Assembly (NCBI GenBank): GCA_001899635.1
Contig: MKVQ01000022.1
Span: 62,001 to 126,000, forward strand
Length of the DNA: 64,000 nt
DNA from: Myxococcales bacterium 68-20
Lineage (GTDB): Bacteria; Myxococcota_A; Polyangia; Polyangiales; Polyangiaceae
Direction of reading: 5' to 3'
Positions within the stretch are counted from its first letter, which is position 1. The number at the start of each line of letters is the position of its first letter. The position numbers and the translations under genes are program-made. The notes beneath the pieces were generated by a model, which was given only the letters and a program-made list of their open reading frames with translations, did not search any database and was not told where the DNA came from. Shown in pieces: positions 1-64,000 of the stretch.

Positions 1-1
1 C

Positions 2-550
2 GATCAGTTCATCGACCTCTCCAAGAGGCGCGTCTCGACGTTCTTCGAGGATGGCATCGTCGCCCACCTGCCCTTCGCCGATCCGACGTGCAAGCTCCTC
101 GGCGCGGCGTTCGCCGATGCGGCCGAACGCGCCGGCGCCCGGGTTCATCGCGGCGGCACCTACGTCTGCATGGAGGGCCCGCAGTTCTCGACCCGCGCGG
201 AGAGCCTCCTCTACCGGACGTGGGGCGTGTCGGTCATCGGCATGACCGGGATGCCGGAGGCCAAGCTCGCCCGCGAGGCCGAGCTCCCGTTCGCTACGCT
301 CGCCCTCGCCACCGACTACGACTGCTGGCACGACGGGCACGACGCTGTGACGGTCGAGCAGGTCGTCGCGACGATGAAGAAGAACGTGACGTTCGCGAAG
401 AAGGCGCTCGTCGAGCTCTCCGGGCGGCTCCCGGATCCGACGACGAGCATCGCCTACCGTGCCCTGAAGGGGGCCGTGATGACCAGCCCGGGCGCAGTGA
501 CCGACGACGCGCGGGCCCGGCTGGCCTGGCTCCTTCCTCCCGGCGAGTAG
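2..550 (+). CDS. mtnP: S-methyl-5'-thioadenosine phosphorylase, C-terminal part (5' end outside window)
   Basis: The frame is open from base 2, so the N-terminus lies upstream of the window. The enzyme cleaves methylthioadenosine with phosphate to adenine and methylthioribose-1-phosphate in the methionine salvage pathway (cytosolic). The visible part carries the family motif GGTYVCMEGPQFSTRAES and, further on, MTGMPEAKLAREAELPFATLALATDYDCWH shortened to its key parts: the MPEAKLAREAE purine/ribose-binding segment and the ALATDYDCW segment whose Asp contacts the adenine. It ends normally at a TAG. The next gene, a PfkB kinase, follows after about 100 bases and could act in the same nucleoside-salvage context. 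Related purine nucleoside phosphorylases are the main alternative, but the TDYDCWH signature favours MTAP. Confidence 0.9.
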   Translation, partial: DQFIDLSKRRVSTFFEDGIVAHLPFADPTCKLLGAAFADAAERAGARVHRGGTYVCMEGPQFSTRAESLLYRTWGVSVIGMTGMPEAKLAREAELPFATLALATDYDCWHDGHDAVTVEQVVATMKKNVTFAKKALVELSGRLPDPTTSIAYRALKGAVMTSPGAVTDDARARLAWLLPPGE

Positions 551-647
551 CGCGGAACACACGGGAATCTCGAGGCCCTCGCAGGGTCAGGGGCCTCGCG
601 ATTCCCGTCGATTCGATGGACTCGATGCACTAGGCTGCGTGCTTGCA

Positions 648-1580
648 ATGCAGAAGAGCCCCGCCCTCATCGTTGGATCCGTCGCGTTCGACGATCTCGA
701 GATGCCGTCCGGTACGTTCAATGACGTCCTCGGAGGCGCCGCCACCTACTCCTCGATCACCGCGTCGCTGCTGACGCCCGTGCGCCTCGTCGGTGTCGTC
801 GGAAACGACTTCCCCGCAGCGGTCCTCGAGGACCTGAAGCAGCGCGGCGTCGATACCGCCGGCGTCGAGCACGCCGATGGCAAGACGTTCCGCTGGCGCG
901 GGCGCTACTCGCCGGACCTCTCGAGCCGCACCACGCTCGATACGCAGCTCAACGTCTTCGCCGACTTCCGTCCGAAGATCCCGGCGCAGTTCCGGTCGTC
1001 GCCGTTCGTCCTGCTCGGCAACATTCACCCTGCCCTCCAGCTCGAGGTGCTCGCCCAGGTGGAGAAGCCGAAGCTCGTGATGGCGGACACGATGAACTTC
1101 TGGATCTCCGGCGAGCCGAAGCTCCTCGGCGAGGTCCTCGCGAAGATCGATCTCCTCGTCATCAACGACGAAGAGGCGCGCGAGCTCACCGGGATCCACA
1201 ACCTCGTGAAGGCCGCCGCGGACATTCGCAAGCGTGGGCCGTCGCGCCTCATCATCAAGCGTGGTGAGCACGGAGCCCTCTACTTCGACGACGCCGGCGT
1301 CTTCTTCGCGCCCGGCTATCCGCTCGAGGAGGTCCTCGATCCGACGGGCGCGGGCGACTCGTTCGCCGGCGGGCTCATCGGCTACATCGCGCGCATGGGC
1401 ACGGTCGATCACCAGACGATCCGCAAGGCGATCTACTTCGGCTCGGCGCTGGGCTCGTTCTGCGTCGAGGGCATCGGCCCGAAGCGCCTGCTCGACGTCG
1501 GCGCGAAGGACCTCGACAAGCGCATGCAGCAGTTCATGGCCCTCGTGGAGACGGGCGGCCCCGTTACGCTACCCGAGTGA
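648..1580 (+). CDS. PfkB-family sugar/nucleoside kinase
   Basis: A 310-residue cytosolic ATP-dependent kinase of the ribokinase/PfkB family. The N-terminal part has the GGAATYSS substrate-binding segment, and the C-terminal signature DPTGAGDSFAGG lies at about residues 231-242, with the catalytic Asp in GAGDS. The substrate cannot be read from sequence; adenosine or another nucleoside is plausible because a methylthioadenosine phosphorylase gene lies just upstream. The ATG at 648 is preferred over an in-frame GTG at 639, because a -10-like TAGGCT at 631-636 sits directly before it and the GTG would fall too close to that element. The gene ends 10 bases before the following lipoprotein gene, so the two may be cotranscribed. 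Confidence 0.85.
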   Translation: MQKSPALIVGSVAFDDLEMPSGTFNDVLGGAATYSSITASLLTPVRLVGVVGNDFPAAVLEDLKQRGVDTAGVEHADGKTFRWRGRYSPDLSSRTTLDTQLNVFADFRPKIPAQFRSSPFVLLGNIHPALQLEVLAQVEKPKLVMADTMNFWISGEPKLLGEVLAKIDLLVINDEEARELTGIHNLVKAAADIRKRGPSRLIIKRGEHGALYFDDAGVFFAPGYPLEEVLDPTGAGDSFAGGLIGYIARMGTVDHQTIRKAIYFGSALGSFCVEGIGPKRLLDVGAKDLDKRMQQFMALVETGGPVTLPE

Positions 1581-1590
1581 GAGGATAAAG

Positions 1591-2718
1591 ATGGCGACCC
1601 TGCGCTCGTTCGGTCCGGTGGCTCTTCTCCTGGGGCTCGGTGGCGTTGCCGCTGCCGTCGTGCTCGCCTGCGAGGACGATCCCCACCGCCGAACGGAGCC
1701 AGGGGGTGGCGGTGGCGCGTGCGAGGCCCTGCCCGGCGAGCTGCCGGCGCCCGACTGCGACAACTCGTCGAAGTCGTGCAAGCCGCAGGCCGGCTGCGAG
1801 ATCGACGAAGGCCGTTGCGGGACGAAGTCGACGTGCCTGCCCCTCTCCGACAACAAGGGGAAGGACGTCCTCGACCTCCGGATCCGTCGCCTCAACATCG
1901 CCGCTCCCGAAGCGCTCGCGGGCCAGTTCATCCAGAATACCGTCGTCAACAGCGGCATCGACCTCAACGAGCCGACCTGCTCCGAGATCGGCAAGGGCCT
2001 CTTCACGTGGCTCCTCCGCGTCGACAAGAAGGCGGGCACGCTGGTCACCGGCGGCGCCCCGCCGTCGAGCGATCCGATCGGCCAGGGCTTCTGCTTCGCG
2101 AACTTCGAGATCGGCGGGACGAAGGTCCAGCCTATCTCCGCGAAGATCGAGTTCACCGGCGACACCTTCAAGACCGTCGAGCGGCAGAACGTCAACATCC
2201 CGATCTTCCTCTCCGAGCAGCTCTCCAGCGCGATCATCCTGCCGATCCGGGACGCGCGCATCGAAGGAGTCACCATCTCGGCGGACGGCAACTGCATCGG
2301 GGCGTTCAACGCCGCCGCGCTCGATCCGTCCTGCACCGAGGACCGCGACCTGTGTCCGAAGTGGACGACCGCGGGCGCGCTCGGCGGCTTCATCACCCTC
2401 GAAGAAGCCGATGGCGTGAAGATCCGCGATCTGAACAACAAGTCGCTGTGCGCCTTCCTCGCTGCCGAGGCGGACCTGGTCTGCACGCGCGATGCCGCCG
2501 GCAAGATCACGTACAAGGGCGACTACTGCTCGACGGACAAGACCCCGGGCAGCTGCCAGGACAGCGTCTGGCTCGCCGCGACCTTCGCCGCGAGCGCCTC
2601 GAAGATCTTCGAGGGCCAGGGCGTGGTCGAGGGATGCTCCGGCGCGACGACCGGCCCGGTCGACGCCGGGACCGATGCCGACGTCAGCGACGCTGCGACC
2701 GACGCCGACGCGCAGTGA
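1591..2718 (+). CDS. Putative lipoprotein, unknown function
   Basis: A 375-residue protein with a lipoprotein signal: a hydrophobic stretch followed by the lipobox VLAC, with Cys27 as the predicted lipidation site. The mature protein begins with a Cys-rich segment (several CxxxC pairs up to about residue 90), which suggests disulfides in the periplasm or on the surface. The C-terminus is rich in Asp, Ala and Thr. No known domain was recognised. The ATG follows GAGGATAAAG, a weak ribosome-binding site, 10 bases after the kinase stop. Proteins of this style (secreted, Cys-rich, acidic Ala/Asp tails) are common in myxobacteria, but the role is unknown. Confidence 0.75.
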   Translation: MATLRSFGPVALLLGLGGVAAAVVLACEDDPHRRTEPGGGGGACEALPGELPAPDCDNSSKSCKPQAGCEIDEGRCGTKSTCLPLSDNKGKDVLDLRIRRLNIAAPEALAGQFIQNTVVNSGIDLNEPTCSEIGKGLFTWLLRVDKKAGTLVTGGAPPSSDPIGQGFCFANFEIGGTKVQPISAKIEFTGDTFKTVERQNVNIPIFLSEQLSSAIILPIRDARIEGVTISADGNCIGAFNAAALDPSCTEDRDLCPKWTTAGALGGFITLEEADGVKIRDLNNKSLCAFLAAEADLVCTRDAAGKITYKGDYCSTDKTPGSCQDSVWLAATFAASASKIFEGQGVVEGCSGATTGPVDAGTDADVSDAATDADAQ

Positions 2719-2799
2719 AACGAAACATCGACGTCTGACGCGCGCCGACGCATGGCGTCACGGCGATGGAGGCGTCCATGTGTGCATCGTCTCGATGCT

Positions 2800-2821
2800 C
2801 GTCTCATTCGGTTTTGAGACG
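2800..2821 (+). terminator. Possible terminator hairpin after the lipoprotein gene
   Basis: CGTCTCA pairs with TGAGACG (7 bp) around an 8-base loop containing TTCGGTTT. It sits about 80 bases after the lipoprotein stop and has no clear U-tract after it, so the call is weak. The rest of the 330-base gap (2719-3048) holds no convincing gene. Confidence 0.35.
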
Positions 2822-3048
2822 CGGCATCTCTCCTAATTTCCGGCATTCTGTCCGGACCCAGTGATAAGGCACAGCCGTTGGGGTGGTGCCCGATCGTCGA
2901 CCTGTCACAATGACGATGGGCGACGAGCCGGCTCCCGGACTCCGTGAGGGGTCCGAAGGGTCGACCGTTGGATTTCTCGAGGGCAAGCGAGCTTCGACGC
3001 CCCGCGCTGCAATCGAGAGGTGCTGCGGTCACGAGGAGGAGAGAGATC

Positions 3049-6000
3049 ATGCTTTCACGTTTCCGCCACGTCTTCGGCGCAGTCTTCTTTCTCCTGATTG
3101 CATCATGCAGCGGAGGAGGCTGCGGGGGCTGCGGAGGCTGCGCGGGCATGACTCCGCTTCCGGGAGGCTTCCCGGCAGACAAGGCGGTCGAGAACGCGGC
3201 CTCGGTGCGTGTCTCCCGTCCCGGCCTCGACTTCATCGAGAAGGAGCTTGGCCCGATCGTCGGCACGGCGACGAATTCGCCCAACGGAAAGCTCACCTTC
3301 CCGATCCCCTCATCGGACTTCAATCAGAAGAACGCCTTCAACATCATCATCAACTTCGATGTCGACGGGACGATCTGCGTGGGCGGTCCCGACCCGAATT
3401 CGACCCCCCCGCGGTGCACCGCCGAGGTCGACTTCGGCGGCTCGACGTTCAAGATCGACGCGGTCACCCCGGACGCCATCCAGATGAGCGCGGTCATTCC
3501 GATCCAGCTCGATGACACGCCCGTCCGAGCGAACATCGACCCGGGGCCCGAGGTTACGCTGCACGTCGGGTACGGCTCGAACGGCACCTGCACTGGAAGC
3601 AAGTCCGAGAAGGTCAGCGTTCAGCCCAAGGCCTTGCCGATCAAGGTCCGCATCCCCCTCGTCGCCGAGACGACCGCGCCTCGCATCGGCTACACGAAGA
3701 TCGACGTCGACAACGCGGTCATCGATCTGGATGCGATCTCCGCGAACGACATCCGGATCTGCGCCGACTGCGGGCCGCTCTCCAACGTCTTCGGCGCCAA
3801 CCTCTGCAACCCGATCCTCAACGCCGGGTTCATCAAGAACCCGATCGTGAACGCGCTCAAGAGCGGGCTTCAGGGGCAGGTGAAGGGCCTGGTCCGCAGC
3901 CAGCTCTGCACGAAGCCGAATCCGACGCTCAACCCGTCCTGCCCGACGCAGACGAGCCCCGACGCGAACAATCAGTTCTGCGTCTACGACTCTGCGAAGG
4001 ACAAGTGCGTCCCGATGCTCCTCGGAACCGACGGGCATCTCGAGCTCGGTGGCTTCCTGAAGAGCATCTCGCCGAGCACCGCCGGCGGCCTCGACTTCGG
4101 GCTCGCCTCGTTTGGCGCGATGAAGCCCGCGCCCGGCCTCGGTGCGAATGGCCAGGGGCGTACCCCGAACGGGATCACGCTCGGCATGATCGGCGGCGCC
4201 CTGCCCCAGCCGCCCTCGAAGTGCGTCGTCCAGAAGGCGATCACCCCGCCGACGGGGATCCCGATCCCCGACGAGCTGAACCCCACCGCCGCCGATCCCT
4301 CAGGCGCTCCCCACGTCGGCATCGCGCTCGCGGGCCGCTTCCTCGATTACTCGTTCACCAGCATCTACAACAGCGGTCTCCTCTGCCTCGGTGTCTCGAC
4401 CGAGCAGTTCGACATGCTGAAGAGCGGTCTCCTCGGGTTCCTCATCCCGTCGCTGAAGACGCTCACGTTCGAGCAGGCCGACGCCGCTGCCGCGATCTCC
4501 ACGCGCCCGCAGGCGCCGCCGATCGTGAAGCTCGGCGGCGGAACGGATCCGAACAAGGATCCTCTCCTCCACGTCACGCTGCCGAAGTTCGCGCTCGACT
4601 TCTACATCTGGAGCTTCGATCGCTTCGCGCGGGTCTTCACGTGGACCGGTGATCTCTCGATCCCGGTGTCGCTGCAGGCCAGCAAGGACGGCATCGTTCC
4701 GGCGCTCGGCGAGATCAAGGTCCAGAACGGCTCGATCGAAAGCGCCGACGTCCTCCTCCTCGACGATCCCAACATCGTTGCGGGTGCGGTCAGCGGCATC
4801 TTCGGGACGGTCTCGAAGCAGCTCGTCGGCTCGGGCTTCTCGCCGATCGACCTCTCGAGCTCGCTTTCGAGCCTCGGGCTCGGCCTCGAGGTCAACGAGA
4901 TCAAGAAGCTCACGAAGGGTAGCGACGACTTCGTCGGCATCTTCGCGACGATGAGCAAGACGCCGGGGACGGCGCTCGTCGAGTCCGACACCCAGGCGAA
5001 GCTCGTCGCGAAGCGCGTGTGGAAGGACCACATGCAGGCCGGGACGTACGAGCGCGAGAAGCTCCCCGAGCTCGAGGTGGAGCTCTCCTCCTCGCTCGAC
5101 GACGGCACCCGCGTGATCGAGTACTCGTGGTGGATCGACGGCGGCACGCGCTCGCCGTGGTCGACGGACAAGCACCTCTTCATCAAGGACGATCAGCTCT
5201 TCTTCCAGGGCCGTCACGTGCTCCACGTCGCCTCGCGCATCGCGGGCGAGGTCCACACCGAGGACGCGACCCCGGCGGCGGTGCCGTACGTGATCGACGC
5301 GCTCGCGCCGTTCGCGAAGCTCCAGAAGAACGGCTCCGTCGCGTCGCTCGAGGCGTGGGATCTCGTGACCCCCTCCGAGGCACTCGTCGCGCGTGTTCGT
5401 CTCGACGACGGCGAGTTCGGCGCGTGGGTCCCCGTCGCCGAACTCGGAAACATCGCGCTCGGCGATGCGGACTCGGTCGAGGTCGAGGTCAAGGACGAGG
5501 AAGGCAACATCGGAACGGTCCGCCAGGCGCTCCGCGGTCGTGGCGATCCGACGCTCGGGGCTGCCTCCGGCTGCGGTTGCTCGACCCCGGGCACCAAGGA
5601 CACGGGCGGCGTCGTCGCCCTCGCCCTCGGGCTCGCCGGGCTTGCGCTCGTCGTCCTCCGCCGTCGCAAGGCGGGCGCCGATGCCGACGTTCGTCGCGCG
5701 ATGACGCGTGGCGGGATCGCCCTCGGCGCCATCACGATGGTCGCGGCGACGAGCCAGGGCTGCGCCTGCGGAAGCGAAGGCGACCCGCAGACCGGCTGCG
5801 GCTCGGACTGCAACCAGCCGTGCCTGACGGGACTCCAGCAGGGCCAGCCCGGTGCGTACCTCTCCGTCGCGAAGGCGAAGGACGGAACGCTCTGGGCCGC
5901 TGGCTACAACGACTCGCTCCTCTCCGACTTCGAGGCGCTCCTCTGGGGTGACCTCGTCGTCGGCAAGTACGACCTCGGCAAGCAGGAGGTCGCGTGGGAG

Positions 6001-7218
6001 ACCGTCGACGGGACGCCGGTGCGCACCGACGGCACGTGCGGACCGTACGAGCCGTACGCCTGGCGCAAGGGAGAGACCGACTCGGGCGACAACGTCGGCC
6101 GCTACACGTCGATCCAGCTCTCGACGAAGGACCAGCCGATGGTCAGCTACTACGACGACACCAACAAGCGGCTGAAGTTCGCGATCAACGACGGCGGCTG
6201 GAAGGTGTCCGTGCTCAAGGAGCAGGCCGGCGCCGACATCGGCAAGTACAGCAAGATGCTGCTCGTCGACGGCAAGCCCGTCATCGCGTACATGCACCTC
6301 GAGCCGGGCAACGCCGGTCGTACCCGGACGAAGATCTCGCTCGCTCGCGCGAAGGTCGAGAGCCCGCACGGACCGGAGGACTTCTCGTTCGAGGACGTCG
6401 CCGTCGACGAGGACGGGCCGTGCCGCGCAAACGCGTGCAGCGCCGGTGAGGCGTGCGTGAAGGAGACCGGCACCTGCACGAAGACGGTCGGCGGTTGCCA
6501 GCCCGCGTGCGGTGAGGCGGACGTTTGCGTCACCAAGGACAACAAGGCCACCTGCGTCGCCAAGATGGGGGCGATCGAGACCTATCCGCGCGGCCTTGGT
6601 CCGTACATCAGCTTCGCGGCAGGTCCGCAGGGCCTCGGCCTCGTCGCGTACGACGGCTACCACGGCAACCTCGTCGCCTTCATGGATCGCGGCGCGGTCC
6701 CGTGGGAGCGCGTCATCCTCGACGGCGAGACCGGCAAGCGCGCGGACAAAACGGCGATCGATACCGGCGACGTCGGCATCGGCGCGTCACTCGCGATCGG
6801 CGCGAGCGGCACGTGGCACGTCAGCTACGTGAACGGCCTCGACGAGACGCTCCGCTACATCTCGATGACGAACGGCAAGCCCGGGCGCTCCGAGATCGTC
6901 GACGACGGCTTCACTGTCGACGGCAAGCCCCACGCGGACGGCAAGCACATCGTGGGTGATGACTCGACCATCCGTGTCGACGGCGACGTCATCAAGATCT
7001 ACTACGCCGACTCGTCGTCGCTCGGCCTCCGTCGCGCGGTCGGCACCGGCGGGTCGGGGAGCTCGCGGAAGTGGGACCTCCGCTCGGTGAAGCAGGACAA
7101 CAAGTGGGTTGCGTTCCCGCAGTTCGTCCCCGGCGAGGACAAGGTCGCCGCCTGGTGGCGTCAGAGCACGCGCGAGAGCAAGACCGTCGAGGGCAACGTC
7201 ATCGTCCTCTCACCCTGA
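3049..7218 (+). CDS. Large secreted lipoprotein with internal MYXO-CTERM signal and C-terminal propeller-like region
   Basis: 1389 residues from the ATG at 3049, chosen because GAGGAGGAGAGA lies just before it and a lipoprotein signal (lipobox IASC, Cys20) follows at once. Residues 20-50 are Gly/Cys rich. Residues about 50-830 form a long extracellular-type region without a recognised domain. At residues 842-875 comes a MYXO-CTERM-like signal: GCGC, then a hydrophobic helix, then RRRK. This normally ends a protein, but here the frame continues: Met885 starts a second signal-like hydrophobic stretch ending in a lipobox-like TSQGC, followed by a repeat-rich region with SYYDD and VSYV strands (propeller-like) and an EGF-like Cys-rich insert near residue 1125. 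The gene looks like two secreted proteins joined in frame. The stop overlaps the convergent gene by 9 bases. Confidence 0.8.
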   Translation: MLSRFRHVFGAVFFLLIASCSGGGCGGCGGCAGMTPLPGGFPADKAVENAASVRVSRPGLDFIEKELGPIVGTATNSPNGKLTFPIPSSDFNQKNAFNIIINFDVDGTICVGGPDPNSTPPRCTAEVDFGGSTFKIDAVTPDAIQMSAVIPIQLDDTPVRANIDPGPEVTLHVGYGSNGTCTGSKSEKVSVQPKALPIKVRIPLVAETTAPRIGYTKIDVDNAVIDLDAISANDIRICADCGPLSNVFGANLCNPILNAGFIKNPIVNALKSGLQGQVKGLVRSQLCTKPNPTLNPSCPTQTSPDANNQFCVYDSAKDKCVPMLLGTDGHLELGGFLKSISPSTAGGLDFGLASFGAMKPAPGLGANGQGRTPNGITLGMIGGALPQPPSKCVVQKAITPPTGIPIPDELNPTAADPSGAPHVGIALAGRFLDYSFTSIYNSGLLCLGVSTEQFDMLKSGLLGFLIPSLKTLTFEQADAAAAISTRPQAPPIVKLGGGTDPNKDPLLHVTLPKFALDFYIWSFDRFARVFTWTGDLSIPVSLQASKDGIVPALGEIKVQNGSIESADVLLLDDPNIVAGAVSGIFGTVSKQLVGSGFSPIDLSSSLSSLGLGLEVNEIKKLTKGSDDFVGIFATMSKTPGTALVESDTQAKLVAKRVWKDHMQAGTYEREKLPELEVELSSSLDDGTRVIEYSWWIDGGTRSPWSTDKHLFIKDDQLFFQGRHVLHVASRIAGEVHTEDATPAAVPYVIDALAPFAKLQKNGSVASLEAWDLVTPSEALVARVRLDDGEFGAWVPVAELGNIALGDADSVEVEVKDEEGNIGTVRQALRGRGDPTLGAASGCGCSTPGTKDTGGVVALALGLAGLALVVLRRRKAGADADVRRAMTRGGIALGAITMVAATSQGCACGSEGDPQTGCGSDCNQPCLTGLQQGQPGAYLSVAKAKDGTLWAAGYNDSLLSDFEALLWGDLVVGKYDLGKQEVAWETVDGTPVRTDGTCGPYEPYAWRKGETDSGDNVGRYTSIQLSTKDQPMVSYYDDTNKRLKFAINDGGWKVSVLKEQAGADIGKYSKMLLVDGKPVIAYMHLEPGNAGRTRTKISLARAKVESPHGPEDFSFEDVAVDEDGPCRANACSAGEACVKETGTCTKTVGGCQPACGEADVCVTKDNKATCVAKMGAIETYPRGLGPYISFAAGPQGLGLVAYDGYHGNLVAFMDRGAVPWERVILDGETGKRADKTAIDTGDVGIGASLAIGASGTWHVSYVNGLDETLRYISMTNGKPGRSEIVDDGFTVDGKPHADGKHIVGDDSTIRVDGDVIKIYYADSSSLGLRRAVGTGGSGSSRKWDLRSVKQDNKWVAFPQFVPGEDKVAAWWRQSTRESKTVEGNVIVLSP

Positions 7219-7671
7219 GCTCGGGCCCGCAGCGATGTCGCTCTCCGCACCGAGGACGGTCGCGCGGATGTGAGCAGCCTGGAGGACCAAAGCCTCCAGC
7301 TCCCTGACCTCGTCGTCGGCCTCCACGAGACGGTCATACTCCTCGATCAGAACGCCACAGCGCCCGCACGCGAGCTCGAGTGCGCGGCGCTGGTTGGCCT
7401 CGGTGTCGCCCGGCGGGTTGTTCTCCGCCATCAGCTCGTCGGCCTTGCGCAGGACCGCCACACACTTGGCGCGCTCCGGTACGCCATGCCCCGCGCGGAA
7501 GTGCTCGGGAGCGCGACCGTAGATGGCCTCTTCGGGATCGCCACCGTGCGGCTCCGCCGTCTCGAGCAGCTCTTCGCCGAGCGGGCGCCGCGGATCGGTG
7601 AACGATCGACCCGGCTTGCGGTCGAGAATCTCTTGCCGAGAGACGGGTAGCTCACGCTCGCTGCTCTTCAT
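7210..7671 (-). CDS. Hypothetical protein, 153 aa
   Basis: A soluble, acidic, helix-rich protein. It has one CGRC motif at about residues 101-104 and a helical C-terminal half with regularly spaced leucines (LIEEYDRLVEADDEVREL), possibly a short coiled coil. No family was recognised. The ATG is preceded on its strand by GAGAAGGTGAAGC, a good ribosome-binding site. It lies 60 bases downstream of the small gene at 7732-7992 on the same strand, so the two may form an operon. It converges with and overlaps the large secreted protein gene by 9 bases. Confidence 0.6.
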   Translation of the reverse strand: MKSSERELPVSRQEILDRKPGRSFTDPRRPLGEELLETAEPHGGDPEEAIYGRAPEHFRAGHGVPERAKCVAVLRKADELMAENNPPGDTEANQRRALELACGRCGVLIEEYDRLVEADDEVRELEALVLQAAHIRATVLGAESDIAAGPSSG

Positions 7672-7731
7672 GCTTCACCTTCTCTTCGAAGGCCCGAGCA
7701 AGCGACGTGCGCGCTTCGTCGCGCTGCGAAG

Positions 7732-7992
7732 CTAGGCCGCTACCTCGACGTCCTTGTCGAGCTCGGCCATGACACGCATCGCGGGTCCGCTCGAGCGCTC
7801 GCGCTCGGCGTTCACGACCTCGAGCAGCTCGTCCTTCGTAGCGAAGCCGAGGTCGAGGAGGGCGCGCATGTAGCCGTCGACGTAGCCGTGAGCTCGCGCG
7901 AGCCGTCCGTACGCTTCGCCGCGCTCCTTCGCCGAGAAGACGTCCGCGAGCATGCTCCGCAGCTCCGAGATCACTTCCGCCTTCCCTTTCAT
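7732..7992 (-). CDS. Small helical hypothetical protein, 86 aa
   Basis: The start at 7992 is chosen because GGGAGG lies about 7 bases upstream; a longer in-frame extension to 8142 lacks this and is Arg/Pro rich. The product is a small charged protein, with predicted helices through MKGKAEVISELRSMLADVF and the AYGRLARAHGYVDGYMRALL segment. No family was recognised. It is divergent from the membrane-protein gene that starts at 8232; the roughly 240 bases between them hold the promoters but no further gene that I can support. Confidence 0.6.
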   Translation of the reverse strand: MKGKAEVISELRSMLADVFSAKERGEAYGRLARAHGYVDGYMRALLDLGFATKDELLEVVNAERERSSGPAMRVMAELDKDVEVAA

Positions 7993-8231
7993 GTCACGCG
8001 CCTCCCGCGGCGGAGCCACCGAGCCTCCATCCCGCTCGACCGTGCGTACGGGATCGAACGTTCCGGGGCCAACTTTCCGGTGTCCGCGTCGACTCGACCG
8101 TGACGGCACCTCTGCGGGGGGGCCGGCGAGAATAGTGGTCACGCGGCGAGCGTTCGGCTAGACGAGCTTCGTCAATCCGCGCCGTGCGATACTCGATTCG
8201 CAGGGCCGACACGATCGAGCGCACGATTCGC

Positions 8232-9710
8232 ATGGCAGAGCCGGAAAGCAGCACGGACAAGACCGCCGACGCTCCGCCAGGCGGCACGAACGCCGGCGCC
8301 TCGGGAGCGGACCCGACGGCACCGATCGCGATCGATCCCGACGCAGTCGTGGAGACCTCCAGCGGGGAGGACGCCGCGCGTGCGGAGGTCCGGCCGAAGA
8401 GCGGCGCGTCGATGTCCGAGATCGCGTCGAAGACGACCGAGGAGATCGAAGCACGGATCGTCGCGCAGGCGAAGGACGCCACGCGCGGCTCGCGGAGCGG
8501 CGCGAGCGTATCCGTCGCCTCCGCGACGGCGACTTCGAGCGACGCGAGTCCGCTCGCCGCATACGAGCTCCTCGCGCGCTCGGCTCGCCTCGGCGATCTC
8601 GTCGCGCTCACGAATCGCATCGTCACCGACGCCGCTCGCGCTCGAGCGGCGGACTGGGCGTTCACGTCCAAGGTCACGTCGGCCGCCGACGACGCGAAGC
8701 TCACGCGCGAAGACGCCGACACGCGCTTCGGCAACGTTCTCGACGTTCTCGCCACCGGCGGCGAAGGCGCCGCCGAGCGTGCGCTCGCCTCCGCGCTCTG
8801 GGCGCATGCCGTGGCGGAGTCGCCGCGCTCGCGGACGGAGGACGAAGACCGGCTCGCGGGTGACGTGCTCTGGCTCGCGACGCACACCGCGTTCGACGCG
8901 ACGCCGCTGCTCGATCGTGCCCTCGGCGACGAGGCATCGGACCTGTGGGTCGCCATCGCCGATCGCGTTCGCCGGATCGAGCGTGGGAAGGGCGGCGCGC
9001 TCGGCCGCGGCGAAGCCGTCGTCGCCTGCGCGGCGCTCGCGGCCTCCGGCGCTGCCAACGCGAAGACGCTTTCGAGCGATCTCGCACGAGAGGTGAAGGA
9101 CCCCGTCCTCCTCCGCGTGCTCGCGACCGGAGCAAGCGCGGATCGCGCGGAGGTCCGCCTCGAGGGAGAGCTCCTCCCCGCCCCGCGTGGATTCGTCGTC
9201 ACGACGATCCTCGCGTTCACGGGCATCCTCTTCGCGATCCATGCCGTGCGCCTCGTCGCCCGGGTGGCTCTCGCCTATCGACGCCCGGCCGAGGTTTCGC
9301 TCACGGATTCGGGCGTGCGCGTGAAAACGCGCACCGAGATGCTCGGGCGAACGCTCCGCGAGCGCGAGCACGTCATCGTCCGCTCGGGCCTCGTGCGCGT
9401 CGTCCGGGAGGTGCGCTTCCCGCGCGTGGCGTTCTACGCCGGGCTCCTCGCGCTCGCGATCGGCAGCTACTTCGGCGTGCGTGCGTTCGTCGACGGCGTC
9501 CGCTCGGCTTCGCCCTCGCTCCTCGTCGTCGGGCTCGTCATCGTCGCGATCGGGCTCGGCGCCGATTTCGTCCTCGGGTCGCTCCTTCCCGGCGCGCGCG
9601 GGCGATGCCGCGTCGCCTTCGTGCCCCGGACCGGCCCGGTGCTGTGCGTTGGCGACGTCGATGCGCAGCGTGCGGACGACGCGCTCGCGCGATCGCTCGG
9701 CCGGAGCTGA
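8232..9710 (+). CDS. Hypothetical membrane protein, 492 aa
   Basis: The ATG at 8232 starts a protein with an acidic, disordered N-terminal 70 residues (Ala, Asp, Gly, Thr), a helical Ala-rich middle region, and a membrane part. One hydrophobic helix lies at about residues 318-345 (VVTTILAFTGILFAIHAV), and two more lie near the C-terminus, from VAFYAGLLALAIGSYFGV to LLVVGLVIVAIGLGADFVL. Between them is a charged loop that could be cytoplasmic. No domain was recognised. An in-frame ATG lies upstream at 8184. A long open frame on the opposite strand is read as a composition shadow. Confidence 0.6.
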   Translation: MAEPESSTDKTADAPPGGTNAGASGADPTAPIAIDPDAVVETSSGEDAARAEVRPKSGASMSEIASKTTEEIEARIVAQAKDATRGSRSGASVSVASATATSSDASPLAAYELLARSARLGDLVALTNRIVTDAARARAADWAFTSKVTSAADDAKLTREDADTRFGNVLDVLATGGEGAAERALASALWAHAVAESPRSRTEDEDRLAGDVLWLATHTAFDATPLLDRALGDEASDLWVAIADRVRRIERGKGGALGRGEAVVACAALAASGAANAKTLSSDLAREVKDPVLLRVLATGASADRAEVRLEGELLPAPRGFVVTTILAFTGILFAIHAVRLVARVALAYRRPAEVSLTDSGVRVKTRTEMLGRTLREREHVIVRSGLVRVVREVRFPRVAFYAGLLALAIGSYFGVRAFVDGVRSASPSLLVVGLVIVAIGLGADFVLGSLLPGARGRCRVAFVPRTGPVLCVGDVDAQRADDALARSLGRS

Positions 9711-9811
9711 GCACCGCACGCGCGCGCTCACTGCGAGCGACGAGCATCATCGTCTCGTCGAGGGATTACACCCCTCGACGAGACCGAATCGTCCAATGCT
9801 TGGACGGCACT

Positions 9812-11488
9812 TCACTGTCCGAGGATGCGCTCGCCGATGACGGCGTCGAGCTTGCCCGCGCTCGCGCGTGCCTCGACCCGCACCGAGCGCGCCGCATCGC
9901 CGGCGCACGCGCGAACGGCCGCGGCGATCTGACCGTGGGAGCGATCGAGCTCGTCGCCCGTCACGGCGTCGAACATCCGTAGCTCGAGCCCGGTCCCCTC
10001 GCCGGAGGCGCCCGCCGCGACGAGGAGGCACTGGCCGGCGGCCATGTTTGCATCATGCATGTACCGCTTCGCGGGCTCGAGGACGGCGTGCCGGACGACG
10101 CCGGCCTTGCCCTCGTGGACCGCGGCCGGGCCGGCGCCGCGCGCGAGCATGCGGCTCGCGGCGAGCGGATGTGCGGCGAAGGCAGGATCCTTCCACTTCT
10201 CGGGACGAACGAGCACTGCGAACGGCCCTGGGCGGCCGCGCGTCCCGAGGTCCACCCGGGCCTTGCCCTTGCCGCACGCGAAGAGGGCCGCGCCATCGGC
10301 GCCATCGCCGCTCGCGAGGAGCGAGCCGCGGTCGTCCCAGATCGCCGCCTCGACCAGCGCGAGGGGCGCGCCGGCGACGACGTCGACCCGCGTACACGAT
10401 CCCGCGCCGAGGTCGACCGGCAGCGTCGCCCGCCGGCCGAGCTGGAGCTGCCCGGTCTGTGCGGACGTCGCGGCGCCGTATCCGGCCTTCACCAGCGAGC
10501 GCTCGCGCGCGGCGCGCGTCGTGTCGAGCGGCTGTCCCGAGGCGACCCAGGCGACATCCGGACGGGTGAGCATCTCGCGTGCGCTGTCGCCCTTGGCCTT
10601 CGCGAGGACGACGGCGACCAGTCCGCGACCGACATGCGGGCGCACCTGCAGCGAGCCGGCGACTGCGGTCTGCGAGCAGACCGTGACCGAGCGGACTGCC
10701 GATGTGTCCTTCGCGCGCGTGACGAGGCGCCCCTCGGCGTCGAAGACGTCGACGTCGAGCACGGCCACGTCCTCGTCGGGCACCACGAGGGCGTCGGCGC
10801 ATCCACCTTCGTCGATCGTCAACCCGATCGACGAAGGCGCGCGCGCGTCGACCGCGACCGCGACCCGCCGTTGCTCCTCCCACGTGCCGCCGATCGCGGC
10901 TCGGTGGTTGCGGACATGCTCATCGAGGCCCGGCCAGGTCTCGGGCGCCTTCGGCGTCGAGCCGCGCGCGTTGACGGCGCGCCCGACGGCATCGGCGCGC
11001 TCGCGAGGCACGAGCTGAGCGGCGATCACGCAGAGACCCTCACCGGCCGCGGCATGCGCCGCGACGTAGACGCGATCGGGATGCGGAGGACACACGAGGA
11101 TCGTCGGCTTCGGATCCGGCCCCTCGTCGACGGCGATCGGGTTGCCCTCGTCGGCGAATGCGGCGAGGTCGATGTCTTCCAGCGAGGCCGAGGAGCGCGC
11201 GTAGGCAAGGAGGCACGCATCCTTCGGCACCTCGACGAAGGCTCCGGCGCGCTCCCCTTCGGCCATCGGTCCCGAGGCCACGATCGCGAGCGGACCGGCG
11301 CCGTAGCGCGACGCCGTCGTCGGGATGTCGCCGAGCAGCGGCCGCGCCTCGAGCGGTCCGGCGACGACGCGCGGCGCCTCGTACGCCACGTTCGGAGGCG
11401 GCAACGGCGGCGGGCTCGGCCGCCCAGCGCAGCTCGCGAGCGCTGCGAGAGCGAACGATGCGGACACGGAGCGGGACAGGATCGTCAT
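9812..11488 (-). CDS. Putative lipoprotein, unknown function, 558 aa
   Basis: Starts at the ATG at 11488, which overlaps the stop of the upstream gene by 4 bases (ATGA), so translation is probably coupled. The N-terminus is a lipoprotein signal with lipobox LASC (Cys20), followed by a Pro-rich linker (PSPPPLPPP). The mature region has several repeats of a beta-type unit with paired cysteines and segments such as VYVAAHAAAGEGLCVIAA and MAAGQCLLVAAGASGEG, which suggests repeated similar domains. No family was recognised. Together with the upstream secreted protein it probably forms a two-gene envelope unit. Confidence 0.7.
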   Translation of the reverse strand: MTILSRSVSASFALAALASCAGRPSPPPLPPPNVAYEAPRVVAGPLEARPLLGDIPTTASRYGAGPLAIVASGPMAEGERAGAFVEVPKDACLLAYARSSASLEDIDLAAFADEGNPIAVDEGPDPKPTILVCPPHPDRVYVAAHAAAGEGLCVIAAQLVPRERADAVGRAVNARGSTPKAPETWPGLDEHVRNHRAAIGGTWEEQRRVAVAVDARAPSSIGLTIDEGGCADALVVPDEDVAVLDVDVFDAEGRLVTRAKDTSAVRSVTVCSQTAVAGSLQVRPHVGRGLVAVVLAKAKGDSAREMLTRPDVAWVASGQPLDTTRAARERSLVKAGYGAATSAQTGQLQLGRRATLPVDLGAGSCTRVDVVAGAPLALVEAAIWDDRGSLLASGDGADGAALFACGKGKARVDLGTRGRPGPFAVLVRPEKWKDPAFAAHPLAASRMLARGAGPAAVHEGKAGVVRHAVLEPAKRYMHDANMAAGQCLLVAAGASGEGTGLELRMFDAVTGDELDRSHGQIAAAVRACAGDAARSVRVEARASAGKLDAVIGERILGQ

Positions 11489-12801
11489 CGGCCAGTCTCC
11501 CAGGCGCCGCTCTTCACCCGGAAGAGCGCGAGCCCCCAGCTCACGCCGGTCCCGCGCGCGAGGACCTCGAGGCGCGCACTCTCGTGTGCCCGGACGCAGA
11601 AGGCCGAGAGCGCGGCCTCCTCGGAAGCGCCACGCTCGTCCGTCGATTCGCGCCCGCCCACGAACGCGCGGAGCTGGAGCTGTCGAGCACGACCGCGCGT
11701 GACGCCCATCACCGCGACGTAACACGCCCCCGTCTCGACCGAGAGCGGAAGCGGCGTCACCCCGGTCGCGCCCTGCGCGAGGTAGACCGGATCGTCGGCG
11801 GGGACGGCCACGTGACGAAGGAACATCACGCGCGCCATCTTGCTTCGCGCGACCGGCCCCCAGATCGGCGGCAGGCGCGCCGGCAGCGGCCAAGTCCCGC
11901 GCGTCACGACGACCTCCGATCGAGGCGGTGCCCCGGCATAGACGAGCGAGACGTCCGTCGCGCTGCCAACGCACGTCTCGAGGCGTACGTCCGGGGCCTC
12001 GGTTCGATCGCGCGCGAGCAGCTGGTCGCCGTCGCGGAGCTCGGCATCGAGGTCGAGGCGAAAGCGACGGCCGGGCCGCTCGCGCACGGGCTCGCGGCCG
12101 AAGACTTCGATGCGGTGGCAGCCCTCGTCGAGCTCGAGCTCCTCCTCACCGCTGCCCTCGTCTCCTGACCGCGTGAGCGTACGCTCGCGGACGTTCGCGC
12201 CCTCACGGCGCAAGCGCACCTCGGCAGCGTCGACACGCTTCTCTAGCGGCACCAGCGGCGGCAGCGATCCCGCTTCGGCAGGCGGAGGGATCGCGCCGCC
12301 GGTGCGCTCCGGAATGATCGATCCGAGCGGCGCGAGCGGCCGATCCGAGCGACCGACGAGGATCTCGACAGCGCCTCGTCCCGCCTCGGCGGTGATCACG
12401 ACGTGGCGTACGGCCGGGCGCCCCGCCTCGCAGCGCCGGAGCTCCAGGACGCCCGCCATGCTCGAGGCTCGTGCCGCCGGCTCGGGCGCGAGGAGCGGAT
12501 CCATCGGCGCATCCGAGAGCCGCGCGCGGAAGCTGAGCCCGCGCGCGCCGACGACGGCGACCTGCGTGCATGCGCTCTCGTGGTCGTCGGGCTCCGGCGG
12601 GATTGGAACGAGGATCGTCTCGTCGTCGAACACGAAACGCGTGGGGACCGACGCCGTCCGGGCGCCGGCCACCTTCCACTGCTCCTGGACGCGCGCGGCG
12701 ACGTCGCGGGTGTCCGCATGCGCATGGCCGCTCGCGAGCGCCGTGACGAGCACCAGCCCGACTGCGAGCAAGGCTCGGCTTCGATCCCTCGGGTCACCCA
12801 T
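11485..12801 (-). CDS. Secreted hypothetical protein, 438 aa
   Basis: Has an N-terminal signal peptide (hydrophobic LLAVGLVLVTALA, probable cleavage after AHA near residue 28). The mature protein has repeated beta-type segments, each with one or two cysteines (SACTQVAVVGARGL, GACYVAVMGVTRGRARQLQL, AALSAFCVRAHESARLEV). These echo the segments of the downstream lipoprotein, so the pair may share a domain type. The stop overlaps the start of that lipoprotein gene by 4 bases. No known family was recognised; the predicted site is the periplasm. Confidence 0.65.
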   Translation of the reverse strand: MGDPRDRSRALLAVGLVLVTALASGHAHADTRDVAARVQEQWKVAGARTASVPTRFVFDDETILVPIPPEPDDHESACTQVAVVGARGLSFRARLSDAPMDPLLAPEPAARASSMAGVLELRRCEAGRPAVRHVVITAEAGRGAVEILVGRSDRPLAPLGSIIPERTGGAIPPPAEAGSLPPLVPLEKRVDAAEVRLRREGANVRERTLTRSGDEGSGEEELELDEGCHRIEVFGREPVRERPGRRFRLDLDAELRDGDQLLARDRTEAPDVRLETCVGSATDVSLVYAGAPPRSEVVVTRGTWPLPARLPPIWGPVARSKMARVMFLRHVAVPADDPVYLAQGATGVTPLPLSVETGACYVAVMGVTRGRARQLQLRAFVGGRESTDERGASEEAALSAFCVRAHESARLEVLARGTGVSWGLALFRVKSGAWETGR

Positions 12802-12921
12802 ACCGAGCCGAAGAAGCTATCACGCCCGCTGCGGACGTCTCGAAAGGAGCGCGTGCTCCTCGGGAGGCTCGCGGCAGACCTCTGCAAGCCGCGTCGCGGC
12901 CGAGGTTGCCCGCTGCGCTTT

Positions 12922-13434
12922 CTAGACGATGGTGAGCGCGGTCTCGACGAACGCTCGCGCCCCGCCGTCCCAGACGAAGAGCTTGCGATCGTCGACGACG
13001 CCCGAGCGGACCGACGTGACGAGATACGCGAGGTCGTAGGTCGGCGCATCGCCGCCCATCGTGGCGGCCGCGGCGTCGGTCTCGGAGAAGTACGCGCCCA
13101 CGTCGAGGTGCGAATGGTAGAGCACCTTCACGGGGCGCCCGTTCGACTCCCCTGCCCGCACGGCGCGCTCGAACTTGAGCGGATCGATGTCGAAGTACAT
13201 CCGGCCGGTGCGCGGATAGGTCTCCGGATCGAGCCGGTGCAGCTTGTTGGCGCGGTTCTCCATCGGGACGATCTCGTCCACGAGGAGCGCGTCGGCGTCC
13301 GGACCGAGGAGAAGGCCGCAGCTCTCCTCCTCGCGCCCGTACGCGGCGACGGCCTCGGCATCGACACGCTCGATGACGTTGCGAGCGACCCGGAGGTCAC
13401 CCTTGATCCACGGATGTTTCGCTACGTCACTCAC
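12922..13434 (-). CDS. JAMM/MPN+ metallopeptidase, Mec-like (CysO-cysteine hydrolase)
   Basis: 170 residues with a complete JAMM zinc motif: Glu in GREEESCGLLLG (about residues 35-37), then HSH at 107-109, Ser117 and Asp120 (HSHLDVGAYFSETD). In actinobacteria the homologous Mec releases cysteine from the C-terminus of the sulfur carrier CysO. Here it is the last gene of an operon that also encodes a CysO-like carrier, a CysM-like synthase and an E1-like enzyme, so the same job is inferred. The GTG at 13434 is chosen over a TTG at 13440 because GAGGGAGA lies 6 bases before the GTG and directly abuts the TTG. It lies about 24 bases after the cysM-like gene. Confidence 0.85.
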   Translation of the reverse strand: MSDVAKHPWIKGDLRVARNVIERVDAEAVAAYGREEESCGLLLGPDADALLVDEIVPMENRANKLHRLDPETYPRTGRMYFDIDPLKFERAVRAGESNGRPVKVLYHSHLDVGAYFSETDAAAATMGGDAPTYDLAYLVTSVRSGVVDDRKLFVWDGGARAFVETALTIV

Positions 13435-13458
13435 GCGCAATCTCCCTCGTATTCTCGT

Positions 13459-14406
13459 TCACCAGACGTATTTCTTTTCCCAGCGCAGCGGCGAGAAGTA
13501 GCGATCGCCGCGGTCGCAGACGATACCGACGACGCAGCCGGGCTTGCCCTCGGTCTGGAGCTTCTCCGCGATGCTCACCGCGGCGAAGAGGTTCGCGCCG
13601 GACGAGTGCCCCACATGGAGCCCTTCCTCCCGCGCGAGTCGGTCGGCCATGTCCCAGCCGGCTTCGGTCGAGACCGGGAAGACCTCGTCATGGGCCGTCG
13701 GATCGTAGATCGGCGGGACGATGCTCGAGGCCATGTGCTTCAGCCCCTCGAGGCCGTGGAGCGGTGAGTCCGGCTCGACCGCGACGCAGCGGATCGGACG
13801 ATGGTGCTCTTTCAGCCGTCGCGCCGTGCCCATCATCGTCCCGCTCGTGCCGAGGCCCGCGACGAAGTGCGTGATCCGATCTCCGAGGTCGCGCAGGATC
13901 TCGGGGCCGGTGCCGTGATAGTGCGCGAGCGGGTTGGACGGGTTCGCGTACTGATCGGGGTAGAAGTATCGGTCGGGGTCCTCGGCGACGATCTTCTTCG
14001 CGAGACGGATCGCGCCGTCGGAGCCTTCGAGCGGGTCGGAGAATACGATCTCCGTGCCGAACGCCCGCGCGATGTCCTTTCGCGCCTTCGAGACGTTGGA
14101 CGGCATCACGAGGCGCACTTTGATCCCGAGCGCTGCCCCGAAGAGCGAATACGCGACGCCGGTGTTCCCGCTCGTCGAGTCGAGCAGGATCTTGTCCCTC
14201 GTGAGGCGGCCGTCCTTCTGCGCGTCCTGGATCATCCGGAGGGCGGCGCGGTCCTTGACGCTCCCACCAGGGTTCTCGAACTCGAGCTTCGCGTAGACGG
14301 GGACGTCCGGCGCCTTCTTCGTGACGTTGCGGAGCCGGAGGAGCGGCGTGTCGCCGACTGCCTCGACCACCGATTCGATCCGCCGCGCCCGGAGCCAGCC
14401 GCTCAT
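13459..14406 (-). CDS. cysM: CysM-like, probably sulfur-carrier-dependent cysteine synthase
   Basis: 315 residues of the PLP fold-type II cysteine synthase family. PLP Lys51 lies in NPGGSVKDR, the substrate loop TSGNTG is at 78-83, and the phosphate-binding loop is GLGTSGTMMG. The C-terminal third (HGLEGL, VPPIYDPT) resembles the CysM subgroup that takes sulfur from thiocarboxylated CysO with O-phosphoserine as acceptor, rather than free sulfide. The operon contains CysO-like, E1-like and Mec-like genes, which supports this. The start overlaps the preceding gene by 4 bases and has GGGGAGGGACGCGA just upstream. The exact acceptor (O-phosphoserine or O-acetylserine) cannot be fixed from sequence. 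Confidence 0.88.
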   Translation of the reverse strand: MSGWLRARRIESVVEAVGDTPLLRLRNVTKKAPDVPVYAKLEFENPGGSVKDRAALRMIQDAQKDGRLTRDKILLDSTSGNTGVAYSLFGAALGIKVRLVMPSNVSKARKDIARAFGTEIVFSDPLEGSDGAIRLAKKIVAEDPDRYFYPDQYANPSNPLAHYHGTGPEILRDLGDRITHFVAGLGTSGTMMGTARRLKEHHRPIRCVAVEPDSPLHGLEGLKHMASSIVPPIYDPTAHDEVFPVSTEAGWDMADRLAREEGLHVGHSSGANLFAAVSIAEKLQTEGKPGCVVGIVCDRGDRYFSPLRWEKKYVW

Positions 14407-14726
14407 TCGCGTCCCTCCCCGAGCACGCTGCGGATGGCGGCGAGCGCCCGGAGCGCGCCCTCGGCGACCTCGCGGGCAGGAGCGTGGCGGAGACCGAGTG
14501 ACGCGATGTCGGCCGCGCGGTCGACATGAGCCGGAGACACCGCCTCTGCCCCCTCGGTGACGGTCATTCCCGCGCGGCTGACATAGCGATGCTCGATCGT
14601 GCGGACGAAGCCACTCGATTGGACCGCGACCGTGGCCGCGCACAGCTTCGCCTGCCCGCGCTCGCCGATCTCGGCGAGGCGGGTCTGCCGGCTGTAGCGC
14701 CGCTTCTGGTCCGCGGACGTCGTCAT
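14403..14726 (-). CDS. Small protein: detached arginine-finger segment and degenerate N-terminal half of a ThiF/MoeB-type E1
   Basis: 107 residues. Residues 9-28 (RRYSRQTRLAEIGERGQAKL) match the N-terminal segment found in nearly all ThiF/MoeB E1 enzymes, whose Arg (MoeB Arg14; here Arg13) reaches into the partner subunit's active site. What follows lines up without gaps with the first beta-alpha-beta unit of the E1 Rossmann fold: VAVQSSGFVRTIEHRYVSRAGM stands where VLVVGAGGLG and LARAGV would be, but the glycine-rich nucleotide loop is lost. The last part may match the following helix. It overlaps both neighbours by 4 bases (ATGA), the cysO-like gene before and cysM after. The operon's full E1 lacks exactly this N-terminal segment. 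A role as the E1's partner subunit is inferred; a decaying paralogue is the alternative. Confidence 0.8.
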   Translation of the reverse strand: MTTSADQKRRYSRQTRLAEIGERGQAKLCAATVAVQSSGFVRTIEHRYVSRAGMTVTEGAEAVSPAHVDRAADIASLGLRHAPAREVAEGALRALAAIRSVLGEGRE

Positions 14727-14995
14727 CCGCCGGCGATCGCGGGGATGATGCTGATCTGCTCGCCCGCCTTGAGCTCGGTGCCGAGGCCGCCGGTGAAGCG
14801 AACGTCCTCCTCGCCGACGTAGATGTTGATGAAGCGACGCACGCCCTTCTCGTCGAGCAGGCGATCCTTCAGGCCCGGGTGACGCTTCTCGAGGTCCTCG
14901 ATGACCTCGCCGACGGTCGCCCCGGCCGCCTTCACCTCGTCCGCGCCGCCGGTGAGCGTCCTAAGGGCTGCGGGGATCCTCACGATCGTGTCCAT
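14723..14995 (-). CDS. cysO: CysO/ThiS/MoaD-like sulfur carrier protein
   Basis: 90 residues with a beta-grasp pattern ending in a bare diglycine (IIPAIAGG, Gly89-Gly90), the site that is adenylated and converted to a thiocarboxylate. No residues follow the GG, so no maturation cut is needed. Segments such as VRIPAALRTLTGG and FINIYVGEEDVRF are typical of CysO/MoaD-type carriers. The neighbours decide the role: E1-like gene upstream, detached E1 half-domain downstream (4-base overlap), then CysM-like synthase and JAMM peptidase. The ATG is preceded by GAAGGAGAAGCC. MoaD or ThiS functions are less likely because no molybdopterin or thiamine genes are nearby. Confidence 0.87.
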   Translation of the reverse strand: MDTIVRIPAALRTLTGGADEVKAAGATVGEVIEDLEKRHPGLKDRLLDEKGVRRFINIYVGEEDVRFTGGLGTELKAGEQISIIPAIAGG

Positions 14996-15046
14996 GGCTT
15001 CTCCTTCGTGTGTTCAATCCGGCTCGGTCGCGACCGAGCCTTCGAG

Positions 15047-15787
15047 CTACGTGCTTCGTTGCGACAGGCAGACGCCTTCGACGTACCGCCTGGGTTCGAT
15101 GTCCTGGATGTGAGCGGCATCGCCGCAGAGCGAGCAGTCCGCCCTTCGGGTGACCCGTCGCCGCCGCGAGACGAGCGACTTGCCGTCGAAGGTGAAGAGC
15201 TCGCCGAAGACGTCCTCGCCGGCGAGGACCGAGAGCGCGAGGTCCGCCTGCGCTGCGCCGACGAGGCCGACCATCGGCCCGACCACGCCGGCCTCCGCGC
15301 AGTTCGGTACGTTCTCGAGCGGGACGTCCTCGAAGAGGCAGCGGTAGCAGGGGCCACCGCTCGGCCCGACTGCGAGCGCCGTTCCGTGCCATCGGATGGC
15401 AGCGGCATGGACGATCGGGCGCTTCGCGATGGCGCACGCGTCCGCCGCGAGGAACTTGGTGGCGAAGTTGTCGCTCCCCTCGACCACGAGGTCGTACCGA
15501 GCGACGAGCTCGACCGCGTTGGTCGGCAAGAGACGGGTCTCGTGGAGCTCGAGCTCGGCCGAGGGAACGAGCTCCCGGAGGCGCGTGGCGGCGGCGCGAA
15601 CCTTCGACCGGCCGACGTCGTCGTCCTCGAAGAGGACCTGCCGATGGAGGTTCGAGATGTCGACCTCGTCGTCGTCCGCGATGCCGAGCGCGCCGACACC
15701 TGCGCGAGCGAGCGCGATCGCGGCGGGGCATCCGAGCCCGCCGACGCCCACGACGAGGACACGCGCGGACGCCCACGCCGACGTCAT
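15047..15787 (-). CDS. MoeB/ThiF-type E1 adenylyltransferase lacking the N-terminal arginine-finger segment
   Basis: 246 residues. It should adenylate the C-terminal glycine of the CysO-like carrier with ATP. Visible sites: nucleotide loop VGVGGLG (14-19), Arg49 in SNLHRQ, Lys62, Asp106 in EGSDN, zinc cysteines CYRC (147/150) and CSLC (218/221), and Cys163 in the PNCAEAG segment. It begins directly at the first Rossmann strand (MTSAWASARVLVV) and so lacks the roughly 30-residue RYxRQ...GQ..L segment normal for the family. The start overlaps the cysK stop by 4 bases, so a longer N-terminus would have to run through cysK, and that extension carries no such motif. There is no C-terminal rhodanese domain, unlike MoeZ. 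Confidence 0.88.
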   Translation of the reverse strand: MTSAWASARVLVVGVGGLGCPAAIALARAGVGALGIADDDEVDISNLHRQVLFEDDDVGRSKVRAAATRLRELVPSAELELHETRLLPTNAVELVARYDLVVEGSDNFATKFLAADACAIAKRPIVHAAAIRWHGTALAVGPSGGPCYRCLFEDVPLENVPNCAEAGVVGPMVGLVGAAQADLALSVLAGEDVFGELFTFDGKSLVSRRRRVTRRADCSLCGDAAHIQDIEPRRYVEGVCLSQRST

Positions 15788-16755
15788 GGCCCCTCCGAGA
15801 GGTGCGGGAAATACTCTTCGAGGCTGAAGTATCGCTCGCCGGTATCGCAGAGGAGCGTGACGACGTTCTTGGCGGGATCGCCGAGCTCGCGCGCTACCTC
15901 GTGCGCGACGTGCACGGCTGCGCCCGAGCTGATCCCGACGAGCAGCCCCTCGTGCTGCGCGAGGCGCACCTTCGCCCGCCACGCATCGTCGTCGGAGACG
16001 GTCCGGACCTCGGAGACGACCGACGCGTCGTAGTTCTTCGGGACGAAGCCGGCTGCGAGGCCCTGGATCTTCGTCGGGCCGCGCTCGCCCCGCGAGATCG
16101 TCGCGCATGCGTCGGGCTCGACCGCGAGCACGCGTACGTCGGGGAACACCTTCCTGAGCTCACGGCCGACGCCGCTCACCGTGCCGCCGGTGCCGACGGT
16201 GCCGACGAACGCGTCGATCGAGAGGCCTTCCATCGCCTGCAGCAGCTCGAACGTGGTCGTGCGCGCATGAACCGACGGGTTGGCCGCGTTCTCGAACTGC
16301 TGGGGCATGAATGCGCCCGGCGTGCGCTGGACGATCTCGCGGGCCTTCGCGATCGCTCCCTCCATCTGCGCCTCCGCGGGGGTCAGGACGATCTCCGCGC
16401 CGTAGGCCTCGAGGAGCTGGCGACGCTCGAGGCTCATGCTCTCCGGCATCGTGAGGATGAGCCGGTAGCCCTTCACCGCGCAGACGAGCGCGAGCCCGAT
16501 GCCGGTGTTGCCGCTCGTCGGCTCGACCACCGGACCAGGCGCGACGAGGAGGCCGCGCGCCTCTGCGTCCTCGATCATCGCGGAGCAGATGCGGTCCTTC
16601 ACGCTCCCGCCCGGGTTGAGGTGCTCCATCTTCGCCCAGATCGCCGCGCGTCGTCCTGGACGAGCCGCAGCATCGCCGCTCGCCTCCGGCCAGTCGGCCC
16701 GCACGCGCACGAGCGGGGTGTGTCCGACGAGCTCGAGCATCGACTGGGCGATCAT
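15784..16755 (-). CDS. cysK: Cysteine synthase (O-acetylserine sulfhydrylase)
   Basis: 323 residues of the PLP fold-type II family. PLP Lys53 lies in NPGGSVKDR, and the motifs PTSGNTGIGLA, GTVGTGGTVSG and GLLVGISSGAA are complete. It resembles CysK/CysM enzymes that use sulfide and O-acetylserine, so the operon carries two cysteine synthases, this one and the CysM-like one. A roughly 15-residue insert (ASGDAAARPGRR) follows the first strand. GAGGAG lies about 10 bases before the ATG. It is the second gene of the operon, 13 bases after the Rrf2 regulator, and its stop overlaps the E1 start. Confidence 0.9.
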   Translation of the reverse strand: MIAQSMLELVGHTPLVRVRADWPEASGDAAARPGRRAAIWAKMEHLNPGGSVKDRICSAMIEDAEARGLLVAPGPVVEPTSGNTGIGLALVCAVKGYRLILTMPESMSLERRQLLEAYGAEIVLTPAEAQMEGAIAKAREIVQRTPGAFMPQQFENAANPSVHARTTTFELLQAMEGLSIDAFVGTVGTGGTVSGVGRELRKVFPDVRVLAVEPDACATISRGERGPTKIQGLAAGFVPKNYDASVVSEVRTVSDDDAWRAKVRLAQHEGLLVGISSGAAVHVAHEVARELGDPAKNVVTLLCDTGERYFSLEEYFPHLSEGP

Positions 16756-16768
16756 CGGGGCGTTCTCC

Positions 16769-17263
16769 TCAGATGACGTAAGGGGTGCTGGCGGTGCGTG
16801 CGCGCGCCGCCAGCGCGACCCGTTCACCGCGCGCGCAGAGGTCCTGCACCGTGATGCCGTCGAAGCACTGCTCGACCGAGCGGGACAGGTCCGCAAGGAC
16901 GGCATCGGTGACGTCTCGTGCATCCACCTCGTCCCGCTTGTCGCTTTTGTCGCGTTTGGCCGCGCGGCGCGGCCGGCGCGCGGCGGTCTTCTCGGCAAGC
17001 ACGACGGGCCCCTCCACCGCACGGAGGACGTCGCCGAGCCTCATCTCGTCCGGCTCGCGCGCGAGGCTGAAGCCCCCGCGCGGGCCACGCTTCGAGTCGA
17101 CGAGGCCGCCACGCTTGAGCAGCTGGAAGATCTGCTCGAGGAACCGAAGCGGGATGCGCTGGCGCGTCGCTACGTCACGGACCTGGACCGGCGCCTCTCC
17201 GTGGAGCGCGAGGTCGAAGACCGCCCGGAGCGCGTACCTGCCGCGGTTCGAGAGCCTGAGCAC
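16769..17263 (-). CDS. Rrf2-family transcriptional regulator of the cysteine operon
   Basis: 164 residues. The N-terminal 80 residues are a typical Rrf2 winged helix (MLRLSNRGRYALRAVFDLAL; recognition segment IPLRFLEQIFQLLKRGGLV; wing KRGPRGGFSLAR). The IscR-type cysteine trio is absent: the corresponding loop at about 92-118 is instead a Lys/Arg/Asp-rich insert, so Fe-S binding is unlikely and it is more like CymR, the cysteine-status regulator of Firmicutes. As first gene of the cysteine operon it probably controls the operon and itself. The GTG start lies only three bases after a perfect palindrome, which suggests a leaderless or nearly leaderless mRNA and autoregulation. Confidence 0.87.
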   Translation of the reverse strand: MLRLSNRGRYALRAVFDLALHGEAPVQVRDVATRQRIPLRFLEQIFQLLKRGGLVDSKRGPRGGFSLAREPDEMRLGDVLRAVEGPVVLAEKTAARRPRRAAKRDKSDKRDEVDARDVTDAVLADLSRSVEQCFDGITVQDLCARGERVALAARARTASTPYVI

Positions 17264-17265
17264 GC

Positions 17266-17282
17266 CGACAATCTAATTGTCG
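17266..17282. promoter_or_regulatory. Candidate Rrf2 operator overlapping the cysteine-operon promoter
   Basis: A perfect inverted repeat, CGACAAT-CTA-ATTGTCG, three bases upstream of the GTG start. On the minus strand it overlaps a -10-like TAGATT with a -35-like TTGAGT 16 bases upstream, so a bound dimer would block the promoter. The position fits autoregulation by the Rrf2 protein. Confidence 0.6.
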
Positions 17283-17507
17283 CATCGGAAAACTCAAGTA
17301 TCTCCCGAACGCCCCGCATTTTCAGTCGAATGAGGGAGTGGCGCCCGTCACAGGAGACGGCCGCGCGGGCGTCGGCGGGTCGGGATCGCCTCCGATGCCG
17401 TGCCGCTTCGGCGCGATCGGGACGTTCGCTCGGAGCGCCGGCGCGCGTGCACGGAGACGATGAAGACGGGCTCGACGCGTCGGGGCAAGGGCGGGCACAC
17501 TGGCGCG

Positions 17508-18521
17508 ATGCGTTCCATGTCGCTCGCCTCGGACGCCGCACGCGCGATCCACGCCGAGCACCCCGCGATCGATCTGCACGCCGACACGCTGATGTGGTCG
17601 CGCTGGATCGGCTACGACATCCACAAGGCACACGAGCCTCCGCTCCCGTTCGCGGCGCTCGGCGGTCACGTCGACCTCCCCCGCATGCGCGAGGGAGGCA
17701 TGGGCGCGCAGTTCTTCGGGCTGGTCTCGCTCCCGCTTGCGGATCGGCCGCGCGGGATGGCGCGCACCGTCCACGAGCAGATCGATGCGCTCGACCGCCA
17801 GATGGCGCACAAGCCGGGCGCGCTCCGCCTCGTGCGCACGGCAGCCGAGATCGAGCAATGCAAGGCGGAAGGCGTGATGGGCGCGCTCCTCGGGATCGAG
17901 GGTGCCCACGCGCTCGAGGGTGCCCTCGACAACGTCACCACGTTCGCGAGGCGCGGCGTGCGCTACATCGGCTTCCTCCACTTCAGCTCGAACGAGGCCG
18001 GCTATCCGGCGTACGGGCGCGGGCGTCGGGACACCGACGGGCTCACCTCCTGGGGCTTCGAGCTCGTCGAGCGCTGCGAAGCCGAAGGTGTGCTCGTCGA
18101 TCTCGCTCACATCAACAAGCGCGGCTTCCTCGACGCGTGCAGCATCGCGAGGAAGCCGCCGATCGTCAGCCACACCGGCGTGCTCGGCGCGTTCGAGCAC
18201 TGGCGCAACATCGACGATGAACAGCTCCGCGCCGTCGCCGACAAGGGCGGCGTCGTCGGCGTCATCTTTTGCCCGAAGTTCGTCGGTGGCGACGGCCTCG
18301 AGCCGGTCGTCCAGCACCTCAAGCACATCGTCGACATCGTCGGCGAGGATGCGCCCGCGCTCGGCAGCGATTGGGACGGCTTCATCGTCCCGACCCAGCC
18401 CCTCAAGGATCCACGTGGTCTGCCGCTGCTCACCGATGCCCTCCTCGCGGCCGGGTTCTCGAGCAAGGCCATCGGCAAGATCCTCCGCGACAACGTCATG
18501 CGCGTCCTCGACGAGGCCTAG
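17508..18521 (+). CDS. Membrane dipeptidase (peptidase family M19)
   Basis: 337 residues from the ATG at 17508. Zinc-ligand motifs of the M19 (renal dipeptidase) family are in order: DLHADT (His24, Asp26), GIEGAH with its bridging Glu near residue 130, VDLAHINKRG, IVSHTG and GSDWDG. It hydrolyses dipeptides, often with broad specificity including D-amino acids. No signal peptide or membrane anchor is seen, so a cytosolic site is likely. It is divergent from the cysteine operon; its product could supply amino acids, but no direct link is visible. The stop is 4 bases before the next gene. Confidence 0.9.
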   Translation: MRSMSLASDAARAIHAEHPAIDLHADTLMWSRWIGYDIHKAHEPPLPFAALGGHVDLPRMREGGMGAQFFGLVSLPLADRPRGMARTVHEQIDALDRQMAHKPGALRLVRTAAEIEQCKAEGVMGALLGIEGAHALEGALDNVTTFARRGVRYIGFLHFSSNEAGYPAYGRGRRDTDGLTSWGFELVERCEAEGVLVDLAHINKRGFLDACSIARKPPIVSHTGVLGAFEHWRNIDDEQLRAVADKGGVVGVIFCPKFVGGDGLEPVVQHLKHIVDIVGEDAPALGSDWDGFIVPTQPLKDPRGLPLLTDALLAAGFSSKAIGKILRDNVMRVLDEA

Positions 18522-18525
18522 CGTC

Positions 18526-19575
18526 GTGCGCGCGGCCTACGAGCGAGCGACCGTCCTCGAGCTAGGTGCGCGCGGCGTCCTCGATGGCGCACCGTTCACG
18601 CTCGCCGGACGCACGTGCGTCCGCGGACGCCGCGGCGCGATCTGGAACGAGTGGCGCCTCTCTTTCGAAGACGGCAGGTCCCTGTTCCTCGTCGAGTCCC
18701 CGCTCGGGCTCGCCGTCTACGACGAAGGGACGCTGACCCCCGCGTTTGCGTCCGTCACGGTGGGCGCGCCGCTCGACACCGGCTTCGTCGTCGTCGATCG
18801 CGGAGAGGCGACCCGCGTCGCGCAGTGGGGCGACGTCGAAGACGCGCCCTCCAGGTACGCCTACGCCGACCTGTCGTCGCGCGCGGGCGCCGTCGCCACG
18901 ATCGACTTCGGTGCTGCGAGCGGTCCGAGCGCTGGAGGCGGCGACCTTTCGAGCTCGCCGCCCCGCGTCTACGTCGGCCGGAAGGTGGGCTTCGCCGAGG
19001 TGGGACTCTCCCCCGTCTCCGCGTGCGAGCCGCTGCTGATCCGCGCGCCCGAGGTCTCGCGACCGGCCGGCGTCGAGACCTGGCTCGAGATCGGCGACGA
19101 AGGCGAGCTCGACGGCGTCCGATTTCGCGTGGCCGGTGTGCTCGGCCGCTGCCTCGATGTCGGGACGGACGAACGCGTGTCGTGGGAGGAGTATCTCCTC
19201 GTCGCTCGTGGGGTCGGCGGCGTCCGATGGCTCGTCGTCGCGAGCGGTCACTGGAGCTTCGTCGAGCCGGTCGAGGCCGGGCTCGTCGGCGAGTCGGAAG
19301 CATCGGCCTCGCTGGACGGCGTCGTCTACGACTTCCTCTCCGAAGGCACGGCTCGCGTCGAGTGGGCTGCCGGCGATCTCCCGTGGGAGGTCGCAATCGG
19401 CGATGCATCGAGCGTGAAGGACTTCGTCCACGCGCCTTGGGTCCTCACGAAGGAGTGGACCTCCGACGAGCTGACGTGGTCCCGCGCGATCCATGTCCGG
19501 CCGGACGCGATCGCGAAGGCGTTCGGGAAGCGATCGCTGCCGAGACCACGCGGACGCGCCCCGAACGAGCCGTGA
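18526..19575 (+). CDS. DUF4178-type protein with two similar domains
   Basis: 349 residues from a GTG 4 bases after the dipeptidase stop. Two related halves are visible: LDGAPFTLAGRTCVRGRRG with a following WNEWRLSFEDG, and LDGVRFRVAGVLGRCLDVG with a following SWEEYLLVARG. Each has the pattern of a glycine turn, a short strand, a W(N/E)E(W/Y) segment and a hydrophobic strand that marks DUF4178 domains. DUF4178 function is unknown; members often lie near secreted or membrane stress proteins. The C-terminus is basic (KRSLPRPRGR). No signal peptide or transmembrane segment, so it is probably cytosolic. Confidence 0.65.
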   Translation: MRAAYERATVLELGARGVLDGAPFTLAGRTCVRGRRGAIWNEWRLSFEDGRSLFLVESPLGLAVYDEGTLTPAFASVTVGAPLDTGFVVVDRGEATRVAQWGDVEDAPSRYAYADLSSRAGAVATIDFGAASGPSAGGGDLSSSPPRVYVGRKVGFAEVGLSPVSACEPLLIRAPEVSRPAGVETWLEIGDEGELDGVRFRVAGVLGRCLDVGTDERVSWEEYLLVARGVGGVRWLVVASGHWSFVEPVEAGLVGESEASASLDGVVYDFLSEGTARVEWAAGDLPWEVAIGDASSVKDFVHAPWVLTKEWTSDELTWSRAIHVRPDAIAKAFGKRSLPRPRGRAPNEP

Positions 19576-19607
19576 CCGCGAGGCTCGACGGCCCTGCGCG
19601 AGACGCT

Positions 19608-20120
19608 TTAGGTCACGCTCTCGACGTCGAGCCCATTGCGCTCGAGGCGCCTTCGGATCCGCTCGCGGAGCTCGTCTGCGCCCGTGCCGGCGAGCTCCAC
19701 TCGGACGCGCCCGTCGTCCGAGTGCACGGTCACCAGCGTGCCGGCATGACGACCCGCGCCGAGCTCGAGCTGCACCGAGCCTCGCCGCCGGTCGCCCGCC
19801 CACGCGATTCGCTTCACGAGCTGCGGGAGGAGCTCCTCCATCGAGACACGCGCGCGCGGGCCGACGTCTTCCTGGCCGAGCGGCGCGCCCACCGTGGTCT
19901 GCACCGGCGGCCCGAGCTGCAGAGGCGCCAGCTGAGCCGCGCGGCGCGTCTCCGGATCGAGCGGGTCGAGCTCCGGCTTGTCCGCCCTCTCATCGAAGCC
20001 CGCCTCCTCGCGTGTCGCGTTCCGAGCAGGCGGAGCGTCCTCGGTCGGCGCCTTCGGGTGGTGGAGGTGGTCGCTCGGACGGGGCGTCGGGGAAGCGAGC
20101 GGTCGCCTCGTCGTCCCCAT
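19608..20120 (-). CDS. Hypothetical protein with FliK/type III hook-length-control-like C-terminus
   Basis: 170 residues if translated from the ATG at 20120; a GTG at 20132 is also possible and neither has a clear ribosome-binding site. The first 90 residues are Pro/Ala/Arg rich and probably disordered. The last 80 (from VSMEELLPQLVKRIAW through VQLELGAG, GTLVTVHSDDGRVRVELAG to LERNGLDVESVT) fit the pattern of the FliK/YscP C-terminal domain: helix, strand with ELxxG, strand, long helix, Gly-Leu end. No other flagellar or type III secretion gene is in the window, so this is an orphan. The upstream 500 bases (20121-20627) hold no convincing gene, only a 7-bp GCCCAGC/GCTGGGC hairpin at 20394-20413 and short GTTTGTCGC repeats. 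Confidence 0.5.
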   Translation of the reverse strand: MGTTRRPLASPTPRPSDHLHHPKAPTEDAPPARNATREEAGFDERADKPELDPLDPETRRAAQLAPLQLGPPVQTTVGAPLGQEDVGPRARVSMEELLPQLVKRIAWAGDRRRGSVQLELGAGRHAGTLVTVHSDDGRVRVELAGTGADELRERIRRRLERNGLDVESVT

Positions 20121-20627
20121 CCCCGGCTGCACGATGCCGTGCGCGCCCGGCCCGGAGTGTCCGCCGCTTCGCGCAGCCAACAAGAGCTGCGCGAACGGTT
20201 GGGCCGGGCCGCCTCGTGGACACGCTCGCGGAACGGCGTTCTCCGACCTAGGACAGGGACGCGGAGCATTCGTGGTCGGCAGGTTTCCAGAAAACGAGCT
20301 CACGTGCGCCCGTCGGCCGCCATGGCGGAGCGTTGCGCGTTCTTTCGCGCCCGGGGCTCGTCCCGCCATCGCTGCGGTTGGGCTTCGCGCCTTGCCCAGC
20401 ACCGGCGCTGGGCAACGCGTCGCGTTTGTCGCGTTTGTCGCATCTCCTGACGCCGTGCGCCCGGCCCCACGCCCTCGCCGGCACGGAATGTGTCTCGAGA
20501 TCGCGGTCACGCCCCTTGAAGCCAACCATCCCACACGCTACCGTTCGAGTCGGCCTGGGGGGGTCGCCGGCGGTCCCCACCGTGTCCGCCGGCGGAACTG
20601 CCACCGGCGCGAGGAGCCCTCCCGCAT

Positions 20628-21908
20628 TTGACGATCCCTCTAGGACCGATCGTACTGGCCATCCTGGCCTCCGCCATCGGCTCGCTGTTCGCTTGCGCCG
20701 ACGCCGCGCTGACGTCGCTTCCCGAGGCCCGGCTGCAGGCCCTCGTCGAGGCGAAGGATTCGGGCTTCGTCCGCTATTCGGCCGACCGGCTGCGCTTGCT
20801 CTCGCGGTGGCTCGTGGCCCGGGTCCTCGCGATCAGCCTCGCGGCCGTCGTGCTCGCGGATGCTTTCCGGGACGAGCTGGGGCCGAGCCTTTCCGCGTTC
20901 TGTGCGGTGGTCATCTCGGTCCTCGTCTACGCGACGTTTGCCGAGGTCCTCGGCACCATCGCCCGGCACCGGCCGGAAGAGGTGGGGCGCTGGGCGCTGC
21001 GCTTCTTGAAGCCGATCGAGCTCCTGCTCCTCCCCGTGGCGGAGCCCCTCGCCCTCCTCGGCCGGTTCGTCGGCAAGAAGGTGCCCGAGAACGCCGACGC
21101 CCGGCTGACGGAGACCGAGGTCGAGTGGATCGTCGCTCAGGGAGAGAAGGCTGGCTCGCTCGAGAAAGAGCCGGCGACGATGATCCGCAACGTGCTCGAC
21201 TTCAAGCACCTCACCGCCCGTGAGGTCATGATCCCGCGCCGTCGGATCTCGGCCATCCAGGCGACCATGCCGCTCGATCAGGTGCTCGAGCACGTCATCA
21301 AGGACGGCCACTCGCGCTACCCCGTCTTTCGTGACTCGCTCGACAACGTGGTCGGGCTCCTCTACGTGAAGGACCTCTTCGACGTCGTCCGCCAGCAGAA
21401 GCTGGGCGTGATGAAGCTCGATGAGCTCGTCCGCAAGCCGGTGCTCTTCGTCACCGAGACGCAGGGGGCGCTCAGCGTGCTCCGCGAGATGCGCGGGCGA
21501 CGGCTCCACCTCGCGATCGTCACCGACGAGTTCGGCGGCACCGGCGGTATCGTCACGCTCGAGGACATCATCGAGGAGATCGTCGGCGACATCCGTGACG
21601 AGTACGACACCGAAGAGGTCGCGCCGATCCAGAAGCTCGCCGAGGGCCGCTACGTCGCCGACGCGGCGATCCCGATCGCGGACCTCGAGCTGCATCTCGG
21701 GAAGAAGCTGCCCGAGGACGGCGACTTCGAGTCGCTCGGCGGCCTCATCGTCCACCGCGCCGGTCGCGTTCCGGAGGTCGGGGCCACGGTGACGCTCGAC
21801 GGCTACAAGCTGATCGTTCGCGAAGCGGACGAGACGCGCGTGGTGAAGGTCGAGATCGTGCGCTCCGAGCCCGAGCTCGCTCCGCCCGCCGAGGCGCCGG
21901 CGTCGTGA
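20628..21908 (+). CDS. CorC/HlyC-type CNNM-CBS membrane protein
   Basis: 426 residues. The N-terminal DUF21/CNNM membrane domain (about residues 1-130, helices such as ILASAIGSLFACADAAL and ISLAAVVLADAF) is followed by a CBS pair (MIPRRRISAIQATMPLDQVL ... FGGTGGIVTLEDIIEEIVGDI) and a CorC/HlyC C-terminal domain. Such proteins are linked to magnesium/cobalt efflux and cation homeostasis at the inner membrane. The start is TTG at 20628, with GAGGAG 11 bases before. The next gene overlaps by 4 bases (GTGA). Transport substrate is not decidable from sequence. Confidence 0.88.
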   Translation: MTIPLGPIVLAILASAIGSLFACADAALTSLPEARLQALVEAKDSGFVRYSADRLRLLSRWLVARVLAISLAAVVLADAFRDELGPSLSAFCAVVISVLVYATFAEVLGTIARHRPEEVGRWALRFLKPIELLLLPVAEPLALLGRFVGKKVPENADARLTETEVEWIVAQGEKAGSLEKEPATMIRNVLDFKHLTAREVMIPRRRISAIQATMPLDQVLEHVIKDGHSRYPVFRDSLDNVVGLLYVKDLFDVVRQQKLGVMKLDELVRKPVLFVTETQGALSVLREMRGRRLHLAIVTDEFGGTGGIVTLEDIIEEIVGDIRDEYDTEEVAPIQKLAEGRYVADAAIPIADLELHLGKKLPEDGDFESLGGLIVHRAGRVPEVGATVTLDGYKLIVREADETRVVKVEIVRSEPELAPPAEAPAS

Positions 21909-22354
21909 GCGATCGCTCGAGCAGCGTCCCCACGCCTCGAGCGAGCCGCCCCACCTCTGGCGTCAGCGCGCGGACCGCTGCCCGAGCTCCTTCCGCCGCC
22001 GCGCGGGCTGCCGCGACGACGGTGGTGCTCGGCGAAGCCGAGGCTGCATCGGTCGCGAGCATCATGGCGACGCTCCCGGATCCCGCCTCGCTTCCCGCCG
22101 GGGCACTCGTGATCGTGGCCGGCGAGATCGCGTCGGTCCGTTCGGCTGGACCGCTCGCGCTGGGCCGGTCGCTCGCGCGAAGCGTGCTCTCCGTCTTCGG
22201 CCGCGCCCGGACGGTCACGCGCGCGCGGCGCTGCAGCGCGCTCGTCGCGCGCGGCTATGTCGACGTCGGCGCCGCCGAGGACGACGCCCACGCGGACCTC
22301 GCGTGGGGCTATGCGCCAGAAACAGCAAAGGCGTCCGCTTCGGAAGAAGCGTGA
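21905..22354 (+). CDS. Hypothetical protein, 149 aa
   Basis: Begins with a GTG that overlaps the preceding stop (GTGA), so it is cotranslated with the CorC-type gene. The first 55 residues are Ala/Ser/Arg/Thr rich and disordered; the rest contains a possible short helix pair (LPAGALVIVAGEIASVRSAG, LARSVLSVFGRA) and an acidic tail (EDDAHADLAWGYAPE). No family was recognised. The stop lies inside a strong hairpin shared with the end of the convergent gene. Confidence 0.55.
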   Translation: MSDRSSSVPTPRASRPTSGVSARTAARAPSAAARAAATTVVLGEAEAASVASIMATLPDPASLPAGALVIVAGEIASVRSAGPLALGRSLARSVLSVFGRARTVTRARRCSALVARGYVDVGAAEDDAHADLAWGYAPETAKASASEEA

Positions 22355-22358
22355 CGCC
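22330..22358. terminator. Hairpin between convergent genes, probable bidirectional terminator
   Basis: GGCGTC and CGCTTC pair with GAAGCG and GACGCC around a GGAA loop, with one bulged T. It covers the stop of the plus-strand gene and lies about 30 bases after the minus-strand gene's stop. The minus side is followed by a weak T-rich stretch (TTTGCTGTTT). Confidence 0.6.
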
Positions 22359-22390
22359 TTCGATGCAGCGCGGTCAGAAGCAGTAACTGC

Positions 22391-23614
22391 TTACTGAACC
22401 TTGTTGAGCCCGGTGACCAGACGGTCGGCCTTCTCGAGCAGGCCGGGCTTCGGCTCGCTGATCGCTTCGCCCGCGGCCGGGGCCTCACCACGGATGTCGC
22501 TGATCAGGCGCGAGAGCTGGCTGACGAGCTGGCCGACCTGACCGGCGGTCTCGCTCGGGAACGCGGCGTCGACCGACTGCGGCACGACGTAGGCCGCGCC
22601 CGGCTTGTCGAGCGAGGTCAGCTTCGGCGCGGTGACGGCAGCCTTCCTGCGCGGGTCGACTGCGGTGAACTCGGCCGGCATCGACGCGCTGAGCTCGATC
22701 GGCTTCTGGAGCGGTGCGAGGACGGCGTACGGGTTCTTCGCGCTGTCCTTGTCCATGAGGACGACGAAGCTCACCGCCGGCGGCTTGCCGGAGGCCTGCG
22801 CCGCGAGCTGCTCCGTCATCGGCTTCTGGAGCTTGGCGAGGAGGCCCATCAGGGCGTTCTTGCGGTCGTTCGCCGCCTGGACGCTGGAGATGTACTCGAT
22901 GAGGCCGCTCGTGGTGTCCTGCGTGAACCCGCTGAAGCGGACGCCCGCGAGCTTGGTTCCGTCGAAGTCGACGTTGACCGCGCTGAGATCCTTCGCGAGC
23001 GTGTCGGGGAACTTCTTTTCCTTGGCGAGCTTGTCGCGGCCCGCCTCGAGCTTCTCGGCGAGGGACTTGAGCTGCTCGCGCGAGGTGCCGACGTCGCCTG
23101 CGAGCGACTTCGCGTGCGCGACCGACTGCGTGCGCCCCTTGTTCGTCTCCTGCGCGCCGCCGGCGATGTAGCCGATCGCGCCGAGCACGACACCGAAGAT
23201 GATGCCGACCATGAGCCCCTGCTTGCGGGCGCCCTTGCGAGCTTCCTGCACGGTGAGCTCGTCGACCTCGATGCGCTGCGGCTGCGGAAGCGCGGCCGGA
23301 GCTTGCGAACGCGCAGGCGCCGGCTGCGCCATCGCAGCTGCGAGCGGGTTCGACGGATCGAGGTTCACCGCGCCCGACTTGAACGCCGGCGGCGGCCCGA
23401 CGGGGATGCCCGGCGGGACGGGCAGCCCTCCTCCGGATTGCACCGCGCCCGGAGTCGGGGCGGGTGCGACGCTCCCCGAGCTGCCTGCAGGAGTCGGAGC
23501 AGCGGCGGGAGCGGGAATGCCACCTACCGCCGGCGGCGGCGGCGTGGCGCCACCCACGGCGGTCTTGCCGAGGCGGGCCTTGAGATCGATCTTCGGCTTC
23601 TTTTCGTCGGCCAT
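22391..23614 (-). CDS. Hypothetical Pro/Ala-rich membrane-anchored protein, 407 aa
   Basis: Residues 1-115 are a Pro/Ala/Gly-rich cytosolic region starting MADEKKPKIDLKARLGKTAVGG. One transmembrane helix follows at about 133-153 (GLMVGIIFGVVLGAIGYIAGG). The rest is helical and charged, with a coiled-coil-like stretch (REQLKSLAEKLEAGRDKLAKE) and a mixed alpha/beta end. It thus resembles a single-pass protein with an extracytoplasmic coiled-coil region. The LKARLGK start motif is seen in myxobacterial proteins with disordered Pro-rich tails. No known family. Convergent with the upstream plus-strand gene. Confidence 0.65.
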   Translation of the reverse strand: MADEKKPKIDLKARLGKTAVGGATPPPPAVGGIPAPAAAPTPAGSSGSVAPAPTPGAVQSGGGLPVPPGIPVGPPPAFKSGAVNLDPSNPLAAAMAQPAPARSQAPAALPQPQRIEVDELTVQEARKGARKQGLMVGIIFGVVLGAIGYIAGGAQETNKGRTQSVAHAKSLAGDVGTSREQLKSLAEKLEAGRDKLAKEKKFPDTLAKDLSAVNVDFDGTKLAGVRFSGFTQDTTSGLIEYISSVQAANDRKNALMGLLAKLQKPMTEQLAAQASGKPPAVSFVVLMDKDSAKNPYAVLAPLQKPIELSASMPAEFTAVDPRRKAAVTAPKLTSLDKPGAAYVVPQSVDAAFPSETAGQVGQLVSQLSRLISDIRGEAPAAGEAISEPKPGLLEKADRLVTGLNKVQ

Positions 23615-23875
23615 CGAGCCCCCAGGGGAGGATGCGAGCGGTGCGGACGCTACGGGAAAAATCGAGTGCCTGGCGACGGGTGATCCCCAGGGAAACTGCG
23701 CGCCACCTTATTGATTTTCATCCATGTTCGCAACATCACTGGACGTCTCGTCCGTAGCGAGAATTTGCGCGCTGGAGACACGACCGTCACCGGGCCGAGT
23801 TCCCTGCCGCGATCGCGGATCGACCGGGTTCGCGCGGTGTTCGAACCTCCGCGAGCCCTCCGCTTGGACTGCAAT

Positions 23876-24091
23876 GTGTCGTCTCGGAATCTCGTCGAAA
23901 CGGCGCACACTATCCCACCATTCGACAACACGATCGTGATCACCAACCGCCGCCGTGAGGTTCGTTCTCCGATGCGGGAGGCGTTCGCCAACACGTTCAT
24001 CGACGGGAGGCCGTACACCGTCGAGGTCATCGACGCGTCGCCGAGCGGGTTCGCCATCCAACGCGCGCCGAATACCGCGCGCCGCGCTTGA
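23876..24091 (+). CDS. Possible truncated PilZ-like protein
   Basis: The open frame (in frame upstream to at least 23711) ends with the two c-di-GMP contact motifs of PilZ domains: RRREVR (RxxxR box) and, 20 residues on, EVIDASPSGFAI (DxSxxG box). The protein then stops after RAPNTARRA, so most of the usual roughly 100-residue PilZ beta barrel is missing. The start is uncertain; the GTG at 23876 is a placeholder and neither a ribosome-binding site nor a clear promoter decides it. It could be a real short PilZ-like protein, a remnant, or chance. The frame has high GC at third positions only in its last 60 codons, which supports a short coding part. Confidence 0.4.
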   Translation: MSSRNLVETAHTIPPFDNTIVITNRRREVRSPMREAFANTFIDGRPYTVEVIDASPSGFAIQRAPNTARRA

Positions 24092-24194
24092 ACCTCCTGT
24101 CGCCGTGGCCGGATGAGCTTCAAATTTCCGCGGCCGCGATGCGTGGTCGACCTCGGTACGTTGGCCCAAGGTGTGCGACTATGCGCGCGCCGCG

Positions 24195-24770
24195 ATGCGC
24201 GTCCTCGTCATCGACAACTACGACTCCTTCACGTTCAACCTCGTCCAATACCTCGGGGAGCTCGGCGCGGACGCCTGGGTCGTGAAGAACGACGGCATCG
24301 ACGCCGACGGCGTCGCCCAGGCGGACGTGAACGGCGTGCTCGTGTCGCCCGGGCCGTGCACGCCGAATGAGGCGGGCGTCTCCCTCTCAGCCGTAGTGTC
24401 CGCCCGCGTCCCCGTGCTCGGCGTGTGCCTCGGGCACCAGTCGATCGGACAGGCCTACGGCGGCAAGGTCGTGCGTGCCCACCGCCTCATGCATGGCCGG
24501 ACCTCGCCCATCCTCCACGCGGGCAAGGGCGTCTTCGCGGGCCTCCCCTCGCCGTTCGAGGCGACGCGGTACCACTCGCTCCTGGTCGAGCGTGACTCGC
24601 TCCCGGACTGCCTCGAGGTGACCGCCTGGACCGCGGAAGGCGAGATCATGGGCATCGCGCACAAGGATCGTCCGATACAGGGCGTCCAGTTCCACCCCGA
24701 GAGCGTCCTCACGACGCACGGCAAGGCCCTGGTCGCCAACTGGGTCCGCTCTCTCGGAGGTGGCCCATGA
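24195..24770 (+). CDS. trpG: Anthranilate synthase glutamine amidotransferase subunit
   Basis: 191 residues. Class I glutamine amidotransferase: nucleophile Cys in GVCLGHQS, oxyanion loop VSPGPCTPNEAG, and catalytic His-Glu in QFHPESVLTTHG. It feeds ammonia to TrpE for anthranilate in tryptophan synthesis (a PabA-type role in folate is possible for such proteins). The ATG at 24195 begins MRVLVIDNYDSF, the conserved N-terminus; a GTG at 24171 with a -10-like TACGTT before it is an alternative. Its stop overlaps trpD (ATGA), so trpG-trpD-trpC form an operon. trpE is not in the window. Confidence 0.93.
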   Translation: MRVLVIDNYDSFTFNLVQYLGELGADAWVVKNDGIDADGVAQADVNGVLVSPGPCTPNEAGVSLSAVVSARVPVLGVCLGHQSIGQAYGGKVVRAHRLMHGRTSPILHAGKGVFAGLPSPFEATRYHSLLVERDSLPDCLEVTAWTAEGEIMGIAHKDRPIQGVQFHPESVLTTHGKALVANWVRSLGGGP

Positions 24771-25825
24771 GCGCCAGCCCCGACGACACGCGGACGAAGC
24801 ACGTGACATTCGCGGAGACGTTCGCGCGCGTGGAGAGAGGCGCGCTCGGCCCCGACGAGGTCCGCGCCGCCTTCGGAGCGATCTTCGACGGAGCGTGGAC
24901 GCCGGTGCAGATCGGCGCGTTTGCGACCTCCCTTCGCCTCCGCGGCGAGACGGCGGAGGCGATCGTCGCCGCCGCCGAGGCCCTTCGCGCGGTGATGACC
25001 GCGGTTGAGCACGGCCTCGATCAGGTCATCGACACATGCGGGACCGGCGGCGACGGCGCGCATACGCTCAACGTGTCGACCGGCGCGGCGATCGTCGTCG
25101 CTGCTTGCGGCGTCCACGTCGCGAAGCACGGCAATCGTTCCGTCTCGAGCCGCTGCGGAAGCGCCGACGTGATCGACGCGCTCGGGATCCCGACCGACGT
25201 CGATCCCGCTCGCCAGGCGCCGATCCTCCGGGAAGCGCACATCGCGTTCCTCATGGCTCCCGCGCATCACCCTGCCCTCCGGCATGCCTCGACGGCTCGG
25301 CGCGAGCTCGGCGTCCGGACCATCTTCAACGCGCTCGGGCCGCTCGTGAACCCGGCACGGACCACGCATCAGCTCGTAGGCGTCTACGACGACGCGCTCC
25401 GGCCGGTCGCCGCCGCCGCGCTCGGCAAGCTCGGCGTTCGTCGCGCCTGGGTGGTCCGGAGCGAGGACGGGCTCGACGAGATCAGCCCGGCCGCCCCCAC
25501 GCGCGTCAGCGTGCTCGAGGACGGCCGCGTCGACGAGCGTGTCGTCCGTCCGGAGGAGTTCGGTGTCGCGCCGATGCCGCTGTCTGCGCTCGCCGGCGGA
25601 GACGCGAGCGACAACGCGGCCGCGATCCGGAGGATCCTCGATGGCGGCGCACACCCGGCAGCGGAGGCGATCGTCCTCAACGCGGCCGCGGCGCTCGTCG
25701 TCGCCCGCGGGACGGAACCTCGCGATGCCGCTGCGGAGGCGCGGGATGCGCTCCGCTCCGGTCGCGCGCGAGAGACGCTCGAGGCATGGGCCACGGCTGC
25801 CCGTCGTGCGAAGGACTCCGGATGA
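24767..25825 (+). CDS. trpD: Anthranilate phosphoribosyltransferase
   Basis: 352 residues. Joins anthranilate and PRPP in step 2 of tryptophan synthesis. The PRPP/anthranilate signature DTCGTGGDGAHTLNVSTG and the following CGVHVAKHGNRSVSSRCGSA are complete, as is the anthranilate-site segment PAHHPALRH. Length is normal for the family. Coupled by 4-base overlaps to trpG before and trpC after. Confidence 0.95.
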   Translation: MSASPDDTRTKHVTFAETFARVERGALGPDEVRAAFGAIFDGAWTPVQIGAFATSLRLRGETAEAIVAAAEALRAVMTAVEHGLDQVIDTCGTGGDGAHTLNVSTGAAIVVAACGVHVAKHGNRSVSSRCGSADVIDALGIPTDVDPARQAPILREAHIAFLMAPAHHPALRHASTARRELGVRTIFNALGPLVNPARTTHQLVGVYDDALRPVAAAALGKLGVRRAWVVRSEDGLDEISPAAPTRVSVLEDGRVDERVVRPEEFGVAPMPLSALAGGDASDNAAAIRRILDGGAHPAAEAIVLNAAAALVVARGTEPRDAAAEARDALRSGRARETLEAWATAARRAKDSG

Positions 25826-26622
25826 CGAACGTCCTCGAGGCCATCCTGCAGACGAAGCGTGAGGAGATCCGCGCCCTCGCGTCCACGCCATGCCGGCCGC
25901 GGCTCGGCGACCCGCGCGGCGCGAGCGTGGTGGCGGGGCTCGTCCGCCGCGGCCAACCCGACACGCTCCGCCTCGTGACGGAGATCAAGCGGCGCAGCCC
26001 GAGCGCAGGCCCGCTCTCGACGGCGCTCTCGGTGGCCGACCGCGCGCTCGCCTATGCGCGAGGTGGCGCCACCATGATCAGCGTCCTCTGCGACGCGCGC
26101 TACTTCGACGGCGGGTTCGACCACGTGGTCGAGGCGCGCCAAGCGCTCGACGGCGCCGGGCTCGCCGTGCCCATCCTGGCGAAGGAGTTCGTGCTCGACG
26201 AGCGGCAGCTCGAGGAGGCGGCGGCCTGTGGAGCCGATGCCGTGCTCCTCATCGTGCGCATCGTCGACGGCGGTCGCCTCGGCCAGCTCGTCACGCGGGC
26301 TCGCGCGCTCGGCCTCGAGCCGCTCGTCGAGGTGGTGACGGAGGAAGAGCTGTCGCTCGCGCTCGACGCGGACGCCAAGGTCATCGGCGTGAACGCGCGC
26401 GACCTCGACACCCTCGTGATGGACGCTGCGCGAGCGGCGCGGGTGCTGGCAGCGATCCCCGACGATCGGATCGCGGTCCATCTCTCCGGTCTCAAGGGCC
26501 CCGAAGACGTCGCCGCGGTGGCGAAGACCGACGTCGATGCTGCGCTCATGGGCGAGGCCCTGATGCGCGAGGACGACCCGGCACCGCTGCTCCAGGCGAT
26601 GCTCGCCGCCGCGCGGACCTGA
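25822..26622 (+). CDS. trpC: Indole-3-glycerol phosphate synthase
   Basis: 266 residues, TIM-barrel enzyme that ring-closes CdRP to indole-3-glycerol phosphate. Catalytic Lys segments EIKRRSPSAGP and AKEFVLDE and the conserved GVNARDLDT and HLSGLKGPEDV are present. Standalone (not fused to TrpF). Its ATG overlaps the trpD stop (ATGA). It closes the trpGDC unit; the next gene, a recombinase, is 96 bases further and probably separately transcribed. Confidence 0.95.
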   Translation: MTNVLEAILQTKREEIRALASTPCRPRLGDPRGASVVAGLVRRGQPDTLRLVTEIKRRSPSAGPLSTALSVADRALAYARGGATMISVLCDARYFDGGFDHVVEARQALDGAGLAVPILAKEFVLDERQLEEAAACGADAVLLIVRIVDGGRLGQLVTRARALGLEPLVEVVTEEELSLALDADAKVIGVNARDLDTLVMDAARAARVLAAIPDDRIAVHLSGLKGPEDVAAVAKTDVDAALMGEALMREDDPAPLLQAMLAAART

Positions 26623-26718
26623 CCGCGCCGTCGTAGTGCCCGACGTGGCGACGCGGGGGCCGTGGCGAGGGCGACGCCTTTTTGCTCACGCGGGCGCGGC
26701 GCCGTAGACTGGCCTCGT

Positions 26719-27612
26719 TTGGACCTCCACGCGTGGATCGACAACTACCTCGACCACCTCCGCGTCGAGCGCGCGCTCGCTCGCAACACGCTCGAGGCCT
26801 ATGCGCGCGATCTCGGCGAGCTCGCAGCGCACATCGGCGAGGATGACGCGCATGACGTGAAGCGGATCGATGCGTCGCACGTTCTCGCGTTCGTCGTCTC
26901 GGCGAGCCGCCGCGGGAAGTCGGCTCGATCGAGTGCCCGCCAGCTCTCGGCGATGCGTGGGTTCTTCCGCTTCCTCATCCGCGAGCGGGCCATTCCCACC
27001 GACCCCACCGAGCTCGTCGAGCGACCGCGCCTCGCCCGGAAGCTGCCGCGCGTCCTCTCCTACGACGAGGTCGACCGCCTCCTCGCCGCGCCCCCCGAGG
27101 ACACCGCTCGAGGCGTTCGCGACAGCGCGATGATCCACCTGATGTACGCGTCGGGCCTCCGGGTCTCGGAGCTCTGCGGTCTCGAGCTCGGCGAGCTCGA
27201 TCGGCGCATCGGCACCGTGTCCCCGCTCGGCAAGGGCGGGAAACGACGCGTCGTGCCCGTCGGACAAATCGCGCTCGAGCGCATCGAGCGGTACATCGAT
27301 CTCGTCCGCGTCCACAACAAGGGCGCAACGCGCGACAAGCACCTGTTCCTCTCGCCGCGCGGCAAGCGCTTCACGCGCCAGGGGCTGTGGAAGCTCCTCA
27401 AGGCCTACGCACGCGCGTGCGGGATCACGACGCCGATCTCACCGCACAAGCTCCGCCACTCGTTCGCCACTCATCTCTTGCGAGGCGGAGCGGACCTCCG
27501 CGCGGTGCAGGCGATGCTCGGTCATGCGGACCTGGGCACGACCGAGATCTACACTCGCGTCGCGCAGGACCACGTGCGCGCGGCCTTCGAGCGCGCGCAT
27601 CCGCGCGCGTGA
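26719..27612 (+). CDS. XerC/XerD-type tyrosine recombinase
   Basis: 297 residues, the usual Xer length. All catalytic residues are visible: Arg148 (ASGLRVSE), Lys172 (GKGGKRR), His243 and Arg246 (HKLRHSFATHLLRGG), His269 (LGHADLGTT) and Tyr278 (TEIYTR). The core-binding N-terminal domain (WIDNYLDHLRVERALARNT) is typical of XerD, which resolves chromosome dimers at dif. The TTG at 26719 is chosen because it gives the conserved N-terminus and lies a few bases after a -10-like TAGACT, suggesting a leaderless mRNA. XerC versus XerD cannot be settled here. Confidence 0.9.
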   Translation: MDLHAWIDNYLDHLRVERALARNTLEAYARDLGELAAHIGEDDAHDVKRIDASHVLAFVVSASRRGKSARSSARQLSAMRGFFRFLIRERAIPTDPTELVERPRLARKLPRVLSYDEVDRLLAAPPEDTARGVRDSAMIHLMYASGLRVSELCGLELGELDRRIGTVSPLGKGGKRRVVPVGQIALERIERYIDLVRVHNKGATRDKHLFLSPRGKRFTRQGLWKLLKAYARACGITTPISPHKLRHSFATHLLRGGADLRAVQAMLGHADLGTTEIYTRVAQDHVRAAFERAHPRA

Positions 27613-27706
27613 GAACGGGCGAAGCAACACCGACGACCGGGGTCGTCTCGACCGCGCGGGCTCTCGCCGCGGTCGAGCTGCGATCGTCCGCGCCCGCTGC
27701 GGGCAT

Positions 27707-27860
27707 CGCTCCGGGGGGTTGGGGCACCACCGCGGGGGACCGCTTCGTTGGAGGGCACCACTGCCGGCAGCCGGGGCACTCGCTCCGCTGGGGTTGGGGC
27801 GCCGCTTCGGGTTGGGGCACTACTCCGGGTGGTTGGGGCGCCGCTCCGGGTTGGGGCGCC
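27707..27860. repeat. Degenerate G-rich tandem repeat (about 18-bp unit)
   Basis: About five imperfect copies of GCTCCGGGTTGGGGCGCC fill most of the 299-base gap between the recombinase and amidohydrolase genes (clear copies at 27707-27728 and 27782-27860; the middle is degenerate). The last copy ends in the palindrome GGGGCGCCCC. A related TTGGGG/CCCCAA hairpin occurs near 57550. No coding frame spans them convincingly. Confidence 0.7.
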
Positions 27861-27911
27861 CCAATTTCGGACGCTGGGTAGCGTGGCGTTGCGCTACGGT
27901 AGAAAACGTCG

Positions 27912-28730
27912 ATGAACGAGCCCTTCTCCGTCGTCGAGCCTTCTGGCGAAGAGACGCCCGTCATCGTCGAGATCCCGCATGCCGGGCTCTGGGTCGACGG
28001 GCCGGCGCTCGCCACGCTGGCCGCCCCCGCCCGCTCGATCGGGCGTGACGCCGACCTCTGGGTCGACGAGCTCTACGCCAATGCGCCGGCGCAAGGGGCG
28101 ACGATGATCGTCTCCCATGTCTCGCGCTACGTCGTGGATCTCAATCGAAGTGAGAAGGATGTCGACGCCGAGTCCGTCGAGGGGGCGCCCGCCTCCGCGC
28201 GCGCGACCCGCGGAATCGTGTGGAGGCTCACGAGCGAAGGCACGCGCGTGCTCGACGCGCCGCTGTCCCGCCGGGAGCTCGCGCGGCGCCTCGACACGTT
28301 CTATCGGCCCTACCACGGAGCGATCGCGGAGCTGATCGTCCGAAAGCGCAAGCGCTTCGGTCACGCGATCGTCATCGCAGCGCACTCGATGCCCAGCGTC
28401 GGCCGCGCCGCGAACGGCGACGCGCAGATCCACCGCGCCGACGTGGTCCCGGGCACGCGCGGGCGGACGAGCGCGTCGGCCAGGTTCATCGACGCCGTGG
28501 ATGCAGAGGCGCGAGCAGCCGGCTTCTCCGTCTCGCACGACAATCCTTACCAGGGCGGCTTCACGACGATGCACTACGGGCGTCCGAAGGAGGCCGCTCA
28601 CGTCGTCCAGGTCGAGCTCGCGCGGCGCCTCTACATGGACGAGATGACGCTCCAGAAGAACGCCGGCTTCACGCGCGTTCGCTCGTTCTGCACCGAGCTG
28701 GTCGCCCGGCTAGGCAAGGTCCGACCCTGA
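27912..28730 (+). CDS. N-formylglutamate amidohydrolase family protein
   Basis: 272 residues. N-formylglutamate deformylase/HutG family: IVEIPHAGLWVDG near the N-terminus, DADLWVDELY, the conserved SRYVVDLNRSEKD, and IAAHSMPSVGR with its metal-ligand His. The classical enzyme releases formate from N-formylglutamate at the end of one histidine-degradation route; other members act on related N-acyl amino acids or peptides. No other hut gene is in the window, so the substrate is open. The ATG lies about 11 bases after a -10-like TACGGT. Confidence 0.87.
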   Translation: MNEPFSVVEPSGEETPVIVEIPHAGLWVDGPALATLAAPARSIGRDADLWVDELYANAPAQGATMIVSHVSRYVVDLNRSEKDVDAESVEGAPASARATRGIVWRLTSEGTRVLDAPLSRRELARRLDTFYRPYHGAIAELIVRKRKRFGHAIVIAAHSMPSVGRAANGDAQIHRADVVPGTRGRTSASARFIDAVDAEARAAGFSVSHDNPYQGGFTTMHYGRPKEAAHVVQVELARRLYMDEMTLQKNAGFTRVRSFCTELVARLGKVRP

Positions 28731-28900
28731 GAGGGGCCGCACACGGCTGAGAGCCGGTCTCGCCGCCTATCGTCAGCGATCTCGTGAAATGGCTGGATTT
28801 TGCGAGCGTTCGGGGCCACATTCGCCGCGAACTCGCGCGAAGGAAGAGTCCGCATGTCGTGGAATCGACTCTTCCGGCGGTCCGGCCGGTCAAGCGGCGC

Positions 28901-28930
28901 TTGACATGTGGTCAGCTTTCCGCCAAGTTT
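28901..28930 (+). promoter_or_regulatory. Likely promoter of rpmB
   Basis: A consensus -35 TTGACA at 28901-28906, with a weak -10 region CAAGTT about 17 bases downstream, roughly 30 bases ahead of the ATG. The -35 match is exact; the -10 is not. Confidence 0.5.
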
Positions 28931-28956
28931 CGCGCCCTTTCCGAGGGCTTTGAGTC

Positions 28957-29181
28957 ATGGCGAAGAGCGATATCACCGGCAAGCGCAAGTTGAAGGCGCA
29001 GAATGTCTCGCACTCCAACATCAAGACGAAGCGCTGGCAGAACGTGAACATCCAGACGCGTCGCGTTTGGGTTCCCGAGTTCAACCGCTACGTCACGCTC
29101 AATCTGACGACGCGCGACATCCGCACGATCGACAAGATCGGCGTCCTCGCGTACGCGGCACGCCACGGCGTCAAGCTCTGA
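28957..29181 (+). CDS. rpmB: 50S ribosomal protein L28
   Basis: 74 residues. Matches L28 throughout: TGKRKLKAQNVSHSNIKTKR, then the RRVWVPEFNRYVTLNLTTRDIRTIDKIG region shortened here to its key elements (RRVW, LTTRD, IRTIDK). It lacks the N-terminal CxxC pair of the zinc-binding form, so it is the zinc-independent (C-) type. GAGGGC lies before the ATG. It is followed by a strong intrinsic terminator, so it is a single-gene unit. Confidence 0.96.
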   Translation: MAKSDITGKRKLKAQNVSHSNIKTKRWQNVNIQTRRVWVPEFNRYVTLNLTTRDIRTIDKIGVLAYAARHGVKL

Positions 29182-29211
29182 TCGCTTCGAGCTTCTGAGC
29201 TCGTAGCGCGC

Positions 29212-29260
29212 GCGCGCAGCACCGGACGGATCTCCGTCGGTGGCTGCGCGCCTTCGTTTT
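29212..29260 (+). terminator. Rho-independent terminator of rpmB
   Basis: GCGCGCAGC and ACGGA pair with TCCGT and GCTGCGCGC (with small internal mismatches) around a two-base turn, followed by CTTCGTTTT. It lies about 30 bases after the L28 stop. Confidence 0.85.
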
Positions 29261-29278
29261 GTCGGCACGATGCTCCCG

Positions 29279-29467
29279 ATGGGCGAGCGCTTCCTCGGAC
29301 GCCGGGCGTCCGTCCCCGCCCTCGCGAAGCGTTCTCGAAACCGGATGACCGAGCGCTTCCTCGGAGCCCGGCGTCCCCCGCCCTCGCGAAAGTGTCTCGA
29401 GAGCGAATGACCGAGCGCTCCGTCGGAGCCCAGGCGCGCCGTCCGCGGAGCGTCTCGAGAGCGAGAA
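29279..29467. repeat. Three imperfect tandem repeats of 62-65 bp
   Basis: Copies start at 29279, 29344 and 29406, each with the core (A/G)ATGxxCGAGCGCT(T/C)C(C/G)TCGGA, then a GC-rich middle, then TCTCGA(G/A)A(G/C)CG. The array fills most of the 460-base gap (29182-29643) between the rpmB terminator and the convergent GGT-like gene. I see no gene in this gap. Confidence 0.75.
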
Positions 29468-29643
29468 GGCCGTGATCCGAGCGCGGGAGTCTCGGGCCGT
29501 CGGGAACGGCGGCGAGCTGCGAGCGACCACGGCCGTCGTGTGACAAAACCCGACGAGCGCGGCCGCTGGTGCCCCAGCTCGTTGGCGCCGTGGACGTGGG
29601 GCAGCGTCCCGTTGCAGCCCAGCGGCGCGCTTAGGACGCCGGC

Positions 29644-30762
29644 TCAGCCTCGGAGGACCGAGGCGGTACCGTTCGCGTGCGCGAGCGCGACGAGGCGTGA
29701 CTCGCCGTGCGCTTCGATGCGCTCGTCAGTGATGAGCCCCTCGATGGCCTGCCCGAGGACGGCGTACGCATCCGAAGCACCGAACGCGCACAGCAGGATC
29801 TCCGGCGCACCTGGAGCGCCGACGAGCGCGACCGGCGCCGCGGCGGGGCGGATCTCACCAGGACGGATGCGCGTCTGACCGCGCCGCACCGGCTCGGCGA
29901 GGAACGGCGCGCGAAGGCCGAGCTCGGGGATCAGGAGCCCGTCCGTTGCCTCCTCCCAGCACGCGACTGCGAAGGTCGCGTTCCGATCGACGGCGGCCAC
30001 GGCTCGAACGCGGGCCACGTCGACGCCCTGTGCGGGCGGCGCGGGGAGATCCGACTCGATGCGCGTCCAGGGGAACGTGACGAGGACGCGAGGCTCCGCC
30101 TCGAGCGCGGCGCTCTTCTTCCGGAGCTCGGCGGCGAGCGAGGTCATCCGCCCCTTCCCGCTCGCAGCCTCGCGTGCGCGCGGAAGGCCGCCCGCGACGA
30201 GCGTGGTCCGCCCCGCCTTCTGCACCTCGGGTCGAGGCGACGAGAGGTCGTCGGTCGTGAGGAGACCGCCGCTCGGGCGCCCGGCAGCAGCGAGGAGCTC
30301 GACGCCGAGCGCGCCTTCCTCGAGCGCGCGAGGCCCGCGCGAGGCGATGCGCTTGAGGACCTCCGCGCGCGGAGTGCCCTTCGCGAGCGCAACGGCAGGC
30401 GAGAGCACCTGGTTGAAGGTCGCCATCCCCATCGTGGCGATCGCGGCGGACATCGTCGCCGGCAGCCACGGGACCCCCACACGGGCGGCGTCCGGGATCT
30501 CCTCCGCGCTCATGAAGCCACGCGGGCGCGGTGCGCCGATCCCGGGTTGGCGGACACGCCCGTCGATTGCGAGGAACCCAGCGCCTGCACCGCCGACGAG
30601 GATCTGCACCGGTCCGAGCAGGACGCCCGGCGACAGTGCGCACGCAGCGAAGACGCCGGCGACCACCGCGTCCACCGCGTTGCCCTTGCCGAGGACCTCC
30701 TCGGCGACAGTCTCGACCTCGGGGGCGGACGCGACGGCCGCCCGTGCCTTCCGCAGAGACAT
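29644..30762 (-). CDS. Gamma-glutamyltranspeptidase-like protein, probably without the catalytic threonine
   Basis: 372 residues, shorter than normal GGT (about 550). The N-terminal GNAVDAVVAGVFAACALSPG and GGAGAGFLAIDG match the GGT large-subunit start, and the final third (VAAVDRNATFAVAC through IRPGEIRPAAAPVALV) matches the small subunit after the processing site. At the expected autocleavage/nucleophile position (TTH before the VVD strand) the sequence reads VARVRAVAAVD, with no Thr pair, so peptidase activity and self-cleavage are doubtful. No signal peptide. It starts 2 bases after the DUF72 gene's stop, so both are in one operon. Confidence 0.7.
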   Translation of the reverse strand: MSLRKARAAVASAPEVETVAEEVLGKGNAVDAVVAGVFAACALSPGVLLGPVQILVGGAGAGFLAIDGRVRQPGIGAPRPRGFMSAEEIPDAARVGVPWLPATMSAAIATMGMATFNQVLSPAVALAKGTPRAEVLKRIASRGPRALEEGALGVELLAAAGRPSGGLLTTDDLSSPRPEVQKAGRTTLVAGGLPRAREAASGKGRMTSLAAELRKKSAALEAEPRVLVTFPWTRIESDLPAPPAQGVDVARVRAVAAVDRNATFAVACWEEATDGLLIPELGLRAPFLAEPVRRGQTRIRPGEIRPAAAPVALVGAPGAPEILLCAFGASDAYAVLGQAIEGLITDERIEAHGESRLVALAHANGTASVLRG

Positions 30763-30764
30763 GG

Positions 30765-31511
30765 CTATTCGTCCTGCTCGTCGTCGTCCTGGAACTCGAT
30801 CGGCGTGCCGCGCGGACGAACGAGGCGCGTGAGCCCACCCGTCTGGCGCGAGCCGGCCGCGCGAATGAGACGGCGAAGGGTCTTCGCCTCCTTCAGCGCG
30901 CCCTGCGTCTCGATGACGACGTACGCATCGCGACGATCGCCGATCGCCACCGCAATCTTCTCGAGCGCCGCGGTGCTGTAGGCGCGCGTTCCGCCGAGCG
31001 CCCGGAGGCGAGCGAACGCGACGGGCCCGACCGGGACGATGTCGCGCGAGGGATCGACCGAGAGCACGACGCCCCACTGCTTCGCCTGGACGGCGGCGTC
31101 CTCGTGCTCCCAGAGCCCGCTCGGCTCCCAGACGACCGTGGACGCGTCGCGCGGCAGGCGGTCGAGCAGCTTCGCGAAGCGGTCACGCCAGAGCTTGCTC
31201 GGCGTGACGTCGGGCGGCGTGGGGACGACGAGGAGGCGCGACTCGAGCGTGTTGACGGCCCCGAGCATCGCCTCGAGCTCGGTCTCGAACGCCTCCGTCG
31301 GCTTGAGCTTGCCCACGTTCGGGCCGGCAACGACCGCGAACTCGAACTGCGGGGGCACCGCCTTCCGCCAGCGACGGAGCGTGGCCGCGCTCGGCGCGAG
31401 TCGAAGGTTCGGCGCGTCCATCCCACGCACCTCGAGGAGGTCGAAGCGCTTCGCATACGCCGCGAGCTCGCCGCGCAGCTCCTTCGATCCGATGTGCACC
31501 CGGGTCGCCAT
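30765..31511 (-). CDS. DUF72 (YecE-type TIM barrel) protein
   Basis: 248 residues from the ATG at 31511, with AGAGGTG upstream. Segments FDLLEVRGMDAPNLRLAPS, LRRWRKAVPPQFEFAVVAGP and LLDRLPRDASTVVWEP match the DUF72 family, cytosolic barrels of unknown function, though the usual N-terminal GTSGWSY is reduced to VHIGSKEL. A very acidic tail (FQDDDEQDE) ends the protein. It pairs in an operon with the GGT-like gene downstream. Confidence 0.75.
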   Translation of the reverse strand: MATRVHIGSKELRGELAAYAKRFDLLEVRGMDAPNLRLAPSAATLRRWRKAVPPQFEFAVVAGPNVGKLKPTEAFETELEAMLGAVNTLESRLLVVPTPPDVTPSKLWRDRFAKLLDRLPRDASTVVWEPSGLWEHEDAAVQAKQWGVVLSVDPSRDIVPVGPVAFARLRALGGTRAYSTAALEKIAVAIGDRRDAYVVIETQGALKEAKTLRRLIRAAGSRQTGGLTRLVRPRGTPIEFQDDDEQDE

Positions 31512-31664
31512 GTGGAGCGCACCTCTACACCACTTCGCGCGCAAGGAGAACGAACCTGACGCATTCCGCAGCTTCGACGCCAAGCGCAGTCGAGCTGGAA
31601 CCGAGACGCCGGATGTGCTCGCCGGCCTCGCGGCGGGGTGTGCGTCGCGCGGACAGGAGCCTCG

Positions 31665-32171
31665 CTACTCCGTCATGCACTCGCGGAGCGACGCCTTCGC
31701 GCGGTGGAGCAGAACGTCGACGTGACCACGCGTGATGCCGAGGACCGCAGCGACGTCTTCCCCCGCGCGCTCTTCCAGGAGCCGGAGCATCACGACCGAC
31801 CGCTGGGTCCCGCACAAGCGCTCGACGCATGCACGCAGGCGCACGTGCTCCTCCGCCTGCGCGAGCAGGTCCTCCGCGGACGCCTCGCCGGACGGCGCAT
31901 CCAGGCTCTCGATCGCATCGTGCGGGACGGCGACGTGATGACGGCGCCGGCGATTCCGCGCGGCGTTCTTCGTGACCGTCGTGAGGTAGGGCGCCCATGC
32001 CGCCGCTTCGGCAGGCACCTCCTTGCGCTGCAGGAGCTGCAGGAACGTCGACAGCGCCTCCTGGGCGCACTCGACCGCGTCCTCGGCGGACAGTCCTTCC
32101 CGGCGAGCGGCATGAACGAGCATCCCGCGGTGCTGACGGATGAGATCGGTCAAGGCTTCGATGGGATCCAC
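31665..32171 (-). CDS. ECF-type RNA polymerase sigma factor
   Basis: 168 residues. Region 2 (LTDLIRQHRGMLVHAAR through ECAQEALSTFLQLLQ and YLTTVTKNAARNRRRR) and region 4 (CGTQRSVVMLRLLEERAGEDVAAVLGIT, then HVDVLLHRAKASLRECM) are clear. No anti-sigma gene is adjacent, so its activity is probably set by transcription. GTG start at 32171. It is divergent from a thioredoxin gene, and a perfect inverted repeat lies between their starts. A link to disulfide or oxidative stress, as for SigR-type factors, is suggested by this arrangement only. Confidence 0.9.
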   Translation of the reverse strand: MDPIEALTDLIRQHRGMLVHAARREGLSAEDAVECAQEALSTFLQLLQRKEVPAEAAAWAPYLTTVTKNAARNRRRRHHVAVPHDAIESLDAPSGEASAEDLLAQAEEHVRLRACVERLCGTQRSVVMLRLLEERAGEDVAAVLGITRGHVDVLLHRAKASLRECMTE

Positions 32172-32200
32172 GGTGCCTTTGAGGATAGGTGCTGTCCCGG

Positions 32201-32247
32201 CCGGTTCTTACAACTTCGTCGATCTTCGTTGCCGCCGTAAGAACCGG
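32201..32247. promoter_or_regulatory. Inverted repeat in the shared sigma/thioredoxin promoter region
   Basis: CCGGTTCTTAC at 32201-32211 is repeated in inverse orientation at 32237-32247 (GTAAGAACCGG), 11 of 11 bases, with a 25-base spacer. Each arm faces one of the divergent genes. Reading toward the thioredoxin, GGTTCTT is followed 18 bases later by GTTG, the spacing of SigR-type ECF promoters. The arms may be ECF -35 elements or an operator. Confidence 0.6.
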
Positions 32248-32269
32248 CGGCGCGGCCACCTGTCCGGGC

Positions 32270-32608
32270 ATGAGCAAGAACATCCCGATGGTCGACGAAC
32301 AGAGCTTCGAAGAACAGGTGCTGCGCTCCCCCCTGCCCGTCCTCGTGGACTTCGGCGCCGAATGGTGCGGACCATGCCGTGCCATCGAGCCCATCGTCGA
32401 GAAGATCGCGGAGCAGCATGCCGGCAAGGTCCGCGTCGTTCAGATCGACGCGGATGCCTCCGCGGCGATCGCCGCGCGCTACCGGGTCCGAGGGCTCCCG
32501 ACCGTCATCTCCTTCGTCGGAGGCAACGAGCACAAGCGGCACATCGGCGCGACCTCGATGAGCGTCCTCCTCCGTCTGCTGCCCACCGAGCTGGCCGCTA
32601 CCGGGTGA
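32270..32608 (+). CDS. Thioredoxin
   Basis: 112 residues with the redox motif WCGPC (Cys33, Cys36) and the conserved cis-Pro segment RGLPTVISFVGG. A cytosolic disulfide reductant. The ATG at 32270 is chosen because the upstream in-frame part overlaps the promoter repeat. It is divergent from the ECF sigma factor; if the inverted repeat is an ECF promoter, sigma and thioredoxin would be co-induced. Whether it is the main cellular thioredoxin or a stress copy is open. Confidence 0.92.
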   Translation: MSKNIPMVDEQSFEEQVLRSPLPVLVDFGAEWCGPCRAIEPIVEKIAEQHAGKVRVVQIDADASAAIAARYRVRGLPTVISFVGGNEHKRHIGATSMSVLLRLLPTELAATG

Positions 32609-32750
32609 ATCACACCACCCGCACGGGCGCGTCGCGACGCATCGGCATTCGCGCGCCCGTGCGGGCTCGGTCACGCGGATCCCGAGCTCGGAAGTCGCGA
32701 TGCGCGCGCCCACCGACGACGACACGGCGTGCCCCACGCGCCTCGACGGA

Positions 32751-33122
32751 TCAGTGACGGCCTCCGGTCCGCGCCGCGAGCTCGTGCACGACCGTCGCGC
32801 AGCAGGCGCCGACCACGTAACAGCCGACGTCGTGCCACGCGAACGTCGTCCCGAGCGCGAGGTGCAGTAGGCGCGGGAGCCGTGCCGGGATCCCGGTGAG
32901 CTGGAAGGCCTCGACCGCGATGGAGATGGCGAGCGCCGCAGCCCCGAGCGCCCTCGGACCGAGCGTCGGTCGGGCGAGCGCCACCACGAAATAGACCATG
33001 ACCGCGTAGAGCGCGTCGCCGAGGCTCTTGTCCCAGAGGTGAGCTCCGAGCGGAAACCTGCGTGACGCGAGCCCGAGCGCGATCGTGAGGATGACCCCGA
33101 GCGCCGCGTGATGCCTCCTCAC
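32751..33122 (-). CDS. DUF2809-type membrane protein
   Basis: 123 residues with about four transmembrane helices (ALGVILTIALGLAS, LYAVMVYFVVALA, AAALAISIAVEAFQL, HDVGCYVVGACCATVV). The KSLGDALYAVMVYF segment and the late DVGCYVVGA match the DUF2809 pattern. Inner membrane, function unknown. GTG start at 33122. It is flanked by the thioredoxin gene (convergent) and a divergent lipoprotein gene; the 259 bases to the latter hold no other gene. Confidence 0.75.
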   Translation of the reverse strand: MRRHHAALGVILTIALGLASRRFPLGAHLWDKSLGDALYAVMVYFVVALARPTLGPRALGAAALAISIAVEAFQLTGIPARLPRLLHLALGTTFAWHDVGCYVVGACCATVVHELAARTGGRH

Positions 33123-33381
33123 GTCTCGACACTACGATGCAACCGAGCTGCGCCCACCCGCAAACGCTTCCGAGCGCGCCCCGATCCTGCATCGCGGAGC
33201 GGAGCAGCGCTCGACGCGAGGTCGCCCCCTGCGAAGCGCGACGACCATGACAGCGACGTCCAGCTGGCACACCACGGCACCATGGCCCCGCTCGTAGGTA
33301 GCTGGAATGCTTGAACCTGACGGCCGTCGGCGCTGGTCCGACTCCTGCTCCGGCACCTCCCTTCGGAGGAGCCCAGCGGAG

Positions 33382-34242
33382 ATGACGATGAGGCGAGCGA
33401 TGGGGATGGTGAGCCGCGACGTGCTACGCGGGGCGAGCGCAGGCCTCCTCGTGACGGTGCTGCTCGCGTGCTCGGGCGGGACCTCTCCCGGGTCGACCGG
33501 GAATGCGCGGTCGGGTAGCTCGACGGATGCATCGCTCCACGCGTGCTCTCCGCTCGAAGGCGCGACGCAGCCGATCGCCCTCGAGGTGGTCGTCGGCGCC
33601 GGAAGGCACGCGGACGGCACGCTCTACGTCCTCGACAAGGCCGGGTCGAACCACCGCGTCTTCGTCTCGGAGGGCGGCGGCCTCCAGCGGAAGAAGGTCG
33701 CCGGATCAGGCGAGGGCGAAGGCTCGATCACCGTCGAGGTGCTCGAGACGGTCCCGCCGTTCAGCCTCAAGGTCGAAAGCACGAACGGCGTCCCGAAGCG
33801 CATGGGGGTCTTCCGCGGCGAGCTGAACGACAAGACGTTCGAGATCGGTGGTCGGGGAGACGTCCTCGAGCTGGTCGACGCGAGCGCCTACGCGAGCCTT
33901 CCGCTCCGCAACATCCCGGGCGCCGCGCACGTCGAATACGACGCCTCCAGGTCGAACGGCGATCGCATCGTCGTCACGCGGCCGGACACCGACTGGACGT
34001 ACGAGGACGTCCGCGTCTTCTACGGGGCGCGCGCGCGCATGGTCGAGCGACCGGTGGTCGACGTGTCCCGCGGCTCGAGCACGTACATCACGTTCATGGT
34101 CGACGGCGTCGAGCACAAGGCCACGTTCCAGTCCTCGATGAGCTCGAGCACGAACGCGACGTTGACCGCGGACGGCGAGGAGGAAGGTCTCCTCGTCAAC
34201 TACGACGACCGCGGCGTCGGGCTCTCGTACTTCTGCCTCTGA
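33382..34242 (+). CDS. Putative lipoprotein, unknown function
   Basis: 286 residues. A signal region MTMRRAMGMVSRDVLRGASA leads into a hydrophobic stretch ending LLAC, the lipobox Cys. A Ser/Gly/Thr-rich linker follows, then a mostly beta-type domain (IALEVVVGAGRHADGTLYVL, YITFMVDGVEHKATFQS). No family was recognised. GGAGGAG lies about 12 bases before the ATG; several later ATGs make the exact start uncertain by a few residues. The roughly 300 bases downstream (34243-34544) hold no gene, only a hairpin near 34496 and two copies of GAACGACAC. Confidence 0.65.
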   Translation: MTMRRAMGMVSRDVLRGASAGLLVTVLLACSGGTSPGSTGNARSGSSTDASLHACSPLEGATQPIALEVVVGAGRHADGTLYVLDKAGSNHRVFVSEGGGLQRKKVAGSGEGEGSITVEVLETVPPFSLKVESTNGVPKRMGVFRGELNDKTFEIGGRGDVLELVDASAYASLPLRNIPGAAHVEYDASRSNGDRIVVTRPDTDWTYEDVRVFYGARARMVERPVVDVSRGSSTYITFMVDGVEHKATFQSSMSSSTNATLTADGEEEGLLVNYDDRGVGLSYFCL

Positions 34243-34495
34243 TCGTGGCGCGCCGATTCGTGGCTGCGGACGGCAGACGGCAGGCGCCCCGCAGTGAGTC
34301 GAGAAACCGAGGGGCTCGGGAATGGCCGACGTCCCTGGGGCGGGGCTTGAACGACACTAGGCGCAACTCGATGAAGCGGCAGTCCGCCTGCTCGAGGCCC
34401 GCACTGCAGCCGGCTCCCTGAACGACACGAGCCATTCGCCCCGAACGAGCGAATGACCAGTCTTCGAGCGCGCGCGCGTTCGACCGCCGACGAGC

Positions 34496-34525
34496 GGGCC
34501 ACGTGGGCTCCGAGAGCCGTGGCCC
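34496..34525 (-). terminator. Hairpin after the large flavoprotein gene
   Basis: GGGCCAC pairs with GTGGCCC, with an inner GGCTC/GAGCC stem, about 20 bases after the minus-strand stop. No U-tract follows, so termination strength is uncertain. Confidence 0.4.
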
Positions 34526-34544
34526 GCCGTCGTGGCGTGGAGGA

Positions 34545-37500
34545 TCAGATCCGGAGGATGCCGGGGTTCTTCTCGAGCAGCCGATCGAGCCACGCGTTCG
34601 CGACCTTCTCCTGCATGGAGTTGGCGCGGAGGCGATCGTTCAGGTGCTTGAAGTCGACCGCGTCGAGCTCCTGATCCTGGTTGTAGCAGGAGAACACCAA
34701 GGTCTCCTTCCCCGTCTTCGGATCGGTGTGCTTCTGGAGGCACTGCGCGCAGACCTCCTTCATCATGCACTGCATCGGCGAGTTGATGCTGCCGATGGCG
34801 ACGTGGAGCGGGTTGAGCAGCGGCGCGAGCACGCCGTGCCGCGCCTCCCTCACCGCCGCCATCATGCGGTCGGAGCCGATCGCGATGATGCGGTTGACCG
34901 ACGGCATCTTCACCTTCCGCTCGCCGAGCTCGCCCTTGCCGTAGGCGACCATCGCCTGGACGATGTTCCCGCGGAAGTGCGCGTCCTGCGGGCGACGCGG
35001 CGCGATCTCCGCGCCCGTGTCGGTGCACCAGATGACCTGGTCGGTGTACGCCTCGATTTCGTCCTGCTTGAAGAGGTCCTCGCCCTTCTTGTAGCCGGCG
35101 AAGTAGAGGACCTCGTTGCCGAGCGCCTTCATCGCGCGGGCGATCGAGAAGAGGACGGCGTTGCCGAGACCGCCGCCGCACAGGAGCGCGGTCTCGTTCT
35201 TCTGCACGTGGGTGGGCGTTCCCGTCGGGCCCATCAGGACGATCGGCTCGCCCGGACGGAGCGCGGCGCAGAGACGCGAGGAGCCGCCCATCTCGAGGAC
35301 GATCGTGCCGAGGAGCCCCTTCTCTTCGTCGATCCACGCGCCCGTGAGGGCGAGACCCTCCATGCCGAGGCGCGTGCCGTCGACGACCGGCGCGAACGAC
35401 TCGAAGTTCTGGAGGCGGTAGAACTGGCCCGGCTGGAACTTCCGCGCCGCCATCGGGGACTTCACGACGACCTCGACGATCGTCTTCGTGAGGCGGTTCA
35501 CCTCGACGACGCGCGCAAGGAGCGCGTCGTCGAGCGACTCGAAGAACGACGCGAGCTTCGAGTCACGCATCGGCTGATCGGCGCTCGAGAGCGAGGCGAG
35601 CTCGGGGAAGAGCGCGGAGACGTGGTGGAAGCCGTGCTTCGCGCTCGCCATCGCCTTCACGACGCTGCCGGCGTAGTACGGGTGGTTGTCGCCGTAGAAC
35701 GTCACGGCGCGCCGGCCGTCGCCCGCATAGCTCGTGAAGAAGGCCTCGGGGTTCCGGCCGCTCGACGGGGTGAGCACGACCTTGTCGCCGTCGACCTTCG
35801 CCTCGTGCGCCTGGAAGTACTGCTTCTTCGCGTCGAGCGCGAACGAGCCCTCGTACTCCTTCTCGTACATCGTGTTGGGGCTCGTGCCCGCGGCGACACA
35901 GACCGTACGCGCCGGGAGCTCGACCTCGTCGCGCTCGCCAGTCATGCGGCGGAACTTCATCGCCTTCACGTGACCGTACTGATCGAGCACCGCCTCGGTC
36001 GGCGAGAGGTTCTCGATGTACTTCACGCCCTCCTCGAGGCTCTTCTGGACCTCCTCGTGGTTGAGGCGGTACGCCGGTGACTCGAGCACCGAGCGGCGAT
36101 AGACGAGCGAGACGCCGCCCCACTTCTCGAGCAGCGGCTGCACGCGCGGGTCGCGTCCTTCCTTCGCGGCGCGATCGCGCTCCTCTTCGAGCTCCTTCGC
36201 GTGCTGGAGCTGCACCTGGAGCTCGCCCCACTCCTCGTCGTCGAACATCGCGCGGACGGCGTCGGTGCCCTTCTCCGCGACGAGGTCGTGCACACGCTGC
36301 GCGACCTTCTCGATCTGGACGGGGTAATACGCGAGGAGCTCGGTCGCCGTGTCGATCGCGGTGAGACCGCCGCCGATGACGATCGCGGGGAGCTGCACCT
36401 GGAGGTTTGCGAGGCTCGACTTTTTGTAGGCGCCCGTGAGCTGAAGGCCCATCAGGAAGTCGGACGCCTTGCGGATCCCCTTCGACAGGTTGTTCTTGAT
36501 GTCGATGATCGTCGGCCGGCCCGCCCCCGCCGCGAGCGCGACGTGATCGAAGCCGAGCTGCCACGCATCCTCGAGCGTGAGCGTCCCGCCGAAGCGGACG
36601 CCGCCGTAGATCTTGAGCAGGCGCTTCCGCGCGAGCGTGATGTAGAGGAGCGTGAGGAAGTTCTTGTCCCAGCGAACGGTGATCCCGTACTCGCTGACGC
36701 CGCCGAAGCCGAGCAGCGTGCGCTCGTCGAGCTCTTCGTAGAGCGAGCCGAAGTCGCGGATCGGCGTGGGCGGCGTAGTCGCGTCGCCCGTGAGCTCGAT
36801 CGGGAGCGGCTCGATCTTGAGCCCGTCGATCGCGGCGACGCCGAAGCCCTCGCGCGTGAGGTGCTGGACGAGCGTGTAACCTGCGGGGCCGAGCCCGACG
36901 ACCATCACGTTCTTGCCGTTGTAGGGCAGCGAGTAAGGACGGCGGACGTCGAGCGGATTCCAGCGCGTGAGCAGGCCGTAGATCTCGAGGCCCCACGGGA
37001 GCGAGAGTACCTCGGTGAGCACGCGCGTCTCGATCTGCGGGATGTTGACCGGCTCCTGCTTCTGGAAGACGCAGGCCTTCATGCAGTCGTTGCAGATGCG
37101 ATGACCGGTGCCGGGGCACATCGGGTTGTCGACGCACACGATCGCGAGGGCGCCGAGCGCGTCGCCGCCCCGGCGGATCAAGTGCATCTCGCTGATCTTC
37201 TCGTCGAGCGGGCAGCCGTCGAGCTGGACCCCAAGGGGGTTCTTCTTGATCTCGTTGGTCTTGTTGTCCCGCAGCCCCTTCGAGCACGAGTCCTTGTCGC
37301 GCTCGTGGCAGTAGAGGCAGTAGTCGATCTCCTGCTCTGCCTGCCGCGGGTCGGCGCGGCGATCGGTGAGCGGGAAGCCGTCACGCTCGCGAAGCTCGTT
37401 CTCCGGACCGACGAACAGCTCCGGGAGCTTCGGCTCGGGCCGGCGCAGCTCGACGAGGTGCTGGTGCTCGACGTTCTTGGCCACACGGAGCGACGGCCAG

Positions 37501-38327
37501 TGATACGCGGGGTCGCCGTGGTCCCTGCGCCGCTGCGCGAGCCACGCCTCGATCGCGTCGAGCGCGAACGCGACGACCTTCTGGTTCTCGGCGTCCGTGG
37601 CGGCGCTCGCGTCGGCGACGGCGCACGCCTGCTCGCTCACCTTCGAGGCATTCCAGCTCGACGCGAGCGCCTTGCGCACGACGTCGGCACGTGCGCGGAG
37701 CTCGTCGGTCCACTGCGCGCCACCGGCCTTCGCCGCCTTGCGCGCGGTCTCGTCGACCTCCACGAGCAAGAGGACGGCCTTCGCGACCGCGAGCTCCTCG
37801 TCGGGGTAGCTCTGCGTTCCGCGGAGCACCGCGTCGGGGCGCTGCGGAAACATGGCGGTGATCGCAGCGGTGGCGACGGCGCCCGCCTCCGCGAACGTGC
37901 CCTTCCACGCCTTGCCGGCGCAGTCCTTGAGGACACGCTTCTTCGCGAAGTCGCCCTTGAACTTCCAGAGCGGCGTGCGGTCCTTCACCTCATTCGCGAG
38001 CTCGGTCATCTCCTTCTCGACGCCGAAGAGGCGGCCGACGAAGGCACTCACGAACGGCGCGGTCGAGAGGATCGCGTTCGACACCTCCTCGGGCTTCATC
38101 CCGGCGCCCTGCGCCGCGCGGTATGCCTCGTACGCACGCCACGCGTCGGGCGACTTCTGCGCGAGCTCGGTGCAGAAGTCGTCGTAGAGGTCCTTCAACC
38201 GCTCGGGGACGAACAGGTCCGAGTAGCGAAAGCCCTCGATGCCGAGCGGCATGTCGGAGCTCGGAAGCCCCTCGGGCGGCGGGAACGACTTGCGCGAGAC
38301 GCGGAAGGACGGCGTGGCGGCGGACAC
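34545..38327 (-). CDS. Large NfnAB-like flavoprotein (GltD-type NADPH oxidoreductase fused to PyrK/ferredoxin-NADP reductase-type domain)
   Basis: 1260 residues. Residues 1-330 are helical and unrecognised. At 337-372 is a four-Cys cluster (CLYC ... DSC ... DGC) and at 398-419 a second (CVDNPMC, ICNDCMKAC), both candidate Fe-S sites. From about 475 comes a GltD-type two-dinucleotide flavin domain: VVGLGPAG (478-483), VIGGGLTAIDTATEL, then a C-terminal flavin segment with CVAAGTSPNT. From about 930 a PyrK/FNR-like FAD-NAD domain follows (GQFYRLQNF, MGPTG, LLCGGGLGNAVLFSIARAMK) and ends with cysteines like a PyrK 2Fe-2S site (MQCMMKEVCAQC ... CYNQD). NfnA and NfnB carry these parts on two chains that perform electron bifurcation between ferredoxin, NADH and NADPH. 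The start GTG could be replaced by an ATG 25 codons in. Confidence 0.82.
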   Translation of the reverse strand: MSAATPSFRVSRKSFPPPEGLPSSDMPLGIEGFRYSDLFVPERLKDLYDDFCTELAQKSPDAWRAYEAYRAAQGAGMKPEEVSNAILSTAPFVSAFVGRLFGVEKEMTELANEVKDRTPLWKFKGDFAKKRVLKDCAGKAWKGTFAEAGAVATAAITAMFPQRPDAVLRGTQSYPDEELAVAKAVLLLVEVDETARKAAKAGGAQWTDELRARADVVRKALASSWNASKVSEQACAVADASAATDAENQKVVAFALDAIEAWLAQRRRDHGDPAYHWPSLRVAKNVEHQHLVELRRPEPKLPELFVGPENELRERDGFPLTDRRADPRQAEQEIDYCLYCHERDKDSCSKGLRDNKTNEIKKNPLGVQLDGCPLDEKISEMHLIRRGGDALGALAIVCVDNPMCPGTGHRICNDCMKACVFQKQEPVNIPQIETRVLTEVLSLPWGLEIYGLLTRWNPLDVRRPYSLPYNGKNVMVVGLGPAGYTLVQHLTREGFGVAAIDGLKIEPLPIELTGDATTPPTPIRDFGSLYEELDERTLLGFGGVSEYGITVRWDKNFLTLLYITLARKRLLKIYGGVRFGGTLTLEDAWQLGFDHVALAAGAGRPTIIDIKNNLSKGIRKASDFLMGLQLTGAYKKSSLANLQVQLPAIVIGGGLTAIDTATELLAYYPVQIEKVAQRVHDLVAEKGTDAVRAMFDDEEWGELQVQLQHAKELEEERDRAAKEGRDPRVQPLLEKWGGVSLVYRRSVLESPAYRLNHEEVQKSLEEGVKYIENLSPTEAVLDQYGHVKAMKFRRMTGERDEVELPARTVCVAAGTSPNTMYEKEYEGSFALDAKKQYFQAHEAKVDGDKVVLTPSSGRNPEAFFTSYAGDGRRAVTFYGDNHPYYAGSVVKAMASAKHGFHHVSALFPELASLSSADQPMRDSKLASFFESLDDALLARVVEVNRLTKTIVEVVVKSPMAARKFQPGQFYRLQNFESFAPVVDGTRLGMEGLALTGAWIDEEKGLLGTIVLEMGGSSRLCAALRPGEPIVLMGPTGTPTHVQKNETALLCGGGLGNAVLFSIARAMKALGNEVLYFAGYKKGEDLFKQDEIEAYTDQVIWCTDTGAEIAPRRPQDAHFRGNIVQAMVAYGKGELGERKVKMPSVNRIIAIGSDRMMAAVREARHGVLAPLLNPLHVAIGSINSPMQCMMKEVCAQCLQKHTDPKTGKETLVFSCYNQDQELDAVDFKHLNDRLRANSMQEKVANAWLDRLLEKNPGILRI

Positions 38328-38417
38328 GGAGGAGCTCTTCGGTTCTTTCCCGCCCCGCTCGCGAACGAGAGCGCGGGCGAACGCCTGGCGGCGGGTTCTA
38401 CTGAAGGACGGTGCGGC

Positions 38418-38741
38418 TCACTTGTCGTCGTCACCGGAGGCGTCGCCTCCGCCGGGCTGGGCAGCGACGAAGGCCGTGTCGGCGAGCTTGCCGTCCTTGA
38501 AGCCGAAGTAGACCTCGGCCTGGTCGAACATGAACTTCTGGCCCTCCGGCGAGGTCAGGTCGACCCGGTACGTGTTGATGTACTTCACCGAGTCCTTGAT
38601 CCACATGTCCCAGGCCTCTTTCGAGACCTCGTCGTAGATGCGCTGGCCGAGCTCGTTCCTGTAGGGGGGCTTGGCGAGACCGGGCAGCTCTTTTCCGAGC
38701 TTCCTGCACTTGACGAGACGAGCTTCGTTGGGGGAGGTCAT
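38418..38741 (-). CDS. YggX-type Fe(2+)-trafficking protein
   Basis: 107 residues. Matches YggX over VKCRKLGKELPGLAKPPY, NELGQRIYDEVSKEAWDMWI and KYINTYRVDLTSPEGQKF; the conserved N-terminal Cys is in VKCRKL. YggX proteins protect Fe-S clusters from oxidative damage and are about 90 residues; this one has an acidic Gly/Asp tail. The ATG at 38741 has GGGGGAGG-like sequence just outside on the complementary strand rather than a strong site. It lies 90 bases upstream of the Fe-S flavoprotein gene on the same strand, which suits a joint Fe-S role. Confidence 0.85.
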   Translation of the reverse strand: MTSPNEARLVKCRKLGKELPGLAKPPYRNELGQRIYDEVSKEAWDMWIKDSVKYINTYRVDLTSPEGQKFMFDQAEVYFGFKDGKLADTAFVAAQPGGGDASGDDDK

Positions 38742-38834
38742 GACGACGCGCCTTTTACCCGCGCGGACGGCTGGGCGCCAGCCCATGCTTGGGCCTCGGC
38801 AGCAGTGCGAGAGCCCGGCACAGTCGACGGCCGG

Positions 38835-39782
38835 TCAGAACGGCAAGCCGAGCTGGTAGGGTCGCGTCGCACGGACGTCGAGGGCGACCGGCGACGACCC
38901 CGGGAGCACGTCCACATCGATGCGTTTCGCGCGCGTCGCGACGGTCTCGAGGGCGCGGGCCGGTGTGTTGTTCGATCGCGAGAGGTGCCCGAGCCAAAGA
39001 CGTGCGACGCGCGATCCGACGAGACGCGCGGCCAGCTCGGCGGTCTGCGCATTCGAGAGGTGCCCCCAGCCGCCTCCGATCCGTCGCTTGACGACATCGG
39101 GGTACTCGCTGAACGCGAGCATCTCTTCGCAGTGGTTCGCCTCGACGAGCGCCGCGTCGCACTCGGCGAGGAGCGACACGAGCCCGGGAGTCACACGCCC
39201 CACGTCGGTCGCGACGCCGAGCGCGTTCGCGCCGTCGTCGACGCGGATCGCGACCTGCGCCGCGTCGTGCGGCACGTGCACGGTCGTGATCGAGAGAGCG
39301 CCGACGCGAAAGACGCGGCCGATGTCGAAGCGGCGAACGTCGACCGCCGCTTCGTCCGTGCCGGAGCGGCGCGATCGCGCGCGGGGTGACGGAGGAGGAG
39401 GAGCGTCGCTCGCCGGCTCGTGATCACCGTCCGTATCCCCGTCCCCGTCCCTCGAGCTCGATGGTGCGATGCTGGAGGTCGGCTCGAGCTCGGGCTTGGG
39501 AACGACGCGACTCCGTCCGGTGGGCGCGTCGATGCCGGGATGAAGGTAGAGCGGCGCGCCGAACGCGGTCGCCAGCTTGCCGGCATGACCGAAGTGGTCA
39601 CCGTGATGATGCGTCGCGACGATGCCGTGGAGCTCGCCCGCACGAAGCTCCACACCGAGCTCCGCAAGGCGGGCGATGGCGACCTTCGGTCCGACCCCCG
39701 CATCGACGAGCACGCGCGTGCCGCAGGACTCGACGAGCAGAGCATTGCCGCTCGACCCACTCCCGAGCACGAAGACACGCAT
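38835..39782 (-). CDS. Metallo-beta-lactamase-fold hydrolase (YycJ/VicX-like)
   Basis: 315 residues. Metal motif ATHHHGDHFGH (HxHxDH) near residue 57 and later conserved His/Asp: TVHVPHDAAQ, GVATDVGR, EANHCEEML, and LWLGHLSRSNNTP. The VLGSGSSGNALLVE start is typical of the YycJ/VicX group of nucleic-acid-type MBL hydrolases. A low-complexity insert at about residues 105-145 (SRDGDGDTDGDHEPASDAPP) interrupts the fold between conserved parts, a lineage-specific disordered loop. ATG start at 39782. Same strand as YggX, with a 93-base gap. Confidence 0.83.
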   Translation of the reverse strand: MRVFVLGSGSSGNALLVESCGTRVLVDAGVGPKVAIARLAELGVELRAGELHGIVATHHHGDHFGHAGKLATAFGAPLYLHPGIDAPTGRSRVVPKPELEPTSSIAPSSSRDGDGDTDGDHEPASDAPPPPSPRARSRRSGTDEAAVDVRRFDIGRVFRVGALSITTVHVPHDAAQVAIRVDDGANALGVATDVGRVTPGLVSLLAECDAALVEANHCEEMLAFSEYPDVVKRRIGGGWGHLSNAQTAELAARLVGSRVARLWLGHLSRSNNTPARALETVATRAKRIDVDVLPGSSPVALDVRATRPYQLGLPF

Positions 39783-39988
39783 CCGTCAGTTCCTCATCCC
39801 GAAGCCCCGGAGCTCATCGCAAGGTGGCGCTGCGATGGCAAGCGGCGCGCTCGACTTTCGACGCAGACGATTCCGAGGCCGCCTCCCTCCCGGAGCCTTG
39901 GATAGCGTGGCGGCCTGTGCTCTTCTCACCGGTCGTTTCCCCACACCGTACGAGCGTGCGCTCGGGATCGAGGACCGAGGATCGACAA

Positions 39989-42391
39989 GTGAGCACCAAG
40001 CCCTGTCCTCAGTGCGGATCGGTAGTTCCGGCGCAAGCGCGGTTCTGCGGGCAGTGTGGACGCACGTTCGATGCGGGGGCCGCGCCCACCCCGGCTCCGC
40101 GCACCGTCCCCAGGACCGTCGACGAGGCCACCGCCGACCCGCCCCCGGTAGAGCCCGCGCCGCCGCCGCGACCGCACGCGGGGATCGCCACCATGTTCGG
40201 TCATGCCGCCGTCGCGCCGGGCGCTCCACCGGTCGCCGCTCCCGGTCTCGGAATGGATCCGCCCGGAGCAGCGCCGACGCCGCGGCGTCCCGCAGCTCCG
40301 ACCGCGCTCGGTCCTGCCGTCGCGTCGCCCCCCGCGACCTTCGCGAAGACGACGTTCGACCCGGCTCCCTACGGCGCGGCCCAAGCCGGCCCCGAGAGCA
40401 CGGCCGTGTCGCAACGTCCGACGGTGGTCGTCCCGCCGCCCGAGGCGGAGACGAAGCCGGTGCTCGCGCAGACGATCGCCGATCCGCAGGTCGCCGAGCG
40501 TGCACGCGAGATCCGCGAGCTCGCGCTCGCCGAGGCTGCGAAGCCGAACCCGGAGACGCCCGGCCCGACGGCGAAGGATGCGGCGCCACGTCCCGCTCCG
40601 GCCTTCGGCAAGACGATGGTCCTCGGCGGCGAGGCACCAGCCGCCGTACCCGCGCCCGCGCCCGCACCGGCGATCGACACGAGCCCGCTCTCGAAGAGCG
40701 TGCTCGCGCCGACCGGGGCGCTGCCGGCTTCCGCCGGCTCCGTGCAGTCTGCACCCGTTGGCTCGCCTGCCCTGCAGGTCGCGCCCGTGCCCGTGCCCGC
40801 GCCCGCGACGGCAGCACAGGCGCTCGGCGCTCCGGGGAGCGACAAGCAGACGATGTTCGGCATGCCGGCCGTCGGCCTTCCGGCCCCGGCCCCGCAGCCG
40901 CCGCCCGCCGCGGCGATCCCACCCGCGTTCAAGACGATGCTCGGCGTCGCGCTGCCCGGCATCGCGCCGACCCACGAGAAGCCCCCCGCGCAGCCGGCTC
41001 CGGCGCAGCGCGCGGGGACCCTCCTCGGGGTCGCCGCGCCCGGCATCGCGCCGAGCGCGGCGCATGTGCCGCCAGCGTATGCAGCGCCTCGGTTCGAGCC
41101 GCCGGCGGCGCCTGCTCCACCGGTCGTCCCCGCACCGCCACCGCTCGTGGTCGAGCCGCTGCCGGAGGCGCCGCGTGTCCCGAAGAAGAAGGGCATCCCG
41201 GCCGTCGCCGTCGTGGGCATCGTGTTCGCGCTGGTCGCGATCATCGGGACGGTCGCCGCGCTCGTCATTCTCCGTGCGGGAGCTCCGCTCAGCGCCCAGC
41301 CGCAGCTCGACGAGACGGGCAAGGAGTCACTCCGGATCCGCTGCGAATCGTGCCCCGACGGCACGGTCATCTCCCTCGGCGCTTCGTCGTCGAAGGTCGA
41401 AGGTGCCGCGACGCTCCTGCCGCTGCCGGCGCCGCTGAGCATCGGCGATAACGACCTCGAGATGACGATCGATCGGCCCCCGCCGGGGCGCGACGAGACC
41501 GTGAAGGTCCACGTACCGGTCGCCTACCGGGTGAAGGCCGACCTCTCCTCGCTCACGGTCGCGCCCGCGGCGATCACGGTTCGCGTGGAAGCGCTCGCCG
41601 GGACGGAGGTGACGGTCGACGGAAAGCCGGTCGTGCTCGATGCCTCGGGCAAGGGCTGGCACGCGATCGACGTGTCGAGCGAGGTCGAAGGACCGAGCGA
41701 CGATCAGAAGACGATCGACAAGCAGATTCCCTTCACGATCAAGGCCAAGGGAGCGGCCGCCCCCGAGAACGGTCAGCTCGTCGTTCGTACGGGCGTGGCC
41801 CCACTGCACCTCGACGCCCCCGGTCGCGAGCTCTACACCGATCGTCCGACCGGCAACATCGCCGGACAGGTCAAGCCGGGCGGGACCGTGCTGGTCGACG
41901 GGCAGAACGTCGCCGTCGATGCGCAAGGCCGGTTCGGCGTGCGCGTCGAGCTGCCTGCCGACGGCGAAAAGACGCTCACGCTCGTCGCGAACGCGCCGCC
42001 GCTGGCGCCGCGCACGGTCCGCTCCAAGCTCGTGCGTGTCGCGTCCCTCGACGCAGCAGCCAAGACCATCGATGCGAAGTCACCGCTGACCTTCGATGCC
42101 TACGGCTCCGATCCGGGCTCGAAGGTCGGACAGCTCGCGATGGTCGACGGTGAGGTCCAGGACGTCCGCGTCGGTCAGGGCCACACGGTCATGGCCGTCG
42201 AGGACAAGAAGAGCTGCACCGCGAAGAAGGGCGCGTGCGTCGTCCGCGTCGTCCACGGCGAGGAGATCAAGGTGGCGCGCGGCGACAGCGTGCGCGCCTA
42301 CGGGCGGATCCAGGGGACCGCGACGCTGAACGGCCAGATGATCCCGGATCTCGAGGGCGCGCTCGTCCTCACCAAGGCGGCCAAGAAATGA
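39989..42391 (+). CDS. Zinc-ribbon membrane protein with long disordered region and repeated TMLGVAxPGIAP-type motifs
   Basis: 800 residues from the GTG at 39989. A zinc ribbon at 5-25 (CPQCGSVVPAQARFCGQCG) is followed by about 370 residues rich in Pro, Ala and Thr. Spaced through this are short motifs TMFG, KTMVLGG, KQTMFGMP, FKTMLGVALPGIAP and GTLLGVAAPGIAP. One transmembrane helix follows (IPAVAVVGIVFALVAIIGTVAALVIL without its ends), then a beta-rich extracytoplasmic part of about 370 residues with VEALAGTEVTVDG and PGGTVLVDGQNV Ig/PEGA-like strands. Thr sites in the linker could be kinase targets (inference). It overlaps the next gene by 4 bases, forming a two-gene unit. Confidence 0.72.
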   Translation: MSTKPCPQCGSVVPAQARFCGQCGRTFDAGAAPTPAPRTVPRTVDEATADPPPVEPAPPPRPHAGIATMFGHAAVAPGAPPVAAPGLGMDPPGAAPTPRRPAAPTALGPAVASPPATFAKTTFDPAPYGAAQAGPESTAVSQRPTVVVPPPEAETKPVLAQTIADPQVAERAREIRELALAEAAKPNPETPGPTAKDAAPRPAPAFGKTMVLGGEAPAAVPAPAPAPAIDTSPLSKSVLAPTGALPASAGSVQSAPVGSPALQVAPVPVPAPATAAQALGAPGSDKQTMFGMPAVGLPAPAPQPPPAAAIPPAFKTMLGVALPGIAPTHEKPPAQPAPAQRAGTLLGVAAPGIAPSAAHVPPAYAAPRFEPPAAPAPPVVPAPPPLVVEPLPEAPRVPKKKGIPAVAVVGIVFALVAIIGTVAALVILRAGAPLSAQPQLDETGKESLRIRCESCPDGTVISLGASSSKVEGAATLLPLPAPLSIGDNDLEMTIDRPPPGRDETVKVHVPVAYRVKADLSSLTVAPAAITVRVEALAGTEVTVDGKPVVLDASGKGWHAIDVSSEVEGPSDDQKTIDKQIPFTIKAKGAAAPENGQLVVRTGVAPLHLDAPGRELYTDRPTGNIAGQVKPGGTVLVDGQNVAVDAQGRFGVRVELPADGEKTLTLVANAPPLAPRTVRSKLVRVASLDAAAKTIDAKSPLTFDAYGSDPGSKVGQLAMVDGEVQDVRVGQGHTVMAVEDKKSCTAKKGACVVRVVHGEEIKVARGDSVRAYGRIQGTATLNGQMIPDLEGALVLTKAAKK

Positions 42392-43752
42392 AGCGGGCCG
42401 CGATCGCGCTCGTCACGCTCGGCGTCGCGATCGGCGGTGCGCTCACTGCGCCCCTACACGACGCGGAGGCGCAGCGAATCGATCCGCGCAGGCCTCGGGT
42501 CCTCGTCGTCGGCGCTCCGCCCGGGGCGTCCCCGATGCAACGGATCGACGCGAGGCGGACCGGTCTCTCGAAGACCACGCTGCCATCCGGCACGCTGCGC
42601 GTCGCCTGGCAGAAGACGACCGGGCTCACGATCGATCAGCCCGCGCTGAGCGGCGCCGACGGGACGCTCGCCGTCGTCTCGGTGCGAGGCGACGTCTCGT
42701 TCCTCGACGACGAGGGCGAGGAACGCGCGACCGTGAAGGTCGGCGTCGCGCAGGTGGGCCCCGCCGCGATGACCTCCGACGGCACCGTCGTCTACATGAC
42801 GAGCGGCGGTGACGTCATCGGCGTGCGCCGGTCGAGCGCGCAGCCGCGCTTTCTGACGCGCATCGGCGGTGAGCGGAACGTCCGCGCCGCCCCGCTCGCG
42901 CTCGACGACGGCGGCGTCGTCGTCGCCACGACGACCGACCTCGTCGTGCTCGACAGCGAGGGCAACGTGCGCGCCCGCGTGTCACTGCCCGAGATGCCCG
43001 CCGCGCCGCTGATCGCCGCGGGGGACAAGGTCCTCGCGGTCACGACGAGCGGCGCGGTGCTCGGATGGACGCCCGGACGCGAGCCCGTGAGGCTCGGCTC
43101 GTTCGGCGCTCCGATCGACGGCGGCGCTGCGCTGGCCGACGGCGGGACGCTCCTCGCGGTGATCGAAGGCAACCACCTCGCGGAGGTCGACATCACGCGG
43201 GGCGGACGTTCCACCCGCTCGATCGCGACGCAGGGCCTCTACCTCGGGCCGCCCGCGATCCGGAGCGGGCGCGCGACCGCTCAAGCGCGCGCCTCGGTCG
43301 CGACCCTGCTCGCGCTCACGCCGAGCCGCGGCTTCGTCGTGACGCTCGATCCGGGCGGCCAGGAGCTCTTCCGCGCGCCGATCGCAGCATTCACCCCGGC
43401 AGCGCTCCCTGACGGTGGAGCGCCCCCGCTCGTCGCGCCGCCGCACACCGGCCCGATCGTCGATGCGAGAGGAGCGATCGCGTTCGCGGCAACGGACGGG
43501 CGCGTCGGCGTCGTCGGCCCCGAAGGTGCCGTCGACACGATTGGCGAGGTCCTCTGCGCGAAGGGAGCGCGATCCGGTGTCGTGGGCCTCACGCCGTTCG
43601 GCAACGGCGCGTTCGCCGTCACGTGCGACGGCGGAGTCGTCGCGCGGATCACGGGCGCGAGCGTCGAGCGTTCGCGGCCGGCGCCCCAGCCCCCCGGCTC
43701 GGCGGACCCGAGCCGGCTCCGCCCGGCCCCACGCGACTCCGTCGGCGATTGA
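42388..43752 (+). CDS. Secreted PQQ-like beta-propeller protein
   Basis: 454 residues with a signal peptide (IALVTLGVAIGGALTAPLHDAEA). The mature part has repeated blades such as SGADGTLAVVSVRGDVSFLD, MTSDGTVVYMTSGGDVIGV and LALDDGGVVVATTTDLVVLD, typical of PQQ-type (outer-membrane assembly BamB-like) propellers. Its ATG overlaps the stop of the zinc-ribbon membrane protein (ATGA), so the two are cotranslated, perhaps as a membrane-bound and a periplasmic partner. The C-terminal 30 residues are a Pro/Arg tail. Confidence 0.75.
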   Translation: MKRAAIALVTLGVAIGGALTAPLHDAEAQRIDPRRPRVLVVGAPPGASPMQRIDARRTGLSKTTLPSGTLRVAWQKTTGLTIDQPALSGADGTLAVVSVRGDVSFLDDEGEERATVKVGVAQVGPAAMTSDGTVVYMTSGGDVIGVRRSSAQPRFLTRIGGERNVRAAPLALDDGGVVVATTTDLVVLDSEGNVRARVSLPEMPAAPLIAAGDKVLAVTTSGAVLGWTPGREPVRLGSFGAPIDGGAALADGGTLLAVIEGNHLAEVDITRGGRSTRSIATQGLYLGPPAIRSGRATAQARASVATLLALTPSRGFVVTLDPGGQELFRAPIAAFTPAALPDGGAPPLVAPPHTGPIVDARGAIAFAATDGRVGVVGPEGAVDTIGEVLCAKGARSGVVGLTPFGNGAFAVTCDGGVVARITGASVERSRPAPQPPGSADPSRLRPAPRDSVGD

Positions 43753-43935
43753 GTCGTCGGCCCGGCCCACGTTGATTCGACGGCGGATAAGCCCAGCCGC
43801 ACGAGCTCGCTGGGGTTCGAGGGTTCGTTCCTCCGCCGGGCGTTTGGGGCCGAGTGCGGGACGCGAGGCCTCGCTGCGGGTCGTCGGGGCGCGAGTTGCG
43901 GTCGAGGCATCCTGGCGAGCGGACCGAAGATTGCC

Positions 43936-43941
43936 TATAGT
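43936..43941 (+). promoter_or_regulatory. -10 element of the A-type carrier gene; leaderless start
   Basis: TATAGT lies 6 bases before the ATG at 43948, so transcription would begin at or next to the start codon. No ribosome-binding site fits in the gap. Confidence 0.55.
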
Positions 43942-43947
43942 CCACGC

Positions 43948-44271
43948 ATGATCAGCATCACGGACCGCGCCGCAGCAAAAGTGAAGGAGATCGCCGAGGC
44001 CGAGGACCTGACGAGCCAGGGGCTCCGCCTTCGCGTCGTCGGCGGCGGCTGCGCCGGCTTCACGTACGACCTTTACTTCGAGGATCAGACCACGGACATG
44101 GACGAGCACTTCGAGTCCAAGGGCGTGAAGCTCTACGTCGATCCGCTCAGCTTCCAGTACCTGTCGGACACCGAGATCGACTACGTCGAAGGCGTTCACG
44201 GCTCGGGCTTCAAGTTCAACAACCCGAACGTGACCGGCAGCTGCGGCTGCGGCTCGTCGGTGAAGTTCTGA
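43948..44271 (+). CDS. A-type iron-sulfur carrier protein (IscA/ErpA-like)
   Basis: 107 residues, the normal family length. Three conserved cysteines: one in [15 protein letters not shown] and two in the C-terminal [11 protein letters not shown]. These proteins deliver Fe-S clusters to apo-enzymes. The ATG lies 6 bases after TATAGT, so the mRNA is probably leaderless. The stop shares one base with the start of the next gene (TGATG), which couples a repeat-rich membrane protein to this carrier. IscA, ErpA and SufA cannot be told apart here. Confidence 0.93.
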
Positions 44272-44849
44272 TGCAGGGAGGAGGCTGGGGGCCGCCGAAT
44301 CAGGGCGGCCCGCCGCCGGGTGGCTACGGTCAGCCCCCTCAGCCGAGCCACGGCCAGCCCGAAGGCTATGGCCAGCCGCAAGGCTATGGCCAGCCGCAAG
44401 GCTACGGCCAGCCGCAAGGCTACGGCCAGCCGCAAGGCTACGGCCAGCCGCAAGGCTACGGCCAGCCGCAAGGCTACGGCCAGCCTCCTCACGCGCCGGG
44501 TTTCGGGCCGCAAGCGCAGGGCAACATGCCTCCGCCGGGCGGCTATGGGCAGCCGGGGTACGCTGGGCAGCAGGCGTTCGGCCCCGCGTATGGCCACGGC
44601 GTCCCCGTGCCCGGGCCATACGGCTTCACGACGTGCCCGCAGTGCAACAGCCCTCACGTCTCGCGCCCGACGTTCACGTGGTGGGGCGGCCTCATCGGAC
44701 CGAAGCTGCTCAATCACACGGTCTGCAACAGCTGCAACTTCGGTTTCAACAGCAAGACCGGCAAGAGCAACTCGACGGCGATCGGCCTCTACCTCGGCGT
44801 CGGCTTCGGGGTCACGGTCCTCTTGATCATCGTCCGCGTCCTGATCTGA
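44271..44849 (+). CDS. GYGQPQ-repeat zinc-ribbon membrane protein, 192 aa
   Basis: N-terminal 105 residues are Gly/Gln/Tyr/Pro rich, with seven tandem GYGQP(Q/P) units encoded by a near-perfect 18-bp DNA repeat at 44364-44489. A four-cysteine zinc ribbon ([10 protein letters not shown] ... VCNSCNFGF) follows, then one transmembrane helix at the C-terminus ([22 protein letters not shown] in part), so the repeat part should face the cytosol. No family was recognised. The composition resembles prion-like, phase-separating tails. Translation is coupled by a one-base stop/start overlap to the A-type Fe-S carrier. Confidence 0.75.
44364..44489 (+). repeat. 18-bp tandem repeat, seven copies, coding GYGQPQ
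   Basis: GGCTA(T/C)GGCCAGCCGCAA is repeated seven times; the first two copies use TAT and the remaining five TAC, and the copies are otherwise nearly identical until the last. Near identity at the DNA level indicates recent expansion. Confidence 0.9.
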
Positions 44850-44866
44850 CGAGGTTTCACACGCCC

Positions 44867-45877
44867 ATGCGCGCGAGCACGTGGATGCTTCTGGCGGGGA
44901 TCGGATCGGCGTTCGCGCTCGGGCTCGGCTGCGACAAGTCGAAGCCCCCGGAGCCCGCGCCCCCTTCCCGCGAAACGACGAGCGAGACGGCCACCCCCGC
45001 GCGCTCTGCGGGATCGCTGGCCGTCTCGAAGCCTGCCCCCGAGCGCGTCGTCGCGATCGGCGATCTCCATGGCGATCTCGACGCCACCCGACGAGCGTTC
45101 CGGCTCGCGGGGGCGATCGACGAGAAGGACGCATGGATCGGCGGCAAGCTCGTCGTCGTCCAGACGGGCGATCTGATCGACCGCGGGGACGACGATCGGA
45201 AGGTCCTCGACCTCGTGGAGCGCCTGAAGGGCGAGGCCGAGAAGGCCGGCGGCGAGGTCGTAGCGCTCGTGGGCAACCACGAGATCATGAACAACGAGCT
45301 CGACTTCCGCTATGTCACGCGTGGCGCGTTCTCCGAGTTCGCCGACGTCAGCCCGAAAGACGACGGCATCGCCTACGCCGCGGCGAAGCTCGGGGCGCCC
45401 GAGCGCGGGCGCGCCGCTGCGTTCCTTCCCGGCGGGCCCTACGCGCAGATGCTCGCGCGACGTCCTGTCGTCGCACGGGTCGGCGATTCGATCTTCGTTC
45501 ACGGCGGAGTGCTACCGAAGCACGTGAAGACCGGCCTCGACGGGATCAACGAGGACGCGCGCAAATGGCTTCTCGGTGAGAAGCGGACTCCACCGAAGGA
45601 GCTCACGTCCGAGGATGGCCCGCTCTGGACGCGGATGTACTCGGCCGCCCCGGGCGCGAGCGAGTGTGCGGTCCTCGACGAGACCCTGAAGGCGCTCAAT
45701 GCGAAGCGCATGGTGATGGGGCACACGCCGCAGAAGCCCGACATCAACCCGGCCTGCAACGAGAAGGCATGGCGCATCGACGTCGGGATGTCGAAGTTCT
45801 ACGGCGGCCAGATCCAGGTGCTCGAGCTCCGCGGCGACACCGTGAAGGTCCTCAAGGAAGGGGCGCCGGCGAAGTAG
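44867..45877 (+). CDS. Lipoprotein metallophosphoesterase (Shewanella-like PPP phosphatase type)
   Basis: 336 residues. Lipobox LGLGC after a short signal, then a calcineurin-type phosphoesterase: IGDLHGD, TGDLIDRGDDD, VALVGNHEIMN, FVHGGVLPKH and VMGHTPQKPD. The GDLHGD/GDLIDRG/GNHE set is that of PPP phosphatases, and the overall layout (HGG, MGHT) resembles the Shewanella-like group. The substrate is unknown (phosphoprotein or small phosphoester), acting at the envelope because of the lipobox. The ATG lies 18 bases after the repeat protein's stop. Confidence 0.85.
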   Translation: MRASTWMLLAGIGSAFALGLGCDKSKPPEPAPPSRETTSETATPARSAGSLAVSKPAPERVVAIGDLHGDLDATRRAFRLAGAIDEKDAWIGGKLVVVQTGDLIDRGDDDRKVLDLVERLKGEAEKAGGEVVALVGNHEIMNNELDFRYVTRGAFSEFADVSPKDDGIAYAAAKLGAPERGRAAAFLPGGPYAQMLARRPVVARVGDSIFVHGGVLPKHVKTGLDGINEDARKWLLGEKRTPPKELTSEDGPLWTRMYSAAPGASECAVLDETLKALNAKRMVMGHTPQKPDINPACNEKAWRIDVGMSKFYGGQIQVLELRGDTVKVLKEGAPAK

Positions 45878-45910
45878 GCCGGCGCCGCGCGACGATCGGC
45901 CATCGATCGG

Positions 45911-46495
45911 TCAGTCCGAGAGCTTGATCCACGTCGTGTAAAAGGTGCTGAACGACGTCTGGAGCCCCGTGAGCTTCGTGCCCTCGATCTTGAAGCAGTC
46001 GTTGTCGTAGCCGGTGTCGTCACACGCGCGCCACTCCGCGACGTCGAGAGTGAGCGTGAGCGGGCACGGTGTGTATCGGTCGGGCGCCGCCGACTTGCTC
46101 TCGAGGACGGTGATCGTCGTGTCGTCGGCGCGCACCTGCGCCGTGACGTGAGTGATCCGGCCGTCGCTCGAGCACCGCTTCGCGACCGTCACGCTGTTCT
46201 TCGCGATCGCGAGTCGAGTCTGCGTTCCGGATCCGTCGCTCGCCCACACCCCCGTGAGCTTGCCTGCCGTCACCGTGTCGTCCGCGGGCGGCGCGAAGAG
46301 CGCCTCGATCTCCGCAGGCACCCCGCTGCTCGTGCCGTTGCCTTCGCCGGCTGGCGTCGAGGGCTCGCTGGGAGCACCGTCGTCCCCTTCTCCGATGACC
46401 TGGGAGCTGCACCCGGGAGCGAGGAGCGCGAGACCGAGAACGGCGACGAGCGCCAGATTCCACTTCGATGACGACGACGACGCGAGAGTGTTCAC
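45911..46495 (-). CDS. Putative lipoprotein, unknown function
   Basis: 194 residues from the GTG at 46495, chosen over an ATG at 46534 because GGAAG lies 6 bases before it and the lipobox LAPGC then falls at a normal distance (Cys29). The mature part begins with a Gly/Ser/Pro linker and has a beta-type domain with three or four Cys (AKRCSSDG, YTPCPLTL, EWRACDDTGYDNDCFKI). No family. Convergent with the phosphatase gene. The 306 bases upstream (46496-46801) hold no gene; a short palindrome CACGATCATCGTG lies there. Confidence 0.65.
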   Translation of the reverse strand: MNTLASSSSSKWNLALVAVLGLALLAPGCSSQVIGEGDDGAPSEPSTPAGEGNGTSSGVPAEIEALFAPPADDTVTAGKLTGVWASDGSGTQTRLAIAKNSVTVAKRCSSDGRITHVTAQVRADDTTITVLESKSAAPDRYTPCPLTLTLDVAEWRACDDTGYDNDCFKIEGTKLTGLQTSFSTFYTTWIKLSD

Positions 46496-46801
46496 GATGC
46501 GCTTCCGAGCAACTCGAATGCCAGCCAGTTCCATCGGCCGAATCCTGGATCAAGACCCGGCGTGGCGCCAGTCTGGCGCAAGCCGCGACCGGGCGATGAC
46601 GCTTCGCGCGCCAGGCCCGGCGGCCCTGCGCTCGTCGTCGGCGTAGCCCGAGACGGGACGGGCTGCACCGCCCGCCCTCACGATCATCGTGGGGGCCGGA
46701 TGCAGCCATCGCCATCCGAGGCGGTCAGTCGACCCAGGCCGAAGCAACGCGGGTGCCACGTCGCGCTGACCGAGGGCGCGCGGCAGGCCCCCTCACTGCG
46801 G

Positions 46802-50623
<3,822 letters not shown>

Positions 50624-50629
50624 GAGCGT

Positions 50630-51577
50630 TCAACCTGACTTGGCGTTCTTGGAGGGTTTGGACTTGTGCGCGACGGCCAGCACCACCTCGAAGTGGGGCT
50701 TCTTGGCCTCGCGACAGGCGACTTCGCAGAAGGAGACGGCGAGCCCAGCGCGCGCGAAGAGCCCGCGGAGGGTGCGCGGCGAGAAGCCAGGGTGGCGCTC
50801 GCCGTAGGGCGCGGTGATCTCGAGCTGCTCGTGGTGATCGAGCGAGAGGAGCACGAGCCTCCCGCCGGGGCGGAGCACGCGTGCGCACTCCTCGAGCGCG
50901 CGCTGCGGATGTTCGGCATACGTCAGCGTGTGGAAGACCACGACGGAGTCGAACGATCCGGCGCGGAACGGCAGATCGTGGACGTCGGCGACGCGTGCCG
51001 TCACGTTCTCGTGCCGGGAGAGCCTCTGCTTGGCCGCGTCGATCATGCGCGCGCTCGCGTCGACGCAGGTGAGCGAGCGGCAATACGGCGCGAGGTAGCC
51101 CGCGGCGGCGCCGTCGCCGGAGCCGACGTCGAGCACGTCGCCGAGATCGAGGAGCGCGGCGAGCCCGACCGCAAGCGACTGCCAGGTGCGGCCCGGTGAG
51201 TAGTGCCGCTCCATCTCGCCCGCGAACGACTCCGGCAAGCGGCCGCGCTGCTCGGCCTGCAGCTCCTCGAGCCTGCGGCGGTCGCCCTCCAGCGTCGGAT
51301 CGGACGAGCCCATCGCTTCGTCGAGGACGAGCCGTGCCGTGCCCGGCAGCTTGTCGAGCGCGAGGGCGTAATACGCGTGCTGCCCGTCGCGTCGGTCACG
51401 CACGAAGCCCGCCTCGCGGAGCCGGGCGAGGTGCGTGGACACGCGCGACTGCGAGATGCCGGTGACGCGGACGAGGTCAGTGACGCTGAGCTCGCGCTCA
51501 CGGAGCAACGCGCAGAGCCGCATGCGACTCTCGTCGCCGAGCAGGTTGAGCGTACCGACGTAGTGCGCCAGGTCCAT
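50630..51577 (-). CDS. ArsR-family regulator fused to a SAM-dependent methyltransferase domain, SahR-like
   Basis: 315 residues. Residues 1-80 are an ArsR winged helix (TLNLLGDESRMRLCALL, GISQSRVSTHLARLREAGFV). From about 130 a class I methyltransferase domain: VLDVGSGDGAAAGYLAP (SAM loop), CVDASARMIDAAKQRL and RVLRPGGRLVLLSLD. In proteobacteria SahR regulators of this layout sense S-adenosylhomocysteine with the methyltransferase domain and control metH and other methyl-cycle genes. Position directly before metH supports this. A palindrome lies just before its start codon, probably its own operator. The ligand itself is inferred. Confidence 0.87.
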   Translation of the reverse strand: MDLAHYVGTLNLLGDESRMRLCALLRERELSVTDLVRVTGISQSRVSTHLARLREAGFVRDRRDGQHAYYALALDKLPGTARLVLDEAMGSSDPTLEGDRRRLEELQAEQRGRLPESFAGEMERHYSPGRTWQSLAVGLAALLDLGDVLDVGSGDGAAAGYLAPYCRSLTCVDASARMIDAAKQRLSRHENVTARVADVHDLPFRAGSFDSVVVFHTLTYAEHPQRALEECARVLRPGGRLVLLSLDHHEQLEITAPYGERHPGFSPRTLRGLFARAGLAVSFCEVACREAKKPHFEVVLAVAHKSKPSKNAKSG

Positions 51578-51579
51578 GT

Positions 51580-51595
51580 ATCTGCCTATGCGGAT
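51580..51595. promoter_or_regulatory. Candidate SahR operator
   Basis: ATCTGC-CTAT-GCGGAT: five of six bases per arm are symmetrical, two bases upstream of the regulator's ATG. It is suited to autoregulation of the regulator-metH operon. Confidence 0.5.
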
Positions 51596-51711
51596 GAGCG
51601 GATGGCATCCTGGTCGGCCACTGCCCTGCTGTCAAGGTCGACACCTCGGACGCGCCGGATGCCGCCCGGTGCCGCTCGAGCGCGACCTCGAGGCGACCTC
51701 AGGCCTGCAGG

Positions 51712-51746
51712 ACAAAAGCACGAAGCCCCCACTTTCGCGGGGGCTC
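51712..51746 (-). terminator. Intrinsic terminator of the RNase P RNA gene
   Basis: On the minus strand AGCCCCC pairs with GGGGGCT around GCGAAAGT, followed by TCGTGCTTTTG. It begins just past the RNA's 3' end. Confidence 0.8.
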
Positions 51747-51749
51747 CGA

Positions 51750-52198
51750 GGTCGACGTCGTCCGTAAGCCGAGTTCTGTTCCGCGCCGAGGTCACCCGCG
51801 ACGCGGCGGCGTATCATTCCTCTAGGACGACCGTTACCGGTCGCCTCGAGCAGCCTACCCGCGGGCTCGGACGAGCCGTCCGTCACCGCCTTCTCGGATC
51901 TTGCGACCTTCGAAGGCGGCACGCCCGCCTATGTGGCCTTGCTCCCGATGGGGTCTGCCTCGCCGTCACCGTTACCGGAGACGCGGTGGGCTCTTACCCC
52001 GCCGTTTCACCCTTACCTGGCGGGCATCGCGAGCGAAGCCAGCCAGGCGGTCTTTTCTCTGTTGCACTTTCCTTGGCGTTTCCGCCACCGGGCGTTACCC
52101 GGCATCGCGCTCTGCGGAGCTCGGACTTTCCTCCCGTCACGGTGCCGCTCCCTTGCGAGAGTGACCCACGACCGGCGATCGCCTGTACGGCGTCGACA
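51750..52198 (-). ncRNA. rnpB: RNase P RNA (bacterial type A)
   Basis: About 450 nt; the catalytic RNA that matures tRNA 5' ends. The conserved 5' part GAGGAAAGTCCGAGCTC with the following AGAGCGCGATGCC and GGTAACGCCC, and the 3' signature AGAACTCGGCTTAC (reads GTAAGCCGAGTTCT on the plus strand near 51764), are diagnostic. The 5' GTCGACG (52191-52197) pairs with CGTCGAC near 51751-51757 to form P1, which sets the ends within a few bases. It has its own promoter and terminator. Short protein frames over it are meaningless. Confidence 0.95.
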
Positions 52199-52203
52199 GG
52201 CGA

Positions 52204-52232
52204 AGCATGGGCCCGACGCGCCTTCGGTGCAA
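52204..52232 (-). promoter_or_regulatory. Promoter of rnpB
   Basis: On the minus strand TTGCAC (52227-52232) and CATGCT (52204-52209) are 17 bases apart; the start would fall at 52197-52198, where the P1 helix begins. Each box matches the sigma-70 consensus at only three positions, so the support is mainly spacing and position. Confidence 0.5.
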
Positions 52233-52296
52233 GAGCCACGACCATCACGCGGTGATCACGCCGCCGAGCGGAGCGTTCACCGTACGTCAGGGCTCG

Positions 52297-53745
52297 TCAC
52301 GTTTGCCGCGTCGGGCGCTCGTTGCGAGGACGGACGAACGCGAGGGCCGCCACGAAGGGCACGACGACGAGCCCGTAGCGACCGGCGCCGAAGAACACGG
52401 CGTGGGTCAGCGCCGTCGTGAGGATGACCGCAGCCGTGAGCGGGACGACGAGCGGCGCGCGCTCGAGGGCGCGCCAGCCGAGCGCGAGGATCGCCGCGGC
52501 GAGGGCGAGATACCCGACCGTTCCCGGAACGAGGACGCACGCGATGAGCCCGACGGCAGCGAGGCCCTTGCGGACCCACGGCGACGTCCAACACGACATG
52601 CGCGCTCGCTGCCCGGGAACGCCGCCGTCCGCGACGCGCATGCGGAAGAGCGTGACGAGCGCTGCTGCGAGGAGGAGCCGCGCCGCGAGCGTCTCGATCG
52701 CTCCGAGCGCGACCTTGGCGCCGTACGGGAAGCGCTCGGCGTTTGCAGTATGCAGGTACCACGGCGCAGCGCCGAAGTAGTCGAAGGTGACGCGCAGCTT
52801 CGCCGGAGCGCGCGCGAGCCAGGCCCCGGGGTGCCGGAGGATCTCCTTCTTCGCCTCGCGGCCGAAGCACTCGTCCTTGGCGGCCTCCTGGAAGACGTTC
52901 TTGCAGGCCTCCGGCACGGCGAGCTCGTGCCACCCGCCGGTGTCGGTCTGCGTGCCGATCGCCAGATTCCATCCGCCGTTGACGCTGACGAGCGCGCAGC
53001 GCTCCATCCGCGAGCAGTTGCGTGCGGTCCACGGAGCACAGACCGCCAGGGTCGTGAGCGAGACGACGGCCGCGCCGAGAACACCGCGCCGAAGCCGCTT
53101 CCCCCCAGTCGCGTCCGAACGCTCCGCGACGCCCAGCGCCGAGCGGCGTTCGCGCGCCGTCGCGAGCCATCCGAGCACCGGCGCCAGGACGAGCGACTGC
53201 GGGCGCACGAGCGTAGCGACGCCCATCACGAGCCCCGTGAGCGCGAGCCATCGAAGCGGCTTGTCGGCGTCACGCGCGTGGGCAGCGAGGGCCGCGGCGA
53301 CGACGAGGAGCGACGTCGTCACGCCCTCCGTCATCAGCGCCGCCGTGTACGGGACGAGCGCAGGATGAAGCGCGACCGCGAGGCCGGCCGCCAGCGCGAG
53401 CCGCGGGGACGACGCCTTCGCGACGAGCGACCACGCCGCGACGCCCGCCGCGGCGCCGAAGAGCGCGTTGAGGACCATGGCGACGACGGGCGTCGCCCCG
53501 AAGACGGCGTACCCGAGCGCGACCATCGCGGGGTACCCCACCGGGTAGTGCGCCGCGTACGTGACCGCGCCGTCCGGCCAGAGCCACGTGTACCCTCGCC
53601 CCTCGGCGAGGCGGGCAGCGAGCGTGTCGTAATAGGTGCCGTCAGCCGCCGCCGGGATCGTGCCTGCCGCCCAGGCGACGACCGCGAGCCGGACCGCGAG
53701 GCCGACGGCGGCGACGACGAGCCCGCCGCGGCGCCCGGTGGTCAC
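52297..53745 (-). CDS. GT39-family (PMT-like) membrane glycosyltransferase
   Basis: 482 residues with about 10 transmembrane helices. The N-terminal loop after helix 1 carries ADGTYYDTLAARLAEGRGY and later AAHYPVGYPAMVA, the Asp-containing loop and HxPxGYP-like segment of ArnT/PMT2-type lipid-linked sugar transferases. Cysteines in the large extracytoplasmic loop (NCSRMERCALV, EACKNVF, KDECFG) suggest disulfides. It would transfer a sugar from a polyprenyl carrier to lipid or protein at the inner membrane. The GTG start overlaps the maf stop (GTGA). Acceptor unknown. Confidence 0.82.
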   Translation of the reverse strand: MTTGRRGGLVVAAVGLAVRLAVVAWAAGTIPAAADGTYYDTLAARLAEGRGYTWLWPDGAVTYAAHYPVGYPAMVALGYAVFGATPVVAMVLNALFGAAAGVAAWSLVAKASSPRLALAAGLAVALHPALVPYTAALMTEGVTTSLLVVAAALAAHARDADKPLRWLALTGLVMGVATLVRPQSLVLAPVLGWLATARERRSALGVAERSDATGGKRLRRGVLGAAVVSLTTLAVCAPWTARNCSRMERCALVSVNGGWNLAIGTQTDTGGWHELAVPEACKNVFQEAAKDECFGREAKKEILRHPGAWLARAPAKLRVTFDYFGAAPWYLHTANAERFPYGAKVALGAIETLAARLLLAAALVTLFRMRVADGGVPGQRARMSCWTSPWVRKGLAAVGLIACVLVPGTVGYLALAAAILALGWRALERAPLVVPLTAAVILTTALTHAVFFGAGRYGLVVVPFVAALAFVRPRNERPTRQT

Positions 53746-54419
53746 AGCCAGAGGCCCAGCTGCTCGAGCGCGACGATGACCTCACACGCAGGAAGGCCGA
53801 CGACGTTCGAGTACGAGCCCTCGATCCGCGAGACGAGCCCTGCGCCGCGCCCCTGGATGGCGTAGGCGCCGGCCTTGTCGGTCCCCTCGCCGCTCGCGAC
53901 GTATGCCCGCACGCGCTCGGCGGTCAGTGGACGGAACGTGACGCGGGTCTTCACGGTTTCTTCGTGGACCGAGCGCGCCGGCGCCTCGGGGGCCCCGATC
54001 GCGAACCGGGTCCACACTTCGTGGGTGCGCCCGGCGAGACGCGCGATCATCCGCTCCGCGTCCTCGGGGCTCGACGGCTTGCCGAGGATCGCCCCGTCGT
54101 CGATCACCGACGTGTCCGCGACGAGCACCGCTCCGGCTGCCGCGGCGATGTTGATGCCCTGGAGGGTATCGCCCCTAAGGAGGGGGCCCCCGACGAACGT
54201 CTTCGTGCTCGCCGCCTCGAGCTTCGCCCCGACGATCCGGACGAGGTAGGCCTCGGCCGCCTCTCCAGGAAGAGTCGACTCGTCGACGTCGACCGACGTG
54301 ACGAGCGTCGGGATGCCCAGATTCGCGAGGATCTCGCGGCGGCGCGGCGATCCGCTCGCGAGGAGCAGCGGCTCGACATTGGAGAGCGGGCCGCGCGGAG
54401 GCGGGGATTGGCGGGGCAT
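53742..54419 (-). CDS. Maf-family nucleoside triphosphate pyrophosphatase
   Basis: 225 residues from the ATG at 54419. Maf motifs: LLLASGSPRRREILANLG, the catalytic-base segment VADTSVIDDGAILGKP, VKTRVTFRPLTAERV and YAIQGRGAGLVSRIEGSYSN. Hydrolyses non-canonical or specific NTPs/dNTPs to monophosphates and is tied to septum control. A short extra loop (LLRGDTLQGINIAAAA) stands before the catalytic-base strand. The stop overlaps the downstream transferase start (GTGA). It is divergent from the outer-membrane protein gene. Confidence 0.9.
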   Translation of the reverse strand: MPRQSPPPRGPLSNVEPLLLASGSPRRREILANLGIPTLVTSVDVDESTLPGEAAEAYLVRIVGAKLEAASTKTFVGGPLLRGDTLQGINIAAAAGAVLVADTSVIDDGAILGKPSSPEDAERMIARLAGRTHEVWTRFAIGAPEAPARSVHEETVKTRVTFRPLTAERVRAYVASGEGTDKAGAYAIQGRGAGLVSRIEGSYSNVVGLPACEVIVALEQLGLWL

Positions 54420-54480
54420 GCGGGCGACGTTCTTTTCCCAATGAAGCCGCCAAGTCAACTCTGGTATGGTGCGCGGGCTC

Positions 54481-55665
54481 ATGCGACGGGTGCTCGCCCG
54501 CAGGGCTTTGGCCTGTATCTCTCTCTTCTCCTTGCTCTGGCTGGGGGAGAATGATGCACACGCGCAGCAGTGCTCGAACCCGCTGGTGAGCACATGCATC
54601 AACAGCGATACGTTCTGGCCGCACGCCGGTCCGCAGCGCTTCGCCGCGGTCGGAAGTGCCGAGACGGTCGCCGAGCGTCAGGTCGCGTTTGGTCTCGTCA
54701 CGAGCTACCAGTCGCGGCCGATCATCATCAAGGGCCCGTCGCCAGGCGGTGCCGGCAGCGAGCAGTTCGCGATCGACGACCAGGTCAACGCGAACTTCCT
54801 CTTCGCGTACGGCGTCACCGATCGGCTGCAGCTCGACGTCGGCATGCCGATCACGCTCGTCCAGACCGGCGCCGGCACGAGCCCGCTCACCGGCGGACGC
54901 GCCATCCGCGACACAGCCGTGCGCGACATGCGCTTCGGCTTCGCCTACGCCCTCGTCCCGCGAGAGCGCATCGATCTCCAGAAGGCCGCCGACGAGGGCG
55001 GGCCCGGAAAGGGCTTCGCGCTCGCCACACGGCTGACCTTCTCGGCGCCGATCGGCGACAACACGGATTTCGCCGGCGAGCGCACGATGGTGTTCTCACC
55101 GAGCATCGCGGCCGACTACCGCGTGGGGCGCATGTTCTTCGGCGCCGACCTCGGCGCGCGCATACGCCCTGTGACGGAGTTCGCGGGCGCACGCGTCGGG
55201 AGTCAGCTCACGACCGCGCTCGGCGCGGGCTACGACATCCTCCCGCGCGACGTGCTCTCCGTGCTCCTCGAGGGGCGCGCCTACGTGAACTTCCCCGAGC
55301 AGCACACGAGCCAGCAGTCGGCGTTCGAGATCACGAGCCGTCCGAACGGAGAGACCATCGTCCCCGCGGAGTGGCTGCTCGGGCTCCGATCCGCGCCGAT
55401 GCTCGGCGGCGATGTCTCGTTCTTCGGCGGCGGCGGCGGCCCCATCCCGATCACGTCGGGCCCCGTGACCGTACCGCGCTTCCGCTTCGTCCTCGGCATC
55501 ACGTATGCGCCGATGAACCGCGACAGCGACGGTGACGGCGTCCCCGATCGGATCGATCGATGCCCAACCCAGGCCGGCGAACGCGGCGGCGAACGTCCTG
55601 GATGCCCAAGAGAAGAGCCGCCGCCGCCCATACCCGACGGCAACAAGGTGGAGACCCTGAAATGA
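54481..55665 (+). CDS. Outer-membrane beta-barrel protein with thrombospondin type 3-like end
   Basis: 394 residues. Signal peptide (ALACISLFSLLWLGENDAHA), then alternating amphipathic strands of an OmpA/transporter-type barrel (VNANFLFAYGVTDRLQLDVG, MFFGADLGARIRPV, FRFVLGITYAPM), ending with a DSDGDGVPDRIDRCP calcium-binding repeat and a Pro-rich tail. This layout (barrel plus type 3 repeat) is common in myxobacterial OmpA-like proteins, though the usual C-terminal OmpA peptidoglycan domain is absent. The ATG lies 10 bases after a -10-like TATGGT. Its stop overlaps the next gene. Confidence 0.8.
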   Translation: MRRVLARRALACISLFSLLWLGENDAHAQQCSNPLVSTCINSDTFWPHAGPQRFAAVGSAETVAERQVAFGLVTSYQSRPIIIKGPSPGGAGSEQFAIDDQVNANFLFAYGVTDRLQLDVGMPITLVQTGAGTSPLTGGRAIRDTAVRDMRFGFAYALVPRERIDLQKAADEGGPGKGFALATRLTFSAPIGDNTDFAGERTMVFSPSIAADYRVGRMFFGADLGARIRPVTEFAGARVGSQLTTALGAGYDILPRDVLSVLLEGRAYVNFPEQHTSQQSAFEITSRPNGETIVPAEWLLGLRSAPMLGGDVSFFGGGGGPIPITSGPVTVPRFRFVLGITYAPMNRDSDGDGVPDRIDRCPTQAGERGGERPGCPREEPPPPIPDGNKVETLK

Positions 55666-56519
55666 CGGTAACGACGACCTCGAACGCGCGCCACGTGCTC
55701 TTCCGGCTCTCGGAGCCTGCACGCCTCCCCGACACCCTGCTCGGGACCCTGCGCGACGAGGTCGTCCTCGCCGGATGGATGCGCGCCAGCGGCGTGCTCC
55801 ACGACGTGCAGCTTCGGTCCCCCAGCGGCACGTCGGTACGCGGCCTCGCCGGGAGCGTCCAGGTCGTCGCCCTCGAGGGCAGCATCGCTCTCTCGGAGGG
55901 AGACGTCACGTGCGGTCTGCGCGCTGTCCTCGCTCGCGAGACGGACACCGGCCTCGAGACGATCGCCGGCGAGATCGTCGACGCCCGCGTCGGTGCGCTC
56001 GAGGTGATGGTGACCGCGTTCGACGAGGTCACCGCGACGCGCCGGGCCGGCGTGTGGGACCTCACGCCGCCCGCACAGGGCGGCGCTCCTGCAGCGGCCG
56101 CAGCCCCTGCAGCCGTGCCCGTGGCTGTGCCCGTGCCCGCGGCTGTGCCCGTCCCCGAAGCGCCCGCCGCCCCGCCGCCCGCGCCGATTCAAGCGGCCCC
56201 CGCACTTGCCCCGAGCGAGCCCAAGCCGGCCGCGCCGAAGCCGTCGCCGACGTTCAGCGCGTCGGCGGCGATGCCCCTTCGTCCGATTCGGCCGCAGGTC
56301 GAGGAAGAAGAACAGGTCTACCCCGACGCGGGCGACGTCGTGGAACATTTCGCGTTCGGTCGCTGCGAGGTCGTGAAGAGCGACGGCGATCGCCTCCACC
56401 TCCGCCTCGGCAAGGACGGACGCGTCAAGGAGATCGCGCTCGAGATGCTGCGCGTGACGCCGCTCCCGCCGGCCGAGGGCTCTGCGGGCCGGCACTTCAA
56501 GCTCGATCGCAAGCTCTGA
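55662..56519 (+). CDS. PPC (DUF296)-domain protein with Pro/Ala linker and C-terminal domain
   Basis: 285 residues. The N-terminal 130 residues match the PPC/DUF296 domain (RHVLFRLSEPARLPDTLL, ASGVLHDVQLRSPSG), which is found in plant AT-hook proteins and as small bacterial trimers. A linker of about 60 Pro/Ala/Val residues follows, then a basic-acidic C-terminal domain (VVEHFAFGRCEVVKSDGDRL, KEIALEMLRVTPL) that could be a small beta fold. The function in bacteria is unknown. The ATG overlaps the barrel protein's stop (ATGA). Confidence 0.72.
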   Translation: MTVTTTSNARHVLFRLSEPARLPDTLLGTLRDEVVLAGWMRASGVLHDVQLRSPSGTSVRGLAGSVQVVALEGSIALSEGDVTCGLRAVLARETDTGLETIAGEIVDARVGALEVMVTAFDEVTATRRAGVWDLTPPAQGGAPAAAAAPAAVPVAVPVPAAVPVPEAPAAPPPAPIQAAPALAPSEPKPAAPKPSPTFSASAAMPLRPIRPQVEEEEQVYPDAGDVVEHFAFGRCEVVKSDGDRLHLRLGKDGRVKEIALEMLRVTPLPPAEGSAGRHFKLDRKL

Positions 56520-56577
56520 GCGAGCGGGCGCCCCCCGAGCGAGGGGGCGCCCCTACACTACGCGCCGACCGGCGCGT

Positions 56578-57504
56578 TCACGCTCGGACGCGCACGACGC
56601 GGTCGCCGACACGGAGCTCCGTGCCGGGCTTGCACTGCGCCCACTTGAGCATCGCGATCGCGACGGGCTTGCCCGATGACGGCGCGACGACGGAGCTCTT
56701 CACGTCGCCAACCACTGCGCCCTCGGGCGTCGTTACCGAATCACCCTTCCCGAGCGGCGTGTCGCCCTCGACGTCGAGGGGCACGAGCTTGCGCTTCACG
56801 TGCCCGCGGTTCTCGAGCATGTAGATGACCTCCTGCCCGAGGTAGCAGCCCTTGTCGAACGAGACCGCGAGCTTCTCGAGGCTCGCCTCCTGCGGGTAGA
56901 GCGTGCCGTCGACCTCGACGCCGAACCGAGGGACTCCGCGCTCGATGCGCACCGCGTCCCAGGCCGCGTCGTCGGCGATGGCGCCGCCGGCATCAGCGAC
57001 GAGCGCTGCGATCCGCTCACCGAACGCCTCCGCCTCCGCGGCCGGCGCAGCAACGACGGCCCCGCCGAGCCCGAGTAGATCGAGCGTGCCGGCGTAGGGC
57101 GCCCCGAGCCCGGACGGGACGTCCTTCGCCCGCGGGCCATGCAGATGCCAGAAGTCGAGGTCCGCGGCCTCGAGCTCGGCGTCCTCCATCACGAGGTAGT
57201 GGTCGAGCGTCTCGATGATCGCATCCCGCATGTCGCGCGGAACGCCGAGCGCGAGCACGTCCTTCGTGCCTGCTGCTTCACGCCCGGGGACGGCAAAGAA
57301 GTCGGTCTGGATCCGCCCCTTCTTCTCGACGATGAGCCCGTACGCCCCGTCCGCCGAGCCCAGCTTCGCGAGATCGCAGGTGACGAGGCCGTTCAGCCAG
57401 CTCGTCCGCTCCGTCCCCTTCACGAGAATCCCCGTGCGATCCGCAGCCCGCACCGCAAGCACGGCCCCGCGTGCCGCCTTCGCCTCTCGGTCCCTCTCGC
57501 TCAT
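56578..57504 (-). CDS. ygfZ: YgfZ-type folate-binding Fe-S repair protein
   Basis: 308 residues from the ATG at 57504. GcvT-like tetrahydrofolate-binding fold with the diagnostic motif KGCYLGQEVI near residue 225 and LNGLVTCDLAKL early. YgfZ proteins help assemble or repair Fe-S clusters in enzymes such as MiaB, using folate. The C-terminal barrel (VAIAMLKWAQCKPGTELRVG) is complete. It converges with the PPC gene and diverges from the lipid kinase, with a TTGGGGCTCGCGCCCCAA hairpin near 57550 between their starts. Confidence 0.9.
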   Translation of the reverse strand: MSERDREAKAARGAVLAVRAADRTGILVKGTERTSWLNGLVTCDLAKLGSADGAYGLIVEKKGRIQTDFFAVPGREAAGTKDVLALGVPRDMRDAIIETLDHYLVMEDAELEAADLDFWHLHGPRAKDVPSGLGAPYAGTLDLLGLGGAVVAAPAAEAEAFGERIAALVADAGGAIADDAAWDAVRIERGVPRFGVEVDGTLYPQEASLEKLAVSFDKGCYLGQEVIYMLENRGHVKRKLVPLDVEGDTPLGKGDSVTTPEGAVVGDVKSSVVAPSSGKPVAIAMLKWAQCKPGTELRVGDRVVRVRA

Positions 57505-57620
57505 GTGGCGTTTGTGGCACCGCCTCGACCGGAAGTGGAGTGGTAAAATTGGGGCTCGCGCCCCAACCACCCGCAGAGGCGCTTGACGAGGCCCCCCTCC
57601 GGACGTCAGGCTGCCGGGCA

Positions 57621-58661
57621 GTGCCCGGCATCGGCGTGATCTTCAACCCGCGCAGCGGGCGAAACCTGCGCGATCCGCGCGCCGCCCACCGGCTGGCACG
57701 CACGCTGGGAGATCGTGGCGTCATCCGTGAGGCCGGGTCCATCGACGAGCTCTACCGCGTGGCGGAGGACTTCCGGAAGCTCGACATCGACGTCCTCGGG
57801 ATCAGCGGTGGCGACGGCACCAACGGGACGACCATCACGGGCTTCCTCGACGTCTACCAGGGCAACGCCCTCCCGCAGATCGCGTTCCTGCGCGGCGGCA
57901 CGATGAACACGGTGGCGAACGCGGTCGGCGTCCGCCGCGGCCGGCCAGAGGGACTGCTCGATCGCCTTTGCCGGGCCTACGTCGCGCGCGCGGCCCAACC
58001 GCTCGCGAACGTCGAGCGTCACGTGATGTGCATCCGTGGCGAGGGCGCGCGGGTGCCGGCGCGCAACTCGAGCTCGGACGACATCGAGTCCGCCCCCTCG
58101 TCGATGCGGCGGAGCCAGCCGCTCGGGACGAAGTACGGCTTCAACTTCGGAACGGGCGTCGTCTGCGGCTTCCTCTCGGAGTACTACGCCTACGGCCAGC
58201 CGCCGAACCCGGTCGTCGCCGCAAAGACGCTCCTCCGTGGCGTCGGGAGCGCCGCGATCGGGGGGGAGATGATCCGGCGCATGGCCGAGCCGTTCCGCGG
58301 GTCGGTCGAGCTGGACGACGGGACGATCTGGCCCGAGCGTGACTACCTCTCCGTTGCAGGCGGCACGGTCGACCAGATCGGCCTCAACTTCCGCCCGTTC
58401 TATCGCTTCGCGGAGCGGCCCGACACGTTCCATCTCCTCGGCATCCACACCTCGCCCATGGGCTTCGTCTCGCAGCTCCCGCGGATCTGGCGCGCGGAGC
58501 CGATGAAGCCAGGTCACACGTACGAAGCAGTGACGCCCAATGCGGTGATCCGCTCGGCGCGCTCCCCGCTCCGCTACATGATCGACGGCGACCTGCACGA
58601 GTGCGGCGGCCCGCTCCACGTGTCGATCGGGCCTCGCGTGCGAATCGTCGTCGGCACCTGA
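57621..58661 (+). CDS. Diacylglycerol kinase-family lipid kinase
   Basis: 346 residues from a GTG. DAGK catalytic domain: IGVIFNPRSGRN, the nucleotide motif ISGGDGTNG, and FLRGGTMNTVANAVG; the C-terminal part ends with a lipid-kinase-like RYMIDGDLHECGGPLHVSIG. It phosphorylates a lipid (diacylglycerol, sphingoid or similar) at the inner face of the membrane. It is followed by an SRPBCC-type lipid-binding protein gene after 188 bases, perhaps linked in lipid handling. Confidence 0.85.
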   Translation: MPGIGVIFNPRSGRNLRDPRAAHRLARTLGDRGVIREAGSIDELYRVAEDFRKLDIDVLGISGGDGTNGTTITGFLDVYQGNALPQIAFLRGGTMNTVANAVGVRRGRPEGLLDRLCRAYVARAAQPLANVERHVMCIRGEGARVPARNSSSDDIESAPSSMRRSQPLGTKYGFNFGTGVVCGFLSEYYAYGQPPNPVVAAKTLLRGVGSAAIGGEMIRRMAEPFRGSVELDDGTIWPERDYLSVAGGTVDQIGLNFRPFYRFAERPDTFHLLGIHTSPMGFVSQLPRIWRAEPMKPGHTYEAVTPNAVIRSARSPLRYMIDGDLHECGGPLHVSIGPRVRIVVGT

Positions 58662-58849
58662 GCTGCGACGCCGGATGGCCCGAACGCCGGCGTCGGCGGG
58701 CTCGGCCTGCGTCGAATGGTCGGCCTGGCCGCGGCGTTACCATGGTCGTGCTCCTTAGGCCCGCTGCGACACGACCCCAGCCACGCTGCCGACGTGCACG
58801 GACCACCGGCTTGCCTGGATTCGAGCCGCCCAATAGTCTGCGACGCACC

Positions 58850-59461
58850 ATGCGCCGCCTCGTCGCCGCCCTCGCCTTCGCGTGCGCCCTCGGCGCGACG
58901 TCGGCAGGGCGCGCGGACTCGCTCCGCCCGCACGAGTCGGCGCGGCTGGCTCGTGGTGAGACGGTCATCCGCGAGCAGACGCTCGAGCGCGGAGACCACC
59001 GCTGGGTCGGCGGCATCACGTACACGGTGATGGACGGCTCCGCGGCGGAGGTCGCGGCCGTGATCGACAACGTCGAATCGCTGCGCCGCGTCCTGCCCAA
59101 GACCAAGCGCGCGCGCCTCGTCGGGACGACGACCGACGGCGACCAGCTCGTCGAGCTCGTCCAGGGCAACGCGCTGATGGAAGCGCAGTACACCATCCGC
59201 GTACGCCGTGAGCCGCGCGAGGTCCGGTTCTGGCTGGACCCGAGACGGCCGCACGGTATCGACGATGCCTGGGGCTTCTTCCGCTACCAGCCTTTCATCA
59301 CATCCGCTGGTGAAGCGCGCGTGCTCTTGACGTATGGTGTCATGGTCGATGTTGGACCTGGCATCGTCCGTGACTTCTTCGAGGAGCGCATCCGTGCTGC
59401 CCTACTTTCCGTCCCGCAGCTCGTGCGCCGCCAGATGGCGGAGCTCCGGCGCCCGCTCTGA
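58850..59461 (+). CDS. Secreted SRPBCC/START-like protein
   Basis: 203 residues with a signal peptide (RLVAALAFACALGATSAGRA). The mature part fits the SRPBCC helix-grip pattern: DGSAAEVAAVIDNVESLRRVLPKTKR shortened to its helix, then strands ARLVGTTTDGDQLVEL, YTIRVRREPREVRFWL and VLLTYGVMVDVG, ending with a C-terminal helix. Such folds bind lipids or hydrophobic molecules; here the site is periplasmic. A -10-like AATAGT lies 12 bases before the ATG. It is 9 bases before the permease gene, so both are likely cotranscribed. Confidence 0.75.
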   Translation: MRRLVAALAFACALGATSAGRADSLRPHESARLARGETVIREQTLERGDHRWVGGITYTVMDGSAAEVAAVIDNVESLRRVLPKTKRARLVGTTTDGDQLVELVQGNALMEAQYTIRVRREPREVRFWLDPRRPHGIDDAWGFFRYQPFITSAGEARVLLTYGVMVDVGPGIVRDFFEERIRAALLSVPQLVRRQMAELRRPL

Positions 59462-59470
59462 ACGTCTCGC

Positions 59471-60406
59471 GTGATGCTCGGAAGAGTCTTCGCCATTGCG
59501 ATGAACACGTACCGCGAAGCGGTGCGCGCCCGCGTGCTCTTCGGCCTGATGGCCGCGGCGCTCGCCGCAAGCGCGTACTCGCTCGTCATCGCCTCGATGT
59601 CGATCCGCCAGGAGATGCGCATCGTCGCCGACATCGGCTCGGCGTCGATCTCGGGCTTCGCGGTCCTCGTCGCGATCATCCTCGGCGCCACCTCGCTCTA
59701 CCGCGAGCTCGAGCTCAAGACCGTCTTCCCGATCCTCACGCGACAGCTCCGACGGCACGAGTACGTCATCGGCAAGTACCTCGGCATCCTCGCGGTGCTC
59801 CTCGCGTTCGTCGCGATCGACGGAGCGGCGGTGCTCGCGATCATTGCACTGCAATCGAAGGTGCACGTCGGGTCGACGCTCGGAGTGATCGGCAGCCTCT
59901 TCCTGGTCCTCGGCGTCGGCCTGTGGCGCGCGAAGCTCCATCGCGTGTTCGTGGTGCTTCCGTGGGCGGTCTGCGCGTTCATCGCGATGGCGGTCATCTC
60001 GCACGGCGCCGGACCGGAGCGGCAGCTCATCATCGTCTCGTCGCTCCTCACGCTGGCGGAGGTCGCGATCGTCACCGCGATCGCGATGCTGTTCTCGTCG
60101 TTCTCTTCGCCGTTCCTCACCGCGATCTTCACGGTGATGGTGTTCCTGATCGGGCGCTCCGCCGACATGCTCGGCAACCTCCCCGTCCGCGTCTTCGGCG
60201 AAACGCTGCGCTCTTTTGGCATCTTCCTGTCGAAGGTTTTCCCGAACCTCCACGTCTACGTGCCCGCGCGGCCCGTGCTCCTCGGCCAGGTCCCGAACGT
60301 CGCCCTGCCCTCGTACGTGCTCGGCGCGTGGGGCAATGCCATCCTCTACGCCGTCGTCCTGCTCGCGGTGAGCGCGATCGTGTTCCGACGGCGAGACTTC
60401 CAGTGA
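59471..60406 (+). CDS. ABC-2-type permease
   Basis: 311 residues, six transmembrane helices (for example IASMSIRQEMRIVADIGSAS flanking helix 1 and LGVIGSLFLVLGVGLW, VFVVLPWAVCAFIAMAVI, LLAVSAIVFRRRDFQ at the end). Pattern of ABC-2/Nod-type or GldF-like exporters. No ATPase gene is next to it. Starts GTG at 59471 (an ATG follows at 59474). The stop overlaps the next gene (GTGA). Possibly exports a substrate handled by the upstream SRPBCC protein. Confidence 0.8.
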   Translation: MMLGRVFAIAMNTYREAVRARVLFGLMAAALAASAYSLVIASMSIRQEMRIVADIGSASISGFAVLVAIILGATSLYRELELKTVFPILTRQLRRHEYVIGKYLGILAVLLAFVAIDGAAVLAIIALQSKVHVGSTLGVIGSLFLVLGVGLWRAKLHRVFVVLPWAVCAFIAMAVISHGAGPERQLIIVSSLLTLAEVAIVTAIAMLFSSFSSPFLTAIFTVMVFLIGRSADMLGNLPVRVFGETLRSFGIFLSKVFPNLHVYVPARPVLLGQVPNVALPSYVLGAWGNAILYAVVLLAVSAIVFRRRDFQ

Positions 60407-61032
60407 GCATGCTCCCCCGTGCGCGGCGTCACGGCCTGCCGGCCGTGGCGCTGGCGCTCGTCGTCGTCATCGCGGCGTTGGTCACGCGGGTTTCGGAGGG
60501 GCGCCGCGCGGTGGAGGGCTGCGACGCCGCGCTCGCGAGGCAGGACTACGTCGAGGCGATCGTCCTCGCACGGGCCGCGGCGGAGGCTCGCTGTCCCTGG
60601 TGCGAGGCCCCCGAGCTCGGTTTCGCGCGGCTCTTCGCCATTGCGAAAGACGCCGAGAGCCGGGGTGACCACCCCACGGCGGTTGCCGCCTGGCGCGCGG
60701 TGCGGGCGGCGACGCTCGCGACCTCCGTGATCGACCGCTCGCCGGCTCGTCGGGAGCGTGCGGACGGCGAGATCGCGCGTCTCGAGCACCGGATTGATGC
60801 CGCCACGGCCGGCTCTGCGCCCTCCCCGGCGGCGTCCGAGGAACGGCTGCGCGCAGCGCTTGCGACCTCGCTCGTCCCGTCGGGAATCGTCTTCGCGCTC
60901 CTCGCGATCGGCGGCGCCCTCTTCGTTATCGGCGCGGTCCGGTTCGTCAGGGCGCGTACGTTTCGGGTGCCCGACCTCGTGGTCGCGGTCGCCGGCGGAG
61001 CGCTTGCTGCCGCTGCTGTGCTGGTTTTCTGA
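60403..61032 (+). CDS. Hypothetical membrane protein, 209 aa
   Basis: Begins at a GTG overlapping the permease stop. One N-terminal helix (LPAVALALVVVIAALVT), a helical TPR-like Ala-rich domain with three Cys (EGCDAALARQDYVEAIVLAR, CPWCEAPE), and two C-terminal helices ([37 protein letters not shown]). No family was recognised. It is probably an accessory subunit of the permease. Confidence 0.65.
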   Translation: MSMLPRARRHGLPAVALALVVVIAALVTRVSEGRRAVEGCDAALARQDYVEAIVLARAAAEARCPWCEAPELGFARLFAIAKDAESRGDHPTAVAAWRAVRAATLATSVIDRSPARRERADGEIARLEHRIDAATAGSAPSPAASEERLRAALATSLVPSGIVFALLAIGGALFVIGAVRFVRARTFRVPDLVVAVAGGALAAAAVLVF

Positions 61033-61071
61033 GGCCGTGACACCCGGGGCGTCTCGTGGCACAAGCTCGCC

Positions 61072-62616
61072 ATGCGCGTACCGATGGATGAAAAGAAGGT
61101 GGCGCGTTGTCGCGAGCTCGCAGGGAGCATCGCGGACGACGTGCAGCGCTACATCGACGGTCATACCTCCGTCGGCGCGGAGCGCACGTTCCTCCGCGCG
61201 TTCGGAGCGGACGGCGTCGACGATCAGGGCGCACCGCTCGCGAACCTGGTCGTCGATCGGTACCAGAAGGCCGGGCTCCTCGGTCGCGGCGTCTCGTACT
61301 GGCTAGGCCGTGCGCTGGCCTCCGGCGCCCGTGACATCCAGGATGCCGCAGAGCGCCTCGCCTACGCGCCCGACCTCGACAAGGGCGAAGGCGGCCCGGA
61401 CCGCGATGCCGTCGCGCGGGCGCTCGCGCCTGCGACCGAAGCCGCGATCGCGCGCATCGATCGAGCGCGGGCCGAGCGCGAGGCCAACAAGACGCGCATG
61501 CGTCCGGGCGCGAACCCGCTCAAGTACGTCATCGTAGCGACGGGCAACATCTACGACGACGCCGTGCAGGCGAAGGCCGCCGCGTTCGCCGGCGCAGACA
61601 TCGTCGCGGTGATCCGAGCCACGGCCCAATCGCTCCTCGACTACGTCCCGCACGGCGCCACGACGGAGGGCTACGGCGGCACCTTCGCGACGCAGGAGAA
61701 CTTCAAGATCATTCGCCGCGCGACCGACGAGGCCGCGCTCGAGTATGGGCGCTATATCCACCAGACGAACTACTCGTCCGGGCTCTGCATGTCCGAGATC
61801 GCGTGGATGGCGGCGGTGGAGCGGCTCGACATGCTGCTCAACGACGCGATGTACGGGATCCTCTTCCGCGACATCAACCCGTGCCGCAACTTCGTCGATC
61901 AGTACGTCTCGCGCCGCTTCATCGCCCGCTCGGGGATCATCATCAATACGGGCGAGGACAACTACCTCACCACCGCCGACGCGGTGGAGAAGGCGCACAC
62001 GGTCCTCGCGAGCCAGTTCATCAACGAGGCCTTCGCGAAGCGCGCCGGCGTGCGCGAAGAGCAGATGGGCCTCGGCCACGCCTACGAGATCGATCCCTGG
62101 ATCGAGAATAGCTTCCTCCTCGAGCTCGCGCAGGCGCAGCTCGTCCGGCAGGTGTTCGACCGGCACCCGATCAAGTGGATGCCGCCGACGAAGCACAAGA
62201 CCGGCGACGTCTTCCAGAGCCACGTCCACGACGCGATGTTCAATCTCGTCGGCGTGATGACGAACCAGTCGATCGAGCTCCTCGGCATGTTCAGCGAGGC
62301 GATCCACAACCCGATGCTGATGGACCGGTACCTGTCGCTCAAGGCGACGAAGTACGTCTTCGGCGCGGCCAAGGCTCTCGGCGACGAGCTCAGCGTCAAG
62401 CCGGACGGAGTGATGGGCAGGCGCGCCGTCCAGGTCCTCGACGAAGCGCACGAGCTCCTCGTCCAGGTCGAGCGCGACACGATCTGGAAGGCGATCGAGG
62501 TCGGCGCCTTCGCCGACGTGAAGCGCACGCGGACGGGCGGAAAGGGCTACGCCGGCGTGTGCGAGCGCTCGCCTGACTACGTGAACCCGATCCTCGACGA
62601 ACTGGAGAAGAGCTGA
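61072..62616 (+). CDS. kamD: Lysine 5,6-aminomutase alpha subunit
   Basis: 514 residues, the usual length. Adenosylcobalamin- and PLP-dependent shift of the amino group in L-beta-lysine or D-lysine to the neighbouring carbon. Characteristic segments: ATAQSLLDYVPHGATTEGYGG, RYIHQTNYSSGLCMSEIAWM, NTGEDNYLTTADAVEKAH and GLGHAYEIDPWIE. It is the PLP/AdoCbl-binding large subunit. KamE follows with a one-base overlap. Other lysine-fermentation genes (kce, kdd) are not in the window. Confidence 0.94.
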   Translation: MRVPMDEKKVARCRELAGSIADDVQRYIDGHTSVGAERTFLRAFGADGVDDQGAPLANLVVDRYQKAGLLGRGVSYWLGRALASGARDIQDAAERLAYAPDLDKGEGGPDRDAVARALAPATEAAIARIDRARAEREANKTRMRPGANPLKYVIVATGNIYDDAVQAKAAAFAGADIVAVIRATAQSLLDYVPHGATTEGYGGTFATQENFKIIRRATDEAALEYGRYIHQTNYSSGLCMSEIAWMAAVERLDMLLNDAMYGILFRDINPCRNFVDQYVSRRFIARSGIIINTGEDNYLTTADAVEKAHTVLASQFINEAFAKRAGVREEQMGLGHAYEIDPWIENSFLLELAQAQLVRQVFDRHPIKWMPPTKHKTGDVFQSHVHDAMFNLVGVMTNQSIELLGMFSEAIHNPMLMDRYLSLKATKYVFGAAKALGDELSVKPDGVMGRRAVQVLDEAHELLVQVERDTIWKAIEVGAFADVKRTRTGGKGYAGVCERSPDYVNPILDELEKS

Positions 62617-63380
62617 TGCACCCCACCGCGCCTGCGAAGCTGCTCCGGGCCTACGGCGACCGTCAGGGCGACGGCATGGTCCAGATGTCCTTCGTCCTCG
62701 AGCTGCCCCCGTCCGCGCGCGCGCGCGAGGCCGCCAAGAAGTTCGCCGAGCTCCATGGCCTCTCCGAGCCGCTCGTCTCGACGATGGAGACGTGCGCCGA
62801 GGGCTACACCTACTTCGTCGTGTACGGACACTCGGCGCACTCCGTCGATCCTTCCACCATCGACGTCCCCGAGGTTCGCACCGAGGCGCTTTCACGCGAG
62901 GAGATCCATCATCGGATCGAGACGCGGCTCGGTCGCAAGATCGTCGTCGTCGGTGCATGCACCGGCTCGGACGCCCACACCGTCGGAATCGACGCGATCC
63001 TGAACTACAAGGGCTACGCGGGCGACAAGGGCCTCGAGAGCTACAAGTGCTTCGAGGCGTACAACCTCGGGGCGCAGGTCGACAACGAGGCGCTCGCGGA
63101 GCGCGCCCTCGCCCTCGGCGCCGACGCCATCCTCGTCAGCCAGATCATCACGCAGCGCAACTGCCACAAGGAGAACGCCGCGGCGCTCATCGAGCTCGCC
63201 AAGCGCGCCGGGTGGCGGAACAAGATGGTGATGCTGCTCGGAGGCCCGCGGATCGATCACAAGCTCGCGCTCGAGCTCGGCTTCGACGCCGGCTTCGGTC
63301 CGGGCACGAAGCCCAGCGACGTCGCGTCGTTCCTCGTCGAGTGGATGTGCGGCGATCGCGAGAAGGCCGTGATGACCTGA
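62616..63380 (+). CDS. kamE: Lysine 5,6-aminomutase beta subunit
   Basis: 254 residues. The cobalamin-binding motif GACTGSDAHTVGIDAI has the lower-ligand His (DxHxxG), and YKGYAGDKGLESYKCFEAY carries the PLP Lys region that links the subunit to PLP. Start ATG overlaps kamD's stop by one base (TGATG). Together with KamD it forms the complete heterotetramer. Downstream lies a hairpin-repeat array and no other metabolic gene of the pathway. Confidence 0.94.
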   Translation: MHPTAPAKLLRAYGDRQGDGMVQMSFVLELPPSARAREAAKKFAELHGLSEPLVSTMETCAEGYTYFVVYGHSAHSVDPSTIDVPEVRTEALSREEIHHRIETRLGRKIVVVGACTGSDAHTVGIDAILNYKGYAGDKGLESYKCFEAYNLGAQVDNEALAERALALGADAILVSQIITQRNCHKENAAALIELAKRAGWRNKMVMLLGGPRIDHKLALELGFDAGFGPGTKPSDVASFLVEWMCGDREKAVMT

Positions 63381-63613
63381 GCGCGACCACGCGCTCGTGA
63401 AGCCAAGCCTGCACCGACCGGAGCGCACGCGTTCATGAAGCGACGCGTGCGCCTCGCCGGAGCGCAGGCGCTCATGAAACGACGCGTGCGCCCCGCTGGA
63501 GCGCAGGCGCTCATGAACGACGCGTGGGCCCCGCTGGAGCGCACGCGCTCATGAAGCGACGCGTGCGCCCTTACTGGAGCGCACGCGTTCGTGAAGAGAC
63601 GCCTGCACGCGCT
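63379..63613. repeat. Tandem array of about 39-bp palindromic units
   Basis: Five clear units begin at 63420, 63459, 63498, 63536 and 63576 (38-40 bases each), preceded by a worn copy at 63379. Each unit holds GGAGCGCACGCG, then TCATGAAGCG, then ACGCGTGCGC; in the first, GCGCACGCGT (63423-63432) and ACGCGTGCGC (63443-63452) pair perfectly around a 10-base loop. The units adjoin without spacers. The array fills the gap between kamE and bfd. Confidence 0.85.
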
Positions 63614-63628
63614 AGGGCGCTCGTGCGC

Positions 63629-63886
63629 TCAGGCCGCGCGGGTGCGTACGAGAGCGTTGTCTGGGACGAGGCGATCCGCGGCCGCGCTCGCCGGAGGGCA
63701 GCACACGATCGGCCCGCTGACGTCGTCGGCGTGGTCCTCGAGCATCGTCCGGATCATGCCGTGGCAGGCTCCGCAGTCTCCGCCCGCCTTGCACGCGAGC
63801 GTCACCGCTTCGCGCGTCGTGGCGCCGGCCTCGATGGCCGCTTGGACTTCGGTTTCACTGACTGCCAGGCAAACGCAGACGTACAT
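63629..63886 (-). CDS. bfd: Bacterioferritin-associated [2Fe-2S] ferredoxin (Bfd-like)
   Basis: 85 residues. N-terminal MYVCVCLAVSETEVQAAI (CxC) and later CKAGGDCGACHG give the four-Cys pattern of the Bfd/2Fe-2S-binding family. Bfd reduces and releases iron from bacterioferritin when iron is low. A Fur-box-like palindrome overlaps the promoter, as expected for iron control. The C-terminus is extended by about 25 residues compared with E. coli Bfd. The last 110 bases of the window hold only this promoter region and no gene. Confidence 0.87.
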   Translation of the reverse strand: MYVCVCLAVSETEVQAAIEAGATTREAVTLACKAGGDCGACHGMIRTMLEDHADDVSGPIVCCPPASAAADRLVPDNALVRTRAA

Positions 63887-63897
63887 CTGCGACTTAA

Positions 63898-63921
63898 GAT
63901 AATGAAAGCCGTTTTCATTTC
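63898..63921. promoter_or_regulatory. Fur box at the bfd promoter
   Basis: GATAATGAAAGCCGTTTTCATTTC is 24 bases, so given here by its halves: GATAATGAAA and TTTTCATTTC around GCCG, a close match to the Fur consensus half GATAAT. It overlaps a -10-like TATCTT about 9 bases before the ATG, so iron-bound Fur would shut the gene. Confidence 0.7.
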
Positions 63922-64000
63922 AAGGGCCCTGGAGCAGCTGAGCTCGGTGGGTATGAAATTGGCTAGCTTTCTCCAGCCCTTGGAATCGCAGCTCAACTGC

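Follow-up and report, generated by a model that had tools for sequence, protein, structure and literature searches.

How might a sulfur carrier be activated by an E1-like enzyme that has no N-terminal arm of its own? The question is raised by an operon in the window, by which we mean the whole 64,000-nucleotide stretch of Myxococcales bacterium 68-20 that was analysed (contig MKVQ01000022.1). Here, the genes run in the order Rrf2-CysK-E1-CysO-small protein-CysM-Mec, with the following features.

16769..17263, minus strand: Rrf2-family regulator, first in the operon (Pfam Rrf2, 2e-32)
15784..16758, minus strand: CysK cysteine synthase (TIGR01139, above cut-off)
15047..15787, minus strand: short E1, putative catalytic subunit, 246 aa (from sequence, alignment columns of 147 loci and an AlphaFold model)
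14723..14995, minus strand: CysO/ThiS/SAMP-like sulfur carrier, 90 aa, with a Gly-Gly end (Pfam ThiS, 4.1e-16)
14403..14726, minus strand: small partner, 107 aa, a candidate miniature pseudo-E1 (from sequence, a predicted model, a family profile and dN/dS)
13459..14406, minus strand: CysM-type PLP cysteine synthase (top NCBIfam matches cysKM and cysM, below cut-offs)
12922..13440, minus strand: Mec-like JAMM protease (Prok-JAB, 2.9e-11)

The ATG of the E1 gene overlaps the CysK stop, and the CysO stop and the partner's start codon share the letters ATGA. Besides ThiS, the carrier matched the SAMP1 model at 1e-14, slightly below the cut-off of that model. CysM and Mec belong to the mycobacterial CysO pathway, and the presence in one operon of a Gly-Gly Ubl carrier, CysM, a JAMM protease and an E1 marks this as a CysO-type cysteine operon. 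For comparison, a class-wide search listed 150 E1 matches; 147 of them were fetched, the window included, and the other three (G239, G240, and G301) are each paired with a small protein; E1s weaker than the matches listed were looked at in a follow-up subset. CysK, E1, CysO, the small gene, and CysM are colinear in 96 of the 147 loci among the matches listed, many of these loci being cut short.

The short E1 begins at the first Rossmann strand and lacks the N-terminal RYxRQ arm, as the initial annotation had read it (246 aa without RYxRQ...GQ), and the Pfam ThiF match accordingly starts at profile position 18 (E 5.1e-63), covering residues 5-219 with no further Pfam domain above cut-off. In the AlphaFold model (pLDDT 91.7), residues 1-222 align to MoeB 23-248, and on SAE2 chains the first residue falls at position 8 or 9. 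A mis-called start was considered and ruled out, since an in-frame RYxRQ...GQ arm is found in none of the 147 CysO-operon E1s among the matches listed. By comparison, of 20 MoeB-type proteins chosen from the phylum irrespective of the arm, all carry it (RYxRQ...GxxGQ) in one chain with the Rossmann domain, and so do a further 63 of 63, these being the MoeB of the window's genome and 62 proteins from a contig scan that had been found through the arm pattern itself. In the short E1, the ATP and Mg residues of MoeB and ThiF (GxGGxG, Asn, Arg, Lys, and Asp) and the Cys4 zinc site are all present, with the motifs GxGGLG and DDDxV..SNLHRQ, Lys62, Asp106-Asn107, and CxxC..CxxC at 147, 150, 218, and 221, plus Cys163. 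Among the matches listed, Asp38, Asn46, Arg49, Lys62, and Asp106 are each invariant (147/147), as are the zinc-site residues Cys147, Cys150, and Cys218, and Cys221 is kept in 139.

Turning to the 107-aa protein, its frame starts MTTSADQKRRYSRQ, the R in RQ being Arg13, and continues colinearly with the E1, the glycine loop being lost (QSSGFVR). These points had been noted in the initial annotation and all stand, though its picture of an arm plus one beta-alpha-beta unit falls short, as the likeness extends to the C-terminal helix. Judging from the predicted model (pLDDT 88.1 and pTM 0.80), the layout is an arm with Arg13, a degenerate beta-alpha-beta unit, a linker, and a C-terminal helix (about residues 82-101) that resembles the E1 helix past the crossover loop. 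On this model, the small protein is an E1 fold minus its catalytic middle, and its E1-fold nature beyond the first unit is new here. In Pfam, the window protein itself matched nothing up to E 1, and thus not ThiF above the gathering score; among NCBIfam models, those for MoeB hit residues 3-54 with scores far under the cut-offs (best E 1.8e-6), and a profile of the small-protein family found Uba4 (6.5e-9), ThiF (9.7e-8), and MoeB (8.3e-6) among PDB sequences. A profile-profile comparison of the partner with the short E1 was not significant.

We next asked whether the small frame is under selection as protein. Its homologues occupy the same operon position across the order, and dN/dS has a median of 0.225 (range 0.14-0.85, over 62 close pairs that are not independent), which indicates purifying selection; from these two observations the frame is a real gene, and both a chance frame and a mere vestige were ruled out. 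A small protein lies beside the E1 in 135 of the 147 loci among the matches listed, and in these position 13 is Arg in 132, Lys in two, and Ala in one (L041), with no residue of the ATP-loop columns 36-41 kept in more than 80 of the 135. Such an armed inactive half without its ATP loop, next to an active half that starts at the Rossmann strand, is what distinguishes a heterodimeric E1. It is very improbable that the short E1 works alone, or with an arm lent by MoeB from the same genome, and that the small protein is a decaying duplicate: the window's genome does encode a MoeB-type protein with an arm, and MoeB and ThiF are reported not to depend on the corresponding Arg (PMC13139853), but the purifying selection and the retention of Arg13 argue against decay. 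Moreover, in G216 (completeness 100), scoring of all 49 candidates left the CysO E1 as the sole E1-family match, yet a small protein is there too.

The same reading draws on loci where the partner is missing. Among the 12 such loci of the 147, six are at contig ends (L124, L126, L131, L153, L157, and L158), three have the partner on another contig of the same genome (L154, L155, and L159), one is unclear (L149), and two are true absences (L130 and L134), both in genus g37. In fact, three g37 genomes (L130, L134, and L368, the last outside the 147) have the short E1, CysO, CysM, and Mec and no partner gene; G047 is a single contig of 10,327,335 bases. So the expectation that the pair recurs in other Myxococcota was borne out, while co-occurrence is not universal; the short E1 without a partner, which was to count against a heteromeric enzyme, does occur in g37. 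In all three g37 genomes, Asn107 of the E1 is Arg, and the idea that this residue is a built-in replacement for Arg13 was dropped because L127 carries the same Arg alongside a partner. Four loci of family f22 (L345, L346, L350, and L351) also have short E1s with an adjoining partner.

In the reverse direction, 18 small-protein matches had no listed E1 on their contig. Thirteen have an E1 after all, whether whole, partial, in two frames, or on another contig (G303, G307, G055, G225, G215, G256, G255, G053, G312, G126, G121, G120, and G115), contig ends truncate two (G263 and G076), one is a MoeB (G113), and two have no E1 within 1.5 kb (G187 and G148). A scan of genome contigs by one arm motif, which distant small proteins elsewhere may escape, gave 72 loci, ten of them with a stand-alone small protein beside CysO or a CysO-type E1 (L164-L171, L191, and L226; all titled Myxococcales, Polyangiaceae, or Labilithrix) and the other 62 being one-piece MoeB-type proteins. 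In G255 and G256 the small gene adjoins CysO with the E1 on a different contig, and in G187 and G148 it adjoins CysO and CysM, so that here the small gene tracks the carrier. This placement would suit an E1 homodimer to which the small protein only adds the arm (a 2:2 split enzyme), or a small protein that scaffolds CysO, CysM, and E1, as would the arm being its best conserved stretch and the description of APPBP1 as mainly a scaffold that speeds UBA3 (PMC6031683). We nevertheless regard this as unlikely, since a mere arm donor would need neither the beta-alpha-beta unit nor the C-terminal helix, both retained, and since the inactive copy of family f15 retains most of the E1 length. Moreover, the dimer face of the E1 TcdA is given as helices 1, 3, 4, and 8 (PMC4405576), and the small protein keeps equivalents of helices 1, 3, and, by aligned range only, 8.

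In structural superposition, the partner model aligned with ThiF (2-107 to 0-215; Z 8.2, rmsd 3.1, 104 aligned), MoeB (1-107 to 2-221; Z 7.9), and Uba4 (1-107 to 6-234; Z 9.6), Z values of 7-10 being close to the range that the tool terms common; Foldseek E-values were weak (best 0.038). Among the matches listed (at most 50 entries for each model), the best chain for the partner model was the inactive half in 7/7 SUMO-E1 and 7/7 NEDD8-E1 entries, and that for the E1 model the catalytic half in 11/11 SUMO-E1 heterodimer and 8/8 NEDD8-E1 entries. Likewise, in the UBA6 matches listed, the partner aligns to the N-terminal part (35-414) and the E1 to 452-957. Taken as models, then, the E1 corresponds to the catalytic half of eukaryotic E1s and the small protein to the inactive half. 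Coevolution between the two proteins (123 sequences) gave a top score of 6.83, which lies within what 30 within-cluster shuffles produce (up to 7.00); the top inter-protein pairs, suggestive only, link E1 173-174 to partner 48-49 and 54, among others.

In one genome (G257, locus L318), E1 and partner form a natural fusion in a single frame of 379 codons (356 aa counted from ATG), where a stop lost through sequencing error is possible. The armless E1s, the co-located partner, Arg13 kept beside a decaying ATP loop, this fusion, and the structure matches together best support the heteromeric E1 for CysO that the initial annotation had proposed. We thus put at about 80% the probability that a single asymmetric E1, with the short E1 and the 107-aa protein as its two subunits, adenylates CysO on the way to cysteine, the operon pointing to CysO as the substrate. 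In this enzyme, the E1 subunit, its arm lost, would carry the zinc site and bind both ATP and CysO. The small protein, presumably unable to bind ATP itself, would be an E1 pared down to the needs of a dimer partner, namely the arm, the first helix unit, and, past the crossover loop, the helix of the interface. Presumably in a 1:1 complex, Arg13 (corresponding to MoeB Arg14 and Uba4 Arg18) would extend into the neighbour's ATP site, with a likely effect on adenylation, much as Arg18 of the second subunit is reported to complete the ATP site of Uba4 (PMC7527816). Given the report on MoeB and ThiF (PMC13139853), the partner's role as a dimer half may count at least as much as its Arg.

Other families of the class have longer versions of the inactive partner, as in f15, where they are 183-249 aa in six of seven loci, a contig end cutting the seventh; against Pfam ThiF, two of these long relatives score 41.5 (above the 28.1 threshold) and 23.9 (below it). 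In a tree of 54 rows, seven long pseudo-E1s sit on a long branch, and 25 short E1s form one clade among bacterial MoeB-type E1s; an origin separate from the eukaryotic heterodimeric E1s is likely, the tree being without eukaryotic sequences. It seems probable to us that an asymmetric heterodimeric E1 arose independently in bacteria, through duplication of a homodimeric enzyme. One duplicate would have dropped the arm and kept catalysis, and the second would have retained arm and dimer face and shrunk to about 100 residues, with the long pseudo-E1, miniature, fusion, and loss surviving as stages in living genomes. On why the SUMO and NEDD8 E1s turned heterodimeric, PMC6031683 speculates that a bacterial catalytic subunit came to be paired with a scaffold. 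With graded intermediates of such a pair in bacteria, this step becomes testable using small proteins, as does the question whether an inactive half is kept for its Arg finger or its dimer face. If true, the reading identifies the activating enzyme of the CysO pathway for a large bacterial group, shows how far a pseudo-E1 can shrink, and offers a small natural model for the origin of the SUMO and NEDD8 E1s.

A search of the open-access literature found no described bacterial heterodimeric or split E1, in line with what had been claimed at the outset. Among known systems, SAE1-UBA2/SAE2 and APPBP1-UBA3 likewise combine an armless catalytic half with an armed inactive half that has no working ATP site. 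However, the 246-aa E1 has neither the catalytic-cysteine insert nor the C-terminal ubiquitin-fold domain of canonical eukaryotic E1s, its operon contains no E2, the carrier is CysO, and the inactive half is 107 aa as against about 310 residues in solved SAE1 chains. MoeZR, the mycobacterial counterpart, combines arm and rhodanese domain in a single chain, whereas the E1 of the window comes in two pieces and lacks a rhodanese domain. The MoeZR-CysO-CysM-Mec pathway also uses CysO as carrier, and MoeZR, to which sulfurtransferase activity is ascribed, sulfurates it (PMC3227635). In yeast Tcd1-Tcd2 (ct6A dehydratase), an inactive subunit is reported to stabilise the active one and supply an Arg finger (PMC13139853), though this pair is eukaryotic, acts on tRNA, and has a whole ThiF-like and C-terminal domain in both subunits. 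With MoeB, ThiF, and Uba4, the bacterial pair shares the E1 fold, the ATP residues, and the zinc cysteines, and in the Uba4-type homodimer the Arg of one subunit is placed in the other's site (PMC7527816), as proposed for the pair; there, however, the subunits are identical and each has an arm, whereas in the bacterial pair the arm and the active site lie in different genes.

The E1-like gene of the window belongs to a cysteine operon in an 11.9-Mb genome, with the following genes.

16769-17263, minus strand, Rrf2
15784-16758, minus strand, CysK
15047-15787, minus strand, E1
14723-14995, minus strand, CysO
14403-14726, minus strand, 107-aa small protein
13459-14406, minus strand, CysM
12922-13440, minus strand, Mec-like JAMM protease

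Stops and starts overlap as ATGA at three junctions (CysK/E1, CysO/small protein, and small protein/CysM). Between 13459 and 16758, this one operon under an Rrf2 regulator has distinct cysteine synthases, one of CysK and one of CysM type, on either side of the E1, CysO, and partner genes. The initial annotation had proposed that the E1 and the small protein form a heteromeric E1, an interpretation well supported by comparative genomics and predicted fold, and whose biochemical steps we infer.

The operon E1 had been described as lacking the N-terminal RYxRQ...GQ arm of MoeB-type E1s, and this proved to be so at every locus fetched. From a search of 317 genomes (window included), 147 of the 150 matches listed were fetched, and at none of these 147 loci is an arm found in frame upstream of the short E1. 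At the 112 loci with CysK at hand, no more than 37 residues (median 12) separate the earliest possible E1 start from the glycine loop that follows. The same test detected the arm in 20 of 20 MoeB-type proteins chosen from a phylum search without regard to it, as well as in 63 of 63 others, 62 of which were found via the arm pattern itself. The predicted model of the window E1 (pLDDT 91.7) has its residues 1-222 aligned to MoeB 23-248 and 1-225 to ThiF 20-245 (Z about 30). Elsewhere in the E1s, Cys163, which we take to be the equivalent of ThiF Cys184 and MoeB Cys187, is Ser in two of the 147 (L036 and L037), and the near-invariant Asn107 after Asp106 is Arg in four E1s (L127, L130, L134, and, outside the 147, L368), the last three from the genus without a partner. 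In a 14.78-Mb one-contig genome (G303; loci L319, 5350-6091, and L340), the E1 spans two overlapping frames (a frameshift or an error); its neighbours there include CysO, CysM, and Mec as well as the small protein.

The arm was instead placed on the separate small protein, and homologues of this are indeed found at 135 of the 147 E1 loci, including one homologue that is fused to its E1. Position 13 is Arg in 132 of the 135, with Lys at two loci and Ala at one; Gly24 and Gln25 are kept in 134 and 128, respectively, and a strict motif detects the arm in 121. As had also been claimed, the ATP loop is lost, with no residue at 36-41, where ATP would bind, kept in more than 80 of the 135. Selection on the small frame was found too, with a median dN/dS of 0.225 (62 pairs), the comparison medians being 0.126 for E1 and 0.111 for CysO (64 pairs each; pairs share relatives). 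Given the conserved arm, variable loop, and this dN/dS, the small protein is under selection and retained for its arm, not for ATP binding. Low-complexity repeats (Ser-Asp/Val-Thr runs; GSPTHVEGDREG units) are inserted in or after two proteins that are otherwise conserved, the L141 small protein and, at its C-terminus, the L053 E1.

Judging from alignments and its predicted model (pLDDT 88.1, pTM 0.80), the small protein is a miniature of the whole E1. This model aligns full-length to ThiF 0-215, MoeB 2-221, Uba4 6-234, SAE1 9-326, and APPBP1, the ranges being first and last aligned residues rather than residue pairs. Foldseek alone gave weak matches (best E 0.038), with E1-superfamily chains as the top 22 rows among the matches listed, and sequence profiles concur over the N-terminal 60-75 residues. 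In the family alignment, the C-terminal helix of distant members resembles GxxGSLxAxEAIKxxLGxG, the motif of the E1 helix that follows the crossover loop in MoeB and ThiF, and the E1 alignment has the corresponding stretch. The partner is much less reduced in family f15, at 183-249 aa for six loci (the protein at one more locus is cut), where it has the arm and remnants of the middle, a terminal CxxC in three, and passes the Pfam ThiF cut-off in one of two tested. Lower-scoring short E1s of family f22 (L345, L346, L350, and L351) are adjoined by a longer partner, and a partner accompanies CysO and CysM in G187 (f31) and G148 (f28); the split E1 extends to these further families of the class. 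At L316, L317, L347, and L348 (genomes G256, G255, G187, and G148), CysO and the small protein are adjacent with no E1 alongside, and thus the carrier keeps the small gene as its neighbour where the operon is broken up. At L160, E1 and CysO are separated by a frame (3816-5201) that looks by eye like a threonine-synthase-like PLP protein, and other f15 loci have a similar-sized gap there.

In Uba4, the ATP site of one subunit is completed by Arg18 of the other (PMC7527816). By a constant offset of four to the MoeB reference positions Gly41, Arg73, Lys86, and Asp130 (excerpt of PMC12355090), Uba4 Arg18 corresponds to MoeB Arg14 and to Arg13 of the small protein. Retained in the latter are the arm, the first Rossmann helix, and the last helix, and from these and the TcdA dimer face (helices 1, 3, 4, and 8; excerpt of PMC4405576) we infer a 1:1 dimer, in which the small protein would take the place of one E1 subunit. 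One genome (G257) encodes the E1 and the small protein as a single frame of 379 codons, or 356 aa counted from its ATG, with a proline-rich linker between the two; as the sole fusion among 15 loci with the two genes at most 150 bases apart, it may be an assembly error. Neither a coevolution test nor a profile-profile comparison of E1 versus small protein gave clear support.

Against the proposal, three genomes of one genus (L130, L134, and L368) lack the small gene in an otherwise whole operon. In the tree, the one E1 included from this genus (L130) falls within the short-E1 clade at a weakly placed node, and so the absence looks like a later loss. The partner is dispensable, as this genus shows. 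Also against it, according to published work, the Arg finger is non-essential in MoeB and ThiF, yeast Tcd1 is an inactive subunit required for Tcd2 stability (both PMC13139853), and UBA3 is active without APPBP1, which accelerates it (PMC6031683). Together with the partner-free genus, these reports suggest that the partner may be more an accelerator and stabiliser than an absolute requirement.

Among the matches listed from 377 phylum genomes, E1 matches outside the class reached 2.2e-75 at best, and most of their open frames measure about 400 aa, the length expected of putative MoeB with rhodanese. Beyond Myxococcota, one genome scan with a single arm motif gave one-piece MoeB-type proteins only. 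The described E1 for CysO is mycobacterial MoeZR (excerpt of PMC3227635), and the operon type of carrier, E1, JAB, and cysteine synthase is row 4c in PMC1779556, though with the E1 fused to rhodanese; the word stem Myxococc is absent from the text of that paper. Searches of open-access papers gave no account of such a heteromeric E1 in bacteria. The observation of the initial annotation is right. Likeness to eukaryotic E1s was compared with each SUMO or NEDD8 E1 entry represented by its best chain, the chain identities being our assignment from chain lengths and knowledge of the entries. Among the matches listed for the E1 model, SAE2 is the best chain of all 11 heterodimer entries and UBA3 that of all 8 NEDD8 entries, apart from one row with SAE1 in a structure by itself; among those for its partner, the small protein fits best to SAE1 in 7 of 7 SUMO and APPBP1 in 7 of 7 NEDD8 entries. 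Likewise, among the matches listed for one-chain UBA6, the small protein aligns to residues 35-414 and the E1 to 452-957; the arm accounts in part for the sorting in all these entries.
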